Shown here piece after piece: positions 1 through 62,383 of a DNA stretch of 62,383 bases. The translations under genes and the position numbers were made by a program. The first letter of the stretch is position 1, and each line of letters starts with the position of its first letter. The notes below the pieces were generated by a model. That model ran no database searches, was not told the DNA's origin, and worked only from the letters and a program-made list of their open reading frames with translations. The stretch is from Candidatus Latescibacterota bacterium (GTDB lineage: Bacteria > Latescibacterota > UBA2968), in the NCBI GenBank assembly GCA_022823725.1, contig JAJEHL010000020.1, forward strand, positions 1 through 62,383. Reading direction: 5' to 3'.

Positions 1-1
1 A

Positions 2-94
2 CCACTTATTGTTAAAGAACGAAAACGCAAGTTGGCGCAGGCAAAATGCTTGCGTGCCCAACTCAGAAGCATCAAACCCGTTACCCAGTTGTAG
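2..94 (+). CDS. possible C-terminal end of a truncated upstream gene
   Basis: The second forward frame is open from the window edge and ends at a TAG. It gives about 30 residues with a very basic stretch (VKERKRKLAQAKCLRAQLRS). This could be the tail of a gene entering from the left, but the piece is too short to name. Random open frame is equally possible. Confidence 0.2.
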   Translation, partial: PLIVKERKRKLAQAKCLRAQLRSIKPVTQL

Positions 95-126
95 CTTAAC
101 GACAACTCTCAAAATTCCACTTTACT

Positions 127-455
127 TTGAACCACTACAATACCTCGATAGCATTTGGAAAGCGTTGTCGTGAAGCTGGCGTACGTCCCTCAATGGGGTC
201 TGCTGGCGACTGCTATGACAACGCACTGTGCGAGAGCTTCTTCGCCACGCTTGAATGCGAGTTGATCAACCGCCGTTGCTTCCGTACGCATAAGGAAGCG
301 CGCTTGGCCATCTTCTCTTACATTGAAGGATGGTATAATTCGCATCGCAGGCATTCTTCCATCGCCTATCATGCGCCGATAGCTTATGAAAAACTGCATC
401 AATCACAGGCTTGGAACACAAGCCCTAAATACTCTACCTAAACGGGGTAACTCCA
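127..455 (+). pseudogene. IS3-family transposase OrfB remnant with right IS end
   Basis: The reading frame encodes about 104 residues matching the C-terminal end of an IS3-family OrfB integrase core: GDCYDNALCESFFATLECEL and the WYNSHRRHSSI segment just before the end. The conserved late Glu of the DDE triad would lie in the CESFF segment. An in-frame stop at 97-99 and the lack of the upstream catalytic Asp region show that only the 3' third of the gene is left. The sequence after the stop codon (437-455, ending AACTCCA) has the look of an IS terminal inverted repeat ending in CA. No left end is visible, so this is a decayed or rearranged copy and is not expected to be active. Confidence 0.8.
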
Positions 456-468
456 GCCATTTGAATTT

Positions 469-855
469 GTGATTGATGGACCTCCTGTTTCTCAACAAGC
501 AAGGCGCAGAGCAAGACTGCGAGATTGGATCAGTAAAGTTGAAAATGAAGCGAAGAGTCATTGGCCAGAGGATGAGTTGCCAGTTGACGATTCGGTTATG
601 GTAAAAATTACGTATTTCTACGAAGATATACCCGTAGATGTAGATAACATAAGCAAACCCATCTTAGATGCTTTGACAGGCGTGATTTTTGAAGATGATT
701 CTCAGGTAACGGATCTGTTGTGTCGAAAACGAAGGTTGGGGAATATAAGAGTCGAAATTTCCTCTGATATTTTTCTTACACAATTAGATCGAGGAAATGA
801 ATTTTTATTTATTGTCGTTCAGGATGCTCCTGATCAGGAGGTGTTCAATGGCTGA
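469..855 (+). CDS. RusA-like Holliday-junction resolvase, 5' end displaced by an IS
   Basis: The family resolves Holliday junctions as a dimer using clustered aspartates. Here the signature is DVDNISKPILDAL (about residues 57-69) followed by EDDSQV (75-80). D57, D59 and D76/D77 have the spacing of the metal-binding acidic residues, and K63 is the conserved lysine. The listed start is a GTG inside the normal N-terminal strand; the frame stays open upstream to 451 and reads PFEFVIDGPP, as expected for the family. The normal start codon therefore seems to have been lost where the IS ends at about 455. The 3' end overlaps the next gene by 8 nt, so the two were co-translated. RusA genes usually come from prophages or mobile islands. 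Whether this copy is still expressed is unclear. Confidence 0.75.
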   Translation: MIDGPPVSQQARRRARLRDWISKVENEAKSHWPEDELPVDDSVMVKITYFYEDIPVDVDNISKPILDALTGVIFEDDSQVTDLLCRKRRLGNIRVEISSDIFLTQLDRGNEFLFIVVQDAPDQEVFNG

Positions 856-1525
856 CTTAACTGCTCGTGAAAGAGGAAGACTGAGTGTTCAGAAAGTTGG
901 ACAAGCATATCGCGACAAAGGCTATGATGTGTTGATAGCACCCCGAGGCGACCAATTACCTGATTTTTTGCAGGCATTTCGGCCAGATTTGATTGCACAT
1001 AAAGGCGATGAACATATTGTGGTCGAAGTAAAATTGCGTGGGCGGGTTTCTGATTTTCCTCAAGTGAATGAATTGGCAAAAGTTGTCAGAAACGAGGCTG
1101 ACTGGAAATTTGAGTTGTTTCTATTGGGACCAGAAAATTCATTTTTTGTGGACGGGGCTTCACCGCTCACAGTTGAAGAAATTCGCTCAAAAAGGAAAGA
1201 AGTAGCTTTATTTGTGGAAAGTGGACATTTAGAAGCTGCATTTCTCCTGGGTTGGTCTTTGGTGGAAGCGATTTTGAGAAGCCTGGCGGTGAAAGAGGGA
1301 ATAGAGGGTGAGACTGCAACGCCCGATTATCTGCTTAAGCAAATGACTTTTGAAGGGATCATTGCGCGAGAAACATATCATGCTCTCAAACACGCACAGC
1401 AAACGCGAAATGCGATTGCTCACGGTTTTAAGTCGTCGCAACTTACTGTTGAGACGGTACAGGAATTGATTGATTTGATTGATGGGGAGTTGTTACAGGA
1501 ATTGGATAATGTGGCAGAGGATTAG
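848..1525 (+). CDS. PD-(D/E)XK nuclease-like / HEPN-like two-domain protein
   Basis: The 225-residue product appears to have two parts. Residues about 12-100 contain RPDLIA followed by IVVEVKLRG, giving D47 and E60-x-K62, the core of a PD-(D/E)XK nuclease of the Mrr/archaeal-resolvase type. Residues about 115-220 are helical and contain TRNAIAHGF, in which R187-x4-H192 matches the Rx4-6H motif of HEPN ribonucleases. Start ATG was chosen because AGGAGG lies just upstream; the frame opens earlier but without a ribosome site. It overlaps the RusA-like gene, so both may act on nucleic acid in a mobile-element or anti-phage role. That role is inference. The fusion is not one I can name with certainty, though REase-HEPN proteins are known. 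Confidence 0.6.
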   Translation: MADLTARERGRLSVQKVGQAYRDKGYDVLIAPRGDQLPDFLQAFRPDLIAHKGDEHIVVEVKLRGRVSDFPQVNELAKVVRNEADWKFELFLLGPENSFFVDGASPLTVEEIRSKRKEVALFVESGHLEAAFLLGWSLVEAILRSLAVKEGIEGETATPDYLLKQMTFEGIIARETYHALKHAQQTRNAIAHGFKSSQLTVETVQELIDLIDGELLQELDNVAED

Positions 1526-1646
1526 TACACGCCAGTCAGAGTTTGGCTAAAAGTTAGAATGGAATAGGACCGTTGCTGATCTTCCTACATTGGAGAATTT
1601 CTCTTTTATATCTATTTTGGGTATCTTGATTTCGGAAATAGAGGAG

Positions 1647-1916
1647 TTAAACAATTTCAGTGTCAACCAGGTGTTTGTAATAGTTTTCCTTCGACATATT
1701 ACAGGATGCAATTTTTCGGTATTGACTTATTGAAACATGTAGTTGGCGACAAATGGTTTTCAAAAGTCCATCTCCAATATCTTGAGTGCCGCGGCTTACA
1801 ACCGTCCTTACACGTACTTTTCCAGCGTCAAATATCCATATTTCATGTTTTCTTCCTTCTTTTTTAACAAATTTGAGCTTTCTCAGTACCTTTCTTCGGT
1901 GTTCTTTCACATTCAT
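1647..1916 (-). CDS. hicA: HicA-like toxin (mRNA interferase fold)
   Basis: HicA toxins are small double-stranded-RNA-binding-fold ribonucleases that cut mRNA and are neutralised by HicB. This 89-residue protein has the pattern: KLKFVKKEGRKHEIWIF with a histidine at position 24, where the catalytic His sits in HicA, then DIGDGLLKTICRQLHVS, matching the family's D-I-x-x-G-L-L-x-x-I helix. It runs about 20 residues longer at the C terminus than typical HicA. It overlaps the upstream HicB-like gene by 4 nt (ATGA), the usual arrangement of a co-translated pair. The usual GxSH loop is altered to GRKH, so the assignment is good but not certain. Confidence 0.65.
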   Translation of the reverse strand: MNVKEHRRKVLRKLKFVKKEGRKHEIWIFDAGKVRVRTVVSRGTQDIGDGLLKTICRQLHVSISQYRKIASCNMSKENYYKHLVDTEIV

Positions 1917-2335
1917 ACTCCGAAAACCTTTTTCAAGAATTGATATCGTCTTTTCTGATATGGAGAAATGTTATCAGAAATATTTTTTTCGTCTGAAAGT
2001 TCATCAATAACAATCTCTGTTAAACACTCTAATGCTTCTTCCAAATCATCACTACTACCCGCGATAATGTCTGGGAAATCCTTAAAATATACCGCCCAAG
2101 ACCCATCTGGAAATTCTTCAAAAATGATAGGCCAATGTCCGGAAGGCAGGGGTAAATCAATTTGAAATTCATGGACTGGAGAAGATATACCTTGTCCTTG
2201 ATTTTTTTTTGCAAAAGGCAACTTATGCGCTATCAGTCTTTCATTGTTGTCATCCGTAAGTCGATTTCTCCACCAATGATAAAGGAAGCGAGAGGCAGTG
2301 TTCTCTTCTGATAGCACATTCTCTGCTTTTTCCAT
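1913..2335 (-). CDS. hicB: HicB-like antitoxin
   Basis: The C-terminal half (about residues 68-115) carries the HicB partial RNase H fold: FEEFPDGSWAVYFKDFPDI followed by AGSSDDLEEALECL, the classic strand-strand-helix with the G-x-S/T-x-E-E-A-L motif. The N-terminal 60 residues are not recognised. HicB proteins bind and mask HicA and often repress their own promoter through a separate DNA-binding segment. Here the antitoxin gene comes first, followed by the toxin with a 4-nt overlap. The start has a clear ribosome site (AAGGAG) 8-12 nt upstream. A 17-bp palindrome at 2423-2439 upstream could be the operator. Confidence 0.65.
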   Translation of the reverse strand: MEKAENVLSEENTASRFLYHWWRNRLTDDNNERLIAHKLPFAKKNQGQGISSPVHEFQIDLPLPSGHWPIIFEEFPDGSWAVYFKDFPDIIAGSSDDLEEALECLTEIVIDELSDEKNISDNISPYQKRRYQFLKKVFGV

Positions 2336-2422
2336 ACACCTGTCTCCTTGTATGCGCCTATTGGCGCGTGGCTTCTGCTGTGTATGCGCGGATTGCGCTG
2401 TATTTTGAAGGATAAAAAACTG

Positions 2423-2439
2423 CTTGACATAAAGTCAAG
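2423..2439. promoter_or_regulatory. palindromic operator candidate upstream of hicBA
   Basis: CTTGAC-ATAAA-GTCAAG is a perfect 6-bp inverted repeat lying about 90 nt upstream of the HicB-like start. On the minus strand it includes TTGACT, which could serve as a -35 element with a weak TTATCC-like -10 about 17 nt further on. This fits an autoregulated toxin-antitoxin promoter. Function is inferred. Confidence 0.4.
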
Positions 2440-2513
2440 TAACTTTTTGCATGTACAGCATTTCGGCACTACCCTACATAAGCCCCTTTTTTGAAATAAG
2501 CAAACATCCTTTT

Positions 2514-2864
2514 TTAGCGTGTTACATATCTGGGGCGATTGATTGCTTCTGCGACCTGGATGTGCGCTACATCCTCGGTTTTGGGACGTACGACGATGTC
2601 GATGTCCCGGTCTAATGCCCGCAGGAAAGACAACAGACGCTCGATAGAAAATCCGCCCAGTCGTCCGTTTTTGAGAGCTGAAACTTTGGGTTGGTCAATG
2701 CCGAGAACACCTGCGGCTTTTTTTTGCGTCCAACCTTTTTGTTGGATGATTTTACTGATTTGAATTGCCAAGTCTGATTTTGCCAATTCTTCATCAGGAC
2801 GATCAAATCCCAGGTCCTTAAAAACGTTGCCGGATCCTACGGTGTAGTTTGCTTTTTCGCTCAT
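2514..2864 (-). CDS. XRE-family antitoxin-like regulator (HigA/COG5606 type), no adjacent toxin
   Basis: The 116-residue product has an XRE helix-turn-helix at about residues 30-85: IISKIIQQKGWTQKKAAGVLG, then DQPKVSALKNGRLGGFS as the recognition region, followed by SIERLLSFLRALDRDIDIVV. This layout matches antitoxins that partner with Gp49/HigB-type toxins. In those systems the toxin gene lies directly upstream, but the upstream space here is only the divergent promoter region before the sulfatase. No toxin-sized frame is seen, so the gene is solitary. Three half-site repeats (2891-2930) in that region are likely its operator, and it could therefore influence the sulfatase operon. That link is inferred. 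Confidence 0.75.
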   Translation of the reverse strand: MSEKANYTVGSGNVFKDLGFDRPDEELAKSDLAIQISKIIQQKGWTQKKAAGVLGIDQPKVSALKNGRLGGFSIERLLSFLRALDRDIDIVVRPKTEDVAHIQVAEAINRPRYVTR

Positions 2865-2890
2865 GTTCTATTTTTTCAGTATTTTTGTGG

Positions 2891-2930
2891 TTTAGCATAC
2901 ATAAGACATAATATGCTAAATTCAGCATAT
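2891..2930. promoter_or_regulatory. three half-site operator between XRE regulator and sulfatase
   Basis: Three copies of a 10-bp half site TTYAGCATAY are present: 2891-2900 forward, 2911-2920 reverse, 2921-2930 forward. The first pair forms TTTAGCAT...ATGCTAAA (8-bp arms), the second pair ATATGCT...AGCATAT (7-bp arms, 6-nt loop). It sits 27 nt from the regulator start and 33 nt from the sulfatase start, a good place for a repressor dimer to bind. Confidence 0.55.
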
Positions 2931-2963
2931 TTATGCAAGTTCATTTTTTTAGGAGAGATAGCA

Positions 2964-4352
2964 ATGTCGCGTCAACCAAATATTGTAGTTATTATTACGG
3001 ATCAACAGCGCACGGATACGATGGCGTGTTATGGCAATGAGTGGATTCAGTCGCCGCATCACGACGCGCTGGCTGAGCGCAGTTTTGTTTTTGAGAATGC
3101 TTATGTGACGCAGGCGGTTTGTACGCCGGCGCGGGGGTCGTTGATTACCGGGCTTTATCCGCATTCGCATGGGTGTGTAGTCAATGGGATTCCGCTGAGG
3201 GAGGAGACGTTGTCCATCGCGGAGATGATGCCCGATACGTACCGCAAGGGGTATGTGGGTAAGTGGCATCTGGGAGATGATGGCAACTGTCAGCACGGGT
3301 TTGACGAGTGGTGCAGTATTGCGGATGGGTGTGGGTATCACCAGTGGGTGCTGGATCAGGGCTTTGTGCCGGATGTGCCCAATAGATTTACGCCCCAGCA
3401 ACGTGCGGAGATGCCGGCGTCCGCGCAGATTGGGGCTTATGTGGGCGCGGAGTCCGAGCGGTTTATTCGCGAGCATACGGGGCGGCCATGGCTGCTCGTT
3501 GCCAGTACGTTTGAGCCGCATCCGCCTTATCGGGGACCTTATGACGGGTTGTACGATCCCGAGGAGATTCCGGTGGGACCGACATTTTTGAAGCATCCAG
3601 AGGGGCATTCGCTGTTTAACCGGGTGCGTTCGGATTTTTATCGCAATACCACGGATGCGCGGGTCGTGGCGGAAGATATGACGCGGGATGAGAATTGGCG
3701 GAAGTTGCGGGCGCAGTATTTGGGCAATGTGAAAATTGTGGATGATGCGATTGGCAGGATGGTGCAGGCGCTGGATGAGACGGGTCAGATGGGGAATACG
3801 ATTTTTGTGTTTACGAGCGATCACGGCGAGATGGCGGGCGATCACCGCATGTGGGAGAAGCGGGCGTTTTACGAGGAGTCGGCGCGGGTTCCGTTTTTGA
3901 TGCATGTGCCGTGGTTGAATGCGGAGCAGACGCGGGTGGATGGGGTGTTTGGTCACGCGGATCTGGTTCCGACGCTTTTGGATCTGGCAGGGCTGCCGAT
4001 TCCAGACCAGTGTCAGGGTGAGAGTGTGGCAGGTGCGTTGACGGGTGAGCGCGATTTGAAGGCGCACATGGCGTTTATGGAGTGGAATGGGATTGGCGAC
4101 CGCAATTTGGGAACTCCCGATATCAATTTGGTGGCGACGCTGCCGTGGCGTTGTGTTGTGACGGGCGACCGGTGGAAGTTGAATTTGTGTGCGGGCGATC
4201 AGTGCGAGTTGTTCGATTTGAATACCGATCCTTTTGAGGAGAATAATTTGTTCGATGCGCCCGAGCACCGGGATCGCGTTCGCAGTATGGCGGCGGCGAT
4301 TCGCTTGTGGCAGCACGAGACGGGTGATACGGCACCTTTGCCGAGTATTTGA
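2964..4352 (+). CDS. sulfatase (formylglycine-type, type I)
   Basis: Type I sulfatases hydrolyse sulfate esters using a formylglycine made from a Cys in C-x-P-x-R. The motif VCTPARGSLITG is present with Cys at residue 53. The N-terminal metal-binding strand PNIVVIITDQQRTDT, the FTSDHGEMAGDH segment (metal and substrate ligands) and the GKWHLG motif all fit an intact enzyme of 462 residues. There is no signal peptide, so it is predicted to be cytoplasmic or exported in another way. The start was set at the ATG after AGGAGA, not the earlier in-frame ATG. It leads an apparent operon with an isomerase-like protein and an MFS transporter, and a PL8 lyase follows, suggesting a sulfated-glycan substrate. 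The exact substrate cannot be told from sequence. Confidence 0.92.
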   Translation: MSRQPNIVVIITDQQRTDTMACYGNEWIQSPHHDALAERSFVFENAYVTQAVCTPARGSLITGLYPHSHGCVVNGIPLREETLSIAEMMPDTYRKGYVGKWHLGDDGNCQHGFDEWCSIADGCGYHQWVLDQGFVPDVPNRFTPQQRAEMPASAQIGAYVGAESERFIREHTGRPWLLVASTFEPHPPYRGPYDGLYDPEEIPVGPTFLKHPEGHSLFNRVRSDFYRNTTDARVVAEDMTRDENWRKLRAQYLGNVKIVDDAIGRMVQALDETGQMGNTIFVFTSDHGEMAGDHRMWEKRAFYEESARVPFLMHVPWLNAEQTRVDGVFGHADLVPTLLDLAGLPIPDQCQGESVAGALTGERDLKAHMAFMEWNGIGDRNLGTPDINLVATLPWRCVVTGDRWKLNLCAGDQCELFDLNTDPFEENNLFDAPEHRDRVRSMAAAIRLWQHETGDTAPLPSI

Positions 4353-4363
4353 GGAGAATAAAA

Positions 4364-5185
4364 ATGGGTTTTTCGTATTGTTTGAATACGAGCACGATTC
4401 GCAATGAGGGTGTTTCTGTGGTCGATGCCATCGATATTGCGGCGGATGCGGGGTATGAGGGTATTGAGCCGTGGGTGGCAGAGATTGATGAGTGGGTTGC
4501 GGGGGGTGGGTCGCTGGTTGAGATACGCGATAGAGCGGTGGATAGGGGAATTCAGATTGTCAATTTGATCGCGTTTTTTGAGTGGTCGGTGCCAGAGGGT
4601 GAGGAGCGGGCAAAGGGGCTTGAGGAAGCGCGTCGCTGTTTTGATATGGCCGATGCGCTCAATTGCACGTATGTCGCGGCTCCGCCTTTTGGGATTCGAG
4701 ACCGGGATGTGGATTTGTTTTCTGTGGCGCGTCGCTATGGGGAGTTGATGGATGAGGTTGCCGGGTTTCAAGCGAAACCCCTGCTGGAGTTTTGGGGTAT
4801 TGCGCAGACCCTGGGTACGCTGGGCGAGGCTTTGCTGGTGGCGGCTGAATGTGGGCGGCCCGATACGGTGCTGCTGGCGGATGTGTATCATATGTACAAG
4901 GGGAGTGGACATTTTCACGGGCTGGAGCATCTGGGTCCGGGCAAGTTGGGGTTGGTGCATGTGAATGATTATCCGGCTTCGCCCGGGAGGGATACCGTAA
5001 CAGATGCGGATCGGGTTTATCCGGGGGATGGTTTGGCGCCGTGGTCAGAGATTGTGGCGGGGTTTGAGAATGTGGGGTATGAGGGGATGTTGTCTCTGGA
5101 GTTGTTTAATCCGAGTTATTGGGCAAAGGGTTCTGTTGCGGTCGCAGAAGAGGGGCTGGCAAAGCTCAAGGCGTGTGTGGAATGA
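4364..5185 (+). CDS. sugar phosphate isomerase/epimerase-like TIM-barrel protein
   Basis: The 273-residue product matches the AP endonuclease 2 / xylose isomerase-like barrel: GFSYCLNTSTIRN at the start, GYEGIEPWV, LEFWGIAQTL (metal-binding Glu), ADVYHMYKGSGHF (His-containing strand), GLVHVNDYPASPGR (H-x-N-D) and GYEGMLSLELFNP (final Glu). These are the usual metal ligands. The start follows GAGGAGAATAAAA just after the sulfatase stop (11-nt gap), and its stop overlaps the MFS start by ATGA. The reaction is probably isomerisation or epimerisation of a sugar or sugar acid released by the cluster. The specific substrate is unknown. Confidence 0.85.
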   Translation: MGFSYCLNTSTIRNEGVSVVDAIDIAADAGYEGIEPWVAEIDEWVAGGGSLVEIRDRAVDRGIQIVNLIAFFEWSVPEGEERAKGLEEARRCFDMADALNCTYVAAPPFGIRDRDVDLFSVARRYGELMDEVAGFQAKPLLEFWGIAQTLGTLGEALLVAAECGRPDTVLLADVYHMYKGSGHFHGLEHLGPGKLGLVHVNDYPASPGRDTVTDADRVYPGDGLAPWSEIVAGFENVGYEGMLSLELFNPSYWAKGSVAVAEEGLAKLKACVE

Positions 5186-6450
5186 GTTCCAAAACTGTTT
5201 TTGGCAATGCGCTGCCCGCGCGTGTGCCGTTTTATTACGGTTGGGTGGTTCTGATTTTTGCAGCGGTTGCGATGGTGGCGACGCTGCCGGGCAGGAGTGT
5301 TGGTATTGGTTTGATTACAGAGCCTTTGATCGCGGATCTGGGTATTTCCCGGCTCGATTTTGCCGAGAAGAATTTTTGGGCGACGATTTTGGGAGCGTTG
5401 TTCAATTTGGTCTGCGGTTTGGCGATTGATCGCCTTGGGGTTCGCGTTGTTGTGACGGGGGTGCTATTTGTTCTGAGTGCGGTGGTTCTGGGTTTTAGCC
5501 AGGTGGCAAGTGGTGGTATTGTTTTGCTCTTTTTGCTGGTTTTGATGCGGGGTGTGGGGCAGAGCGCGTTGTCTGTGGTTAGTTTGACGATGGTTGGCAA
5601 GTGGTTTGTGCGGCGGTTGAGTGTTGCGATGGGTATTTTTGCCGTGCTTATGAGTCTGGGTTTTGCGGTCGCTATTGTTGTTGCTGGCGATGTTGTGCTC
5701 AATCAGGGTTGGCGGGTTATGTGGTCGGGGTTGGGGTGGATTCTGATGGTGCTATCTGGTTTGTGCATGCTGTTTGTTCGTCGAGATCCGGAGGCGGTTG
5801 GGCTGGATACCGAGGTTGTGAAAGATGATGAGGCGCAGGAGCCGGTGATTGGATTTACGCTTGTACAGGCGTTGATGACACCGGCTTTTTATGTGTTTGC
5901 GATTGGGAGTGCGCTCTACAATCTGGTTATTGCGGGTGTGATGCTGTTCAATCAGTCTATATTGGGGGAGTTGGGGTTTGATGAGACGGTGTTTCAATAT
6001 GCGATGGCGGTGTTTATGGCGACGGGTTTGTTGGGGAATTTTACAGCGGGTTGGGCGGCGCGCCGATGGTCTTTGGGCAGGCTGATGACGGTTGCGATGC
6101 TGGCGGTTGGTGTTTATTTGCTCGCGTTTCCGCAGCTTAAAACGCCGGGGCAAGCGCTGACACATGCGGGGTTGCTCGGTTTTTCCGGGGGTGTGGTTTC
6201 GGTGATTTTTTTTACGGCGTGGGCAGATATTTTTGGCCGTCTTCATTTGGGTAAGATTCAGGGTGCGGCGCAGGTGTTTGCGGTTTTGGCTTCTGCGACG
6301 GGGCCGTGGTTTATTGAATCCATTTTTAGCTCTGCGGGGTCTTATGCACCCGCGTTTTACGCGCTGGCGCCAGCGGTGTTGCTGGTGGCTATTTTTGCAT
6401 GGTTTGTGTATATCCCCAGGCCAGAGGATGCGCCGGTATTAGGTCAGTAA
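5182..6450 (+). CDS. MFS transporter
   Basis: The product is about 422 residues with 12 predicted membrane segments. It starts with the FYYGWVVLIFAAVAMVAT helix seen in oxalate/formate-antiporter-like and monocarboxylate-like MFS members. The segment DRLGVRVVV between helices 2 and 3 corresponds to the MFS motif A region in altered form, and RRDPEAVGL follows helix 6, as in this subfamily. The ATGA overlap with the isomerase gene indicates translational coupling. In context it most likely imports an acidic sugar or oligosaccharide degradation product. Substrate prediction is inference. Confidence 0.85.
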   Translation: MSSKTVFGNALPARVPFYYGWVVLIFAAVAMVATLPGRSVGIGLITEPLIADLGISRLDFAEKNFWATILGALFNLVCGLAIDRLGVRVVVTGVLFVLSAVVLGFSQVASGGIVLLFLLVLMRGVGQSALSVVSLTMVGKWFVRRLSVAMGIFAVLMSLGFAVAIVVAGDVVLNQGWRVMWSGLGWILMVLSGLCMLFVRRDPEAVGLDTEVVKDDEAQEPVIGFTLVQALMTPAFYVFAIGSALYNLVIAGVMLFNQSILGELGFDETVFQYAMAVFMATGLLGNFTAGWAARRWSLGRLMTVAMLAVGVYLLAFPQLKTPGQALTHAGLLGFSGGVVSVIFFTAWADIFGRLHLGKIQGAAQVFAVLASATGPWFIESIFSSAGSYAPAFYALAPAVLLVAIFAWFVYIPRPEDAPVLGQ

Positions 6451-6467
6451 TTCAGAAGATTTTGGTT

Positions 6468-6499
6468 GTCATCGCGGCAGGGTTTTAGCCGCGATCCAG
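6468..6499 (+). repeat. palindromic intergenic repeat (short form)
   Basis: Arms ATCGCGGC and GCCGCGAT enclose a 9-nt AGGGTTTTA loop, followed by CCAG. This is the best example of a family found at least 12 times in this window, always between genes. It lies in the leader between the MFS gene and the PL8 lyase. Confidence 0.9.
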
Positions 6500-6525
6500 T
6501 CTCAAATAGTATTAGAGGAGTGCGT

Positions 6526-9500
6526 ATGAAATGGATCGTTATTTTTGCTCTTAGCCTGTCCAGTGCGGCGATGGCACAGGATGTGCCCTGGCGTTATGAT
6601 TTTGAGGATGGGTCCGAGACTTATCGGGCAGATGTGGGCAGCGAGGTTGCGCTTTCGACGAGGCGTTATAAAGGGGGACAGCAATCTCTGAAGTGGTCAT
6701 GGGAGAATCATGGACGGCTTTTGTTTACGGATCCGACGCCGGGACGCAATAAGGGGTTGAATGGTTTTCGGGCGTGGGTGTACAACGAGGTGGCACTTGA
6801 TGAGGTGCTGACGTTTGGGTTTGGGACAGAGTCTGAGTTGGCAGCAAATAATCCGCGTTATCAATTTGAGTTTGGTTTGAATTTTACAGGCTGGCGGGCG
6901 ATGTGGATCCATTTGCGGGAGGATGCGCGGAACAGGTCTTATGAGGGGGCGAGAAGTGGGCGTGTGACGGCGTTTGAAGTCCGTGCGTCGAATAGTGGGA
7001 CTGTGTATCTGGATCTGGTGGAGTTGGTGGAGAGGATTCATCCCAGGCGGTCTCCCGATGCTCAGGTTCCCTTTGTCAATGCGAATAGAGCAGATAGGAG
7101 CCGCGAATACCGGTGGCGTCTGAATACTTTGCCGGGGACTCTTCCTCCAAAGATGACGGATGAAGAACGCGAGGCTTTTGAGACGATTGCCCGACGATAT
7201 GAAGCATGGGTACTCGGCGATGATGTGAAGGATGACCAGCGGGAGCCTGTGAGGATTCGGCTCAATGAGCTTAAAAATTATATAAGGCGGGGGTATCGCA
7301 GTCTGGCGGATTATGAGATTCGGCGCGAGGATGATCACATTTTGGGGAAGCCCCTGTTTGCCGAGTTGTCGCCCTATACGCCCCTTTTTCAGAGTGTTTT
7401 TCAGGGGGTTTTGTTGCGTCTGGTGCTGGATTATCGGTTGAATGGTAATGAGGAGGCGAAAGATCGGGTAATAGATGTTTTCGATTATTTGCACGATCAG
7501 GGTTGGGCAGATGGCAGTGGTGTTGGCGCGATGCATCACGAGTTTTTGCGGGTTGCGGGCTATGCCCATGCGGTGTATTTGATGCGGGATGTTTTGCAGA
7601 GCAGAGGGATGTTGGAACGAGAATTGGCGACGCTGAAATGGTTCAGTATGTTTGGCGAGTTGTACGAGGATCCGCAGGTGCCGGGCGCGAATGCGGATTT
7701 TATACGTTCGGTGGCGATGTATCGGTTGTTGTGCATTTTGATGATGGAGGATACGCCTGAGAAGGTGGCGAATATGCGTCGCTATATTGTATGGCTCAAT
7801 AATGCACTGGATATTGCGCCGGGGTGGTTGGATACGATTAAGCCGGATTTTGTGGGTTTTCACCATCGGGGTATTTACGCGAGTGGATATGCACCAAATG
7901 CGTTCCATGTGGCTTCAATTCTGGTGTATTTGTTGCACGATACGCCTTTTGCGGTGGCGGATGATAAGCGCGACAATTTGAAGCAGGCGCTGTTGACCTC
8001 CAGGATCATGGCGAATACGTATGATATTTCAATGGCTGTTAATGGTCGTTTTCCGCGGAATACTGCGGTGGCGACTAAGCTGTTGCCGGCTTATATGTAT
8101 GTGGCGTTGAGTTATGATTCGGTGGATGCGGAATTGTCGGGTGCGTTTATGCAGCTTTGGAAACCGGATTCGCAGTTGCTGATAGAGGATTTGTTTGAGC
8201 GGGTATCGGTGCGGCTGATGTATTTGCATACGCCGGGTGCGATGCAGATGATGGCGAATTTTGCAGGTGCGGGTCACACACCTATTGCTCCGCCGTCCGG
8301 GCACTGGACGCTGCCTTATGGCGCGTTGTCCATTCATCGGCGTGGAGACTGGATGGTGAGTATGAAGGGGTGGGGTAAATATGTGTGGGATTACGAGTCG
8401 TCGGGGAGGAATAATCCGCTCGGTCGTTATTTGAGCTATGGTTCGATGCTGATTTACGGCAGTGGTGAGCCGGTTGGTCGGGAGGCGAGTGGGATTGTGC
8501 GAGATGGGTGGGACTGGAGTATGTGGCCGGGTACGACGGCGATTCGCTTGAGTCATGAGCAGCTCAAACACGAGGGGCGCGATCGCAATTTTTCAGATGA
8601 GACTTTTGTGGGTGGGGTGAATATTGAAGGGCAAAATGGCGTGTTTGCGCTGAAGTTGCACGATACGAGATTCAATATGAGTTTCCGGGCGGTTAAGACG
8701 GTGTTTTGTTTTGACGATGTGCTAATTTGTCTGGGGTCGGGTATTGAGAATGATGATGGTGGGCATGCGACGGTGACGCCGTTGTTTCAGGCGGCTATTT
8801 CTGAGGATCGTCCGACGGGGGTGAATGGGGAGGGTGTGCGTGCGGTTCCTTATGCGTTTTCGGGGACGACGGGGCAGATGGCCTGGCTGATGGATTCACG
8901 GGGCAATGGGTATGTGATTCCCGATGGGGAGGGTCTGCAGGTGCAGCGACAGGTGCAGGTTTCTAAAAATTATGGCAGGGATAGCGGTGGTACAGGAGCT
9001 TTTGAATTGGCGTATCTGGATCACGGTCCCATGCCTCAGGGTAAATCCTATCACTATGCCGTGCTGGTTCAGAGATCTCCGGATAGAGTAAGTGCATTTG
9101 CCAATGCACTGGAATACGATGTGTGGCAGCGAGATGGTCAGGCACATATTGTGCATCATCGGGGGATGAAGACGACGGGTTACGCGCTGTTTGATACGGA
9201 TGCGAGGCCAGCAAATGGTCCGATTGAGGCTGTGTCTTTGCCGAGTTTGGTGATGGTCCAGGAAGTAGAGGAAGGTTTGTTGGTTTCGGTTGCGGATCCG
9301 GATTTTGGGTGGCGTTGGGAGATTCAAACACCGCACCGGCAAGACAATACACTTATTGTCAATCAGGCGAGTGAGCCTCGGAAGGTAGAGGTGACGGTGC
9401 GAGGAATATGGCGTCTGGATGGCATGTATGATCTGGTGGACGCAAGGGTTCAGTCGGGTCAGACAGTTGTGGCGTTTATGTGTCAGGATGGCAAGAGCGT

Positions 9501-9528
9501 GGAGGTGAAGTTGGTGAGGGCGGATTAG
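6526..9528 (+). CDS. secreted chondroitinase ABC-like polysaccharide lyase (PL8)
   Basis: PL8 lyases split chondroitin, hyaluronan or xanthan by beta-elimination. This 1000-residue protein starts with a signal peptide (MKWIVIFALSLSSAAMAQ). Domain order fits the chondroitinase ABC type: N-terminal jelly-roll (about 20-200, WRYDFEDGSETYRA), helical catalytic toroid (about 205-590) and beta-sandwich domains after that. Probable catalytic residues are FHHRGIYASGYAP (His446/447, Tyr451-455), NGRFPRN (Arg508) and YESSGRNNPLGRYLSYGS (Glu624). WPGTTAIRL is also a family marker. The start was set by GAGGAG 5 nt upstream of ATG. With the upstream sulfatase it points to breakdown of a sulfated glycosaminoglycan. 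Fine specificity cannot be assigned. Confidence 0.85.
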   Translation: MKWIVIFALSLSSAAMAQDVPWRYDFEDGSETYRADVGSEVALSTRRYKGGQQSLKWSWENHGRLLFTDPTPGRNKGLNGFRAWVYNEVALDEVLTFGFGTESELAANNPRYQFEFGLNFTGWRAMWIHLREDARNRSYEGARSGRVTAFEVRASNSGTVYLDLVELVERIHPRRSPDAQVPFVNANRADRSREYRWRLNTLPGTLPPKMTDEEREAFETIARRYEAWVLGDDVKDDQREPVRIRLNELKNYIRRGYRSLADYEIRREDDHILGKPLFAELSPYTPLFQSVFQGVLLRLVLDYRLNGNEEAKDRVIDVFDYLHDQGWADGSGVGAMHHEFLRVAGYAHAVYLMRDVLQSRGMLERELATLKWFSMFGELYEDPQVPGANADFIRSVAMYRLLCILMMEDTPEKVANMRRYIVWLNNALDIAPGWLDTIKPDFVGFHHRGIYASGYAPNAFHVASILVYLLHDTPFAVADDKRDNLKQALLTSRIMANTYDISMAVNGRFPRNTAVATKLLPAYMYVALSYDSVDAELSGAFMQLWKPDSQLLIEDLFERVSVRLMYLHTPGAMQMMANFAGAGHTPIAPPSGHWTLPYGALSIHRRGDWMVSMKGWGKYVWDYESSGRNNPLGRYLSYGSMLIYGSGEPVGREASGIVRDGWDWSMWPGTTAIRLSHEQLKHEGRDRNFSDETFVGGVNIEGQNGVFALKLHDTRFNMSFRAVKTVFCFDDVLICLGSGIENDDGGHATVTPLFQAAISEDRPTGVNGEGVRAVPYAFSGTTGQMAWLMDSRGNGYVIPDGEGLQVQRQVQVSKNYGRDSGGTGAFELAYLDHGPMPQGKSYHYAVLVQRSPDRVSAFANALEYDVWQRDGQAHIVHHRGMKTTGYALFDTDARPANGPIEAVSLPSLVMVQEVEEGLLVSVADPDFGWRWEIQTPHRQDNTLIVNQASEPRKVEVTVRGIWRLDGMYDLVDARVQSGQTVVAFMCQDGKSVEVKLVRAD

Positions 9529-9561
9529 GTGCTTGAAGATAAAAAATTAATGGCATGGCTC

Positions 9562-9590
9562 TTGACTCAAATGAGAATATGGGATAAATT
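9562..9590 (+). promoter_or_regulatory. sigma70-like promoter candidate for the ClpP-like gene
   Basis: TTGACT at 9562-9567 is followed after 17 nt by TAAATT at 9585-9590, 80 nt before the start codon. Spacing and -35 are good, the -10 is moderate. Confidence 0.4.
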
Positions 9591-9670
9591 GATTCGTTCA
9601 ATAAAACAAGCTAAAAGCGGATGGCTGATCGCTTATTCGTATTTCGTTGTTTTTATTTTTGGAGGACTGA

Positions 9671-10282
9671 ATGATTTGTGAGGACGATTTGATCCTCGAA
9701 GATGAGGAAAAAGAGGAAGACGGCGCGTCGAGGAACGGTATTTTGAACAAGGGGTTGATAGATGCGCGTACGATTTTGATTTCCGATCCCGTGGATCACA
9801 AGTTGACGGCTAAGGTGACTGCTCAGTTGCTGTTTTTGGATCATCAAGATTCGGAAGAGCCAATTAAAATTTTTATTAATTCGCCCGGCGGTAGTGTGTA
9901 CGATGGGTTTGCGATTTACGATATGATTCGGTTTATCCGGCCCAGAGTTAAGATGATCAGCGCGGGCTTGTCGGCGAGTGCAGCGACGGTGATTATGCTG
10001 GCGGCAGATAAGGAAGATCGGCTGGCTCTGCCAAATTCGCGCATTATGATTCATCAGCCTTCGATGCGATTTCAAGGGGTCGCCGAAGATGTGCGGCGCA
10101 CGGCTGAGGAAGTTGTGAAGATTAAGAAGAAGATTAACGAGATGTATGCCGATGAGACCGGTCAGCCACTTGAAAAGGTGGAGGAAGATACGGATCGAGA
10201 TTATTGGATGAGTCCCGATGAGGCTGTGGAATACGGGTTGATCAGCCGGGTTGTGAATGGGTTTGATGAGATAGATGATTGA
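9671..10282 (+). CDS. clpP: ClpP-like serine protease subunit
   Basis: ClpP forms a double heptamer that degrades unfolded proteins delivered by a Clp ATPase. The 203-residue product has the full fold: RTILISDPVDHKL, LFLDHQDSEEPIKIFINSPG, GLSASAATV (nucleophile Ser103), MIHQPS (His) and TDRDYWMSPDEAVEYGLI (Asp). The usual Q-A-A-S-M-G around the serine is replaced by L-S-A-S-A-A, and the N-terminal 20 residues are very acidic (DDLILEDEEKEED), so it belongs to a diverged ClpP group. No clpX or tig lies next to it. A GGAGG site precedes the ATG and a terminator follows, so it is probably monocistronic. Confidence 0.85.
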   Translation: MICEDDLILEDEEKEEDGASRNGILNKGLIDARTILISDPVDHKLTAKVTAQLLFLDHQDSEEPIKIFINSPGGSVYDGFAIYDMIRFIRPRVKMISAGLSASAATVIMLAADKEDRLALPNSRIMIHQPSMRFQGVAEDVRRTAEEVVKIKKKINEMYADETGQPLEKVEEDTDRDYWMSPDEAVEYGLISRVVNGFDEIDD

Positions 10283-10309
10283 AGTGTGAAGTCTGAAGTC
10301 TGAAGTCTG

Positions 10310-10345
10310 AAAAGTCTCCTGATTGAGGAGGCTTTTCTTTTTTGA
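10310..10345 (+). terminator. intrinsic terminator after the ClpP-like gene
   Basis: AGTCTCCT-GATTG-AGGAGGCT forms an 8-bp stem (one G-U pair), followed by a T-rich run (TTTCTTTTTT). Just before it is a small direct repeat, GAAGTCT three times (10288-10308). Confidence 0.75.
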
Positions 10346-10355
10346 GAATTGGTGA

Positions 10356-13256
10356 ATGGATATACTTGAAAACAGAAGTATTACCCCATATTGGATGATG
10401 CGTCTTTTGGGCGCGCGTACGGCAACGATTTTAATTTCATCTGATGGTCTGATTTTGGAGAGGGCTGGGGGTAAACGCTTTGCCATAAGCTCTGAGAATT
10501 TGGCGCGAGAAGATGTATTGCGTCGTGGGCGGCTGTTTTTTGAGTTGATGTTGCCGACGGATGGCGGAGAGGTGCGGCTGAAGGGGTTGCGCACGGCTGA
10601 GGTGGAGGGGTTTTTCGACTGGTTGCAGGATTATTGGTATTGGTTGGAGGAGGCTCAAAAGTTTGCGTCAGAGGTGCAGCGGTGTGCCGATGAGATTAAC
10701 AGGTTGCTGGATGCGGGGTATCTGCGCCATTCCCGTTTAAAAAAAATAAAAGCGATGGCGCGGGATATGCTTGATCAATTTCGCAAGGTGCCGGCGGTGG
10801 GCAGTTTGGATCGCGATGCTGATTTTACACTGGTGCAGCAGATGGCACACTGGGGCGATCAAGAGGTAGAAGATTTTCGCGCGCAATATGTGAGTCGTCT
10901 CAAAGAAGAGTTTTCGACTTTTTTTGATGGGGTGGAGAATAATCCGCTGACCGAGGGTCAGCGCGATGCGTGTGTGATAGATGAAGATAATAATCTGGTG
11001 CTGGCTGGTGCGGGTACTGGCAAGACGAGTGCGATGGTGGGGCGCGCGGGTTTTTTGGTTAAGAGTGGGCAGGCACGGCCCGATGAAATTCTCATGCTGG
11101 CTTTTGCGAATAAGGCGGCACAAGAGATGCAGGAGCGGCTGGATGAGCGCGTGAATGAAAGAGGTGTTGTTGCGAGTACGTTCCACAAGCTGGGTAAGGA
11201 TATTATTGCTTCGGTCGAAAAGGTGCAGCCTTCGATTTCTCCTCTGGCAACAGATGGCGCGTTGTTGGAGAAGCAGGTGGATCAGTGGTTTGAGGCGTTG
11301 CTTGAGATCTCGACCTATAAACAATGGGTTCTGGATTATCTGGGTTATTACAGGTATCAAGAGGTCAATCCCTTTGATTTTAAAACTCAGGGCGAATACT
11401 TTGAACATATTTCTGCAAATGAGATTCGCACGCTGCAAGGGGAGATGGTAAAAGGTCTGGGTGAGTTGTGGATTGCTAATCATTTGTTTAAGCTGGGAGT
11501 GGCATATCAGTACGAGGCCGATTATGAGCATGAGACGAGGAGTCCAGATTATCGGCAATACAAACCCGATTTTTATCTTCCGGATTACGGTATTTATCTG
11601 GAGCATTTTGGTATAGACCGCGATGGGAATACCGCGTCTTATGTCCCGCGCGCGAAATATCACAAAGAGATGGATTGGAAGCGCAGAACTCACGAGAAGT
11701 ACGGGACGCGCTTGATTGAGACGTTTCACTACGAATATTCCGAAGGTCGCTTGCTGACGGGCTTGCAGAAAAAATTAACAGAGGCTGGGGTGCAATTTAA
11801 TCCGCATTCGCCGGATGAGATGCTGGATACGCTGAGGGAATTTGGTGCGATTCGCGATTTGACACCGTTGCTCACAGATTTGTTGAGGCGGTTTAAGAGT
11901 AATTTGCCCCGGCCAGATGAACCGTGGGAGGAGATTGTCCAGGGTGGTCATTTGAGTTCGGTTCAGCAGCAGGTTCTGAAAATTGTGGTGCCGATTTATG
12001 AGAAGTACGAAACATTTTTGAAAGAGAACGAGCATATCGATTTTGACGATATGATTGGCAAGGCAATCGCGTATGTGCAATGTGGTCGCTTTGTTTCGCC
12101 CTGGCGGTACATTCTGGTGGATGAGTTTCAGGATATTTCCGAGCCGCGGGCGCGGTTGGTTAAGGCACTGAGAGAATCCGTTGATGCGTGTTCTCTGTTT
12201 TGCGTGGGGGATGATTGGCAGTCGATTTATCGATTTACGGGTAGTGATATTCGGTTCACTACGGATTTTGAGGCGAGATTTGGGGCTACTAAAATTACGG
12301 TTCTGGATAAGACGTTTCGGTTTAATAATAGTATTTGCGATGTTGCCTCCCGGTTTGTGCTTGAGAATCCGGCGCAGGTCAAGAAGTCGTTGGCTACGCA
12401 CGCGATGGTAAATGGTTCTGCGGTTTCTTTGTTGCGCGAGAAGAAGCGTCGCGGTTCAGAGGCGGATTTTGATGAGCGGCTGGATCGTGTGCTGGCGCAT
12501 GTCGCCGAGCGGGCAGAAGAAGGGAGTTCGATTTATTTGTTGGGCAGGTTTCGTTTTAACTTGCCCAATGGCAAGCAGATGATGATGTTGAGGAAGCGGT
12601 TTCCCTCTTTGTCTATTGCGTGCAATACGGTTCACGGTGCGAAGGGGTTAGAGGCGGATTATGTGGTGGTGTTGGGGCTTGAACGCGGTCAGTACGGTTT
12701 TCCTTCGCAGAAGACTTCTCATTCTTTGCTTGAGGTGCTTTTGCCCGCGTTAGATCCTTTTCTATATTCGGAGGAGCGCCGTTTGTTTTATGTCGCGCTG
12801 ACCCGCGCCAAACAGCGCGTGTATTTGATTGGCGATATGACGAATGCTTCTGAGTTTTTGGTCGAGTTGTTGAAGAATAAATATCCGTTGGTGCTGGACG
12901 ATTTTGAGACCAGTTTGGCGCAGGCGTCTTTTGAGCGCATTCGCTGTGTGAAGTGCAAGACGGGTACGCTTGTTGCCGTGCAGGGCAAGTCGTTTTACGG
13001 TTGTAGCAATTATCCGTTGTGCAATCATACTGAGAGCGGATGTCAAGCGTGTGGCAATCCGATGCAGCGCGCTGGGCGATTTAAAATATGTCTGGATCCC
13101 GATTGTGAATCGTGGATGCCTGTTTGCCCAAAGTGTGGCGCAGATATGGTTCAGCGCAAGGGGCGCTATGGTGCATTCTGGGGGTGTAAGAATTTTCGCG
13201 GGGATGATGATATTTCTTGTCGGCATACGGAGAATGATATTTCTTTTTCTTCGTGA
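10356..13256 (+). CDS. helicase IV (HelD/UvrD)-like helicase with nuclease-like insert and C-terminal zinc ribbons
   Basis: An SF1 DNA helicase of 966 residues, against about 680 for E. coli helicase IV. Residues about 1-80 look like the helicase IV N-terminal domain. LAGAGTGKTSAM (Walker A) is near residue 220, LVDEFQDIS (Walker B) near 588, VHGAKGLEADYVVV near 760 and ALTRAKQRVYLIGD near 815. Between motifs Ia and II lies a segment (about 385-460) with YKPDFYLPDYGIYLEHFG and KYGTRLIETF, resembling a PD-(D/E)XK/Vsr-like nuclease core. The last 120 residues have repeated C-x2-C pairs (CVKCKTG...GCSNYPLC, CQACG, CPKCG...GCKNF), typical of topoisomerase-type zinc ribbons. Such proteins probably act in DNA repair. 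The following SDR overlaps its end by only a few bases of leader. Confidence 0.85.
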   Translation: MDILENRSITPYWMMRLLGARTATILISSDGLILERAGGKRFAISSENLAREDVLRRGRLFFELMLPTDGGEVRLKGLRTAEVEGFFDWLQDYWYWLEEAQKFASEVQRCADEINRLLDAGYLRHSRLKKIKAMARDMLDQFRKVPAVGSLDRDADFTLVQQMAHWGDQEVEDFRAQYVSRLKEEFSTFFDGVENNPLTEGQRDACVIDEDNNLVLAGAGTGKTSAMVGRAGFLVKSGQARPDEILMLAFANKAAQEMQERLDERVNERGVVASTFHKLGKDIIASVEKVQPSISPLATDGALLEKQVDQWFEALLEISTYKQWVLDYLGYYRYQEVNPFDFKTQGEYFEHISANEIRTLQGEMVKGLGELWIANHLFKLGVAYQYEADYEHETRSPDYRQYKPDFYLPDYGIYLEHFGIDRDGNTASYVPRAKYHKEMDWKRRTHEKYGTRLIETFHYEYSEGRLLTGLQKKLTEAGVQFNPHSPDEMLDTLREFGAIRDLTPLLTDLLRRFKSNLPRPDEPWEEIVQGGHLSSVQQQVLKIVVPIYEKYETFLKENEHIDFDDMIGKAIAYVQCGRFVSPWRYILVDEFQDISEPRARLVKALRESVDACSLFCVGDDWQSIYRFTGSDIRFTTDFEARFGATKITVLDKTFRFNNSICDVASRFVLENPAQVKKSLATHAMVNGSAVSLLREKKRRGSEADFDERLDRVLAHVAERAEEGSSIYLLGRFRFNLPNGKQMMMLRKRFPSLSIACNTVHGAKGLEADYVVVLGLERGQYGFPSQKTSHSLLEVLLPALDPFLYSEERRLFYVALTRAKQRVYLIGDMTNASEFLVELLKNKYPLVLDDFETSLAQASFERIRCVKCKTGTLVAVQGKSFYGCSNYPLCNHTESGCQACGNPMQRAGRFKICLDPDCESWMPVCPKCGADMVQRKGRYGAFWGCKNFRGDDDISCRHTENDISFSS

Positions 13257-13270
13257 AAGGAGAGGGCGCG

Positions 13271-14041
13271 ATGGTTTTGCCCAGTATGCGATTGGATGAT
13301 CAGGTGGTGCTGGTGACGGGTGCGGGTTCGGGTATTGGGCGGGCGATTGCGATTGCGGTGGCTGAGGTGGGTGCCGATGTGGCGGTGTGCGAGGTGCCGC
13401 AGAAGGTCAATGCGCTGGAGGCGGTGTGTGAGGCGATTGAAGATTTGGGGCAGCGGGCATTGTCAGTGGCGTTGGAATTGCCGGGTCAGGAGAGTATTGA
13501 TGCGGCGGTGAGCCGGGTTATCGATACGTATGGCCGGGTTGATATTCTGGTGAATAATGCGGGTGTGAATATTCCCAGGGACGCGCTTGAGGTGACAGAG
13601 GCGGATTGGGATGGGGTGCTGGATGTGAATTTGAAGGGGTTGTTTTTTATGTCGCAGCGCGTGGCGCGGTCGATGATTGAGACGGGTGGTGGCAAGATTG
13701 TGAATATTGCGTCGCAAAATGGGGTGGTGGGTTATTACAAGCGTGCGGCTTATTGTTCGAGTAAGGCCGGTGTGGTGAATTTGACGCGGGTGTTGGCTGT
13801 GGAGTGGGCGCCTTATCAGATTACGGTGAATGCCGTGGGTCCGACGTTTATTTTGACGCCGTTGACACAATCGACGTTTGACAATGAGGCGTTGCGCGAG
13901 GATTTGCTTTCGCGGATTCCTCTGGGGCGCGTGGGACAGCCCGAAGATGTGGTGGGGGCTGTGGTGTTTTTGGCGAGTCCAGCTGCCGATCTCATTACGG
14001 GGCATACGCTGCTGGTGGATGGCGGTTGGACAGCGCTTTGA
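13271..14041 (+). CDS. short-chain dehydrogenase/reductase
   Basis: The 256-residue product is a classical SDR: TGAGSGIGRA (NAD(P) binding), ILVNNAGVN, IVNIASQNG (catalytic Ser), YCSSK (Tyr-x3-Lys) and the closing INPLG-like IPLGRVGQPEDVVGAVVFLA. It resembles gluconate 5-dehydrogenase or 3-oxoacyl-ACP reductase-like members acting on sugar acids or acyl groups. The start ATG follows GGAGAGGGCGCG. It is directly downstream of the helicase (14-nt gap) but is unlikely to share function with it. It is followed after a repeat by the CoA-transferase pair, with which it may share a pathway. Confidence 0.85.
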   Translation: MVLPSMRLDDQVVLVTGAGSGIGRAIAIAVAEVGADVAVCEVPQKVNALEAVCEAIEDLGQRALSVALELPGQESIDAAVSRVIDTYGRVDILVNNAGVNIPRDALEVTEADWDGVLDVNLKGLFFMSQRVARSMIETGGGKIVNIASQNGVVGYYKRAAYCSSKAGVVNLTRVLAVEWAPYQITVNAVGPTFILTPLTQSTFDNEALREDLLSRIPLGRVGQPEDVVGAVVFLASPAADLITGHTLLVDGGWTAL

Positions 14042-14068
14042 AGTGAGAAGTGTGAAGGACCATCAACT

Positions 14069-14101
14069 GTCATCGCGGCATGGTGTTGAGCCGCGATCCA
14101 G
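14069..14101 (+). repeat. palindromic intergenic repeat (short form)
   Basis: Same family as 6468-6499, with arms TCGCGGC / GCCGCGA and loop ATGGTGTTGA. Confidence 0.85.
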
Positions 14102-14133
14102 GAGATTTTTGTTGATTGTAAGGGCAAATTACT

Positions 14134-15126
14134 ATGACGAGTTCTGAAAATACAGGCCGAGGACCGCTGTTTACAGATCCCGATCCAGATGTTGCACGGG
14201 CGTTTTTTCGAGAGAAGAAGGGCGCGTTGACAGATAAGCTGATGTCTGTGTCTGATGCTGTTGCCCGATTTGTGCATGACGGCGATTATGTGGCTTCTGG
14301 CGGGTTTGGTGGGAACAGGATTGCGACGGCGCTTTTGCACGAGGTTGTGCGGCAGGAGCGAACAAATCTGGGGTTTGCCGGTCATACGACGACGCACGAT
14401 TTTCAGATTTTGGCGGCGGGTACGCGCACGGGGAAGCAGATTTTTTCGCGGTTGGATGCGGCATATATTTTGGGGTTGGAAGCGCGCGGGTTGTCGGCAC
14501 AGGCGCGGCGGTTGATGGAGAGCGGAGAGGTGGAGGTGTGTGAGTGGACAAATTACGCGCTGGCATGTCGGTTTCGGGCAGCGGCGACGGGGGTGCCTTT
14601 TGTGCCTGTTCGCAGTATGTTGGGGACGGATACGTTTAGAGAGAGTGCGGCTAAGGAGATCGAATGTCCTTTTACTGGCAAATCGCTGATGGCTGTGCCG
14701 GCTCTGTATCCCGATGTGGCGCTTATTCATGTGCATGAGAGTGATTTGTTCGGGAATTGTCGCATTCGGGGTATTACGGTGGCGGATTGGGATTTGTCGC
14801 GTGCTTCCAAACATGTGATTGTGAGTGCGGAGCGCATTGTGAGTACAGATGAGATTCGCAGCGATCCAAATGCGACCGCGATTCCGGCTTTTTGTGTTGA
14901 TGCGGTGTGTCATGTGCCTTATGGATCGTATCCCGGCAATATGGCTGGGGAGTATTTTTCAGATGAGGTGCATCTCAAAGCGTGGTTGGACGCAGAGCGA
15001 GATGTGGAGGCATATCGCGCGTTTCTGGATAAGTATTTGTATGGTGTCGATTGTTTTGAGAGCTATCTGGAGATTTGCGGTGGCGAAGAGCGGCTGGCGG
15101 AGTTGCGGAGGTTGGAGAATAATTGA
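14134..15126 (+). CDS. CoA-transferase family subunit A (glutaconate CoA-transferase alpha-like)
   Basis: The 330-residue product has the family I CoA-transferase A fold: KLMSVSDAVARFVHDGDYVA, SGGFGGNRIATALLHEVVR (G-G-F glycine loop), LGFAGHTTTHDFQIL and ALYPDVALIHVHESDLFGNC. This arrangement is that of glutaconate CoA-transferase A and the related IpdA subunit of steroid-ring degradation. The N-terminal 40 residues are additional. Subunit B follows directly. The paired enzyme moves CoA between dicarboxylic or ring-derived acids. The precise acid is unknown. Confidence 0.8.
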   Translation: MTSSENTGRGPLFTDPDPDVARAFFREKKGALTDKLMSVSDAVARFVHDGDYVASGGFGGNRIATALLHEVVRQERTNLGFAGHTTTHDFQILAAGTRTGKQIFSRLDAAYILGLEARGLSAQARRLMESGEVEVCEWTNYALACRFRAAATGVPFVPVRSMLGTDTFRESAAKEIECPFTGKSLMAVPALYPDVALIHVHESDLFGNCRIRGITVADWDLSRASKHVIVSAERIVSTDEIRSDPNATAIPAFCVDAVCHVPYGSYPGNMAGEYFSDEVHLKAWLDAERDVEAYRAFLDKYLYGVDCFESYLEICGGEERLAELRRLENN

Positions 15127-15137
15127 AGGTGGATGTT

Positions 15138-15902
15138 ATGTACAATGCGATGGAACTGATGATTTGTGTGGCGTCCCGGTTGCTGGAGGATGGGGCGACT
15201 GTTGGGGTGGGGACAGGGGCGCCGTGTGCAGCGGCGATGCTGGCGCAAAAGACGCATGCGCCGGGCCTTTTGGTGGCTTTTGAAGCGGGTGGTTTGGCGC
15301 CGATGTTGCCCGCGATGCCTATTTCTGTGGGCGATTCGCGCACGACATATCGGGCACTTATGGCGACGAGTATGTGTGATATTATGGAGGCGTGTCAGCG
15401 GGGTATGATGGATTACGCGTTTTTGGGTGGTGCTCAGATCGATGCGTATGGAAATTTAAATTCTACGGTTATTGGCGATTATAAAAAACCGCGTGTGCGT
15501 TTTCCGGGTAGCGGAGGTGCCAATGATTTTGCGAGTTTTTGCTGGCGCACGCTGATTATTACACAGCACGATCGCCGTCGGTTTGTGGAAGAGGTCGATT
15601 TTTTGACGACGCCGGGTTTTCTGACTGGACCGGGCGCGCGCGAGGCTGCGGGGTTGCCCAGTGGTGGGGGTCCTTATCGCGTGATTACGGATCTGGCTGT
15701 GATGAGTTTTGATGAAGATACATGTCGGATGCAGGTCGAGAGTTTGCATCCGGGTATGACGTTTGAACAGGTGCAGGAGAATACCGGGTTTGAATTGGGG
15801 CAGGTGGCTGATGTCAAAGAGACTGTGCCACCCACGGAAGAGGAGTTGAACATTTTGCGCGATGAGGTCGATCCCGATGGGTTGATTATTGGGAGATCAT
15901 AA
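15138..15902 (+). CDS. CoA-transferase family subunit B (glutaconate CoA-transferase beta-like)
   Basis: The 254-residue partner of the preceding subunit. ASRLLEDGATVGVGTGAPCA is the substrate-side loop, and LVAFEAGGLAP carries the Glu that forms the acyl-glutamyl-CoA intermediate in active beta subunits. DYAFLGGAQIDAYGNLN and the late ELNILRDEVDPDGLI are family markers. The ATG was chosen over the TTG at 15123 because AAGGTGG stands just before it. It begins 11 nt after subunit A. The catalytic Glu makes hydrolase-like drift (as in IpdB) less likely, but this is inference. Confidence 0.8.
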   Translation: MYNAMELMICVASRLLEDGATVGVGTGAPCAAAMLAQKTHAPGLLVAFEAGGLAPMLPAMPISVGDSRTTYRALMATSMCDIMEACQRGMMDYAFLGGAQIDAYGNLNSTVIGDYKKPRVRFPGSGGANDFASFCWRTLIITQHDRRRFVEEVDFLTTPGFLTGPGAREAAGLPSGGGPYRVITDLAVMSFDEDTCRMQVESLHPGMTFEQVQENTGFELGQVADVKETVPPTEEELNILRDEVDPDGLIIGRS

Positions 15903-15924
15903 TAAAACCCCATCAACAAGAGCC

Positions 15925-15983
15925 GTCATCGCGGCATGTTTTAAGCATGTCCCGTAGTGCCTCTATACGGGGCCGCGATCCAG
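15925..15983 (+). repeat. palindromic intergenic repeat (long form)
   Basis: Starts GTCATCGCGGCATG and ends GGGGCCGCGATCCAG as in the short form, but about 27 nt are inserted in the loop (TTTTAAGCATGTCCCGTAGTG region). Lies between convergent genes, so the transcript hairpin may also act as a terminator. Confidence 0.8.
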
Positions 15984-15987
15984 TGAG

Positions 15988-18270
15988 CTATACCCCGAGC
16001 GTAATATTGTAGCTTTTGCCTTTTTCGGTTTGGAACACAATTTCACCCCGGCCTTCCGCGATGACCGCCCGGTCATCATCGATGGCGCGCATAGATCCAT
16101 GGTATAGCATGCGGATGGGATTGCCCAATAGGGATGTTATGTGCGCGGATTTTTCCCCGTTTTTCCATTGTAAATCTACGATAAATCCGCCCCTTGCCCG
16201 CAGTCCTTTTGCGTTGCCTTCTGCCCATGCGTCTGGCAGTGCGGGAAATAATTCGATGGCGTTGTGATGGCTTTGCAATATCATTTCCACGATGCCTGCG
16301 GCACCGCCCATGTTGCCGTCCATCTGAAATGGGGGATGGTTGTCGAATAGGTTGGGCAGTGTCGAGCGTATGAGCAGTTGTCGCACGTCTTCCCAGGCGC
16401 GATCCGCGTCTTTGAGGCGCGCCCACACGTTGATCAGCCAGGCTCTGCTCCAGCCCGTGTGTCCGCCGCCATGCGCGAGGCGGTGTTCTATACTTTTGCG
16501 CGTGGCAGATAGAAAATCGGGTTGATCGACGAGTTGGAAGCCGGGATACACGCCGTAGATGTGTGAAATATGCCGGTGCCCCGGTTCTGGTTCTTCAAAT
16601 TCTTCCGCCCATTCCATCAGGCGTCCATCAGTGCCGATTTGCGGTTCTGCGAGACGGGATAATGCGTTTTTTATGTCGTCGATAATGGGATCTTCGAGAG
16701 ATAAGATCTCGGCACAGCGCAGACAATTTGTAAATGTTTCCCAGATGATCTGCTGGTCCATGCTCGGGCCCATGACGAGGTTGCATACGTCCTGAGTGCC
16801 CGGCGCGAGGAAGCGGTTTTCCGGGGAAGAAGATGGACCGGATACGAGTTTGCCGGTTTTTGGATCTTCTTCCAACCAGTCGAGGAAGAATAGGGCGGCG
16901 TCCCGCACAACCGGCCAGGCCCGATCTCGGAGAAATGTTTCTGAACCGTTAAAATCGTAATGTTCCAAAAAGTGCCTGCTGTTCCATCCACAGCCCATGG
17001 GCCACATTCCGTATTGTACTTTTCCCAATGGATCGGTGAATCGCCACGCATCTGTTGTGTGATGCGCCGCGGTTCCGCGACAGCCATAGACTTCTTTTGC
17101 GGTTTTGCGCGCTGTTTCGCGCAGGGCGTTTGAAAACTCCAAATACGGTTCATGGCATTCGGGCAAGCCGACGAGTTCACAGAGCCAGTAGATCATCTGG
17201 ATATTGATGTTGATGTGGTAGTCGCTGTTCCACGGGGCTTCGTATTCCTGGTTCCAGATGCCCTGCAGGTTGGCGCATAAACTGCCCGGACGCGAGCAAC
17301 AGATGGTGAGGTAGCGTCCAAAGTTGAAGTAGAGTGCAACGAGCGCGGGGTCCGATGTGTGTTCGAATTCGGCGAGTCGGCGGTCTGTGGGGATGTTGTC
17401 GGATTTGTCTTCTCCGAGGGAGAACGCGCATCGGTCAAAGTAGGTGCTGTGGTCGCGGATATGGTCGCGCTTTACGCGGGGATATGGACGCGCCCTATCG
17501 ATTGTGGGTAGCACAGAGGTTTTCAGGTCGTGTGTCAGGGGCATGTAGGGGTCGTCAAAGTTGTAGTCGGTGTCGGCGCAGACGACGATTGTGACTGCGT
17601 CTGCATTTTCGACTGTGAGGGCGTCGTTGGTACACTGGACGCGCCCGTTTTCGGCGATTGCTTTGATGCCCGCAGAGAATTTTACGCCGGGATGGGTTTC
17701 TCCGTGTCCCGCGCGTCCGGTTATGAGTAGTGTGTTTTCAGATATGCCCGACCACTGTGCGTTTTCTTCTCGATGAAAGGATATCCGGCACGATATTGCG
17801 CCTGCTTTGTCCGATGCGATGCGACAGATGATTGCCCGGTCGATTGCGGTGGCAAATACTTCTCGATGATATGCGACGCCATTTGCGACCCATCGCGTTG
17901 TGGCGATTGCAGAGTTTAGCGAGAGTTCGCGGCGGTAATCGGTGTGTTGTTCCACGCCATTTTGTTCGATGAGCAGATCGCCCAATGTCTGATAGCTGCG
18001 CGGTACTATGCGTTCTCCCAGGACGCCTTCTTGCACGAGGTCCTGCGCTTCGGTGTATTTTCCCTCGAAGAGCAGTTGACGCGCGCGTGCGATGACCTGT
18101 GGTGCTCCCGGTGGTGATTTGGGTACAGGAGGTCCCGCCCAGATCGAGTCTTCGTTCATTTGTATGCGTTCATTGCTTATTCCGCCAAATACCATGGCAC
18201 CGAGTTTTCCGCCGCCCACTGGCAAGGCACGATTCCAATCTTCCGCTGGTTTGTCATACCAGAGTTTCAT
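15988..18270 (-). CDS. GH95 family alpha-L-fucosidase-like glycoside hydrolase
   Basis: GH95 enzymes remove alpha-1,2-L-fucose (some remove L-galactose) by inversion. The 760-residue protein begins with the GH95 N-terminal sandwich signature: [27 protein letters not shown] and [27 protein letters not shown] contains the Asn pair that activates water, and [16 protein letters not shown] holds the conserved catalytic Asp near residue 650. No signal peptide is visible, unusual for a polymer-degrading GH95, so it may act on imported oligosaccharides. The start has GGAGG 9 nt upstream; the frame is open 36 codons further but without a good site. It stands alone on this strand. Confidence 0.9.
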
Positions 18271-18393
18271 TATCTTCCTCCGCTGTTTTAGTTCCATAGA
18301 GTGCTCTGGTAAAATAGCAGGTGAATTTGGTTCTGGCAACTGTCTTGATAGAGAATCTCCAGGAGGGACGCAAGGCAATAGTTACCAGGGTAA

Positions 18394-18430
18394 TACGAGG
18401 AAGGGGAGAGTATGTTTCCTCTTCCTCGTA
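18394..18430 (-). terminator. inverted repeat between larC and the GH95 gene
   Basis: TACGAGGAAG (18394-18403) and CTTCCTCGTA (18421-18430) form a perfect 10-bp stem with a 17-nt loop. It lies between two minus-strand genes, downstream of larC and upstream of the GH95 start, with no strong T run. It may be a weak terminator, an RNA processing site or another repeat. Confidence 0.4.
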
Positions 18431-18456
18431 CTGGGGAGAGACCGGGGGAGGGTTAG

Positions 18457-19608
18457 CTATAGTGAATTTACAGATTTGTAAACGTCGAGAATGGGTATCT
18501 GTTTTTCACGTGCGATGCGGGCGCAGTCGTCGTATTCGGGGGTGATGCGCTGTTTGCCGCCGATGTCGGCGATTTTGACGCGGACGGGACCGTAAGGGGT
18601 TTGAACAGTGTCTGTGCGGCGTTCGAGGGTGTGGCGCTGAACGGGCAGGCGACGGATGCCGAGGGTGGTGGTTTCTGAGAAGATGAGTTCGGTGAGTTCG
18701 GTTTCTTTGTTGGGGTCGGCCAGGACAGTGAGTTGAATGCCTGGGCGCCCTTTTTTCATGATGACGGGGGTGAGGAAGGCGTCGCGAGCGCCGGCTTCGA
18801 GCAGGCGCTCGATGAGGTAGCCGTAAATTTCGGGGGTCATGTCGTCGATATTTGTTTCCAGTAAAACGGGGGTATCAGTCTGGGGATCTGCGACGAGTTC
18901 GCCGATTTCAACGCGGAGGAGGTTGGGTACCTGTTCGACATCGCGCGTGCCAGCGCCATAACCCGTGCTTTCCGTGCGTAGCTGAATGGTTTCGCCAATA
19001 TTAGAGGCGAGTGCCGTGAGGAGGGCCGCACCGGTGGGGGTGACGAGTTCATACGGGATATCTGTGCGTTCGGATGGAAAGCCTTTTGTCATTTCTACGA
19101 CTGCGGGAACAGGGACGGGCATTGCCCCGTGTGCGCCCCGCGTGTGGCCCGAGCCAAATCGGAATTTGGAGGCGTAGATCGCTTCGATTTCGAGGAGTTC
19201 GAGGCCGACGATAGCGCCGACGACATCGACGATGGCATCTACTGCGCCTACTTCGTGGAAGTGGACCGCTTCAATGGTGGTGCCGTGGATTTTTGCTTCG
19301 GCTTCGGCGAGTTTTTGAAAGACGCGCGCGGCTTTTTTTTTTGCAGAGGCCGATATCGCGCTGTTGTTGATGATTTCAAGGACGTCTTTCAGGTGCCGGT
19401 GGACGTGGCCTTCCCGAGCGTTGACGTCTATTTTTGTGCCGGCAATGCCGTGTTTTTCCACGCGACGCTGAGAGAGGGTGAATTCGCGCACACTGAGTTT
19501 GTCGAGTTCGGATTTCAGGGCGGCAAAAGACAGGCCCGCATCGACGAGCGCGCCGAGGGTCATGTCGCCGCTGATGCCGGCAAAGCAGTCGAAATAGGCA
19601 ACTTTCAT
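18457..19608 (-). CDS. larC: LarC: nickel insertion protein for the nickel-pincer cofactor
   Basis: LarC uses CTP to insert nickel into the pincer nucleotide cofactor of lactate racemase and related epimerases. The 383-residue product begins YFDCFAGISGDMTLGALVDAG, the LarC (DUF111) hallmark. It continues with HFHEVGAVDAIVDVVG, PYELVTPTGAALL, LLETNIDDMTPEIYGYLIE and MKKGRPG. The histidine pair HVHRH at about residue 70 is also typical. In some bacteria LarC is made by a programmed frameshift between two frames; here it is one uninterrupted frame. LarB, LarE and a LarA-like enzyme are not in the window, so its target enzyme is elsewhere. Confidence 0.93.
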   Translation of the reverse strand: MKVAYFDCFAGISGDMTLGALVDAGLSFAALKSELDKLSVREFTLSQRRVEKHGIAGTKIDVNAREGHVHRHLKDVLEIINNSAISASAKKKAARVFQKLAEAEAKIHGTTIEAVHFHEVGAVDAIVDVVGAIVGLELLEIEAIYASKFRFGSGHTRGAHGAMPVPVPAVVEMTKGFPSERTDIPYELVTPTGAALLTALASNIGETIQLRTESTGYGAGTRDVEQVPNLLRVEIGELVADPQTDTPVLLETNIDDMTPEIYGYLIERLLEAGARDAFLTPVIMKKGRPGIQLTVLADPNKETELTELIFSETTTLGIRRLPVQRHTLERRTDTVQTPYGPVRVKIADIGGKQRITPEYDDCARIAREKQIPILDVYKSVNSL

Positions 19609-19682
19609 GAGATAACTCGAAAAAAAAGACCGTGAATAATCACGGTTTGTTTATCAGGGGAGGCGAGAAGAGTGTCTGATAT

Positions 19683-21056
19683 TTACTCTGCTATCCCCAT
19701 CGGCAATGCGGTTGTGACAATTGATCCGTTTTTGCGATCTAAAAGCGCGAGATACTGGTCGCGCTGCTGGCGAAAATCCGCCATGTATTTTTCGGGTATG
19801 GGTTGACCTGCGGGACGATTGATTTTCCGCGTTGGGTTGGTCAGTTTGTATTTGCCATTGATTTTGGTGTAAAAGTTGAAGTGAAGGTGTGGGCCTGTAG
19901 AGCGTCCGGTCGAGCCGACATAACCGATGGTTTGTTTTTGGCTGACGCGCTGTCCTTTTTTCAGGCCCCGCGCAAATCCTCTCAGATGGCCGTAGCCTGT
20001 TTTATAGCCATTGTTGTGTTCGATTTCGACATAGTTGCCAAGCGGACCTTTGCGTCCGACAAAAGCGACCGTGCCATTGGCAATGGCCCAGACTTTTGTG
20101 CCATAGGGAGCGGCATAATCCACGCCGTGATGAGCAGTGTATCTTCTGAGTATGGGATGAAATCTACGGCTGGTAAATGGGGAACTGATGCGGGTAAAGT
20201 TCAGGGGTTTACGCAAGAAAAGACCCTGTAGAGAGCGGCCTTTTGAGTCGTAATAACGGTCTTCGCCACTGGGATCAACATAGAGAAATGCTTGAAAAGA
20301 TTCTTTGTCACCTTCGTATTGGGCTGCGAGAATATCGCCATAACGAGCAAAGGCACCAGATTTGCCGTATAGTTTTTCAACGGCGAAAGTAAATTGGTCG
20401 CCTGTTCTACAATCGTTGTAAAAGTCGATATAATATTCAAATACGTATTCGAGTTTGTCACACAGAAGAGCCGGGTTTTCGCCGGTTCCACGAAGCGCGT
20501 TCCAGATGTTGTCTTTTATGCGGCCAGATACGATAATGGTCTCTCGCTTCAAGGGCAGGTTTTCTTGCCTGGCTTTGAGTTGGCCATTTATTCGTTCGAC
20601 AATGAATTGCGTTTCGTGGTCGTTCTGTCTGGTGTATTTGAGGTGCTGAATGGTTGAATGGCTGTCGATCTCCAGTTCATAGCGGTCCCCACGCCGAACA
20701 ATATTGGGGTTGAATGACGCGCGTTTAATATCTCTGTGTAGCACATCGATAAGTTCGAGAACATCGGCGCGCGAGATATTTTCGCTCGTGAGGGCTTCGG
20801 TGAGATTTTCTTTGTTGGCGATATAGCCAACAATTCTGGTAGTTTTGGGTTTTTGAGGGGTGAGTGGGAGGATGAGATCTGCTTCAACCAGGTCTGACTC
20901 TGCGGGACTTTCTTCAGTCACTTTTGCGACGGGATCTTCTTTTGCCGGTTCTTTGCCAAGGCCGAAGAGCAGACTGACGGATATCAGTAAGCAGAAGAAG
21001 ACCCATCGGCGTGGTTGGGGGGATTTGGGCTGACCTTTATAAGCGCGAACTGGCAT
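19683..21056 (-). CDS. M23-family metallopeptidase (murein endopeptidase), envelope-anchored
   Basis: The 457-residue product has an N-terminal membrane anchor or signal (WVFFCLLISVSLLFGL, about residues 18-33). A LysM-like/opacity-associated region with RGDRYELEIDSHSTIQHL and GDQFTFAVEKLY follows, as in the MepM/YebA family. A C-terminal LytM domain has HPILRRYTAHHGVDYAAPYG (His and Asp zinc ligands near 305) and GRSTGPHLHFNF (H-x-H near 389). It likely cleaves peptidoglycan cross-links during growth or division. Start MPVRAYKG was preferred to an upstream frame opening. A promoter is visible at 21110-21138. Confidence 0.88.
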   Translation of the reverse strand: MPVRAYKGQPKSPQPRRWVFFCLLISVSLLFGLGKEPAKEDPVAKVTEESPAESDLVEADLILPLTPQKPKTTRIVGYIANKENLTEALTSENISRADVLELIDVLHRDIKRASFNPNIVRRGDRYELEIDSHSTIQHLKYTRQNDHETQFIVERINGQLKARQENLPLKRETIIVSGRIKDNIWNALRGTGENPALLCDKLEYVFEYYIDFYNDCRTGDQFTFAVEKLYGKSGAFARYGDILAAQYEGDKESFQAFLYVDPSGEDRYYDSKGRSLQGLFLRKPLNFTRISSPFTSRRFHPILRRYTAHHGVDYAAPYGTKVWAIANGTVAFVGRKGPLGNYVEIEHNNGYKTGYGHLRGFARGLKKGQRVSQKQTIGYVGSTGRSTGPHLHFNFYTKINGKYKLTNPTRKINRPAGQPIPEKYMADFRQQRDQYLALLDRKNGSIVTTALPMGIAE

Positions 21057-21109
21057 GGGGGAGGGACCCTCGTGAACTTTTGATGTGTTGCTGACTGAAT
21101 GTGCGCCAA

Positions 21110-21138
21110 ACAATAAACCATCTTGCTATTTACGTCAA
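21110..21138 (-). promoter_or_regulatory. sigma70-like promoter for the M23 peptidase
   Basis: Read on the minus strand: TTGACG, 17 nt, TATTGT. It lies 54 nt upstream of the proposed start. Confidence 0.5.
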
Positions 21139-21200
21139 CCGCATTATATAGGGGTCGTAAAGTTGTGTCTGCTATATGTTGTAACATGTGCGCTGTGACC

Positions 21201-21229
21201 TTGACGTGATGTGCAAGGCTGGGTAAATT
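21201..21229 (+). promoter_or_regulatory. sigma70-like promoter for rlmN
   Basis: TTGACG (21201-21206), a 17-nt spacer and TAAATT (21224-21229), 64 nt before the rlmN start. Together with the minus-strand promoter it forms a divergent promoter pair sharing the same -35 hexamer. Confidence 0.5.
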
Positions 21230-21292
21230 GAAATGAGAAGTGTGATCCGCAGGCATGGACGGACTGACTACTGACCGCTGTGAGGTTATTGA

Positions 21293-22357
21293 ATGAATAC
21301 TGAAAAAATAGAACTCAAAGGTTTGTTTCCCGAAGAATTGGCACTGCATGTGTCCGATATGGGCCTGGAGCGGTACAGAACCCGACAGTTGATTGACTGG
21401 CTTTACAACAAGGGTGTCACGGATTTTGAGTCGATGACGAATTTGTCCAGGACCGTGCGGGCGCGGTTTGATGAGCGATTTACGCTTTTGAAATTAAATC
21501 GCGTTGGTGAATTGAGTTCTTCGTCAACAGATACGGTTAAGTTTTTGTTTGAGTTGCCCGATAAACGGCTCATCGAAAGTGTTTTGATGTGGGACGGCAA
21601 GCGCCGCACGCTGTGTGTGTCGTCGCAAGTGGGTTGTCCGCTCGATTGTCAGTTTTGTGCGACCGCGCGCATGGGGTTGATTCGCAATTTGACGGCAGCA
21701 GAGATTGTTGAGCAGGTGTTGTATGCACAGCGGTTTTTGCGCGCGAAGGACGATGAGTTGACGCATGTCGTGATGATGGGGATGGGAGAACCCCTGCTGA
21801 ATTTCGATCAGGTGATTCGGGCTATTCGATTGATCAATCTGGATTATGGAGCGGCTGTGGGCATACGTCGCATTACGTTGTCAACGGTCGGTCATGTGCC
21901 TGGTATTGCAAAGCTGGCGCGAGAAAAACTCAAAATTGGATTGGCTGTGTCGCTCAATGCGACGACAGATGAACAGCGGTCAGAGATTATGCCGATCAAT
22001 CGCAAGTGGCCTATTGCAGAACTTTTGTCCGCAGTGCGAGCCTATTACGATCAGGTCAGACGATGGGTGACATTTGAATATGTGTTATTGCACGGGTTTA
22101 ATGATACAGCCGATGATGCATATAGACTGATTGATCTCTTGCGCGATATTCCCTGTAAAATTAATGTGATTCCGTGGAATCCCATTGACGATGCGCGCTA
22201 TGAACGCCCCCCCCAGAAGGCTATTAATCGATTTGTCGATATTTTGTCTCAGGCAAAATTGACGGCGACTGTTCGCTATAGCAAGGGAGATGATATTGAG
22301 GCTGGGTGTGGACAGTTGTATTGGGAGATGGAGAAAAGTGTGAAGGAGGAAGTGTGA
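21293..22357 (+). CDS. rlmN: RlmN: radical-SAM 23S rRNA (A2503-C2) / tRNA (A37-C2) methyltransferase
   Basis: RlmN methylates C2 of A2503 in 23S rRNA and A37 in some tRNAs by a radical mechanism. The 354-residue product shows the radical-SAM motif CPLDCQFC (C115, C119, C122), MGMGEPLLN, TLSTVGHVPGI, LAVSLNATTDEQR, YVLLHGFND, NVIPWNPI and the terminal RYSKGDDIEAGCGQL with the catalytic Cys. Length and motif order are normal. The last codon segment shows a GTGAAGGAGGAA repeat. It is a housekeeping gene with its own promoter. Confidence 0.96.
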   Translation: MNTEKIELKGLFPEELALHVSDMGLERYRTRQLIDWLYNKGVTDFESMTNLSRTVRARFDERFTLLKLNRVGELSSSSTDTVKFLFELPDKRLIESVLMWDGKRRTLCVSSQVGCPLDCQFCATARMGLIRNLTAAEIVEQVLYAQRFLRAKDDELTHVVMMGMGEPLLNFDQVIRAIRLINLDYGAAVGIRRITLSTVGHVPGIAKLAREKLKIGLAVSLNATTDEQRSEIMPINRKWPIAELLSAVRAYYDQVRRWVTFEYVLLHGFNDTADDAYRLIDLLRDIPCKINVIPWNPIDDARYERPPQKAINRFVDILSQAKLTATVRYSKGDDIEAGCGQLYWEMEKSVKEEV

Positions 22358-22384
22358 AGGAGGAAAGAAGCAGAGGGTACCGCC

Positions 22385-22482
22385 GTCATCGCGGCCCCTG
22401 CTTAAAGCATACAGGGGCAGGCAGGGTTGTAGCCGCGATCCAGAAGGTTTTGCCCCCTGCTCAAAATCATGCAGGGGCAGGC
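22385..22482 (+). repeat. compound palindromic repeat (long form plus extra hairpin)
   Basis: The outer arms ATCGCGGC / GCCGCGAT of the common repeat enclose an inner CCCCTGC...ACAGGGGC stem (22395-22420). After the closing CCAG a second CCCCTGC-TCAAAATCAT-GCAGGGG hairpin follows (22455-22478). It seems built from two separate palindromic modules. Confidence 0.8.
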
Positions 22483-22642
22483 TTTGGTTTTTATCACTGG
22501 ATAGATTCATTCCAGTGCAGGCTCTGCAAATCCTGATTATACCTTTTTACTCTTGAAATATTTCCATATCTGGTTTATGATAAGTATGACTACGAAGCTA
22601 TTTATTTTCTCTCCTCCGTTTGATTGATTGGAGGCGTTCTTT

Positions 22643-23935
22643 ATGGAACAATTTGTTATCGAAGGTGGGCATGCGTTATCTGGAACTGTTGTTCCGGCTG
22701 GAAATAAGAATGCGGCCCAGCCTCTTTTGGCGGCGACTTTGTTGACAGACGAACCCGTGGTGCTGAAAAATGTGCCCAACATTGGTGATATCGCTGTTAT
22801 TGTTGAAATTTTGCGCGATCTGGGTGCAGAGGTTCGCGACTCAGGTGATCACGGGATGACTATTTGTACACGGGATGTCCACAAATCTGTGTTGCGGGCC
22901 GATTTGTGCCGAAAAGTACGCGGCAGTTTTATGTTTGCCGGTCCGTTGTTGGGCCGATTTGGGAAAGCGACTATTCCGCGACCTGGGGGCGACCGCATTG
23001 GTCGGCGGCGGGTCGATACGCACTTGATTGCGCTGGAAGAACTCGGCGTGCGGTTTCACACCAATCACATTTACGATTTTAAAGCGCCCAGAGGTCTTGT
23101 GGGGGCGGACATTTTTTTGGATGAACGCAGTGTAACTGGTACTGAAAATGCGGTGATGGCAGCGGTTCTTGCGCGGGGTACGACTATTTTGAGCAATGTG
23201 GCTTCAGAGCCTCATGTACAAGAATTGTGTCTGATGCTGAATAGTATGGGTGCTCAAATTTCGGGTATTGGGACCAATGAACTGGTTATTGATGGTGTGT
23301 CGAGGCTCCGTGGGACGACGCATACAATTGGTCCAGATTATATGGAGGTCGGCAGTTTTATTGGGTTGGCAGGAGCGACCAATAGCGAGATTCGCATTGT
23401 CAATGCTGCGCCCAAAAATATGCGCAAGAGTTTGATGGTGTTTCGGCGATTGGGGCTGGACGTTGAGGTCGATGGACAGGATATTGTGGTGCCGCCTTTT
23501 CAAAAGCTGGAGATTATGCCGGATGTAGGTGATGCGATTCCGCGCATTGACAATGATCCGTGGCCGGGTTTTCCGCCCGATTTGATGAGTATTGCGATTG
23601 TGTTGGCGACGCAGGCACGGGGTACGGTGCTGTTTTTTGAAAAGATGTTTGAGCAGCGTATGTACTGGTTGGACCGTCTCATCGATATGGGCGCGAAGAT
23701 TGTTATTTGTGACCCACACCGCGCGGTGGTGGTGGGGCCGTCAAAACTTTATGGCGAGCATTTGTCGAGTCCAGATATCCGGGCGGGTATGGCGCTGATT
23801 ATTGCGGCGTTGTGTGCCGAGGGTCAAAGTGTGATTAGAAATATCGAACAGATCGATCGCGGTTACGAACAAATTGATACGCGCTTGCGCAGTTTGGGCG
23901 CGCGTATTCAGCGGGTGATGGCGGAGGAGCAATAA
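22643..23935 (+). CDS. murA: MurA: UDP-N-acetylglucosamine 1-carboxyvinyltransferase with Cys-to-Asp active site
   Basis: MurA adds enolpyruvyl to UDP-GlcNAc in the first committed step of peptidoglycan synthesis. The 430-residue product has the family marks: [25 protein letters not shown] split by a normal Lys/Asn pair, [46 protein letters not shown] and [10 protein letters not shown]. The active-site loop reads PRPGGDRIG: position 117 is Asp where most bacteria have Cys. That change is known from Mycobacterium and Chlamydia and confers natural fosfomycin insensitivity. The start ATG follows GGAGG; the TTG 15 nt earlier was rejected. The nucleotidyltransferase gene starts 20 nt downstream. 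Confidence 0.95.
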
Positions 23936-23955
23936 CAGGTAAGAGGTGATTTGAT

Positions 23956-25281
23956 GTGACGAATGATCAGGGTGCACGCACGGGCGCGCTGGAAGTTGTG
24001 CGTCGTTTGCAGGCGCGGGGTTTTCGCGCTTTGTGGGCCGGTGGCTGCGTGCGCGACATGTTGATGGGGCAGGTGCCCTGCGATTACGATATTGCCACAA
24101 ATGCCGATCTCCAACAGGTGATCGGCATTTTTCCGCATGCACAGGTGGTTGGGGCACATTTTGGGGTGGTGATTGTGCGGCTGGATGGTTATCATTATGA
24201 GGTGGCGCGTTTTCGCCGCGATCTGGCGTATTCAGATGGTCGGCATCCCGATGGTGTGGTGTTTGTGGATGAAGAAGAGGACGCGAGGAGGCGCGATTTT
24301 ACCATTAATGGGATGTTTTACGATCCGGTGGCCGATGCCGTGTTTGACTATGTGGGCGGGCAGGCAGATTTAAAAAAGAAGGTGATTCGCACGATTGGCG
24401 ATCCGCATGCTCGATTTGGTGAAGATCGATTGCGTATGTTGCGTGCGATTCGCTTTGCGTGTCGGTATCACTGGCCCATTGAGGAGAAGACGCGAGAGGC
24501 TATTGGAACACTGAGCGCGAGTATCGAGTTTATAAGTCACGAGCGCGTTCGCGATGAAGTTGGCAAAATTTTGACCGAGGGGGGCGCGCCTTTGGGGGTG
24601 CGCTGGCTGATTGATCTGGGGTTGATGGCGGTTTTTATGCCCGAAGTTGTTGCGATGGATGGCGTGCCTCAACCGCCTCAGTTTCATCCCGAAGGCGATG
24701 TGCTGACTCATACGCTGATTATGTTGGGTTTGATGCGCAATCCCTCTGTAGAATTGGCGATGGGCGTTTTGTTGCACGATGTGGGTAAGCCTCCTACTTA
24801 TGAGGTGCGGGATCGCATTCGGTTTCACAATCATACAAAGGTTGGGCGCGAGATGACCGAGGAGATTTGCAGAAGGTTGCGTTTCTCGTCGGAACAGACA
24901 AAGCATATTGCGGCATTGGTGTCAGATCACCACAAATTTATGCATGTACAGGAGATGCGATCGAGTACGTTGAAGCGGTTTTTGCGTACGGATCGGTTTG
25001 AAGATCACCTGGCATTGCACCGGATTGATTGTTTGTCGAGCCACGGCGAGTTGGACAATTATGCGTTTTGTAAGGCTGCGCTGGAGGATCTGGAGCCAGA
25101 ACAAATTCGCCCCGTTCCGCTGATTAATGGACGCGATTTGATTGCGATGGGACAAAAACCAGGTCCCGCGTTTAAGCAGGTGTTGCGAGCTGTTGAAGAT
25201 GCCCAGTTAGAAGGGCGTGTGACGCGACGCGATGAGGCGTTGAGATTGGCAGCGCAGATGTTTGAATCGCTGGAGTTGTAG
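23956..25281 (+). CDS. CCA tRNA nucleotidyltransferase / poly(A) polymerase family with HD domain
   Basis: The 441-residue class II nucleotidyltransferase begins with ALWAGGCVRDMLMG and CDYDIATNA (D-x-D catalytic pair). RRRDFTINGMFYDP, YVGGQADLKKKVIRTIGDP and RFGEDRLRMLRAIRFACRY then form the PolyA_pol and RNA-binding parts. HEGDVLTH-like FHPEGDVLTHTLIM, LLHDVGKP and VSDHHKF indicate an intact HD phosphohydrolase domain in the C-terminal half. This combination fits a CCA-adding enzyme that may also trim cyclic phosphates. A poly(A) polymerase role cannot be excluded. The start is GTG with AGAGGTGAT upstream. It follows murA closely. Confidence 0.9.
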   Translation: MTNDQGARTGALEVVRRLQARGFRALWAGGCVRDMLMGQVPCDYDIATNADLQQVIGIFPHAQVVGAHFGVVIVRLDGYHYEVARFRRDLAYSDGRHPDGVVFVDEEEDARRRDFTINGMFYDPVADAVFDYVGGQADLKKKVIRTIGDPHARFGEDRLRMLRAIRFACRYHWPIEEKTREAIGTLSASIEFISHERVRDEVGKILTEGGAPLGVRWLIDLGLMAVFMPEVVAMDGVPQPPQFHPEGDVLTHTLIMLGLMRNPSVELAMGVLLHDVGKPPTYEVRDRIRFHNHTKVGREMTEEICRRLRFSSEQTKHIAALVSDHHKFMHVQEMRSSTLKRFLRTDRFEDHLALHRIDCLSSHGELDNYAFCKAALEDLEPEQIRPVPLINGRDLIAMGQKPGPAFKQVLRAVEDAQLEGRVTRRDEALRLAAQMFESLEL

Positions 25282-25385
25282 TTCCGCGGTTCATCCTGCA
25301 ACTGTTTGTCTGTTGAGATGTATAAGAGATCAATAGGTATTGAGGAGGTTTTTTGTTAATAGTTAGTTTTTCAGGAGGTAGGAGA

Positions 25386-25952
25386 ATGTATAAACAATTG
25401 TTTGCAGGTCTGATGTTGATGGCTATGGGGTGGACACCCGCCTGGGCGACAAGTGTGAAGACGTTTGTCTTTGAAGAGATGTGCGAAACCGCGCAGACCA
25501 TTGTCTATGTCAAATGTCTCACGCGCGAGAATGCAGTTTTTGCTGATCGGGAAGGTATTTTTACCCAAACGCGGTTCAGAGTCATGGAGGTGGTCAAAGG
25601 GCAGGCCGATTCAGAAATGGTACTGACTTTGCCCGGTGGTAAATGGGAAGGACGACGCATGCTGGTGCCAGGTATGCCGCAGTTTGTGGCAGGACAAGAG
25701 ACCGTGCTGTTTCTTTCGAAACGAGATGGTTTTGGATCGCCGTGGCCGGTGGGATTGGGACAGGGTTGTTATGCCGTACAGGTGGGCGAAGGGAGAAAAC
25801 GTCAGGTCATGCTCAGGCATGTACCCCTGCCTCCAGGTGTGCGTAGCAAACCCGCGCAAGCGCAAACATCGCACATGGAATTGGGCGATTTTTTGACTGC
25901 GGTTCGAGAGGTGCTCAATTTGAATGAGCGGGAAGAGCCGGTTGAGAAGTAG
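25386..25952 (+). CDS. secreted protein of unknown function
   Basis: The 188-residue product has a clear signal peptide (MYKQLFAGLMLMAMGWTPAWA). After it comes a domain with TIVYVKCLTRENAVFADR, IFTQTRFRVMEVVKG, LPGGKWEGRRMLVPGMPQF and GQETVLFLSK. The pattern G-x3-G-x3-V-x-G-M-P-x-F-x2-G-x-E-x-V-L-F-L is familiar from many uncharacterised bacterial secreted proteins, but I know no function for it. The start follows a strong AGGAGGTAGGAGA. The next gene encodes a membrane protein. Confidence 0.7.
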   Translation: MYKQLFAGLMLMAMGWTPAWATSVKTFVFEEMCETAQTIVYVKCLTRENAVFADREGIFTQTRFRVMEVVKGQADSEMVLTLPGGKWEGRRMLVPGMPQFVAGQETVLFLSKRDGFGSPWPVGLGQGCYAVQVGEGRKRQVMLRHVPLPPGVRSKPAQAQTSHMELGDFLTAVREVLNLNEREEPVEK

Positions 25953-25956
25953 GGGC

Positions 25957-25983
25957 GAGGCATGATGTTGAGCCGCGATCCAG
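25957..25983 (+). repeat. half copy of the palindromic intergenic repeat
   Basis: Only the right part (GGCATGATGTTGAGCCGCGATCCAG) is preserved; the left arm is reduced. A decayed member. Confidence 0.6.
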
Positions 25984-26016
25984 AGAGGATTGGATTGACC
26001 GCTGGAGCTATTTCTT

Positions 26017-27105
26017 ATGAATTTACATTTTGATATTCGAGATATTTTTCGCTGTGTGCGACTGGGTTGGTCTGGAAAAAAAATTTGGGTTGGGCTGTTG
26101 GGACTAATTGCGGCCTGGGCGGGGTATTCGGTTTTGTTGTTTATCGCGCATGTTCGCACGGGTAGTGCGGGTCTGTGGCAGCGCTATGGTTTATTCCCCG
26201 GCGCAACGCTCGGTGAATTTGATCTGCTCGGTACGGGGTTGCACGTTTTGGGTATGGTGTTTGTTCTGTCGGTGGTGTTTGTGACGACCAGTATGATGTG
26301 CAAGATCACTTTTCAGCAACTGCGGGGCGATGATTTTTATTCGGTTGGCGATGCCTGCCGGTTTGCAAGGGGGCGCTGGAAAGCCGTGCTGTTTGGTCCC
26401 GTTGCCGTGCTTGCTCTGTTTGCTCTCTTTGTGATTGTTGGCATTGCGGTTGGGTGGGTTGCCGGCTGGATCCCAGTAGTGGGTGAAGTCGTTTTCGCGC
26501 TGTGCTTTATTCCCATTTTTTTTGCGGCGTTGTTGGCCGTGTTTATCGGTCTGGTATTTGTTGTTGCTGTGATGATGTCGCCAGCTATTGTGGGTACGGA
26601 GGGGGTTGATATTTTAGATGTTATAATACAGTCGTTTTCATTGACGTGGTCACAGCCCTGGCGATTGGTTTTGTATGCGGCGTGGATGGTTGTTGCGGTT
26701 TGGGTTGGTTTGATGCTGCTGGGCGCTTTGACCATGGCTGCGATTGGTCTGGTTGCCTGGGCGTGTGGTTTGTTTATGGATGTTAAACTGGCCAATCTTT
26801 TTTACGTGGCTTCGCACTATCTTCTGTTTGTCCCGGAGAAATGGGATGATTTGTTTGCGAGTTTGCCCGCGCCGGGAACACCGTCGGGAGCAGAGGTCTG
26901 GGGTGGTGGTATTCTCGGGGTGATGCTCATTTTTATTACGGGAATTGTAGTTGCTTATGCTCAGGCGACTTATGCGTCGGGGCTGAGTTTGATGTATGTG
27001 GTTTTAAGACATCGCAAGGATGATGAAAATTTGCTTGCTCGGGACGATGATCTCGAGGTTGTGAGCGAGGAGGCTGATGATAACACGGATTCCGAAACGG
27101 CATAG
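26017..27105 (+). CDS. polytopic membrane protein of unknown function
   Basis: The 362-residue product has about six to seven hydrophobic segments (IWVGLLGLIAAWAGYSVLL, VLGMVFVLSVVFV, VLALFALFVIVGIAVG, FFAALLAVFIGLVFVVAVMM and others). The cytoplasmic tail is acidic (DDENLLARDDDLEVVSEEADD). The arrangement recalls YIP1-like or DUF4013-like integral proteins, but no catalytic motif is seen. It overlaps the BpsA-like gene by 29 nt, so they are translated together. A role in membrane or lipid homeostasis is only a guess from the neighbours. Confidence 0.65.
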   Translation: MNLHFDIRDIFRCVRLGWSGKKIWVGLLGLIAAWAGYSVLLFIAHVRTGSAGLWQRYGLFPGATLGEFDLLGTGLHVLGMVFVLSVVFVTTSMMCKITFQQLRGDDFYSVGDACRFARGRWKAVLFGPVAVLALFALFVIVGIAVGWVAGWIPVVGEVVFALCFIPIFFAALLAVFIGLVFVVAVMMSPAIVGTEGVDILDVIIQSFSLTWSQPWRLVLYAAWMVVAVWVGLMLLGALTMAAIGLVAWACGLFMDVKLANLFYVASHYLLFVPEKWDDLFASLPAPGTPSGAEVWGGGILGVMLIFITGIVVAYAQATYASGLSLMYVVLRHRKDDENLLARDDDLEVVSEEADDNTDSETA

Positions 27106-28138
27106 GTCAAGTTTCTCCGTTGACTTGCTGCACGAGGTGGCAATCCAGGCGCGGCTGGCCGAAGGTGCCGAGGGTGTGCGTCGCATTCTGCGAGCGGTTT
27201 TTATGGCCGGGCAGATTCCCATTCGCAATGTCGCCCAGGCGGTGGGCTTGCCCGTTCCCGTGGTTGCCGCTGTGCGGGGTGAATTGGAAAAGAGAGATAT
27301 TTTGACGCGAAAAGGTGGGGTTTCGCTCACGGGTAAGGGCCTGGGTGTTGTGCAATCGGAGTTGGGGCTTTCGTGCCGCAAACGCTTTGCGCGCCCGGGC
27401 GTGCCTCCCATTCCTGTGGTTTTGAAAGATTTGTGTGGTCGTTTTGCAGATATTGCTGAGAGGCGGCCAGAGGTCGATGTCAGACTGGATCAGTCCCATG
27501 CAACGCCTGAGACTGTTTTAAGGCGTGCGGTGTATTTGTACGAACACGATGCACTCGAAGGTCGAAATTTGCTCGTTCTGGGTGACGACGATCTGACGTC
27601 GGTGGCGGTGGGATTGTTGGCACAGCATTTGGAGATTATGCTCGGGCAGGTGGTGGTGATAGAGTGCGATGGGCGGCTCGTTGACTTTTTAAATGTGATT
27701 GGTGAACGCGAAGGATTTCCTATCACTGTGATCGCACGCGATTTGCGCGAGGGTATTCCGGCTGACATGTGCGGGCAAATGGATGTGTTTTTTACCGATC
27801 CACCCTATACGTTGCCCGGTTTGTCGTTATTTGTTTCGCGTGGAGCTTCTGCGCTGGTGCCCGAGGTGGGCAAGCAGGGGTTTGTCAGTTTTGGCCGTCG
27901 TTCGCCAGATGAGACAGCGCGGGCGATTGGTTCATTGATCGAGATGGGCTTTGCGCCTGTGGAGATCATGCCGGAGTTTAATGAATATGTCGGTGCCCAG
28001 GTATTGGGTGGGGTTAGTCAGATGATTCGTCTTATTTCTACAGGGAAGCCACAGCCTCTTGTAACTGGTAAATATCGCGGGGCACTGTACACGGCTGATC
28101 TCAAAAGGCGGCGACAAGGTGATCGGGCATCCCATTGA
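27077..28138 (+). CDS. bpsA: BpsA-like branched-chain polyamine synthase (aminopropyltransferase family)
   Basis: BpsA transfers aminopropyl groups to spermidine to give N4-branched polyamines, known mainly in thermophiles. The 353-residue protein has an N-terminal winged-helix-like part (about 1-100: RNVAQAVGLPVPVVAAV) and a Rossmann part with LVLGDDDLTSVAVGLLA. The signature FFTDPPYTLPGLSLFVSRG near 237 is the BpsA D-x-P-Y-T-x2-G-x3-F motif. VEIMPEFNEYVGAQVL closes the domain. The start ATG has GAGGAGG upstream and lies inside the preceding gene. The following acyltransferase-like gene starts before its stop. Its presence in an apparently mesophilic genome is notable. Confidence 0.8.
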   Translation: MITRIPKRHRSSFSVDLLHEVAIQARLAEGAEGVRRILRAVFMAGQIPIRNVAQAVGLPVPVVAAVRGELEKRDILTRKGGVSLTGKGLGVVQSELGLSCRKRFARPGVPPIPVVLKDLCGRFADIAERRPEVDVRLDQSHATPETVLRRAVYLYEHDALEGRNLLVLGDDDLTSVAVGLLAQHLEIMLGQVVVIECDGRLVDFLNVIGEREGFPITVIARDLREGIPADMCGQMDVFFTDPPYTLPGLSLFVSRGASALVPEVGKQGFVSFGRRSPDETARAIGSLIEMGFAPVEIMPEFNEYVGAQVLGGVSQMIRLISTGKPQPLVTGKYRGALYTADLKRRRQGDRASH

Positions 28139-28997
28139 TCCCACACACGGCGAGTATTTGCGCGATGTGTTTTTGCGAGCAAACAAACGAGCCTGGTGTT
28201 ATTTTCCGCCTTTTCTCTGTGCGTTTAGTCTCGCGCCCAATCGGATTGTGTGTGTGGATGAAATTGCGGGGAGTACATGTCTGCTTGTAAAGCGTCCAGA
28301 AGGCGTTGACTTGCTGGTGCCACCTGTTCCCTGTGATGCTGATACGCTGAAGAGGGTGGTCGATAAACTCGCATCTCATCAGGGTGGTCGTCTGCCGAGA
28401 ATTTTGTGGTTAGATGCCTCTGATGCCAAATATGTAGATGCCGGGCGGTTTGCGTTGCGCGATAAAGACGCGGAATACGTTTACGATCCATCGCAGATTG
28501 CTGCGGCGAGAGGGCGATGTTTCAGGGATGTGCGCAAGCGGGTGCGGCGGTTTGAGCGCACCTGCGCTTTCCGTTTTCGCGCTTTGACTGTGTGGGATGT
28601 GCCGGATTGTTTTGCGCTGTTGAAGCATTGGCGTCGGCGCCAGGGGCGTCGGCATCCATTTTTGCTGGATTGGGGATATACGCGGTCTGCGCTCGATCAG
28701 TTTCATTTTTGGTCAGAAGATGTGTTGTGGGGGTGGTGTGTGGAGGTGGCGGAGCGGATTGAGGCTTTTGCTCTGAGCGGAAATATGCAGCCCGATTTGG
28801 CGCATTTTTTTGTTGCGAAGACCAATCCCGATTTGCCCGATTTATCGTATTTTTTGCGGTGGCGGGTCTATGGCGAGCTATCGGCTTATCGCCGCGTAAA
28901 TGACGCCGGGGATCTGGGTTTGTCGGGTTTGCGTCAGTTCAAACAGAAATTTCGACCTGTGGATCAGTGGCGGGTTTTTTCAGCAGAACCGCTGTGA
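28119..28997 (+). CDS. DUF2156 / GNAT-like protein (LPG-synthase C-domain type)
   Basis: The 292-residue protein resembles the cytosolic GNAT-type domain found at the end of phosphatidylglycerol lysyltransferases. The strongest sign is the C-terminal RRVNDAGDLGLSGLRQFKQK, which follows the family pattern N-x-E/A-x-D-L-G-x-x-G-L-R-x-x-K. No membrane-flippase part is attached. The family transfers aminoacyl or similar groups, sometimes to lipids, but here the acceptor is unknown. The start is GTG inside the BpsA gene (20-nt overlap). Coupling with BpsA raises the idea that a polyamine could be the donor or acceptor, which is speculation. Confidence 0.6.
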   Translation: MIGHPIDPTHGEYLRDVFLRANKRAWCYFPPFLCAFSLAPNRIVCVDEIAGSTCLLVKRPEGVDLLVPPVPCDADTLKRVVDKLASHQGGRLPRILWLDASDAKYVDAGRFALRDKDAEYVYDPSQIAAARGRCFRDVRKRVRRFERTCAFRFRALTVWDVPDCFALLKHWRRRQGRRHPFLLDWGYTRSALDQFHFWSEDVLWGWCVEVAERIEAFALSGNMQPDLAHFFVAKTNPDLPDLSYFLRWRVYGELSAYRRVNDAGDLGLSGLRQFKQKFRPVDQWRVFSAEPL

Positions 28998-29005
28998 GGC
29001 ATATT

Positions 29006-29293
29006 ATGAACAGGCTGCTAATCGTTGCAATTTTGGGTCTGTGGATTTGTGGATGCGAGACCACATCGCCCTCTTCTTATAATTATTACGAGGTGGTGCA
29101 TTCCCCAGAGCAAGTCTCGGTGGGAGATTCTGTGTTGATAGAGACCAGAGAGGGCGCGACATTTCAGGGGATTTTGTTGCGGGCGGATGAAGAGGAGATT
29201 GTGGTGACGACGGAGAGACAGGGTAAGGTCCGGGTACTTTGGCGCGAGGTTTACAAGGTGCAGCGGGTCATTAGGGCACAGGCGAAGGAGTAG
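29006..29293 (+). CDS. small lipoprotein of unknown function
   Basis: A 95-residue protein with a lipoprotein signal (MNRLLIVAILGLWICGC; Cys17 as acylation site). The rest is a short beta-rich domain (SVGDSVLIETREGATFQGIL, EEIVVTTERQGKVRVLWREV) that resembles an SH3/Sm-like barrel. It starts 8 nt after the preceding stop and is followed by a strong terminator, so it ends the operon. No function is recognised. Confidence 0.7.
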   Translation: MNRLLIVAILGLWICGCETTSPSSYNYYEVVHSPEQVSVGDSVLIETREGATFQGILLRADEEEIVVTTERQGKVRVLWREVYKVQRVIRAQAKE

Positions 29294-29321
29294 GGGCGAA
29301 AGATTTTTCGCCCCGTTTTTT
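29293..29321 (+). terminator. strong intrinsic terminator, bidirectional
   Basis: GGGGCGAA-AGATTT-TTCGCCCC followed by GTTTTTTAT. It lies between the convergent lipoprotein and PhyH genes and could serve both. Its core is repeated at 59371-59391. Confidence 0.85.
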
Positions 29322-30117
29322 ATGCGAGCAGACGATCCACTTCATTGGGCCAGGTGTTGGCAACGCAAAGGCCGTATTCTTTTTCTCCACCTGTGGCAAG
29401 GGGACCTGTGAGGTGGGTATAGCGTCGGGCCGCTTTGACGTTTTTGGGAATATAGTCGGTGTTCAAAAAGTGCAGGGCAAGGCCCGCGCGTTCTGTATTT
29501 GTGGTATTTGCAAGTGTGCGATGTGCAATGCCGAAGTTGAAGAAGACGGCACCCCCGGCTGGCAATTCGATGGGGATGGCTCTTTCTTCGGGTACTGTGC
29601 AGTGGATGTGGTGGTCGCTGTTGGGGTCCCGGTCGTGGGCGTATTTTTCCCGGTGGCTGCCGGGTACGATGTGCAGTGTGCCGTTGGCGATGTTGGCATC
29701 GTGAAGGGCAACCCACATGCCAATGCCTTTGGCGGGGTCGCTGATTTTGAAATACGCGTTGTCCTGGTGCCAGTCTGTGCCAATGCCCTGTTTGCCGGGT
29801 TTGAGAAAGATCTGGTCGAGGTAGAACACAAAGGGAGAGCCGATGAGTTGTTCGACAAGGGCGAGGACTTTGGGATGAAAGTGCAGGGCGCGATAAAACG
29901 CGCTTTTGGGCGTGATGGGACAGATTTGCAGGTTGATTTGCGTTTCTGAATGGGTTTGTCCATCCCCGTCAGTGGCGACATTGCGGAGGAGGCCCTCGCG
30001 TTTGAAGCGGTCGAGTTCAGCGCGCATGGCGCGTATTTCCCGGTGGGTGAACATGTCGGGGACAATGGCGTAACCCGAAGTGTGGAAGCGGTCGAGTTGT
30101 TTTTGTGTTAGGGACAT
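29320..30117 (-). CDS. phytanoyl-CoA dioxygenase (PhyH) family protein
   Basis: PhyH proteins are Fe(II)/2-oxoglutarate oxygenases. The 265-residue product has GYAIVPDMFTHREIRAMRAE at the N terminus, the iron motif WHQDNAYF (His116, Asp118), GTLHIVPGSHREKY and FFNFGIAHRTLANTT with the second iron His. RAGLALHFLN near the end holds the 2-oxoglutarate Arg. All expected ligands are present. It ends the ABC importer operon with an 8-nt gap, suggesting that it hydroxylates an imported compound. The substrate cannot be read from sequence. Confidence 0.9.
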   Translation of the reverse strand: MSLTQKQLDRFHTSGYAIVPDMFTHREIRAMRAELDRFKREGLLRNVATDGDGQTHSETQINLQICPITPKSAFYRALHFHPKVLALVEQLIGSPFVFYLDQIFLKPGKQGIGTDWHQDNAYFKISDPAKGIGMWVALHDANIANGTLHIVPGSHREKYAHDRDPNSDHHIHCTVPEERAIPIELPAGGAVFFNFGIAHRTLANTTNTERAGLALHFLNTDYIPKNVKAARRYTHLTGPLATGGEKEYGLCVANTWPNEVDRLLA

Positions 30118-30125
30118 TATTTCTC

Positions 30126-31142
<1,017 letters not shown>

Positions 31143-31153
31143 TTGCGAGGCGA

Positions 31154-32140
31154 TCAGTTTTCCAGCCAGCAACTGACGCGATGACCCGATTCGATTTCGA
31201 GGAGTTGTGGTTCTTCGCGGCACTTATCCATTGCATGTGGGCACCGCGGGGCAAAGGCGCAGCCCTGTGGGATTTCAAAAGGATCGGGGATTGTGCCTTC
31301 GATGGGTACCAGGCGGCGTTTTTGGCCCACTTGTGGAATGGAGTTCAGCAGGCCCATAGTGTAGGGGTGGCGCGGATTTTTGAAGACGGTGCGCGTGTCG
31401 GAATATTCGACGATTTTGCCCAGGTACATGACTGCGACATAATCGGCCATGCTGGCGACGACGCCGAGGTCGTGGGTGATGAGCATGATCGCCATGCCGA
31501 TGTCGGATTGGAGATGGCGCATCAGGTCCAGGATTTGGGCCTGCACCGTGACATCGAGGGCTGTGGTGGGTTCGTCGGCGATGAGCAAGCTGGGGTTGCA
31601 CGAGAGGGCCATTGCGATCATGGCGCGCTGGCGCATGCCACCTGAGAGTTCATGGGGATACGCATCGACCTGACGGTCGGGACGGGGCAGGCGCACTTTG
31701 TTGAGGGCATCGATGGCGCGTTCACGGGCTTCTTTTTTTTCTGTACTCTGATGCAGCATGATCGCCTCGGAAATTTGATTGCCCACGGTGTGTACAGGGC
31801 TGAGAGAGGTCATAGGCTCCTGAAAGATCATGGCGATGTCATTCCCGCGGATGTCGCGCATCTGCGCACCTTTGGGGTTGAGTTGTGTCAGGTCAATGGG
31901 ATCGCTTTCGGAGTCTTTGTGAAAGAGAATTTGTCCGTGTTCGATTTTGCCCGGCGGACTCGGGATGAGGCGCATGGTTGAAAAGGCAGTAATGCTTTTT
32001 CCGCAGCCGGATTCGCCGACCACGCCGAGTGTTTTTTCGGGTGCTATGGATAGAGATACGCCATCGACCGCGCGCACGACGCCATCGTCGGTGTGGAAAT
32101 AGGTTTTGAGGTCGCGTATGTCTAAGAGTAGTTGGGTCAT
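31154..32140 (-). CDS. peptide/nickel-type ABC importer, ATP-binding protein (OppD/DppD-like)
   Basis: The 328-residue ATPase has [15 protein letters not shown] (Walker A), [16 protein letters not shown] (signature), [13 protein letters not shown] (Walker B) and [15 protein letters not shown] (switch). [20 protein letters not shown] is the oligo/dipeptide C-terminal motif. It starts 3 nt after the stop of the preceding permease. With the other ATPase it forms the heterodimeric motor. Confidence 0.94.
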
Positions 32141-32143
32141 ATT

Positions 32144-33283
32144 TTATCTGCTTGAATAAGGATCGGCTGCATCGCGCAGGCCATCGCCGAGAAAATTGAA
32201 GGCGAGGACGGCGATGATGATGCAGACACCCGGCATGAGGAGCCAGGGATAGAGACTGAGCGAATGAATGTTCATGGCGTCGGATAAGAGCAGTCCCCAG
32301 GAGGTCATGGGCGGTTTGATGCCCAGGCCCAGAAAACTCAATGTGCTTTCGCCGAGGATAAATCCGGGAATTGCGAGGGTTGCAATGACGATGATGTGGC
32401 TGAACATGGACGGGAGCAGGTGTCGAAAGATGATGCGATGATCTTTGGCGCCGGCTACGCGGGCGGCCAGTACAAAGTCGGCTTCGCGAATGGACAGGGT
32501 TTTGCCGCGTATTTCACGGGCGAGTCCGCCCCATCCAACGAGCGCGAGTACAGTGACAATGCCCATAAAGACCAGATGCGAGGGCCATTCAGGAGGTAAT
32601 ATTGCACTGAGGGCCATGAGAATGGGGATAGATGGAAATGCAAAGATGAGTTCGATGATGCGCTGGATGATATTGTCGGTATTGCCACCGTAATAGCCAG
32701 AGATCACACCGAGTGTAGAGCCGAGGGTGAGGCTGATGAATACGGCGAGCAGGCCGATGGTGAGGGAGATGCGGCCCCCTGCGATGATGCGCGAGAGCAT
32801 GTCGCGCCCAAAGCGATCGGTGCCAAGGAGAAACAGGGGATTGCCTTTGCCGGTGCCAAACATGTGGATGTCGGTGGTAAAGAGGCCATAGAATGTGTAT
32901 TCGGCACCTCGCGCAAAGGGGTACACGGGATAGCGCACAGAGGCGTCTTCGGTATAGGTTTTGATACCGGTTTGAAGGTCAAAAGATTTTTTGATGCCAT
33001 AGACAAAGGGCCAGTGGATGCCGTCTTGAGAGAATATGTGGATGCGCTGGGCGGGCAGGTGTACATAGTTGTAATAGCGATACGCCGGGTCGTGTGGTGC
33101 TAAGAATTCGCCCAGAAAGACGCATAAGTAGAGAAAGATGACCACACATCCACCAATGACGCCGGCGCGGTGTTTTTTGAAACGCCGCCAGATGAGCTGG
33201 CGCTGTGAATAGGTGGCGGTGGTTGTATTTTCACCAACGCTTTCCACGCGTTCGTCGGGAGGTGTTTCGACGAAACTACTCAT
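32144..33283 (-). CDS. peptide-type ABC importer permease (OppC/DppC-like)
   Basis: The 379-residue permease starts with a cytoplasmic stretch, a first membrane helix (GVIGGCVVIFLYLCVFLGEFLAP) and a periplasmic insert. The usual RFGRDMLSRIIAGGRISLTIG core follows, and the ATPase-contact EAA loop is VLAARVAGAKDHRIIFRHLLP. The insert between helix 1 and the core (about residues 60-140) is longer than in standard OppC proteins and is seen in some lineages. It overlaps the other permease by 8 nt. Confidence 0.93.
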   Translation of the reverse strand: MSSFVETPPDERVESVGENTTTATYSQRQLIWRRFKKHRAGVIGGCVVIFLYLCVFLGEFLAPHDPAYRYYNYVHLPAQRIHIFSQDGIHWPFVYGIKKSFDLQTGIKTYTEDASVRYPVYPFARGAEYTFYGLFTTDIHMFGTGKGNPLFLLGTDRFGRDMLSRIIAGGRISLTIGLLAVFISLTLGSTLGVISGYYGGNTDNIIQRIIELIFAFPSIPILMALSAILPPEWPSHLVFMGIVTVLALVGWGGLAREIRGKTLSIREADFVLAARVAGAKDHRIIFRHLLPSMFSHIIVIATLAIPGFILGESTLSFLGLGIKPPMTSWGLLLSDAMNIHSLSLYPWLLMPGVCIIIAVLAFNFLGDGLRDAADPYSSR

Positions 33284-34274
33284 AGCGAATCCTCGGGTCG
33301 AGCCATGCCAGAAGAATATCGGCTAATAAGTTGCCGATGAGCAAGAAGGTGGCGGATAGGAGCAGGAATGCACCTGCCAGATACATGTCTTGCGATGTGA
33401 GTGCGGTGAGAAAAATAGGGCCAGCTGTTGGCAGGCCGAGCACAATGCCAGTGACAACGGCGCCAGAGAGCAGACTGGGCAGTTCGAGGCCCAGGCGGCT
33501 GACGAGGGGATTGATGGCGATGCGCACGCCGTATTTGACGATGACTTTGCTTTCTTTGAGGCCCTTGGCGCGCCCGGTTTGAATGTGCTGTTGACCGAGT
33601 ATGTCGAGCAGGTTGCCGCGCATAATGCGGATGATGCCCGCTGTGCTGCCTGTGCCGATGACGATGATGGGTACCCATATATGCTTGAGGAGATCGACAA
33701 ATTTTGCCCACGACCAGGCAGCGCCTATGTATTCGGGAGAGAGAAGACCCCCTACGGATTCGGCTTCAAAGACAGCGACCTGAATGAACATAATAACCAG
33801 AGCCAGCAAAAAGTTTGGGGTGGCCAGGCCGATGAATCCGAGAAAGGTAAAGCCGTAGTCACCAATTGAATACTGTCGGGTAGCAGAGTAGATGCCAATG
33901 GGTATGGCGACGATCCAGGTGAAGATCAATGTGGAAAGCGTGAGGGTAAGTGTGAGCCCCAGGCGCTCAGCCAGGAGTTCCATCACGTCCATTTCATAAG
34001 TGAAGGATTGCCCAAAGTCGCCTTCGCTGACGATTTTCCAGATCCAGTTGATGTATTGCACATAGATCGGGTCGTTGAGGCCATAGCGTTCGCGCAGGGT
34101 TTCTATTTGCGCCATTGCGCTTTCAGATCCGAGTTCGCCCTGTTCGGCCAATTCGGCGAGGCGAGAGGTGAGCATGTCGCCCGGTGGTGCTTGTATGACC
34201 ACAAAGCTGACCATTGATATGAGGATCAGCGTGGGGATCATGTGCAATAGACGGCGGATGATGTAGTTGGTCAT
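33276..34274 (-). CDS. peptide-type ABC importer permease (OppB/DppB-like)
   Basis: The 332-residue permease has the OppB features: RRLLHMIPTLILISMVSFVV at the start, YGLNDPIYVQYINWIW, SLTLTLSTLIFTWIVAIPIG-like helix 2 and the EAA loop TGRAKGLKESKVIVKYGVR. It starts 3 nt after the binding-protein gene, so translation is coupled. Confidence 0.93.
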   Translation of the reverse strand: MTNYIIRRLLHMIPTLILISMVSFVVIQAPPGDMLTSRLAELAEQGELGSESAMAQIETLRERYGLNDPIYVQYINWIWKIVSEGDFGQSFTYEMDVMELLAERLGLTLTLTLSTLIFTWIVAIPIGIYSATRQYSIGDYGFTFLGFIGLATPNFLLALVIMFIQVAVFEAESVGGLLSPEYIGAAWSWAKFVDLLKHIWVPIIVIGTGSTAGIIRIMRGNLLDILGQQHIQTGRAKGLKESKVIVKYGVRIAINPLVSRLGLELPSLLSGAVVTGIVLGLPTAGPIFLTALTSQDMYLAGAFLLLSATFLLIGNLLADILLAWLDPRIRYE

Positions 34275-34277
34275 GGG

Positions 34278-36185
34278 TTATTGTTTTATAAATATCTGTT
34301 CGTGAAATACGGGGCGACCCCAACCGCGGTGTACGTCGGCGGCACTGCCCTGCATGGGGACATTGCCCAGTCGCGTGCTGGCTCCCCAGATGGAGTAGGC
34401 GGATCCGACGACGATAACGGGTACGTTGTCGGTGTGGAGGTCGCGCACTTTTGTCATGTGTTCATGAACGGCTATGGGATCTACGGTTGTCAATACTTTT
34501 TTGATGCGCATTGTGGCTTCGTGCAACCACGCGGGACCTTCTTTGGAGGCGTTGCGGTGCCAAAAGGGGACGGTGGGTGCCATAATTGCCCAGTCATTGA
34601 GGCGGCCCAGGGGGTCGGCGGGGCCTTCGAGGCCCCAGTGGTGAATGTCAAATTCACCGTTGAGGCGGCGGGGCCATACAATGTCGCGCAGGGAAATGTT
34701 CAGGTTGGCTTTGATGCCAATGCTGCGCCAGTGTTCGGAGACGAGTTCGGAAACATCGACGCCAACGCCGGGGACGACGTCGATGTTGAGCTCAAAGCGC
34801 GATCCATCTTTGAGTTCGCGCCAACCATCGCCATCTGTGTCGCGGTATCCGGCTCTGTCGAGGAGGTCGCGGGATTTGTCGGGATCGAATTTGGAATATT
34901 TGCGATAGGCGGCTTCTGAATAGTGTGGATTGGAAGGTGCAAAGGAGTAGCCTGCGGGATCGAGCAAGCCGTGATAGACGATCTGGTTGATTTCTTCGCG
35001 GTTGATTGCATAAGACAGGGCAATGCGCACGTCGCGGTTGCGAAAGGCTTCTCGCAGGGCGGGTTTTGGGGTGTCCCAGTTGAGGTAATAGGCTGGACCG
35101 CGATCTGGACCGGTGATCCGCAATTTGAATTTGCCCTTTTTTTCTTCGGTGCGCAGGGTGGGGAACATGTTGATGCGAGAGTAGCGCCCAAACAGGTCGA
35201 GTTCGCCGTTGACAAATTTGAGCAGGATAACCTGGGGGTCCTGGATGACGGTAAATTCGATGCGATCCGCATAAGGCAGTTGATTGCCCGCTGTGTCGAT
35301 TTTCCAATAGTAGGGGTTGCGCGCATAGACGATGCGTTGACCGCGAATCCATTCGACAGGGACCCATGCGGAGAGGCGCGGCATGCCGGGTTTCATGATG
35401 ACCATGGCATTGGTCGCTTGTTCTCGAAATTCTTCATAAGTCGCTTTGGGGTTGTAGCGGGGATGCAAGTGTGACAGATGGTGTTTGGGCTGTGCTATGA
35501 CGTCTAAACACAGGGCGTGTAATACGCGACCGAGGGGTTTGGACGATGAGACTTCAAGGGTGTGGTCGTCGATTTTTTTGAGGTCAATGGGTTTACCATC
35601 GACGACCCATACAGAGGGAGGCACAGGCTGGTTGTGGGGGCGGGCGTTGTCGTCAAAGGTCATGTCGTAGTACCAGAACAATATGTCGTCAACTGTAAAT
35701 GGTACGCCGTCTGACCATTTGATGCCTTTGCGGATTTTGAAAATTGCGGTTCGGCCTTCGTCGCGAAATTCAAAGCTTTCCGCGAGGTTGTGTACGATGC
35801 TGTCGGGCAAGGGACGCGAAAATCCCATGAGGTTTTCGCTCAGTGTTTTATTTGTGCCCGCTGTTTGGATGATGTCGCCGGTGAGTGCGCGCCGCAAGAC
35901 GCCGCCGTAGTGTCCAATGGTGTCCATGGGGACGACGATGAGTGGATTTTCGGGCAGGCGCTCAGATACGGGGGGGAGTTCTCCGTTTTTTACTTTTTCA
36001 GCGAGGATGGGAGCTTCCCCAAAGGTGCGGTTGATCAGGATTTCTGGGTCGATTTGTCCGGGCGCGCGCGTTTCGTGAATCACCGCGTTGGATTGCGCGG
36101 CTTCGCCCGTTTCGGCATGGTGCCCTGGATCGGGTGCGAGACAACCACAGAGGAGTAAGGGAATGAGAAAATAGATTCGTTTCAT
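34278..36185 (-). CDS. ABC importer substrate-binding lipoprotein (SBP_bac_5 family)
   Basis: The 635-residue protein starts with a lipoprotein signal (MKRIYFLIPLLLCGC). It has family 5 traits: ESFEFRDEGRTAIFKIRKG, KWSDGVPFTVDDILFWY, YFKPAMPRLS-like KPGMPRLSAWVPVEW, VRIALSYAINREEINQ and DPDKSRDLLDRAGY. At 635 residues it is longer than E. coli OppA, as in lineages that import larger or unusual ligands. It is the first gene of the operon. The PhyH gene at the end hints that the ligand is not a simple nutritional peptide. Confidence 0.93.
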   Translation of the reverse strand: MKRIYFLIPLLLCGCLAPDPGHHAETGEAAQSNAVIHETRAPGQIDPEILINRTFGEAPILAEKVKNGELPPVSERLPENPLIVVPMDTIGHYGGVLRRALTGDIIQTAGTNKTLSENLMGFSRPLPDSIVHNLAESFEFRDEGRTAIFKIRKGIKWSDGVPFTVDDILFWYYDMTFDDNARPHNQPVPPSVWVVDGKPIDLKKIDDHTLEVSSSKPLGRVLHALCLDVIAQPKHHLSHLHPRYNPKATYEEFREQATNAMVIMKPGMPRLSAWVPVEWIRGQRIVYARNPYYWKIDTAGNQLPYADRIEFTVIQDPQVILLKFVNGELDLFGRYSRINMFPTLRTEEKKGKFKLRITGPDRGPAYYLNWDTPKPALREAFRNRDVRIALSYAINREEINQIVYHGLLDPAGYSFAPSNPHYSEAAYRKYSKFDPDKSRDLLDRAGYRDTDGDGWRELKDGSRFELNIDVVPGVGVDVSELVSEHWRSIGIKANLNISLRDIVWPRRLNGEFDIHHWGLEGPADPLGRLNDWAIMAPTVPFWHRNASKEGPAWLHEATMRIKKVLTTVDPIAVHEHMTKVRDLHTDNVPVIVVGSAYSIWGASTRLGNVPMQGSAADVHRGWGRPVFHEQIFIKQ

Positions 36186-36307
36186 TAGAAAGACGGTATT
36201 TAAAAATTACTTTTTGGTCAAGAGGTAAATTTTTCGAGGTTGTCAGCCAGGAACAGATAATCCAGGGCATATCGACCTGGATTAAGCGATTGTGGTTCTG
36301 GATTCTT

Positions 36308-36364
36308 ACAATTTTTAGCTAATTTTTGTTGATATTATGACAATTTTTAGCTAATTTTTGTTGA
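36308..36364. repeat. 25-bp tandem direct repeat upstream of the AAA/DUF4143 gene
   Basis: Two identical 25-bp units (each ACAATTTTTAGC then TAATTTTTGTTGA) at 36308-36332 and 36340-36364 are separated by 7 nt, a period of 32 bp or about three helical turns. The second unit ends 16 nt before the ATG at 36380. Such phasing suggests a pair of binding sites for one protein, possibly controlling the ATPase gene. Confidence 0.7.
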
Positions 36365-36379
36365 AGAGAGGATAAAAGC

Positions 36380-37708
36380 ATGATACAAAGAGATCTGGAA
36401 AAACGTCTGATTGCACATCTAACCCATCGCGTCGAGCATCCGAATGTCGCCCTGTTGGAGGGCGCGCGGCAGGTTGGTAAGACTACGCTTGTAGAATCTA
36501 TCAGACCGAAACTGGACCGCGAGATTCTCTATTTGAATCTGGAGGAGGACAACCGCGCGGTTCACGATCTCAATTCTTGCAAGGATTTTGCAGATTTTGA
36601 GACGTATCTTGCGACTGTGTATCAGTTCAAAGGCGACGGTCAGCGCATTTTGTGTATTGATGAGGCGCAAGAGAGTTCTGTGCTGGGTGGATTTGTGCGG
36701 TTTATGAAAGAGAAATGGCGGCACACGCCGGTTATTCTTACGGGCAGTTCTATGTCGCGCATCTTCGGGGCAGAGACGCGCTTTCCAGTTGGAAGGGTTA
36801 CGCGATTTCTGTTGCAGCCTTTCAGTTTTAGAGAGTTTCTTCGCTGTGGTAACGAGGAAGAGTTGCTCGATTTCAAAGATTCCTTCCAGATCCCACTATT
36901 CTTGCATGAACGCCTTCTCAAATACGTGCAATTATATCTCGATGTGGGAGGGCTACCGGCGGTTGCCTCATCGTTTTTTGACGGGTTGGATTGGCGACAG
37001 TTGCGTCGGGATTTGTATCTCGACTATCGCAGTGATTTTGCCAGAATTTTTTCGTCAACCGAAGCATCTTTATTCGATCAGTGTTTGCGCGGTGTGGCAT
37101 CAAATCTCGGTAGCCCGAGCAAGTACGCGCAGATGGTTCGGCCTACGTCAGCTCTTTATAGAAGGGTACCGGATTTTCTGGAATTGCTCGAGTCGTGGAA
37201 GCTGATCTATAAGTCCAATATTCAGGGTACACGCCCAGAGCAGCAGGGCTTTTCGCCCAAGCGCTATCTTTACGATCCGGGTTTGGCCAATGATTTGCGG
37301 CTGACTGCGCTGCCGCGTATCGATATTCTCTCAAATCTCGATGCCGCTCAGCGCTTACCCCTTGGGGGTATTATCGAGAATATGCTGGCGACGGAACTCG
37401 TGGCATTGGGGCAGGATTTGACGGGTTGGAAAAAAGGTGTCAATAGTTCTGAAGTCGATTTCATTTTTCGCACGGCGTTGGGCGATACCATACCCATCGA
37501 GTGCAAAGCGTCGCTTGTTACAAGGCCACGAGATACAGGCGGTCTGTCAGAATACGCTGCGCGGCATGGGAGCAATTTGGGCGTTCTCGTCAATCTCGAT
37601 ATGCCAGGGAAACTCACGACTTCTACAGGGCTAAACGTGATCCATCTACCGGTTTACATGATTGATCAGCTTGGTGAAATGATAGAAGTTGAGATGGAGA
37701 GTTCTTAA
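36380..37708 (+). CDS. AAA ATPase with DUF4143 C-terminal domain
   Basis: The 442-residue protein has LLEGARQVGKTTLVESI (Walker A, about 27-40), ILCIDEAQESS (Walker B), LTGSSMSRI (sensor) and then the DUF4143 part. SSEVDFIFRTALGDTIPIECKAS near 355-380 has the D-x(n)-E-x-K pattern of an inactive or active PD-(D/E)XK-like fold. These ATPases are widespread in mobile and defence regions, but their function is unsettled. The gene has GAGAGGATAAAAGC before the ATG and two direct repeats upstream. It is transcribed away from the restriction-like operon. Confidence 0.88.
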   Translation: MIQRDLEKRLIAHLTHRVEHPNVALLEGARQVGKTTLVESIRPKLDREILYLNLEEDNRAVHDLNSCKDFADFETYLATVYQFKGDGQRILCIDEAQESSVLGGFVRFMKEKWRHTPVILTGSSMSRIFGAETRFPVGRVTRFLLQPFSFREFLRCGNEEELLDFKDSFQIPLFLHERLLKYVQLYLDVGGLPAVASSFFDGLDWRQLRRDLYLDYRSDFARIFSSTEASLFDQCLRGVASNLGSPSKYAQMVRPTSALYRRVPDFLELLESWKLIYKSNIQGTRPEQQGFSPKRYLYDPGLANDLRLTALPRIDILSNLDAAQRLPLGGIIENMLATELVALGQDLTGWKKGVNSSEVDFIFRTALGDTIPIECKASLVTRPRDTGGLSEYAARHGSNLGVLVNLDMPGKLTTSTGLNVIHLPVYMIDQLGEMIEVEMESS

Positions 37709-37735
37709 TCATCAATCAGCCCCATCAATAGTGCC

Positions 37736-37998
37736 GTCATCGCGGCAGGGTTTTAGCCGCGATCCAGAGGTTTTGCCTGTCATCGCGGTATGGTGTTAAG
37801 CCGTGCTCCAGAGGTTTTTGGTCGTCATTGCGGCATGGTGTTGAGCCGCAATCCAGAAGGTTTTGTAGGGGACGGATCCCGTGCTGTCCCGTGTGTCATC
37901 GCGGTATGATTTTAGCCGCGATCCAGAGGTTTTTGCCTGTCATTGCGGTATGGTTCCCTGCTTAAACCATGCAGGGACATGCTTGAGCCGCAGTCCAG
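37736..37998. repeat. five-copy array of palindromic repeats
   Basis: Copies at 37736-37767, 37779-37811, 37824-37856, 37895-37926 and 37939-37998. Each has the ATCGCGGY / GCCGCGAT stem (some with ATTGCGGC / GCCGCAAT compensating changes) and ends in CCAGAGGTTTT or CCAGAAGGTTT. The last copy has an inner CCCTGC-TTAAACCAT-GCAGGG hairpin. This fills the whole 305-nt gap between the AAA ATPase and the DprA-like gene; no other gene is seen there. Confidence 0.9.
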
Positions 37999-38013
37999 AA
38001 GGTTTCAGAACGA

Positions 38014-38700
38014 TTATGACAAATCTTTCCATTCGTCAATGGTCGGTGTATTGATGTCTTCGCGATAGAGAATGGCATCGCACACTTCTTCAGCCGAGAT
38101 AGGTATGGTGCCGAGTTCTATAAGATGGGCGTTGTCGGGTGAGTGAAGGACAAATACCGGCTTGTCTTGAGCGAGCGCGTCTTTGCATAGGGTCTCTGTT
38201 TTGCCGCCGGGTTCTGCGTGGGCGATGAGGATGTGGTCGGCGAGTGCGGCGATGTGCGCGTTGCGCCGGGTTGCTATGGTTGCGGTTGGACGATGGATGT
38301 TGCCGTCGAAAAAGGAAAGGATTAGCATGCGTCCTTCGGCGAGCGGGTTCTTCCAGTTTTTCGGAGTTCGCATGCGATTGAGTCCCCGCGCCGGGCAGAT
38401 GACAATGGGTGCCGTGCCCCGCAATAGGAGATCCAGACACTCTTTTTCCATTGGCGACTGAAAACCGCCGATGATCGTCGTATCCGTATCTCGTAGTGCC
38501 CGTGCAAGGTCGTAGGTCTTGAGGATTGTGTCGCCGGGAGAGCGCACCGAGCAGAAGAAGCCGAGCAATGTACTGTCGAGTACATTGAGGTTGCCCTGCG
38601 CTGTGACCGTTAGCGGACGTCCATTATCGGAACAACGCTGTAATGCCGCTGGATAGTCGGAAGATTCGGGCGTAAAAAGTATTTTGTTCTCAGGATTCAT
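38014..38700 (-). CDS. DprA/Smf-like Rossmann protein
   Basis: The 228-residue product has the DprA core: LTVTAQGNLNVLDSTLLGFF, CSVRSPGDTI, TIIGGFQSPMEKECLDLLLR, PIVICPARGLNRMR, EGRMLILSFF and RRNAHIAALADHILIAHAEP. DprA normally loads RecA on incoming single-stranded DNA. This form lacks the SAM and winged-helix domains and is shorter. Several reduced DprA-like proteins occur in defence islands, so a non-transformation role is possible. The start was set after the DUF2283 stop (13-nt gap), because the longer frame would run into that gene. A ribosome site is weak. Confidence 0.7.
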   Translation of the reverse strand: MNPENKILFTPESSDYPAALQRCSDNGRPLTVTAQGNLNVLDSTLLGFFCSVRSPGDTILKTYDLARALRDTDTTIIGGFQSPMEKECLDLLLRGTAPIVICPARGLNRMRTPKNWKNPLAEGRMLILSFFDGNIHRPTATIATRRNAHIAALADHILIAHAEPGGKTETLCKDALAQDKPVFVLHSPDNAHLIELGTIPISAEEVCDAILYREDINTPTIDEWKDLS

Positions 38701-38713
38701 AGTAAATTTCTGA

Positions 38714-38932
38714 CTAACGGATTTCACCGAGTGTGATGTCTTCGATGATGACCTGTTTGAATATCTCTGGATCATCCAGCCTCTTCATGGCGTCGAGAAT
38801 TTCGATGCCCGCGAGACGGTCTGCTTCGCCATAATCCAGCACAATCCCATCTTCAAGATGTTTCGTTGTCACCGTTGTTTCTTTGAAGCAAATGTACAGC
38901 GCATCTACCTCACGATCATAAGATATTCTCAT
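38714..38932 (-). CDS. DUF2283 small protein
   Basis: The 72-residue product follows the DUF2283 pattern exactly: MRISYDREVDALYICF, then VTTKHLEDGIVLDYGEADRLAG and IEILDAMKRL. The function is unknown; genes of this family often lie next to toxin-antitoxin or PIN/RelE genes. It sits between the DprA-like gene and the HigA-type antitoxin, all on the minus strand. Confidence 0.85.
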   Translation of the reverse strand: MRISYDREVDALYICFKETTVTTKHLEDGIVLDYGEADRLAGIEILDAMKRLDDPEIFKQVIIEDITLGEIR

Positions 38933-39027
38933 CGTTATTTTCTCAAAAGATAGGTGACTACTGCATCAGGGTAAAAGGCTGTCCATATCGATTTTGTGCT
39001 TGTCATTACTGGCGTTGTACGTACGCC

Positions 39028-39059
39028 GTCATTGCGGCAGGGTTTTAGCCGCAATCCAG
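39028..39059 (+). repeat. palindromic intergenic repeat (short form, ATTGCGGC variant)
   Basis: Arms ATTGCGGC and GCCGCAAT keep pairing although both differ from the common version: a compensatory change. Confidence 0.85.
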
Positions 39060-39084
39060 AAGGTTTTGGTTGTTATTACTGACA

Positions 39085-39348
39085 TTACTGACGGTGCGCG
39101 TCGTCGTACCATGCCTGCATTCTCAATAGTGTGTCCATGCTGATACCAAAGGCTTTCTCAATACGTAGAGCCATCTCCGCAGATAGGGTCGCGTTGCTGT
39201 TCAACAGGTCGGAAAGGGTGGCTCCATGCACACCCAAAATTTCGGCTGTCTCCGCGACACTCAAGCCCAGTTCCTCGACAATTTCCGTGCGGATGAAATC
39301 ACCGGGATGCGAAGGTGTCGTGGTTATATTGATGCCGTTTTTAGTCAT
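39085..39348 (-). CDS. HigA/VapI-type XRE antitoxin, no adjacent toxin
   Basis: The 87-residue protein is typical of HigA: PSHPGDFIRTEIVEELGLSV, then AETAEILGVHGATLSDLLNS (helix-turn-helix) and LSAEMALRIEKAFGIS and ending MDTLLRMQAWYD. HigB normally precedes it, but the 117 nt upstream contain no toxin frame. It is therefore solitary or the toxin has been lost. It may regulate the adjacent operon. Confidence 0.85.
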   Translation of the reverse strand: MTKNGINITTTPSHPGDFIRTEIVEELGLSVAETAEILGVHGATLSDLLNSNATLSAEMALRIEKAFGISMDTLLRMQAWYDDAHRQ

Positions 39349-39465
39349 CAGTGTTGACGTAATCTTAGAAGTGATTCGGCTCTTTATTTTTTTGCAGTTT
39401 CATAATTTTTTTCATGTTGCGATAAAAAAATACGCTCACCATCCACTAGAATACAACGCAGATGA

Positions 39466-40593
39466 TCACCTACTGTTAGTGATAGATACAATCTTCCGCC
39501 AATCAAAAATCAAACCGTGTCCCTTGTGAAAATATTGTCTATTATTTTTTCGGACTAAAAGTCCAAGTTTATTCCACAGCTTAGGTTCGTCGCGAATGAA
39601 ATGCACCTTGGCAGCAGGTTGCTTTCGCGGTGCAATTACTCCTGATTCAACGAGTGCCTTATCTAATGCATCGAAGTATTGGCTACGATTATCCTTATTG
39701 CAAATATCAATAGCCCGATTCTGTTCATCAATCCAAAAAATGAGATTGAGATGATGACCGTCCGTCAAAATATAATACGCAAGCATCTCCATGAAAGCGA
39801 CACTATCAGGAGAGTATATTTTTCCGATGCGAAGTAGATCATGTCCAGATGCAGTCAACCGTCCGTCCGCTGACAGAAGTCCTGAATGGCGCATAGCTAA
39901 TTGAGCATTCAGACATTCTGCCCCTAAACTTTTGGCGTCTGGCGTCTTTTTTTTTCTAGCCTTTCCTTCCCACGTCAAGGCGATGCCTTTGGTAGCGAAT
40001 CTGGTCCAGAAGTCTTGGAAAATTTTACTAAAATCTTGACCATCCATCTCGTCAGAAAGCCGGAGCAACTTAAAAAGATCATAGTGCGATAAGTCTCTCC
40101 AATACCCCCAGAAGACTTTACGGCCTATTCCTTTTGGCACTTGTGGTGGAGGCTTTTCACGAGGTGTTAGGGGCCGCAGAACAGTAAGGTTATTAATATC
40201 TTGGCCGTATTCGAAAAGTGCAAGAGACAAAGTCGTAAGCTCTTGGTCGAGAATATTATACAAATAATTGGAAATCTCAAATCCATCAGCGGTTCGTTTC
40301 GGAACAACGAGTCCGGAAAACTCAAAATCGCGAAGATACGTGATTGCTTGGCCAAGGCCTGTCACATATTCGCGTTTTGAGTGATTGGGCGGTTTAAACT
40401 CTATAGCGAACGACGAGTTATTAGTACTATCCTCGAAAGCAATATCAGGCCTTGGCCAGTCTGCAATCCCTTGCCAAAGCGTCGATTTTGTCGAAAGCCT
40501 TGGGGGAGCCCATGCAGTGGCTTCACCACTTCTTAATTGATGAAGTAGGATCGCTGATACTTTGTGAGCCATGAAGTTGTGTTCAACCCCCAT
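39466..40593 (-). CDS. candidate PD-(D/E)XK restriction-type nuclease of the methyltransferase operon
   Basis: The 375-residue protein has no family that I recognise by name. Near residues 47-66 it shows WPRPDIAFEDSTNNSSFAIE followed by FKPPN: D (48) and E-x-K separated by about 15 residues and preceded by a helix, as in PD-(D/E)XK nucleases. The rest is a helical and mixed region (KVFWGYWRDLSHYDLFKLLRL, and a C-terminal SQYFDALDKALVESGVI). The start is the ATG overlapping the methyltransferase stop by one base (TGATG), with AGGAG upstream; the TTG one codon earlier is an alternative. Its position suggests a cutting subunit or specificity-linked factor. It could instead be a modifier without nuclease activity. 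Confidence 0.6.
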   Translation of the reverse strand: MGVEHNFMAHKVSAILLHQLRSGEATAWAPPRLSTKSTLWQGIADWPRPDIAFEDSTNNSSFAIEFKPPNHSKREYVTGLGQAITYLRDFEFSGLVVPKRTADGFEISNYLYNILDQELTTLSLALFEYGQDINNLTVLRPLTPREKPPPQVPKGIGRKVFWGYWRDLSHYDLFKLLRLSDEMDGQDFSKIFQDFWTRFATKGIALTWEGKARKKKTPDAKSLGAECLNAQLAMRHSGLLSADGRLTASGHDLLRIGKIYSPDSVAFMEMLAYYILTDGHHLNLIFWIDEQNRAIDICNKDNRSQYFDALDKALVESGVIAPRKQPAAKVHFIRDEPKLWNKLGLLVRKNNRQYFHKGHGLIFDWRKIVSITNSR

Positions 40594-43500
40594 CAATCAT
40601 TCTCCTCATCCAAGTAGAAATTTGTTCGGACTGTCTGAGTGCAATAAAGCTCAATGTCTTCCCATACATCTTCTATTCCAAGTGCTTCACAAAAAATTTT
40701 GTCACTTAAATCGGTGATCTTTCGACACTTTGCGAGATTGTAGTTGCCAACCATTTTGGCTGCGTTCAATTTGAATTGGGTAGCCTGCGCCATTGCTGCT
40801 TCCAAACTTGGAACGACTTTAAGAAGATCAAATCTTAGTTCTCTTGGGAAATGGGTGAAGTCAACTGGAAAATCGGCGAAATTTTGGCGCGTTACATCGA
40901 AGTCATCACCGATGACAAACCAAAAACTCAGCATGATCTTTCCATTTGCAAGCAGCATCGCAAGTTGGCACGTTTCGGAGTTTTCAAAATATAGCTGACC
41001 GAATTTCGTGTGTGGAACTGGCTGTCCTTTGTCGTCGTAGCAAGGTGGCATTTTGCGACAGTAATTTAGCCAGTTGTAAGCCGTTTTCTTAAAATGTAAT
41101 ATATGCTCTCTCGTACGTGATGAAATTGCGACTTCAAGTGTACGTTTCTGTTCACTAAAAAGTCGCTCGAAAGCGTTAGCAAGCGTGGCACTGTTCAGTT
41201 TTGGTATCCGATGTTTCCAAATCTCTGGTTGAAATGGCACATATTCCAGTAATTGAAATAGTGTCGGACGTGTAGCACCGAACCAGCGGTGTAATCGTGT
41301 CGTCAGAGTGCTTGCCGGACTTTTCGATTTAAGCGCAAGGTGAATAGTGTTTCGGACCCGGACATTAAAATTGAACAGAGCGGATGGGATGCGGCCAAAT
41401 GATGAAAACCAGTTGTTGCTGTATCCAGAAAATAGAAGGCGGCGGCATGGATCAAAAGCGGAACTGAAGCTGAGACTCAGGGGTACGATCATACCAGTTC
41501 GACCACTCATCCGGAGTAAAACTTGACAGCGTTCTAATATCCAAGCGTAAATGTCAGAGCAGCTATCGCAGGTCAAATTCTTCACAGCATAGAATTGCCG
41601 TACTTTTCTTGCCGAGATATATGGTGGATTTCCAATAATTACATCAAACCCTCCTCCATTCATAATCCCGTAAAATTCGACGAACCAGTGGAAGGGTTGG
41701 TGACTGTCGCGCCATTGGGTATATGCTTTTTCGTTATCTACCTTGATGCCGTAATCATCGGCCAGATATTCGTCTAATTCCTCGCGCAGGTCGTCGAGTC
41801 GTTCTTTCAGTTCCAATTTTGCGCTGGCGTATTTATCGGCTTCCATGCCGTGGGTGGTTTGCATTTCACGGAACTGGCGAAAGGCGCGGTCGGCGATTTC
41901 TGCGCGTTCTTCTATTTGGGGAAGGGATAATTGCTTTATCAAGTCTGTGCTCAATACCTCTTGTACTTCTTCAAGCGAGGTAAAGCCGACGAGGGTGTTG
42001 CCAGCGCGGATGTTGAAGTCAATGTCGGGTAGCGGCTCAATCTGGTCGTAGCTTTCCAGTTGTGCGACGAGTTTCAGGAACAGACGCAGTTTGCAGATTT
42101 CTACGGCTTCGTCCATGATGTCAACGCCGTAGAGGTTGTCGATGATGATGGATTTGAGGATGAAGTAGCGTTCGCTGGCGTGTTTAGAGACCTGATCCAG
42201 TACATCGCGGAAGTCGCTCAGTTTATTTGGACTGTGCTGGCGTGTTGAACGTTTCAGATCGTCGAGGAATCCCCCCATGGCTTCCAGACAGGCTGTGTAT
42301 ATCGGCTCCAGGATGTTGAGTGCGGCGAATAGGAATGCGCCGGAACCGCATGTTGGGTCAAGTATGGAGACTTTGGCGATTGCTTTATAGAAGGCACGAA
42401 TGAGTTCTGGGCCTTCGCTGCCTTCGATTGCGTTCAGGGCGAATTTTTCGATGTCCAGGTTGTAGGTGATGAGGTCGTTGATGGTTGTGACTTCGCCTGC
42501 GGCGAGTTTGGCGTGGATTTCATCGTAGCGTTGGCGGCGGGCAATGTGCTCGCGCCAGGTCTCGGTCGGCAGAGCATAGTCGGATGGTGCGGGTTTGTTC
42601 CATTCGTTGCGTTTTGATATGTCATTTAGACCTGCGGCTATTTCTGGCGGTAGTTCTCGTTTCTTTGCAAGATTTTCTTTTTTGTGAATGTCATAAGTGA
42701 TGCCGTGGCGTACGGCTTCGTAAAAATACCGGTCTGGGTCGTCCTTTAACAATTGCCATATTGCGCCATCGGGTTTGAACGCAATAGCGCATTCCTTTTT
42801 TGCCTGGTCGAATAAGAATGGGATAATGGTGTTGCGGCTGATGTATCCGGTGATGTCCTCTTTTGTGTAGTAGGCTCCCATTTGTTTCTGGTTGATGTAC
42901 TTTTCGAAGATGTAGCCGAGTACGTCGGGATTGATTTCGTTGTCGTTGCGAAGTGGGCGGTCGTCGAGGTGCCACTGGTAGGCGTCGAAGAAATCAAAAA
43001 TTTTCTGGAATGCTTCGTCGGGTATCTGGATTTTCGGATTGTCTCGCTCCAGGTCGTGTACGTCGAATAAGCCGCCGTTGAGATACGGGACTTTGCCGAG
43101 TAATGCCGCCAATTCGGGGTCGCGGTCAGCTTCGGGCTGGCCCAATCCTTCGTGAAATAGTCTCAGCAGGAATAGCCGATAGAAGCTGTGGAAGTTGCCG
43201 TCGCCTTGTTGCTGGCGTACTCTTTCCAAACGGTCACGCAGATAATTGGGGTTGTTGTCGAGAAAGCCGCGCTTTTGGATGAAGTAAATGAACATCATCC
43301 GGTTTAACATCAAGGAGGCGTACCATTCGCGGTCGGCGAGGTTCTGGATGCCTGTGATGAAGTCCAGAAAAGCAGTGTGCTCTTTTTTGAAATGGTCGTA
43401 GAATTTTTTGGTGACTTTATCGACGTCGAAGGCCGCACGCACACGGCTCGTAACATCGGCAATGGTAAGGTCTTCTTCTTCGTCCAGTGCGAATGCTATT

Positions 43501-43907
43501 TGTTCCAGTTTTTGTATCAATAATTCGCCTGACTGATCCTGCTGATAGATATGCTGACGGGACCGATCTGTTTGCCCTGGTTTGCGTTTTACCCATTGCC
43601 AATACAGTGTGTTGCCATCGTGGGAGACATAGATGATGATGTGTTCGCGGACGGTTTTGGTGACGGCTCTTTCTATCTTCTGACGGATAGGATGGTCGGG
43701 GAAGACATCAGCCGAGGCCGGTGTGTGCTGATAGGCGACCATGCCGCGTTTGTGGGCAATGGCTTCGAGAGCGTATGACCTGTCGGCGATGGGGATTTCC
43801 AGGTCTGTTCCGCCGTGGTCCCAGCCGAGTTCTTCAATGAAGATTGTCTGGAGATCAAGGTTCTGTAGATGTTGTTTGACTCTGCTTCTGTCGAGATTTA
43901 TCGGCAT
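40593..43907 (-). CDS. Eco57I/COG1002-type N6-adenine DNA methyltransferase
   Basis: The 1104-residue protein is a gamma-class adenine methyltransferase. The helical N-terminal region (1-320) is followed by QMGAYYTKEDITGYISRNT, SILDPTCGSGAFLF (SAM motif I, near 515), NLYGVDIMDEAVEICKLRL and FDVIIGNPPYISARK (catalytic NPPY near 757). The C-terminal third should hold the target-recognition part. Type IIG and PglX-like proteins look like this. I do not see an obvious N-terminal nuclease motif, so cutting is probably by another subunit. It starts 12 nt after the helicase stop with TGAGGAT before the ATG. The family marks self DNA in restriction and BREX/DISARM-like systems. Confidence 0.88.
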   Translation of the reverse strand: MPINLDRSRVKQHLQNLDLQTIFIEELGWDHGGTDLEIPIADRSYALEAIAHKRGMVAYQHTPASADVFPDHPIRQKIERAVTKTVREHIIIYVSHDGNTLYWQWVKRKPGQTDRSRQHIYQQDQSGELLIQKLEQIAFALDEEEDLTIADVTSRVRAAFDVDKVTKKFYDHFKKEHTAFLDFITGIQNLADREWYASLMLNRMMFIYFIQKRGFLDNNPNYLRDRLERVRQQQGDGNFHSFYRLFLLRLFHEGLGQPEADRDPELAALLGKVPYLNGGLFDVHDLERDNPKIQIPDEAFQKIFDFFDAYQWHLDDRPLRNDNEINPDVLGYIFEKYINQKQMGAYYTKEDITGYISRNTIIPFLFDQAKKECAIAFKPDGAIWQLLKDDPDRYFYEAVRHGITYDIHKKENLAKKRELPPEIAAGLNDISKRNEWNKPAPSDYALPTETWREHIARRQRYDEIHAKLAAGEVTTINDLITYNLDIEKFALNAIEGSEGPELIRAFYKAIAKVSILDPTCGSGAFLFAALNILEPIYTACLEAMGGFLDDLKRSTRQHSPNKLSDFRDVLDQVSKHASERYFILKSIIIDNLYGVDIMDEAVEICKLRLFLKLVAQLESYDQIEPLPDIDFNIRAGNTLVGFTSLEEVQEVLSTDLIKQLSLPQIEERAEIADRAFRQFREMQTTHGMEADKYASAKLELKERLDDLREELDEYLADDYGIKVDNEKAYTQWRDSHQPFHWFVEFYGIMNGGGFDVIIGNPPYISARKVRQFYAVKNLTCDSCSDIYAWILERCQVLLRMSGRTGMIVPLSLSFSSAFDPCRRLLFSGYSNNWFSSFGRIPSALFNFNVRVRNTIHLALKSKSPASTLTTRLHRWFGATRPTLFQLLEYVPFQPEIWKHRIPKLNSATLANAFERLFSEQKRTLEVAISSRTREHILHFKKTAYNWLNYCRKMPPCYDDKGQPVPHTKFGQLYFENSETCQLAMLLANGKIMLSFWFVIGDDFDVTRQNFADFPVDFTHFPRELRFDLLKVVPSLEAAMAQATQFKLNAAKMVGNYNLAKCRKITDLSDKIFCEALGIEDVWEDIELYCTQTVRTNFYLDEEND

Positions 43908-43919
43908 TTTGTATCCTCA

Positions 43920-46900
43920 TTATCCAATCAAGCCCATTGAGCAGATAATCTGGGGTTCCTGGTGTTCGTCTTCTTTGTGTACGATGCAAAGCCTGTCGCC
44001 ATCCCTGAGCGTGATGACCAGTTGTGCGAGGGTCTCATCAGAGACGCCGCTACGCAACTGACGGTTTAGTGTATCTATCGCGGTCTGACGCAGGGGATAG
44101 CGGTAGATGTCATCTACCGCCCGACGTAGTGGCTCTGTGTCGAATAGCGTGTCTTTGACGTTTTCTGCATAATTTTTGAGCCGTTCGTAAGTTTTGAACC
44201 GGGCACCCGATGGGCGACCGAGTTGACCACCGACCTGTGCTTCTTCGCGGGAGATGTGTTCTGCAGCTTTGTACACCAATTCGTGGTGGGTTTCGTGGCG
44301 CGGTAGGGCTGGTTCGTCTGGTAAGCAGGCCGCGGTGCGCAGGATGTCGAACTGGCTCTCGGTTACGCTACTGCCTTCGCGGTCCATCCACGCCAGGGCA
44401 TCGTGTCCTTGTGCTGTACGCATATAGACGAGAGCACCTTCGGGATGTTGCGGCGTTTGCGCGTAGGCCCGTGAAGAATGGACAACGGATGGCATGTCTT
44501 CGATTTTCTTTTTGAGCGGCGGATCGGCTGTTGTCGCGTTTTTCCAGATCTGGTACGCATAAGAGGAGAGATCGACGTCGGTTTCTTCTTCCCCGTCGAG
44601 GATGCCTGCCTGCTCGTGGTACAGATTGCGAACAGCGCGCTCGTCTTCGTCCTCAAAAAAGGCTTCGTCAGTTCCGACGACCTCGGCATTTTGATCGAGG
44701 CGTGTTCTAACGCGCGTCCGAAGCCGGATGAGACGTTCAATGCCATCTGCGGGGAGAAAGGAATAGCACAGGATGCTGTCCGCTTGCTGTCCGATGCGAT
44801 CCACACGTCCGGCGCGTTGAATCAGACGGATAATCGCCCACGGGAGATCGTAATTTACGACAATGGCGCAGTCCTGAAGATTTTGCCCTTCGCTGAGTAC
44901 GTCGGTGGAAATCATGACCCGAAGTTCATTGTCGCTTGTAATGCGATCCTCTTTCTCGTTGCTCTTTGGACTAAAACGCCATGCCAGCCGGGTCGGATTG
45001 TCCGTGTCTCCGGTTACGGCTTCCATCTGCGATACGCCGCGTGCTTTCAACTCGTGCCTCAGATAGCGCACTGTGTCGGCGAATTGCGTAAAGACCAGAA
45101 TCTTGCGATCCGGGTGTGTGGTCATGAGCAGATCTTCCAATGCGCGAAGTTTTGTATCTTCCTCTGCTTGCCATGTCCCGAATTGAACGAGGAGGTCGCG
45201 TAGCGTTTTGGCGTCGTTCTTCAGGTCTTTGTGAAGATTTTTAATAAAGTGGTGCGAGGCCAGCCAGCGAAATCGCCTTTTGTATGCAGAATCATAGAGT
45301 GTATAGACTTCAGCGGCTCGTTGACGGAAATCTTTTTCGGTTCTCAGCACTTTTGCTTCGTTGACGTTTTCGTTTGCATCGTCGTCATCTTCTTCGAAGA
45401 TATTTCCCGTTGTGCCTTCTACATCTTCATCATAGGAATGCGAATCGAGTAACCCCGCATCCGTTGTTCCGATTGGGATTGGCAGGTCATTTTCAATGGC
45501 GTGTAGAAAAATGAAGTTCCGCAAAATGTGTCGTTCAACCGATAGCAGGAAGGCGTGACCACTACTCTCCAGCCTTTTGAACAAGTTGGTTCGGCAGAAG
45601 CCCATGAGTCGTCTGCCCGCGCGCGATAAGTCGTCGAGGATTTTTGCTTCGGTTGATGTCGGTGGGGTGTGTGGTGCGGGTGTGACGTAGTTGCCGAGGC
45701 CATACCGCGGAAGTTCCAGGCCGTTTATGGCGCCAACCACTTTGTCTGTGAACAGGCGGGCGTACTGATCGCCAATGTCGAATTGGATCGTTTTGGGAAC
45801 CCGGGTGGGGAAATAAGACCGGCTACCATCTTCGAACGTCAGATATTTCTTTTTGGTAGTCTCGTCGGTGGTGGCATAGTTGTCTCGGATAAAGCTGCGG
45901 GTTCGGCGCACGAGATACAGACGCATGAGTTCCTGCCAGTCTGCTGCGTGCTCAGACCGCTCGAACGCGGCCAGTGTCCGCAATCCTGCCTGATGTTGGC
46001 GGATGAATTCTGTCTCACCCATCTTCCGCAAGAGGCGTTCCGGGCGAATCCCCAGGTCTTCATCTTCGGGTACAAACAGGCGAAGTTGGCTGGAGAGGTC
46101 CAGATACGTCTTGTTGTAGGGTGTCGCGGATAGCAGGATGCACTTGCTGTCGTTTTCCTGGATGTATTCCTGGATGGCGCGGTATCGCTTGCCTTCGCGA
46201 TTCCTCAGATTGTGGCTCTCATCAATTATGATCAGACGATAACGGCGCAGGTCGGGCAATGTGTTGATCACGCTGGTGATTGACAATACGTGGGCACGCA
46301 TCCGGTACTGATGGCGGTAATCCTCCCACATCGGAACGAGGTTCTTCGGGCATAAGATTAGCGTTTCCAGACCGTGGTCGTCCTCAAATACGCGCGCCAG
46401 GGCGGTTGCCATGAGCGTCTTGCCCAGCCCGACCACATCGCCGATGATGACACCGCCCCGTCGGTTGAGGTGGTGTGCAGCGATCTTCACAGCAGCCGTT
46501 TGAAAGTCGAGCAATTTGTTGTCGAAGTCTTTCGGTATGCGAAATTCCGTCAGACCGGCCCGCGCTTCCTGCGATAAATGGTACGCCATTTTGATGTAGA
46601 TCTGGTGGGGCGGGATCAGTTCTTCGCGCGCCCAACTTTCCTCAATAATCTCGCTGAGTTCTTTCGAGATATCGACGCACCAGCGATCGTTCCACCTATC
46701 TTCGAACCACTTCGCCAGTTTTTGACAGGCATCGTGATCCAATACATCGACGTTGAGTTCGCCTTGATAGGAGAGGCCCGATAGTGTGAGGTTACTGCTT
46801 CCGAGGTATCCAACTATAGGATTGATGGGGTCTAGTCGAAACAACAGGTAGAGCTTTGCGTGCAGCGGGTGTTTGAGGAAGAGTTTGACGACGAGTTTCT

Positions 46901-47276
46901 TTGCCTTAATCTGTGCCGCCAGCCGTCGCAGACCCGCCTCGTCCTCGTTGGTCGGAGCACCCAGGATCAGTTGTTCTCGAAATTCTTCCGCCAGTCTTTT
47001 TTTGAGCCGAGACGCGGTCTGATTATCGAGTCCACCCTGATCGGCTGCAAAACTTTTGGCAAGCCGCAACTCTTCATGCGGCAACTGCTGCATGCCAACG
47101 AGCAGACGACAACATTGACCATCTCCTCCCGCCCACTTTTCGACGTATTCGTCGATTGAACGCCAGCCCCGAAGATTAAAATAGCCGACGCAGAAATCCG
47201 CGCGTTCTGAGACTTCCATAGTCTCTACCAATGCAGGGCGAAGACTTTGTTCGATGTTATCAAAAATCCGGGGCAT
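43920..47276 (-). CDS. PLD-domain plus SNF2-type helicase (defence-like)
   Basis: About 1118 residues. An N-terminal phospholipase D-like domain (1-200) shows HPLHAKLYLLF near 137 and YLGSSNLTLSGLSYQGELNV. SF2/SNF2 motor motifs follow: LDFQTAAVKIAAHHL, GDVVGLGKTLMA (Walker A, ~280), IIIDESHNLRN (DESH, ~349), LLSATPYNK, STDVLSEGQNLQD and LIQRAGRVDRIGQ. A single H-x-K rather than a pair may mean that PLD dimerises. Such helicases are partners of methyltransferases in phage-defence loci and resemble DISARM DrmD plus DrmC in one chain. It is the first gene of the operon, with a promoter 375 nt upstream. Start ATG MPRIFDNIEQ; a TTG at 47288 is possible. Confidence 0.9.
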   Translation of the reverse strand: MPRIFDNIEQSLRPALVETMEVSERADFCVGYFNLRGWRSIDEYVEKWAGGDGQCCRLLVGMQQLPHEELRLAKSFAADQGGLDNQTASRLKKRLAEEFREQLILGAPTNEDEAGLRRLAAQIKAKKLVVKLFLKHPLHAKLYLLFRLDPINPIVGYLGSSNLTLSGLSYQGELNVDVLDHDACQKLAKWFEDRWNDRWCVDISKELSEIIEESWAREELIPPHQIYIKMAYHLSQEARAGLTEFRIPKDFDNKLLDFQTAAVKIAAHHLNRRGGVIIGDVVGLGKTLMATALARVFEDDHGLETLILCPKNLVPMWEDYRHQYRMRAHVLSITSVINTLPDLRRYRLIIIDESHNLRNREGKRYRAIQEYIQENDSKCILLSATPYNKTYLDLSSQLRLFVPEDEDLGIRPERLLRKMGETEFIRQHQAGLRTLAAFERSEHAADWQELMRLYLVRRTRSFIRDNYATTDETTKKKYLTFEDGSRSYFPTRVPKTIQFDIGDQYARLFTDKVVGAINGLELPRYGLGNYVTPAPHTPPTSTEAKILDDLSRAGRRLMGFCRTNLFKRLESSGHAFLLSVERHILRNFIFLHAIENDLPIPIGTTDAGLLDSHSYDEDVEGTTGNIFEEDDDDANENVNEAKVLRTEKDFRQRAAEVYTLYDSAYKRRFRWLASHHFIKNLHKDLKNDAKTLRDLLVQFGTWQAEEDTKLRALEDLLMTTHPDRKILVFTQFADTVRYLRHELKARGVSQMEAVTGDTDNPTRLAWRFSPKSNEKEDRITSDNELRVMISTDVLSEGQNLQDCAIVVNYDLPWAIIRLIQRAGRVDRIGQQADSILCYSFLPADGIERLIRLRTRVRTRLDQNAEVVGTDEAFFEDEDERAVRNLYHEQAGILDGEEETDVDLSSYAYQIWKNATTADPPLKKKIEDMPSVVHSSRAYAQTPQHPEGALVYMRTAQGHDALAWMDREGSSVTESQFDILRTAACLPDEPALPRHETHHELVYKAAEHISREEAQVGGQLGRPSGARFKTYERLKNYAENVKDTLFDTEPLRRAVDDIYRYPLRQTAIDTLNRQLRSGVSDETLAQLVITLRDGDRLCIVHKEDEHQEPQIICSMGLIG

Positions 47277-47352
47277 ATTGTGATCCAAGGTTTATATAAA
47301 TTGAGGGAATAAATCAGAAATCACCTGACAAAATGGTCCATCAATTAAAACC

Positions 47353-47529
47353 ATCACGCACAGCGCGTGAGTCCGTCTCGCAGCGGACATCCTTATCGCA
47401 TCTCGACTATGCAGGCCATTGTATGGTGTACTACCACAAAAACGATTTGCGCTGTGCCAGCCCCTCGGCGTTTGAGAGCGGCCTTTTTTGCTTACTTTTT
47501 GTGGCTGCTGACAAAAAGTAAGTCGCCGA
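47353..47529. repeat. structured leader: two small hairpins and one nested 12-bp palindrome
   Basis: In the 540-nt gap between the helicase and amidohydrolase genes there are GTCCG/CGGAC (47371-47388) and a strong palindrome with arms CTTACTTTTTGT (47491-47502) and ACAAAAAGTAAG (47511-47522). The palindrome lies inside an outer TCGGCG (47465) / CGCCGA (47524) pair. Similar CTTACTTTTTG...AAAGTAAGTCGCC elements are common repeats in other bacteria. No convincing gene is seen here; the short frame at 47333-47521 reads through the palindrome and is probably not real. Confidence 0.6.
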
Positions 47530-47650
47530 AGGCATGAAAAGAAAAATATTAAAAAAACTTTATACGTCTTTATACCACAACAAATGAATTATGCACACTC
47601 CCCATAATAAATAATCTCATTCATCCGTAGTCTTTAATAACCGCCAACAG

Positions 47651-47679
47651 ATTCTATTTAAAAACCTCCTCGCTGTCAA
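47651..47679 (-). promoter_or_regulatory. strong sigma70-like promoter for the defence operon
   Basis: Minus strand TTGACA, 17 nt (GCGAGGAGGTTTTTAAA), TAGAAT: -35 perfect, -10 with 5 of 6 matches. It points to the SNF2 helicase gene and implies a leader of about 370 nt containing the hairpins at 47353-47529. Confidence 0.65.
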
Positions 47680-47749
47680 GGCTGGGCATTTGATCTTGCA
47701 AAGATAAAGCCCTATCTTTTGAATGATACAGATACAGCGCATATCGGGT

Positions 47750-47778
47750 TTGCTTTCCTCGGTGTGTTGGGTTATAAT
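47750..47778 (+). promoter_or_regulatory. sigma70-like promoter for the amidohydrolase operon
   Basis: TATAAT at 47773-47778 with a weak TTGCTT -35 at 47750, 17-nt spacing, 40 nt before the start codon. A small hairpin (AAAGATA...TATCTTT, 47700-47719) lies just upstream. Confidence 0.5.
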
Positions 47779-47818
47779 CTGTTAGGTGACTGAACGGTAT
47801 CTTAAAAGGAGGCGTGAG

Positions 47819-48910
47819 ATGGCTGATATGCTAATGGATGAGGTGAAAATAGAGACGCGAAAGAAGACAGCCGTGATTGATTGCGATGTTCACGTCACGA
47901 TGAAATCGGGCGATATGTGGTTTCAGTATCTGGCGGAGGAGTGGCACGATTATCACCGAACCATTGGTGGACGCGGGCGCATCGGGTCGGCGTATCCCCG
48001 CGCGGTGCCAAATGCCGCGCGCCACGATGCATGGCCGCCTTCGGGACCACCGGGATCTGATCTGGAATTTTTGCGCGCACAATTGCTGGACGAGTGGGAT
48101 ATGGATTACGGCATTTTGACGCCTTTGATCGGCGTGGGTGGGCAGCAAAATTTGCGTTATGCAGAGGCGATGGGGCGGGCGGTGAACGATTGGCAAGCCG
48201 ATGCGTGGCTCGGGCGAGAACCCCGGTTGCGCGGGTCTGTGATTGTGCCTTATGAAAATGGGGAGTTGGCTGCGGCTGAGATTGACCGCATGGGCGATCA
48301 TCCGGGATTTGTGCAGGTGCTCCTCGTGGTGCGGACGATGGAGCCTCTGGGCAGTCGCAAGTACTGGAAGATGTATGAGGCTGCGGTGAGAAATGGTTTT
48401 CCGATTGCAATTCATTTTGGCGGTACAGGCGCAGGTCCAATTACGGGTGCGGGCAAGCCTTCGCATTATATCGAGGACCACGGTGGCATGCCCACGGCAT
48501 TTCAGGCGCAGGTGACGAGTCTGGTGTATGAAGGCGTGTTTGAGCAGTTTCCGGATTTGAAAATGGTGTTGATTGAGGGGGGATTTGCGTGGCTGCCCGC
48601 GTTGATGTGGCGGCTGGATAGTTGTTATCAGAAGTTGAAGGTGGAGTTGTCGCATTTGAAGCGGTTGCCGTCGGAGTATATCCGCGATCATTTTTGGATC
48701 AGTACGCAGCCTATGGAAGAACCCCCACAACGCGAGTATTTTTTTCAGATGATGGATCATATGGATATGAACGATAAGTTGATGTTTGCCACGGATTATC
48801 CCCACTGGGATTTTGACGCGCCCGATGTGGCGCTGCCCTCGGGTATGGATAAGGATGTGCGGCGCAATATTCTGGCGGAGAACGCGCGGGCGTTGTATCG
48901 GTTGGCATGA
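47819..48910 (+). CDS. amidohydrolase-2 family metal-dependent hydrolase/decarboxylase
   Basis: The 363-residue TIM-barrel protein has the first metal motif as VIDCDVHVTM (D-x-D-V-H instead of D-x-H-x-H), then FPIAIHFGGTG (His), KMVLIEGGFAWLPALMWRLD and LMFATDYPHWDFDAP (D-Y-P-H-W). This is the ACMSD/amidohydrolase-2 group whose members hydrolyse or decarboxylate aromatic and cyclic acids. The start follows AAAAGGAGGCGTGAG. It leads a run of five same-strand genes. The exact substrate is unknown, but the Rieske protein next to it suggests an aromatic or cyclic compound. Confidence 0.88.
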   Translation: MADMLMDEVKIETRKKTAVIDCDVHVTMKSGDMWFQYLAEEWHDYHRTIGGRGRIGSAYPRAVPNAARHDAWPPSGPPGSDLEFLRAQLLDEWDMDYGILTPLIGVGGQQNLRYAEAMGRAVNDWQADAWLGREPRLRGSVIVPYENGELAAAEIDRMGDHPGFVQVLLVVRTMEPLGSRKYWKMYEAAVRNGFPIAIHFGGTGAGPITGAGKPSHYIEDHGGMPTAFQAQVTSLVYEGVFEQFPDLKMVLIEGGFAWLPALMWRLDSCYQKLKVELSHLKRLPSEYIRDHFWISTQPMEEPPQREYFFQMMDHMDMNDKLMFATDYPHWDFDAPDVALPSGMDKDVRRNILAENARALYRLA

Positions 48911-48918
48911 GGCGTATT

Positions 48919-49359
48919 ATGGCAAAACACATTATTGGAACGGTTGATGAGATTCCGCCGGGCGAGCGGAAGCTGGTGACGATTGAGGGGCGGGAGATCG
49001 GGGTATTTAATGTCCGCGGCGAATTTTATGCCTTGAGGAATCGATGTCCGCATCAGGGGGGCGCGCTGTGCAAGGGGCGGGTGTCGGGTTTTGTGATGGC
49101 TAAGGTGCCGGGAGAATACGAGTACACGCGCAAGGGTGAAATTTTGCGGTGTCCATGGCACGGATGGGAATACGATATTAAGACGGGGCAGTCGTGGGTC
49201 GATCCTTCCAGTGTGCGCGTGCGTAGCTATGAGGTGGAGATTGCACAGGGCGCAGAGATAGAGGGCGAGGGAGATATGGCGGGATTGGTGAAGGGGCCTT
49301 ATGTGGCAGAGACTTATGAGGTGACGGTGGAGGAGACGTATCTGGTTGTGGATATCTAA
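48919..49359 (+). CDS. Rieske [2Fe-2S] protein
   Basis: The 146-residue protein has the full Rieske cluster: CPHQGGALC (Cys-x-His) and CPWHGWEYDIKTGQ (Cys-x2-His). Between the two is an insert (about residues 55-75, MAKVPGEYEYTRKGEILR) longer than in simple ferredoxins. The second ATG was chosen because TGAGGCG precedes it; the first ATG overlaps the amidohydrolase stop. It probably supplies electrons to an oxygenase or acts as a small subunit, but no catalytic oxygenase lies beside it. Confidence 0.88.
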   Translation: MAKHIIGTVDEIPPGERKLVTIEGREIGVFNVRGEFYALRNRCPHQGGALCKGRVSGFVMAKVPGEYEYTRKGEILRCPWHGWEYDIKTGQSWVDPSSVRVRSYEVEIAQGAEIEGEGDMAGLVKGPYVAETYEVTVEETYLVVDI

Positions 49360-49377
49360 AAAGGAGCAATATTTCCG

Positions 49378-50856
49378 ATGCGCGTGGGTATTATTTCGCT
49401 GTTGCACGAGTCGAATACGTTTATCAGCACGCCAACGACTATGGAGTCGTTTCGACGGGATGGGATCTTTACGGGTCGGGCGATGTATGATCACTATTCG
49501 GGTGGACATCACGAAGTCAGTGGATTTTTAGAAGGTTTGGAATCGGCAGGCATAGATGCACTGCCGATTTTTCATGCGGGAACAACGCCTTCTGGCCGCA
49601 TTACGAGAGAGACGTGTCGAGAATTGATGCGGTTGATGTTTGATGAGGTGGAGGCTGTGGGTGACGTGGATGGGTATCTCGTAGCACCCCACGGGGCAAA
49701 TTCAGGTGAGGGCGATGAGTACCGCGATATGGATGGGCACTGGTTGTCGCGTTTGCGCGAGACGGTTGGGCCTGAGAAGCCGATTATTTGTACGATTGAT
49801 CCGCATGCCAATTTGTCGCCGCGCATGGTTGCGGCGTGCGATGCGACGATTGCCTATCGCTCGAATCCCCATCTCGATCAGAAACAGCGGGGGTTGGAAG
49901 CTGCGGCGCTGATGGTGCGGACGCTGAAGGGGGAGGTGGCGCCTGTGCAAGCAGGGGCTTTTCCCCGTATTGGGATTAATATTGAGCGACAATCGACTTT
50001 TGCACCGCCGTGTTTGCCGATGTATGAGTTGGCAGATGAGATGTTGAAAGAACCGGGTGTTTTGTCAAATAGTGTTGTGCTGGGTTTTCCGTATGCCGAT
50101 GTGGCGGAGATGGGGGCGGCATTTGTGGTGGTGACAGATGGCGATATGGATCGGGCACAGGTGTTGGCGGATCAACTGGCGGATTATTTGTATGTACATC
50201 GCGCGGAGTTTGTAGGCGAGTATATTACGGTTCCCGATGCTGTGGATATGGCGGTGAGACAAGAGGGACCTGTTTGTTTGCTCGATATGGGGGATAATGT
50301 GGGCGGGGGATCTGCTGGCGATGGTACGGAGATTTTGCACGAGTTGCACGGGCGGGGGAATACGACGGGCTTTGTGTGTATTTTTGATCCGGAATCACAG
50401 CAGCGCGCGCGAGACGCAGGGGTTGGAAATCGCGTGGTGCTGGATATCGGTGGCAAGACGGATGATTTACACGGTGCGCCTTTGATGGCAGAGGTGCGGG
50501 TGCGCAGTTTGCACGCGGGAAAGTACAGAGAATCCGAGGTGCGACACGGCGGGCGAACTGCTTTTGATATGGGTCCTACGGCGATTGTGGAGACGGATAC
50601 GGGTATTACAGTTAGTTTGACTTCGCAGCGCGCGGTGCCCGTGAGTTTGGGGTTGATGACGAGTTGCGATCTCGATCCCGCCGCGTTTCAGGTGGTTGTA
50701 GCAAAGGGTGTTCATGCACCCGTTGCGGCATATCAGCCGGTGTGTACGGCTTTGATTCGGGTGGATACCCCCGGCGCAACAGCGGCTGATATGCGAGGTT
50801 TTGAATATGAGTTTCGCCGCGAACCGATGTATCCTTTTGAGGAGATAGGGGTGTAA
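49378..50856 (+). CDS. M81 family (MlrC-like) metallopeptidase
   Basis: MlrC acts on linearised microcystin fragments in sphingomonads; most family members have unknown substrates. The 492-residue protein shows MRVGIISLLHESNTF, GYLVAPHGANSGEGDEY, ICTIDPHANLSPRM (D-x-H metal ligands), AYRSNPHLDQKQRG and LLDMGDNVGGGSAGDGTE, all conserved. The gene starts 18 nt after the Rieske gene and ends 3 nt before the SurE-like start. In this operon it likely cleaves an amide in a small molecule. Confidence 0.92.
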   Translation: MRVGIISLLHESNTFISTPTTMESFRRDGIFTGRAMYDHYSGGHHEVSGFLEGLESAGIDALPIFHAGTTPSGRITRETCRELMRLMFDEVEAVGDVDGYLVAPHGANSGEGDEYRDMDGHWLSRLRETVGPEKPIICTIDPHANLSPRMVAACDATIAYRSNPHLDQKQRGLEAAALMVRTLKGEVAPVQAGAFPRIGINIERQSTFAPPCLPMYELADEMLKEPGVLSNSVVLGFPYADVAEMGAAFVVVTDGDMDRAQVLADQLADYLYVHRAEFVGEYITVPDAVDMAVRQEGPVCLLDMGDNVGGGSAGDGTEILHELHGRGNTTGFVCIFDPESQQRARDAGVGNRVVLDIGGKTDDLHGAPLMAEVRVRSLHAGKYRESEVRHGGRTAFDMGPTAIVETDTGITVSLTSQRAVPVSLGLMTSCDLDPAAFQVVVAKGVHAPVAAYQPVCTALIRVDTPGATAADMRGFEYEFRREPMYPFEEIGV

Positions 50857-50859
50857 TTT

Positions 50860-51621
50860 TTGAAAATTTTATTGACGAATGACGATAGTTTGGATTCTCC
50901 TTTGTTTTTGTTTGCTGTGGATTATTTTCAGGTGATGGGAGATGTGAAAGCCGTGGTGCCCGCTGAGGAGCAGAGTTGGAAAGGCAAGGCGATGACGCGG
51001 TTTGGCACACGTCATGTCGAGCCGTTGGATGGGTTTGCATGTGAGACTTATGCGTTTTCGGGAACGCCAGCGGATTGCGCGAATTTTGGCATTTATCATT
51101 TGTTCGATGGCGGCAAGCCCGATCTGGTGATTTCGGGTATTAATATGGGGAGCAATTCGGGGTTGAGTTTCACACTTTCTTCGGGGACGGTTGGGGCTGC
51201 TCTGGAAGCCAATATCGCAGGGTTGCCGGGTGTGGCATTGTCACAGGTTTTGCCCAGACAGGTGTTTCGACAGTGGGCTGAGGATCGCGCGATGCAATCC
51301 GATGTGCGGGAATTGTTGTTCGAGAGGTGTCGCGCGATGTTGGATCAGGTATTTGCGTTTTTGAACGGTCAGGTAGATTTTCTGTCTGATCCCGTGACGT
51401 GGAATGTGAATATGCCGGCTGAACCATCTGATGACTGGCGCGTTATACAAACGGTGCTCGGGCATACGTTTTACACGTCGTGTTTTGAGGCATCAGAAGA
51501 GGGGTATTATCACAATATCGACCAGCCAGAGGTAGAAGAGCGCGCGGGTACAGATGGTGTGGTTTTGCGCGATGGACATGTGAGTGTTACGCGATTGGAT
51601 GTTCGTACGCTGGGACAGTGA
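50860..51621 (+). CDS. surE: SurE-like 5'/3'-nucleotidase (survival protein E family)
   Basis: SurE removes phosphate from nucleoside monophosphates and short polyphosphates. The 253-residue product has MKILLTNDDSLDSPLF (Asp pair), AFSGTPADCANFGI, PDLVISGINMGSNSG (Asn metal ligand) and TLSSGTVGAALEANIAG. The usual NDDG-x-x-A-P-G is changed to NDDSLDSP, so it is a divergent member that may act on another phosphate ester. Start is TTG: the alternatives lie inside the conserved N-terminal strand, and GGAGATAGGGG lies upstream. Not next to pcm, its common partner. Confidence 0.85.
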   Translation: MKILLTNDDSLDSPLFLFAVDYFQVMGDVKAVVPAEEQSWKGKAMTRFGTRHVEPLDGFACETYAFSGTPADCANFGIYHLFDGGKPDLVISGINMGSNSGLSFTLSSGTVGAALEANIAGLPGVALSQVLPRQVFRQWAEDRAMQSDVRELLFERCRAMLDQVFAFLNGQVDFLSDPVTWNVNMPAEPSDDWRVIQTVLGHTFYTSCFEASEEGYYHNIDQPEVEERAGTDGVVLRDGHVSVTRLDVRTLGQ

Positions 51622-51642
51622 ATCTAAAAACGGGAGATTTGA

Positions 51643-52518
51643 ATGGGCGATTTTGTTGGCGTAGTTCCTGCTATTGCGACACCTATGGGACAGGACGGGC
51701 GGTTTAACGAAGAGGTATTTCGCAAAATTGTAGAGTTTAATATTGAAGCCGGTGTACACGGTTTTTGGGTTGCGGGGGGTACTGGGGAGAGTGTGCTGTT
51801 GGACGATGATGAAAATATGCAGGTTGCATCGGCGATTGTGGATCAATCGAATGGGCGTGCAAAAGTTATTATGCATGTGGGTGCGCCAACAACAGACCGC
51901 GCAGCGCGGCTGGCAGAGCACGCAGCCCGTGTGGGTGCAGATGCGCTGTGTTGTGTGCCGCCGTTTTTTTATCGGCGCGATGACGACGATATTGCCGAGC
52001 ATTATCGGGTTGTGGCAGGTGCTGCTGATCTGCCGCTATTTGTGTACAATTTGCCAGGAGCAACAGGTGTGGAAATTACGCCGGGGATGATGGCAAAAAT
52101 TCAAGACCGCGTGCCGCAACTGAAGGGGTTAAAGCATTCGGCACTGACGTTTGCAAACGTGCGGACGTTTGCGGGGATGGGGTTGTCGTGTTTTATTGGC
52201 AATCATCGGTTGATGTTGCCGGCGATGACTATTGGCGCGTGTGGGTGCGTGGATGGGCCGCTGAATGTGTTTCCAGAATTGTGGGTGGCGATTTGGAAAG
52301 CGTATCGGGCAGGGGATTTGAAGGCGGCAGAAGTAGCACAGGATAAGGCGTCGCGTGCTTATGAGATGTTGAGCGCAGGCGGTGGCTTTCATTCGGTGAT
52401 TAAGGTGGCGTTGAGTGCGCGATTGGGGGTTGATTGTGGAGATCCGAGGCCGCCGGGACGACCGGCGAGCGACGCACAACGCGCAAAGATTGTAGAAATC
52501 GTGAAGGGTCTGGTGTAA
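51643..52518 (+). CDS. dihydrodipicolinate synthase/N-acetylneuraminate lyase family aldolase
   Basis: The 291-residue TIM barrel has VVPAIATPMGQDGRFN, GFWVAGGTGESVLLDDDE (the G-T/G-G-E loop), LPLFVYNLPGATG (Tyr), LKGLKHSALTF (Schiff-base Lys) and MTIGACGCVDGPLNVFPELW. All residues for pyruvate-dependent aldol chemistry are present. True DapA is unlikely in this operon; a sugar-acid or aromatic-acid aldolase is more probable. It ends the amidohydrolase-led run and starts 21 nt after SurE. Confidence 0.88.
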   Translation: MGDFVGVVPAIATPMGQDGRFNEEVFRKIVEFNIEAGVHGFWVAGGTGESVLLDDDENMQVASAIVDQSNGRAKVIMHVGAPTTDRAARLAEHAARVGADALCCVPPFFYRRDDDDIAEHYRVVAGAADLPLFVYNLPGATGVEITPGMMAKIQDRVPQLKGLKHSALTFANVRTFAGMGLSCFIGNHRLMLPAMTIGACGCVDGPLNVFPELWVAIWKAYRAGDLKAAEVAQDKASRAYEMLSAGGGFHSVIKVALSARLGVDCGDPRPPGRPASDAQRAKIVEIVKGLV

Positions 52519-52553
52519 GTGAGCAGGCAAATTCGAAACCAGAGATAAATCCC

Positions 52554-53261
52554 ATGGCCGATCAGATAATTTTGCTGGTGGAAGACGATAGGGAATTGGC
52601 GGAGTTGACGCGAGATTTTTTGGAAAATGAAGGATTTGTAGTCTGGCATGAGGCCGAGGGCAAGGCCGCTCGAGATCGCATTTTGGCTTCTCCGCCCGAT
52701 ATGATCATTCTGGATATTATGTTGCCGGGTATGAACGGATATACCGTTTGTCGGGAAGTGCGTCCAGAATACGATGGGCCAATTTTATTTTTGACGGCTC
52801 GAGATGAAGAATTAGATGAAATTTGGGGCCTGGAGATGGGCGGTGATGATTATGTGACCAAACCCGTGCGGCCCCAATTGCTTGTGGCGAGGGTGCGCGC
52901 ATTGCTGCGCAGAACTGTTAGCACTCAGAGATCTACGACGTCAAAGCGGGTGAGGGTGGGGGATCTGATAGTGGATGCAAATTGTCGGGAGGTCAGGATG
53001 GGGGAACGCGTTTTTGATCTTACGACTTATGAGTTTGATTTGCTCTATTATCTGGCCAATCGAGCCGGTGAAGTGGTGAGTCGGCAAGATATTTATCAGG
53101 CGTTGTTTAACTACGATTACGATGGATTGGATCGCAGCGTGGATGTGTATATTTCGCGCCTTCGCCAAAAACTCAGCGGAGATATTTCAACATCTGTTTC
53201 GATCAAGACCGTGCGCAGTGTGGGTTATCTTCTGTCGGGACCAGCGCAGGGTGACGTGTGA
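52554..53261 (+). CDS. OmpR/PhoB-type response regulator
   Basis: The 235-residue protein has a receiver domain with LLVEDDRELAE (acidic pair), the phosphorylated Asp54 in ILDIMLPGM, the T in LFLTARDEE and K in YVTKPVRP. The DNA-binding winged helix follows (VFDLTTYEFDLLYYLANRAG, VDVYISRLRQKL). The ATG gives the normal N terminus; a longer frame opens earlier inside the aldolase gene. The regulator and kinase are adjacent, and the secreted LTxxQ-repeat protein follows, resembling Rst/Cpx-type envelope-sensing systems. Confidence 0.93.
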   Translation: MADQIILLVEDDRELAELTRDFLENEGFVVWHEAEGKAARDRILASPPDMIILDIMLPGMNGYTVCREVRPEYDGPILFLTARDEELDEIWGLEMGGDDYVTKPVRPQLLVARVRALLRRTVSTQRSTTSKRVRVGDLIVDANCREVRMGERVFDLTTYEFDLLYYLANRAGEVVSRQDIYQALFNYDYDGLDRSVDVYISRLRQKLSGDISTSVSIKTVRSVGYLLSGPAQGDV

Positions 53262-53273
53262 GGCGAGTAACCG

Positions 53274-54632
53274 ATGAGGAAACAGTTTATCCGTATTTAT
53301 GCGGGAATTGCCATTGTTTTGCTTTTGAGTGCGTTTGGACTTTTGGCAATGTCAAAGCAGTGGGTCGCTTCTGTTCGGCAGGCTGATTTTGAGGACAAGA
53401 CCCAGGTGCTTATCGCAATGGTTCGCGAGGAGCTTGAGGCTGTGGATGTGGATCCGGTGGCGCAGTTGCTGGTGCTCAATATGTTCAGTTTGACGCACCG
53501 CATGCCCATTACGCTGGAGCCGTTGTTTGTTTTGCCGCTTTCTTCGGTAGAAAAAGGCCGTTTGAAAGCCGGAGAGGTTGTGACGATTTCCATAGAGAAA
53601 AGATTGCAGACATACCAGATGGCACCCAATGGCGATGTTATTGTGTTGGGACCATACCTGCTCGAGGAGATGATTCGATGGCAGGATGATTTGATTGGTG
53701 CTGGAGATGGTGAGGACGATGGCGGCAATTTCTTTTTTCAGATCGATGTTTTATTTTTTGGCATTTTGGTCGCGATTTTGTTGGGTATAGGTGGGGCGAT
53801 TTATTTTTTGATTCACCCTTTTGAGCGTCGGGTTTACGCATTGTCGGATGCTGCGGAGCGATTTGGGAGGGGTGATTTGAGCAGCCGGTCTCCGGTTGGG
53901 AAGGGTCAGGCTGTGGCGGATTTGGCGCGCAGTTTCAATGGTATGGCCGATCGCATTGAGGGGTTGGTAGATGGACAGCGAGAGCTTTTGAGGGTGGTGT
54001 CGCACGAACTGAGAACGCCTCTGGCACGTATTTTTTTTCTTCTCAATCAATTGAAGAATAATAGTGTGTCGGAGGATGAGCATACGGATATTCAGCGCAT
54101 TGAACGCTCGGTGTATGAACTCAATGATCTGGTTGAAGAGTTGATGGATTTTGCGCGATTAGAACAGGATATTTCACATCGCACAGAAATCGATGTTGAT
54201 GCACAAATGCGAGAATTGCCCGAAATGGTAGCGGAATTGCGCCGAGATGTTTCTGTGGATATCGACAGTGAATACCTGATGGTCTGGGCAAATGCGACGC
54301 ATTTCAAACGCGCGCTTACCAATCTGGTTACCAATGCAGTGCGACATGCCAGGCACCATATCTGGATTAAGGGAAAAAAAGTGGATGAAATGGCTCATAT
54401 CAGTGTGGAAGACGATGGCTGTGGTATTCCCGAACATTTGAGAGAGAAAGTATTTGAGCCTTTTTATCGGGTAGATGAAGATTCAAATAGTACGGGGCTG
54501 GGGTTGGCGATTGTGAAGCGTATTGTGATGCAAAATGAAGGGCAGGTGCAGGTGGAGAACAGGACAGAGGGCGGGGCGAGGTTTACGTTGATGTTTCCGC
54601 TTGGAGAAAAAAGGTCAAACGACCTTAATTGA
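53274..54632 (+). CDS. sensor histidine kinase
   Basis: The 452-residue kinase has two membrane helices (FIRIYAGIAIVLLLSAFGLL and FFGILVAILLGIGGAIYFL) enclosing a periplasmic sensor of about 125 residues. A HAMP domain follows, then VVSHELRTPLARI with phospho-His244, ALTNLVTNAVRHA (N box), VEDDGCGIPEHL and FYRVDEDSNSTGLGLAIV. All catalytic motifs are intact. Short gap to the regulator (12 nt). The periplasmic domain is RstB-like in size; its signal is unknown. Confidence 0.93.
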   Translation: MRKQFIRIYAGIAIVLLLSAFGLLAMSKQWVASVRQADFEDKTQVLIAMVREELEAVDVDPVAQLLVLNMFSLTHRMPITLEPLFVLPLSSVEKGRLKAGEVVTISIEKRLQTYQMAPNGDVIVLGPYLLEEMIRWQDDLIGAGDGEDDGGNFFFQIDVLFFGILVAILLGIGGAIYFLIHPFERRVYALSDAAERFGRGDLSSRSPVGKGQAVADLARSFNGMADRIEGLVDGQRELLRVVSHELRTPLARIFFLLNQLKNNSVSEDEHTDIQRIERSVYELNDLVEELMDFARLEQDISHRTEIDVDAQMRELPEMVAELRRDVSVDIDSEYLMVWANATHFKRALTNLVTNAVRHARHHIWIKGKKVDEMAHISVEDDGCGIPEHLREKVFEPFYRVDEDSNSTGLGLAIVKRIVMQNEGQVQVENRTEGGARFTLMFPLGEKRSNDLN

Positions 54633-54653
54633 CATTTATGGGAATTATCAGAT

Positions 54654-55385
54654 ATGAAACGGTGTTTAATTGCCATACTTTTGATGACTGCAATGCTCTG
54701 GTGCGATGCGGTTGCTCAGGCGCAAGAAAAGCAGGAGGAGTCGCCACCGGCTTTTGTCGATGAGGATGGCGATGGTATTGATGATCGCGTGACCTTCCGC
54801 CATCGTCAAGGTCTGCGATCTCGGGGAAGTGCGCTGTTGTGGGTGCTTTCGGCGCGATTGACGGAAGTGCAGCGGATGGCTCTGCAGGCGAGGATCAATG
54901 AATTACTCGAGGGAGGGGCAACACCCCGTGAGATTAGAATGGCTATTTTTGCCGAACTCGAGGGTTTTGGCGTCGATTTAACAGAAACATTTTTGACGCG
55001 ATTAAATGCGGTGTTGACAGAAGATCAGATGTCTGAACTTCGCAAAAAGGCCGAGGCTCTAAAAGCGAATGGTGCGACCTATTACAGGATTTACAGAGAG
55101 ATACGCGACGAGTTGGCTGTTATGGGGATTAATTGGGAGGGGCAGAGACCCGATTACTCCAGTTCTCGGTTGACAGAAGGCGAGATGTCTGATCTCCAAA
55201 AGAAAATCGACAAACTAATTGACGATGGGGCCTCTCGCGTTGAAATTCAAAAAGCCATTCATGCAGAGTTGGAAGAGATAAGGCGGCGCAATAGACGCAG
55301 GAGTCGCACTGCGGAGGACCGCGGCGGTCCTCCGCCGAGATCACCTGAGGAAAGAAATGAAAGAAGCAGGAATCAGGGAAACTGA
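54654..55385 (+). CDS. periplasmic protein with three 52-residue LTxxQ-like repeats and a calcium-binding loop
   Basis: The 243-residue protein has a signal peptide (MKRCLIAILLMTAMLWCDAV..A). A DEDGDGIDDR loop (37-46) follows, the D-x-D-x-D-G-x-x-D calcium pattern. Three units then begin with LTEVQ (69), LTEDQ (121) and LTEGE (173), exactly 52 residues apart, each with a helix and a conserved G-A-T/S turn (EGGATPREIR, ANGATYYRIY, DDGASRVEIQ). The tail is Arg/Pro rich. LTxxQ motifs mark CpxP/Spy-type periplasmic chaperones that inhibit CpxA-like kinases. The gene is 21 nt after the kinase, so it probably belongs to that system. The repeat geometry is directly visible; the role is inference. 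Confidence 0.8.
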   Translation: MKRCLIAILLMTAMLWCDAVAQAQEKQEESPPAFVDEDGDGIDDRVTFRHRQGLRSRGSALLWVLSARLTEVQRMALQARINELLEGGATPREIRMAIFAELEGFGVDLTETFLTRLNAVLTEDQMSELRKKAEALKANGATYYRIYREIRDELAVMGINWEGQRPDYSSSRLTEGEMSDLQKKIDKLIDDGASRVEIQKAIHAELEEIRRRNRRRSRTAEDRGGPPPRSPEERNERSRNQGN

Positions 55386-55424
55386 ATGCTCTGTCAAATA
55401 AGTTTATTGGCTGAATTCACTGGA

Positions 55425-55522
55425 CGCCTGCTTAAAACATGCAGAGCCTGCCCCTGTAAGCTCTAAGCAGGGGCGTGACGAACGAGGGTTGTCATTGCGG
55501 CAGGGTGTTAGCCGCAATCCAG
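55425..55522 (+). repeat. compound palindromic repeat
   Basis: CCTGC-TTAAAACAT-GCAGag, a second CCCCTG-taagctctaag-CAGGGGC stem, and then the common ATTGCGGC...GCCGCAAT-CCAG copy at 55491-55522. Lies in the gap between convergent genes; nothing else is seen there. Confidence 0.8.
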
Positions 55523-55566
55523 TCTATTAAGAAATATATTAGCTAATTTTTTGACGGATCACTGAA

Positions 55567-57942
55567 TCATTCCGAGATGGGAAAAAGCGTTTCAAATATT
55601 TTGTCTGTTCGGTTTCGCCAACTCGCCCAACCCGCGCCATCGTTTACTTCGCCTCCTGTAAAGGTATAACCTCTCTTTTTTAGTAGTTGGGCAAACGATG
55701 CCGTGCTCTTGCCCAGATCATTTCCCTCCATTGGGCTTCGCAAGTCGTATTTTCCCCAGTCGATATATATATCTATGGGCATTTGTTTTGATGCCTGAAA
55801 GACCATGTGTGCATCTTTGGCTTCTGCGGTTTGATCCCAGGATAGGGATTGTATGCCTATTTTGCCAAATATGTCGGGATGTGTAAAGGTGGCGTAAAAT
55901 GCCATAAATCCGCCGTAAATTGTCCCGATATTTGCCCGGCCTTCGCGGTTTTTGATGGTGCGATATGTCCGGTCGATGTAGGGCACGATCTCATTTGTAA
56001 AGATTCGATTGTACGCATCGCGGTTTGCACCTACGTATTCTGCGTATCCACCTCTGAAGAGAGATGGAACAAAGACCACAATGACAGGACGCACGCGCTT
56101 GCCGATGATATTGTCCAGCGAGATGTTCATCTTTCCCAGCGACCACTGCCGGCGTGCAGCGTGTACATATACAACGGGGTATTGTTCATCGCTTTCATGG
56201 TAGCCCGCCGGGAGATAGATTTCCAGGTTGCGCTTTCCCCCAATTCCCGCGCTTTCAAAACGCATGGTGTCAATTTTGCCGTGTTTACCATCTGGCCGTG
56301 CTTTGAGATGGTCGGGAGCCTGCCAGCGCGGCATGCCAAAATAGGATGCGCGGCCAAAGAAGAGGGTTCGTATCTGTAGTGGGTTGAGGGGGTCGGGGAT
56401 GGTTCGCTGTAAGTCCAGTGTGTAGCGATAGGTGATGCGGGCATCGGGTTCGAGTTGTGCGGTGGAATAGAAGAAGTCCGTTTCCTCAATTCGGTGCATG
56501 GGGTGGTCGTATCGCCTCCCTACGTGGTCACCGGTTATGGTGACGTCTTCCGCTTTGCCGCGATATACAAAATGCACGAGGTTCTCGCCTTCGAGGATTG
56601 GAAAGTTCTTCTGTCTTGCCATGAATTGATCGATCTGCGTTTTCTTGTCTGGGGATTGTTTTATTTTTTCGACAAATTGTGCAAAGTGTGAGTTTGGCGC
56701 GATGTCTTCTGCGCCTGATTCTGCTACTTGGGTTTCTGGTACGACTTCGATGCAGGCGATTTCCGACATGCTGCGCGCGTAAAACCTGCCGTTGGCAAGG
56801 CTGGCATGTGTCCAGGCTATGTCGTCGAAGATTTTTAAGCGGGCTGTTTCGCGGTATCCCTCACCCGAAGCCTGCGCGACGGCGAGGCTGCCTTCTTTTG
56901 TCATGATTACGAGGTGGTTATCCACGATGATGGGGAAGCCATCTCCCGGCTCGCGCGATCGCCATAAGCGGTTTCCGGTGTTTGCATCGATGCAGGTGAG
57001 GATGCGACCGTTATAACCGAATAGAAATTCTGCGTTAAATACCGCATAGCTATACGTTCCCCGAATATGGCGCGTCCGCCAGATTTCCTCTGCGGCAAAG
57101 GTTTCGTTGTCAGATCTCAAGCCGATTAGCATGCCGCCGTTTTTCACAAAATATCGCCCTTCGCCAATTTCGACAGGATGCCCGCTGGTCTGCCCTGCGC
57201 CGGTCTGTCCGCGGTGTGCAAATTGCCAGAGTATTTCACCGGTTTCGGGAGATAGGCCCGCGAGATATTTGTTGCCGAAGAAGACGAGGTGTTTGCGGTT
57301 GTCAAAGGCGTATAAGCCGGGCGATTGGTAGTTGACCGAATCGCTAAATGCCGACCAGATCAGGTCTCCTGATGCAGGGTCATAAGCCGAGACCGCATGT
57401 GTTCCGCCGGTTTGGACGATGAGGCGGTTGTCGTGTAAAATAGGGGATGAGGTAAAGCCCCAAAATGGCACTGTTGCCCGGTGTTTTGCGACGAGGTCTA
57501 TGGCCCAGAGTTTTTTTCCTGTGTTTGCATCGAGTGCGAACAATTTTCCCCGGGGACCTAATGCGATGACTTTGTCTTCTGTCACTATCGGCGTTGATAG
57601 GGGACCGCTTTGCGAGCCGTAGTGACCGAGATATGCGGTGCCGATTTTGTATTTCCACCGCTGTGATCCATCTTCGGCGTTGAGGCCGATTATGTAATCA
57701 AAGGTTTCATCGGAGTACATGGTTACGGCGAGGTCGCCGCGAATCGAGATGGATGAGTAGCCAGCGCCGAGGGGCTTTTTCCAGACGATTTTCAACGCGT
57801 AGGGTTGGTCAGTGGGGAAGATGCCCGCATCGTTGACTCTGAAGTCTCTGTTGGGTCCACCCCAGTTCGACCAATCCGTTTTCGCGTCTGCCGTTTGGAA
57901 GAAGAATACAAGAACAAAAAGTATCTTCAAGCGACTGTTCAT
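55567..57942 (-). CDS. secreted PQQ-like beta-propeller fused to esterase-like domain lacking the catalytic Ser
   Basis: The 791-residue protein has a signal peptide (MNSRLKILFVLVFFFQTADA) and a propeller (about 25-420) with repeated W-motifs: DGSQRWKYKIG, TGKKLWAIDL, SGDLIWSAF, TGEILWQFA, TGNRLWRSRE. The second part (about 430-785) looks like a putative esterase (PF00756) preceded by a CBM48-like strand region. YLPAGYHESDEQYPVVYVHA fits, but the nucleophile elbow reads IGTIYGGFMAFY, where the expected Ser (G-x-S-x-G-G) is Ile. A catalytic esterase is therefore unlikely in this copy. The protein may bind carbohydrate or cofactor. The start has AAAGGAAATG upstream. Confidence 0.8.
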   Translation of the reverse strand: MNSRLKILFVLVFFFQTADAKTDWSNWGGPNRDFRVNDAGIFPTDQPYALKIVWKKPLGAGYSSISIRGDLAVTMYSDETFDYIIGLNAEDGSQRWKYKIGTAYLGHYGSQSGPLSTPIVTEDKVIALGPRGKLFALDANTGKKLWAIDLVAKHRATVPFWGFTSSPILHDNRLIVQTGGTHAVSAYDPASGDLIWSAFSDSVNYQSPGLYAFDNRKHLVFFGNKYLAGLSPETGEILWQFAHRGQTGAGQTSGHPVEIGEGRYFVKNGGMLIGLRSDNETFAAEEIWRTRHIRGTYSYAVFNAEFLFGYNGRILTCIDANTGNRLWRSREPGDGFPIIVDNHLVIMTKEGSLAVAQASGEGYRETARLKIFDDIAWTHASLANGRFYARSMSEIACIEVVPETQVAESGAEDIAPNSHFAQFVEKIKQSPDKKTQIDQFMARQKNFPILEGENLVHFVYRGKAEDVTITGDHVGRRYDHPMHRIEETDFFYSTAQLEPDARITYRYTLDLQRTIPDPLNPLQIRTLFFGRASYFGMPRWQAPDHLKARPDGKHGKIDTMRFESAGIGGKRNLEIYLPAGYHESDEQYPVVYVHAARRQWSLGKMNISLDNIIGKRVRPVIVVFVPSLFRGGYAEYVGANRDAYNRIFTNEIVPYIDRTYRTIKNREGRANIGTIYGGFMAFYATFTHPDIFGKIGIQSLSWDQTAEAKDAHMVFQASKQMPIDIYIDWGKYDLRSPMEGNDLGKSTASFAQLLKKRGYTFTGGEVNDGAGWASWRNRTDKIFETLFPISE

Positions 57943-58039
57943 AACATTTCCTTTTGTATCTTTTTTTGCTTTCGCTTTTATCCGCTTTTATCTGCGTCCA
58001 TCGGACATGCCTGCGGATACTTGTGGTTTTCATCCGCGT

Positions 58040-58549
58040 TCATTTTTGCCGCCAGATTTCCCAGACGAGGTGTGATAGTTCGGGGACGATGAGTTTTTCC
58101 ATGGCGAGTTGTACGGCGCCGGATGATCCCGGCATGCAGAAGATCATGGTGTCTTTGTACACGCCTGCTACGGCGCGCGAGAGCATGGCGCCCGAGCCGA
58201 TGTCTTCCCAGGAGAGAAAGCGAAATACTTCGCCAAATCCGTCGAGGCGTTTGTCGAGAAGGCTTGTGACGGCTTCATAGGTGGTGTCGCGCGCGGCAAT
58301 GCCGGTGCCGCCATTGGTGAGGATGACGTGGCATTCGCCTTTTGCGGCGATTTGTTTGATGAGCGCGCGTATCTGGTCGGATTCGTCTTTGACCACGCGG
58401 TAAAACGCGATGCTGTGACCGGCGGCTTCGACCAGTTCTTTTATGATTTTGCCGCTTTTGTCATCGGCTTCGGTGCGCGTGTCGCTGATGGTGAGTACAG
58501 CGCAGGTGACGGGGTCTTTGGCCTGTTCGATGTGATCTGTGTAAGGCAT
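58040..58549 (-). CDS. moaB: MoaB/MogA family molybdopterin adenylyltransferase-like protein
   Basis: The 169-residue protein has CAVLTISDTRTEADDKSGK, VILTNGGTGIAARDTTYEAV and MIFCMPGSSGAVQLAM, the molybdopterin-binding fold signatures that mark MoaB. It helps form molybdopterin cofactor by adenylation. The ATG with GGAG 8 nt upstream was chosen; the frame opens much earlier but inside the isomerase gene. It begins 22 nt after the upstream isomerase-like gene, with no other molybdenum genes nearby. Confidence 0.92.
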   Translation of the reverse strand: MPYTDHIEQAKDPVTCAVLTISDTRTEADDKSGKIIKELVEAAGHSIAFYRVVKDESDQIRALIKQIAAKGECHVILTNGGTGIAARDTTYEAVTSLLDKRLDGFGEVFRFLSWEDIGSGAMLSRAVAGVYKDTMIFCMPGSSGAVQLAMEKLIVPELSHLVWEIWRQK

Positions 58550-58571
58550 GGGGATCTCCGGGGTGAAAGGA

Positions 58572-59345
58572 TTATGATAGGCCCATGGCTCGGAGGTTGT
58601 CGTAGCTGATTTTGAGGCTGTCGAAGGGGTCGCGGTCGTAGCAGCGGTCCTGTTCGACAATGTACCAGCGCGTGCCGGATTCGCGCCCGGCTTCAAAGAT
58701 GGCGGGCCAGTTGAGGTTGCCTTCGCCGACTTCGGCAAAGCGCGTTTCGCGGCCTTCAATGGCCATGTCTTTGACGTGGACGAGGTCTATGCGGGTTTTG
58801 GCTTTGCGGATCCATTCGGCGGGGTCGCCTCCTCCTGCCTGTACCCAGTACACGTCGATTTCGAGTTGTACCGTTTTGGGATCTGTTTCTTGCAGGATGA
58901 TTTCAAGGGCGGTGCGGTTGCCGAATTTTTGAAATTCAAAGTTGTGGTTGTGATACGCAAAGGTCAAGCCCGCGTCGGCGAGTTTGCGCCCGACTTCAGA
59001 GGCGTCTTTGGCAAAGCGGATATATCCGGCTTCGCCGTCTTCCCGATAAGACGGGGGCAGGCTGCCGATGGCGGGGTACTTGCAGTTCCAGAGGTGGTGT
59101 TCGTCTATGACGGCTTGCGTGTCGTCGCGCATGCGGTCAAAGCCGATGTGTGTGGCACAGATTTCAATGCCGTTGTCGTCGGCGATTTGTTTGAGTTCTG
59201 CGGGGTTAATGGGACCAAAGCCAGAGACTTGCATGGCGTCGTAACCCATGGCTTTTACTTTTTTGACGGATTCGGCGATGTCTGAGATGGTTTTGGTGAA
59301 GTCGCGCACGGTGTACATTTGCGCGGCGATCATGGTGTGTGGCAT
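58572..59345 (-). CDS. sugar phosphate isomerase/epimerase-like TIM-barrel protein
   Basis: The 257-residue protein has HTMIAAQMYTVRDFTKTISD, GYDAMQVSGFGPI, TFAYHNHNFEFQKF (metal His), LEIDVYWVQAGG (Glu and Asp), IDLVHVKDMAI (H-x-K-D) and a final YIVEQDRCYDRDP with the last Glu. This is the IolE/inosose dehydratase-like branch of the barrel. The start was set by AAGGAG 8 nt upstream. It is divergent from the TPP-enzyme gene across a palindrome at 59371. Confidence 0.88.
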   Translation of the reverse strand: MPHTMIAAQMYTVRDFTKTISDIAESVKKVKAMGYDAMQVSGFGPINPAELKQIADDNGIEICATHIGFDRMRDDTQAVIDEHHLWNCKYPAIGSLPPSYREDGEAGYIRFAKDASEVGRKLADAGLTFAYHNHNFEFQKFGNRTALEIILQETDPKTVQLEIDVYWVQAGGGDPAEWIRKAKTRIDLVHVKDMAIEGRETRFAEVGEGNLNWPAIFEAGRESGTRWYIVEQDRCYDRDPFDSLKISYDNLRAMGLS

Positions 59346-59370
59346 GGTAGGCTCCTTGGATGGAAGTGTT

Positions 59371-59391
59371 GGGGCGAAAAATTTTTCGCCC
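59371..59391. repeat. 20-bp palindrome in a divergent promoter region
   Basis: GGGCGAAAAATTTTTCGCCC (59372-59391) is a perfect palindrome. The same core occurs as the terminator at 29293. Here it stands between two divergent starts, so it is not ending either neighbour and may be a repeat or an operator. Confidence 0.6.
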
Positions 59392-59542
59392 GTACTGAAG
59401 TGAGAGGGATAAAACATAATATAGACAGGGCATGGATGCCAGAATTTTGTGTATGGGATTTTTCTGGATTGTTGTGGGGGGAACGTTTATTTTACAGTTG
59501 TTACCGTATGACGATCTGTTTATCACTGGCTGGGGAGAGACT

Positions 59543-61783
59543 ATGTCGAATATGAAGGCGTTGGCAGAAAGACAAGGGGAGCGCAATGATGCGCTGTTGA
59601 AGGATACGCAATTTCTCGGGGATGAGATCGCATCCGATGTTCTGGGGCTGCATATTGATATTGCGACGACTGAGGCGCTTGGAGAAGCGGAAGACCGGGC
59701 GTTGACTGCGTTGCAGGTTGAGGGCGCGCGCACGGCGATTCGGGCGCTGACGTCGTTGGCAGAGATTGGAGAGTTGGACCATCTGGGCGGGGGATTGGAA
59801 TTGATCCCGGGGTTGCTGATGACGCTGTCTGTGGCGGATTACGATACGCGTACTTATACGATTGAGCACGCGCATACGAGTGTCGGGTATTATTCGGCAC
59901 TGGCGGCGTTTGGTTTTGTGGAGGCAGAGGGCGTTGTCGAGAGGTTTCGGCGGGGATTGGATTTTCCCGGGCATGTGGCATGGTTGCCGGGGGGGACACA
60001 GCTCAATGGTGGGCGTTTGGGAGTGATGATTCCGGTGGCTGTGGGGCTGGCTTTGGGCAAGAAGGCGTTGTGTGATGATGCGTGGGTGATTGCCCATTGT
60101 GGGGATGCGGGGTGGATTTCGGGTCAGGGTCTCAATGGGTTTAATGGCGCGAGTGTACACGGTGCGCCGATTACTTATGTGATGCACCGCAATGGCATTC
60201 AGTTGTCGGGTAGTACGGCGAGTATTATGGATGTGGATCCGCGAAGTGCTATTTCTGCGATGGGTGTGGAGGTGATAGAGGTTGCGTCGCTTCACGATAA
60301 TGCCGCGCTTTATCGGGCTTATCGAGAGGGGTATGGTCTCGCGCAGCAGGGCAGGCCGAGTCTGATCTATCCCACGGGGTTTTCCGGGGAGGATGTGACG
60401 CTGAGGACTTTTGGCGAGCGCTATGGGGTAACTGAGGCGGTGGAGGCGTTTGCCGCGCAACACGATGTGCCGATGGATAAGCAGGTGTGGATTCCGGGGT
60501 CGCTGATGAGTTTCCGGGATACAGTGCCGATGATAGAGTGTTTGTTTTTGGTGAATGATTTGCCGGGTGGAGAGAATCATCACGATGGGAGTATGCAGGG
60601 GCGCGTTGAGGCAGAGGTGCTCGGTGGGGCGATGTTTGAGGCGACGGCTGAACAGGCTGAGGCGCTTGCAACGCTGCGGCAGAATGGGTCGCGCACGGTT
60701 GTTACGAGGGCGAGGCCAGCACCCGGTAGTGCGAATTTGGAGATTCCTGCGGCAAAGGTAGCGGCGGCTGAGTTGCCGACTGAGAAGGCGAGTCCGCGCG
60801 ATGGTGCAGCCGCGGCTTATGCTCTGGTGGCAGAGGCGCATCCCGATCGCGTGTTTGTGGTGAGTTGCGATTTGGATCCTTCGACCAAATTGGCGGCTGC
60901 TCGGGCACATCTGGGAGATGATCACCAGTTTGAGATGAGTATTGAGGAGCAAGCCGCAACGCTTATTGCCAATGGTCTGGCGATGAGTTCGCACGAGCCA
61001 CAGCTCAATGTGGTTTCGACTTTTGCCGCGTTTTTTGAGGGGATTGCGCGCGAGGGGTTTGATATGTGGCAGTATCAGCGCAATTTGAATGGGGTGAATG
61101 AGGGTATTAATGTGGTGTTTCATCTCTCTCATGTGGGTGCGTGTACAGGACGCGATCACTTTTCGGGTTGGGGGCTTGATTGGATTAATGTGGGGCTGAC
61201 GTATTTGCCCTATTTGCACAGGTTTTACGCACCGGCAGATGCGCGTGTGGCGTTTTTGGCAGTGAAGGATATGGCGGCGCATTACGGCGGGCATATTATT
61301 GGGGTGCCGCGCGATTCGGGTTTGCCAGTTTTGCAAAAGCAGGATGGGTCGGGTTCTCTGTGGGATCCGGGGGAGGAATGGGAGCCGATTACGACTTTTC
61401 GCAAATACGATGGGGCAAGGCAGGCGATTTTGGCTTTTGGCGCGCCGGCTTTTTTGGGCGCGGAGGCAGCCGAGATTTTGCTCGCACAGGGCAATCCGAC
61501 AGATGTGTATGTGGTGAATGGGTTGCCGCTGCCCGATGGGGCGCTGGATGATGTGCTGAGGAATTACGAGGGCGTGGTGACGATTGAAGATGGAAAAATT
61601 GGGACGCCTGAGACGGGTTTGCGCGGGTTTGCGGGGCTGGTGAGTTCGTCGTGCAATATTGCCCACGCGCATGTGGGGATTACGGATCCGAGGATTGCGC
61701 CGTCGGAAGGTCTCGAAGAGACCTGGGCACATTTTGGGATTACGGCTGAGGCACTTGTTGAGGCGGTGGCGTCGTTGTCGTAG
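59543..61783 (+). CDS. transketolase/PDH E1-like thiamine-diphosphate enzyme (single chain)
   Basis: The 746-residue protein combines alpha and beta halves. TIEHAHTSVGYYSALAA, GLALGKKALCDDAWVIAHCG and DAGWISGQGLNGFN (the GDG-N type ThDP/Mg motif, here C-G-D-A-G...N) occupy the first half. FEMSIEEQAATLIANGLAMS holds the ThDP-activating Glu (E of SIEEQ), followed by the pyrimidine-domain FSGWGLDWINV. The C-terminal domain has RQAILAFGAPAFLGAEAAEI. It resembles transketolase, E1 or phosphoketolase-like proteins, but the usual donors are unclear. Start ATG with GGGGAGAGACT upstream was chosen; an earlier in-frame ATG lacks a site. Confidence 0.82.
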   Translation: MSNMKALAERQGERNDALLKDTQFLGDEIASDVLGLHIDIATTEALGEAEDRALTALQVEGARTAIRALTSLAEIGELDHLGGGLELIPGLLMTLSVADYDTRTYTIEHAHTSVGYYSALAAFGFVEAEGVVERFRRGLDFPGHVAWLPGGTQLNGGRLGVMIPVAVGLALGKKALCDDAWVIAHCGDAGWISGQGLNGFNGASVHGAPITYVMHRNGIQLSGSTASIMDVDPRSAISAMGVEVIEVASLHDNAALYRAYREGYGLAQQGRPSLIYPTGFSGEDVTLRTFGERYGVTEAVEAFAAQHDVPMDKQVWIPGSLMSFRDTVPMIECLFLVNDLPGGENHHDGSMQGRVEAEVLGGAMFEATAEQAEALATLRQNGSRTVVTRARPAPGSANLEIPAAKVAAAELPTEKASPRDGAAAAYALVAEAHPDRVFVVSCDLDPSTKLAAARAHLGDDHQFEMSIEEQAATLIANGLAMSSHEPQLNVVSTFAAFFEGIAREGFDMWQYQRNLNGVNEGINVVFHLSHVGACTGRDHFSGWGLDWINVGLTYLPYLHRFYAPADARVAFLAVKDMAAHYGGHIIGVPRDSGLPVLQKQDGSGSLWDPGEEWEPITTFRKYDGARQAILAFGAPAFLGAEAAEILLAQGNPTDVYVVNGLPLPDGALDDVLRNYEGVVTIEDGKIGTPETGLRGFAGLVSSSCNIAHAHVGITDPRIAPSEGLEETWAHFGITAEALVEAVASLS

Positions 61784-61858
61784 ATATGGGAAGAACTGAT
61801 GCGTAAACGGATTCTGTACGGGTATCAAAAATACTGCTAATTATTTCGCATTCTTGCC

Positions 61859-61887
61859 TTGACAGCGAGTTTTTAATTGGCTATTTT
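61859..61887 (+). promoter_or_regulatory. sigma70-like promoter for the dockerin-TlpA gene
   Basis: TTGACA, 17 nt, TATTTT. The surrounding GCCTTGACAGCGAG is the same as in the defence-operon promoter at 47651-47679. The space to the gene also contains an ATATGC...GCATAT inverted repeat (61898-61919). The rest of the gap from 61784 shows no gene. Confidence 0.55.
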
Positions 61888-61966
61888 TTTGATATTTATA
61901 TGCTAATTATATCGCATATCATTATTACATAAAAGTGAATATGCTCGCAATTTCTGGAGGTATGCC

Positions 61967-62383
61967 ATGAAGTATATCATGACATTGATTTTTCTGCTCT
62001 TACCTGCCTATGTGGATGCAGCACCAACCGTATCAGATTGCGATTTCAATAACAGTGGCAAAGTGGATTTTGCCGATTTTATCGCATTTTCACAGGGGTA
62101 TGGGACAACCCAGTCCCAGTTTGACTTGAATGGAGATGGCGCAGTCAATTTTCGAGATTTTATCGTTTTTGCCCAGTTCTACGGGCAGACAGTCACCCCT
62201 CCTCCACCAACCACCAACGCTCCCGTTGGCATTCAAGTAGGGATGCAAGCGCCTGACATTACGCTGAATACCCTCACAGGTGAGCGGTTCAATCTTTATG
62301 AACAGCGCGGCAAACCCGTGTTTCTGAATTTTTGGGGAACGTGGTGTGGTCCCTGTGTTGCTGAAATGCCGGATATACAAAAG
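61967..62383 (+). CDS. secreted dockerin-like EF-hand protein with thioredoxin/TlpA domain (runs off the end)
   Basis: The frame is open to the window end (139 codons seen). A signal peptide (MKYIMTLIFLLLPAYVDA) is followed by two dockerin/EF-hand-like loops: DFNNSGKVDFADF (26-38) and DLNGDGAVNFRDF (53-65), each with calcium positions. After a Pro/Thr linker comes the redox domain: VGMQAPDITLNTLTGERF then LNFWGTWCGPC (Cys127, Cys130). TlpA/ResA proteins reduce or oxidise disulfides outside the membrane. TGGAGG precedes the ATG by 6 nt. The C terminus is not seen. Confidence 0.85.
   Translation, partial: MKYIMTLIFLLLPAYVDAAPTVSDCDFNNSGKVDFADFIAFSQGYGTTQSQFDLNGDGAVNFRDFIVFAQFYGQTVTPPPPTTNAPVGIQVGMQAPDITLNTLTGERFNLYEQRGKPVFLNFWGTWCGPCVAEMPDIQK

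Follow-up and report, generated by a model that had tools for sequence, protein, structure and literature searches.

A PLD-SNF2 motor and adenine methyltransferase locus of a Candidatus Latescibacterota bacterium, probably a modular restriction-modification system with an exchangeable recognition cassette

The stretch of DNA analysed here (the window, 62,383 nucleotides) harbours three consecutive genes on the minus strand. The first, G1 (open reading frame 43920-47288; gene 43920..47276, ATG at 47276), encodes a PLD-SNF2 protein. It is followed by G2 (40593-43907), encoding an Eco57I-type N6-adenine DNA methyltransferase of 1104 amino acids, and by G3 (open reading frame 39466-40596; gene 39466..40593, ATG at 40593), encoding a predicted PD-(D/E)XK endonuclease of the PaqCI type. 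G1 and G2 are separated by a 12-nt gap, while the ATG of G3, which has an in-frame TTG one codon upstream, shares 1 nt with the stop codon of G2. This layout had been described in an earlier note on the same DNA and agrees with the list of open reading frames. The note had also assigned a strong promoter to the three genes. The best site of a consensus scan, TTGACA-17-TAGAAT with a score of 11/12, does lie on the minus strand at 47651..47679, about 375 nt 5' of the G1 ATG. However, since the scan picked up 14 promoter-like sites in a region where 10.4 were expected, a promoter upstream of G1 is plausible, not proven. Two further genes, downstream on the same strand, lay outside the coordinates of the note: an orphan HigA/Xre-like gene (39085..39348; TIGR02607, 79 bits), which is part of the shared backbone and beside which no HigB was seen, and a gene for a DprA/LOG-like Rossmann protein, here called D (38014..38775, likely start near 38700; Pfam DNA_processg_A, 7.9e-10).

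G1 possesses the Pfam domains PLDc_2, NgoFVII-PLD, SNF2 and Helicase_C, arranged as an N-terminal PLD/HKD nuclease domain, an SNF2-family SF2 motor and a C-terminal extension. The fusion of a PLD domain to an SNF2 motor, noticed before, is thus borne out by the domains, and also by the motifs HAKLYL...GSSNLT, GDVVGLGKT, DESH and QRAGRVDRIGQ, which are invariant among 10 homologues. Of ten aligned G1 proteins, nine retain the H-x-K of the PLD domain; the tenth comes from locus L011, where most of the methyltransferase is gone. Against the PADLOC profile C3a139 'HKD+Snf2', G1 reached 176 bits, with the best stretch at 349-874. The protein is 93-96% identical to those of the same-genus relatives G007 and G004.

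The motifs DPTCGSGAF and NPPY (residues 760-763) were found in G2 as previously reported, together with a Pfam match to Eco57I (E=1.2e-23). G2 also matched the PADLOC profile REase_MTase_IIG (PDLC03628) with 993 bits over residues 4-1031. Nevertheless, no conserved PD-(D/E)XK motif was present in its N-terminal domain among 37 homologues, and a Foldseek search with the model of this domain (pLDDT 85) gave no match below E=0.1. Because nuclease residues are missing there, G2 probably does not belong to the type IIG nucleases, in which nuclease and methyltransferase sites share one polypeptide. The genome also encodes a second methyltransferase, 33% identical to G2 (C34:34104-35234), and an MTaX1-domain protein (C46:306997-307320), pointing to further restriction-modification systems. 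Elsewhere in the window, a UvrD-family helicase-like protein of 966 amino acids (10356-13256) matches GajB and other UvrD models; it may be a helicase of housekeeping recombination and not a defence protein.

The third gene, which the earlier note could not name, can be named from its relationship to the endonuclease PaqCI. Residues 5-132 of G3 align with the PaqCI nuclease domain (8em1; phmmer, E=3.6e-5), and a profile of three sequences found this homologous domain at E=3e-6 with hmmsearch, with a weak second match to the C-terminal part of PaqCI in the same order. The D...E-x-K pattern seen before corresponds to RPDIAF...AIEFK, of which PD and E-F-K are conserved in the homologues. PaqCI is a type IIS enzyme whose nuclease domain is N-terminal and whose recognition domain is C-terminal (PMC10201449), and G3 likewise carries its nuclease domain first and a putative recognition part behind it. 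However, G3 is shorter (375 against 510 amino acids), identity is low, and unlike PaqCI it adjoins an N6-methyltransferase and a PLD-SNF2 motor. Full-length homologues, about 28% identical, were found on small Acinetobacter plasmids, and the one on pAV1 adjoins a C5-cytosine methyltransferase gene. Given this neighbour and the likeness to PaqCI, the most likely role of G3 is that of a restriction endonuclease with different methyltransferase partners in different places. A single-sequence AlphaFold model of G3 had a pLDDT of 31 and was discarded. No G3 was found in viral contigs or phage records.

A scan of contigs from one genome per species with a G1 profile revealed at least 578 confirmed relatives, and the matches listed include 80 loci across many phyla. 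Together with plasmid and same-phylum loci, the scan loci gave 93 non-redundant loci with G1. In 84 of these, from many phyla, G2 lies downstream of G1 on the same strand, usually within few nucleotides, and most of the nine remaining loci end near a contig edge. G3, on the other hand, is present in one of the 93 loci, the window itself, and in one of 386 genomes, its own, likewise among 147 relatives. The conserved unit is therefore G1 with G2, often followed by a DprA-like gene, and not the trio that the earlier note had put forward. The G1-G2 pair is also present on plasmid pSYSX of Synechocystis PCC 6803, where its two members are separated by a small gene and one of the VapC type. In the available part of a published description (PMC6560206), this strain is said to express no active restriction-modification system, and none of the methylated motifs given there is assigned to the pSYSX G2 gene. 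This counts against a restriction-modification reading and calls for caution on function. The Synechocystis gene slr6095 was considered as a G2 homologue and rejected, as it is a different gene belonging to the type I system of pSYSX.

D was found downstream of G2 on the same strand in all 37 loci of the survey that have it. Among 291 whole genomes, 22 possess G1, 19 the DprA-like subfamily and 13 both, figures from a genome-wide search with a model that was built from G1-adjacent loci and is biased towards them, although only six other genomes scored. In each of the 13 genomes with both, D lies on the contig and strand of G1, about 3-12 kb downstream. Many loci lack D despite ample flanking sequence, so D is a frequent but not an obligatory component. 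It matches the PADLOC profiles of PsyrA and ShosA, which are DprA-like proteins of toxin-antitoxin defence. The combination of DprA, SNF2 and methyltransferase did not appear in the literature searched; judged by the libraries and this literature, D had not been linked to such a system before.

In the window, D sits downstream of the HigA-like gene, which has 86-89% DNA identity in genomes G004 and G005; G004 possesses in addition a second, partial copy. D is adjoined by a gene (36380-37708) for an AAA_14-DUF4143 protein, which scores as high as 187 bits against PADLOC PDC-S01; a similar gene lies beside D in G004, G005 and G007. Several copies of a dispersed repeat, about 44-50 nt long (GTCATCGCGGTATGATTTTAGCCGCGATCCAGAGG), lie on both sides of D (37736-38007 and 39028-39077), with others elsewhere in the contigs of relatives; the repeat might aid recombination.

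The comparison with relatives divides G2 into two parts. The constant part, comprising the N-terminal domain and the catalytic core through NPPY (41619..43907, residues 1-763), shares, for the most part, 90-100% identity with same-genus relatives as far as about residue 750-763. The variable part, the target recognition domain or TRD (40593..41618, residues 764-1104), is only 28-30% identical to relatives with a 92-94% identical core, and has no DNA similarity to them. Against G007, G004 and G008, DNA similarity stops at 41614-41619, directly after NPPY, and the DNA upstream of this breakpoint is 91-93% identical in near-identical relatives. Similarity restarts in the HigA-like gene (against G004) or in the DprA-like gene (against G007). 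From these breakpoints, the exchanged block is the recognition end of G2 with whatever follows it; in the window, the segment that shares no DNA similarity with G007 or G004 spans 39360..41615 and holds the TRD and G3. The slot after the TRD, occupied by the PaqCI-like gene in the window, harbours an MTaX1-HNH endonuclease gene, unrelated to G3, in G007, while in G004 a DUF4238 protein is encoded about 300 nt further on after G2. The genome of G008 contains two tandem G2 genes, 98.2% identical and gapless over their first 2277 nt and then without similarity, the last common codon being the end of NPPY. This arrangement may reflect specificity switching. The two methyltransferase genes of this locus (L026; 755-3814 and 4934-8359, minus strand) flank an HNH endonuclease gene. 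The boundary at NPPY and the DprA-like partner are the strongest new points of this analysis.

The relation between the TRD and the third gene was analysed in 68 loci with complete G2. The TRDs of five MTaX1-HNH loci are 64% identical on average, 27 points over the prediction based on the core (0 of 20000 permutations, p<5e-5), and those of the AAA and DUF4276 loci exceed it by 25 points (p=1e-4); both p-values are guides, since the groups were chosen after the data had been seen and the loci are related. GGCT-like genes and a directly following D showed no TRD excess and go with the core instead. Because TRD and third gene adjoin, linkage by itself would lead to some joint exchange, which counts against a tie within the cassette. 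Nonetheless, the GGCT-like genes are equally adjacent and yet not linked to the TRD, supporting a functional tie between TRD and nuclease. Where the third slot holds an endonuclease gene, this gene thus tends to move together with one particular TRD in a single cassette, the behaviour expected of a cognate enzyme of the same specificity. G3 is a single instance, so its own link to the TRD follows the analogy with the HNH genes, by which we infer that it is cognate to the TRD of the window. No G3 was found beside the two TRDs nearest to that of the window (L067 and L094, the latter stopping at a contig edge). The third slot is usually empty or holds an unrelated gene, and some slots harbour toxin-like or OLD-type ATPase genes.

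In Mantel tests, whose p-values are likewise guides, the identity of G1 follows that of the G2 core (rho 0.51, p=0.001) and does not detectably track that of the TRD (rho 0.10, p=0.10), so there is no sign that G1 has a specificity of its own to match. Since TRDs are replaced and G1 remains the same, G1 must either work by way of G2 or have no preference for sequence. Four loci (L008, L041, L062 and L168) have more distant G2 proteins, with about 410-450 bits to the core model. Behind their G2 come a gene for an OLD-like AAA ATPase and one small gene, which in L008 encodes DUF4276, mostly with stops and starts that overlap.

Scores far under the equivalog cut-offs agree with the earlier view that the locus is restriction-like and lies apart from DISARM and BREX. 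Similar to class 1 DISARM (DrmD, DrmMI, DrmA, DrmB and DrmC), it combines an SNF2 helicase, an adenine methyltransferase and a PLD nuclease. However, G1 fuses PLD to SNF2, the DrmD match of the G1-G2 operon reached 124.6 bits against a curated cut-off of 610, and neither DrmA nor DrmB (DUF1998) was found among the proteins of the operon and its flanks that were scanned; DISARM was therefore rejected. An SNF2 helicase with a large adenine methyltransferase also recalls BREX PglX and ARMADA, which has a BrxHII-like helicase and a PglX-like methyltransferase (PMC12458937). Here, the PglX match was 72.6 bits against a cut-off of 500, and no PglZ, BrxC or YprA helicase was found in the scanned neighbours of the operon, hence BREX was rejected as well. 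The absence of these core genes had been pointed out before and holds for the proteins scanned.

A close principle is described for the Type-2 BREX-related systems, which have a Swi2/Snf2 helicase with an HKD nuclease at its N-terminus, a fusion also shown by the domains, their order and the motifs of G1, together with an N6-methyltransferase and auxiliary nucleases nearby (PMC12839542). BREX-related systems centre on a DUF499 ATPase, and nearly all of Type-2 have DUF3780 (Rakesh and Krishnan 2026, PMC12839542). No match to DUF499 (PF04465) was found in the whole genome of the window; 12 of the 22 G1-bearing genomes have DUF499 matches, none of them at the G1 locus. DUF3780 matched neither in this genome nor in any control genome. 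Lacking DUF499 in the genome and at G1 loci, the operon was not accepted as a Type-2 system, from which the frequent DprA-like gene and the TRD-endonuclease cassette also set it apart. The principle of an HKD-Swi2/Snf2 helicase with an N6-methyltransferase is therefore known, and the composition differs. PADLOC C3a139 and the HKD-SF2 helicase of PbeABCD/CxC-ABC (PMC10853773) share the domain order of G1 and a proposed role in restriction, but the C3a139 score of G1 is moderate and no CxC ABC ATPase or DndE was recognised in the operon. A methyltransferase with its own TRD, an SF2 motor and a nuclease, as in type I/III-like restriction-modification, are present at the sequence level only. No described system with this composition was found in the profile libraries and literature searched.

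Taken together, this is a real and widespread locus, and probably a restriction-modification system. We give a probability of roughly 60% to an ATP-dependent, modular system, in which G2 would set the specificity, G1 would translocate and cut, and the TRD-endonuclease cassette could be swapped. The C-terminal TRD of G2 would select a short sequence, and methylation of adenine within it by G2 would mark self DNA. On unmarked DNA, the TRD of G2 would recruit or license G1, presumably in a complex, whose SNF2 motor would translocate and whose PLD domain would cut. The intact PLD and SNF2 motifs of G1 fit translocation with cleavage, as proposed for HKD-SF2 helicases (PMC10853773), which are seen as the restriction component of ATP-dependent restriction-modification systems (PMC10853773; PMC12839542). 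D would be a frequent backbone accessory that might bind nucleotide or single-stranded ends of DNA. The endonuclease of the third slot, in the window the PaqCI-like enzyme supplied by the cassette, may cut the same motif once more, without need of ATP.

Another explanation concerns the role of G3. It could be a passenger, either a stand-alone PaqCI-like enzyme or a remnant in a variable slot, unmatched to G2, and the system would then consist of G1 and G2, with or without D. Its single occurrence in 93 loci, the C5-cytosine methyltransferase partner on the Acinetobacter plasmid, the non-nuclease genes often found in the slot, and the other methyltransferases of the genome, including four C5 methyltransferase matches, agree with this. 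Nevertheless, the start of G3 overlaps the stop of G2, G3 lies inside the block exchanged with the TRD, and the HNH endonucleases of that slot track the TRD, which makes a passenger rather unlikely. A BREX-like or abortive mode, where modification marks self and G1 or D blocks replication or triggers death without sequence-directed cleavage by G1, would suit the PsyrA and ShosA matches of D and the slots with toxin-like or OLD-type ATPase genes. We regard it as improbable, as the H-x-K is intact in all aligned G1 proteins except that of L011, which also lost most of its methyltransferase, and as neither PglZ, BrxC nor DUF499 was found beside the operon. That G2 combines methylation and cutting as a type IIG enzyme, with G1, G3 and D as accessories, is suggested by the almost end-to-end REase_MTase_IIG match, and is very improbable given an N-terminal domain with neither a conserved D...(D/E)xK motif nor a significant structural match to nucleases, and the presence of G1 beside G2 across phyla.

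Within the reading as a modular restriction-modification system, we tentatively propose, at somewhat less than even odds, that specificity is changed by swapping a cassette of TRD and cognate endonuclease right after NPPY, on a constant chassis of PLD-SNF2 motor, methyltransferase core and DprA-like protein; the tandem G2 genes of G008 might then be a stage of active switching or a means for it. G1 relatives occur at no fewer than 578 places in a collection with one genome per species, and yet no described system of this composition was found in the libraries and literature searched. The cassette is a natural experiment, in which a near-identical chassis carries different recognition ends and endonucleases. 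Whether third-slot nucleases are matched in specificity to their TRDs is therefore directly testable in these relatives.
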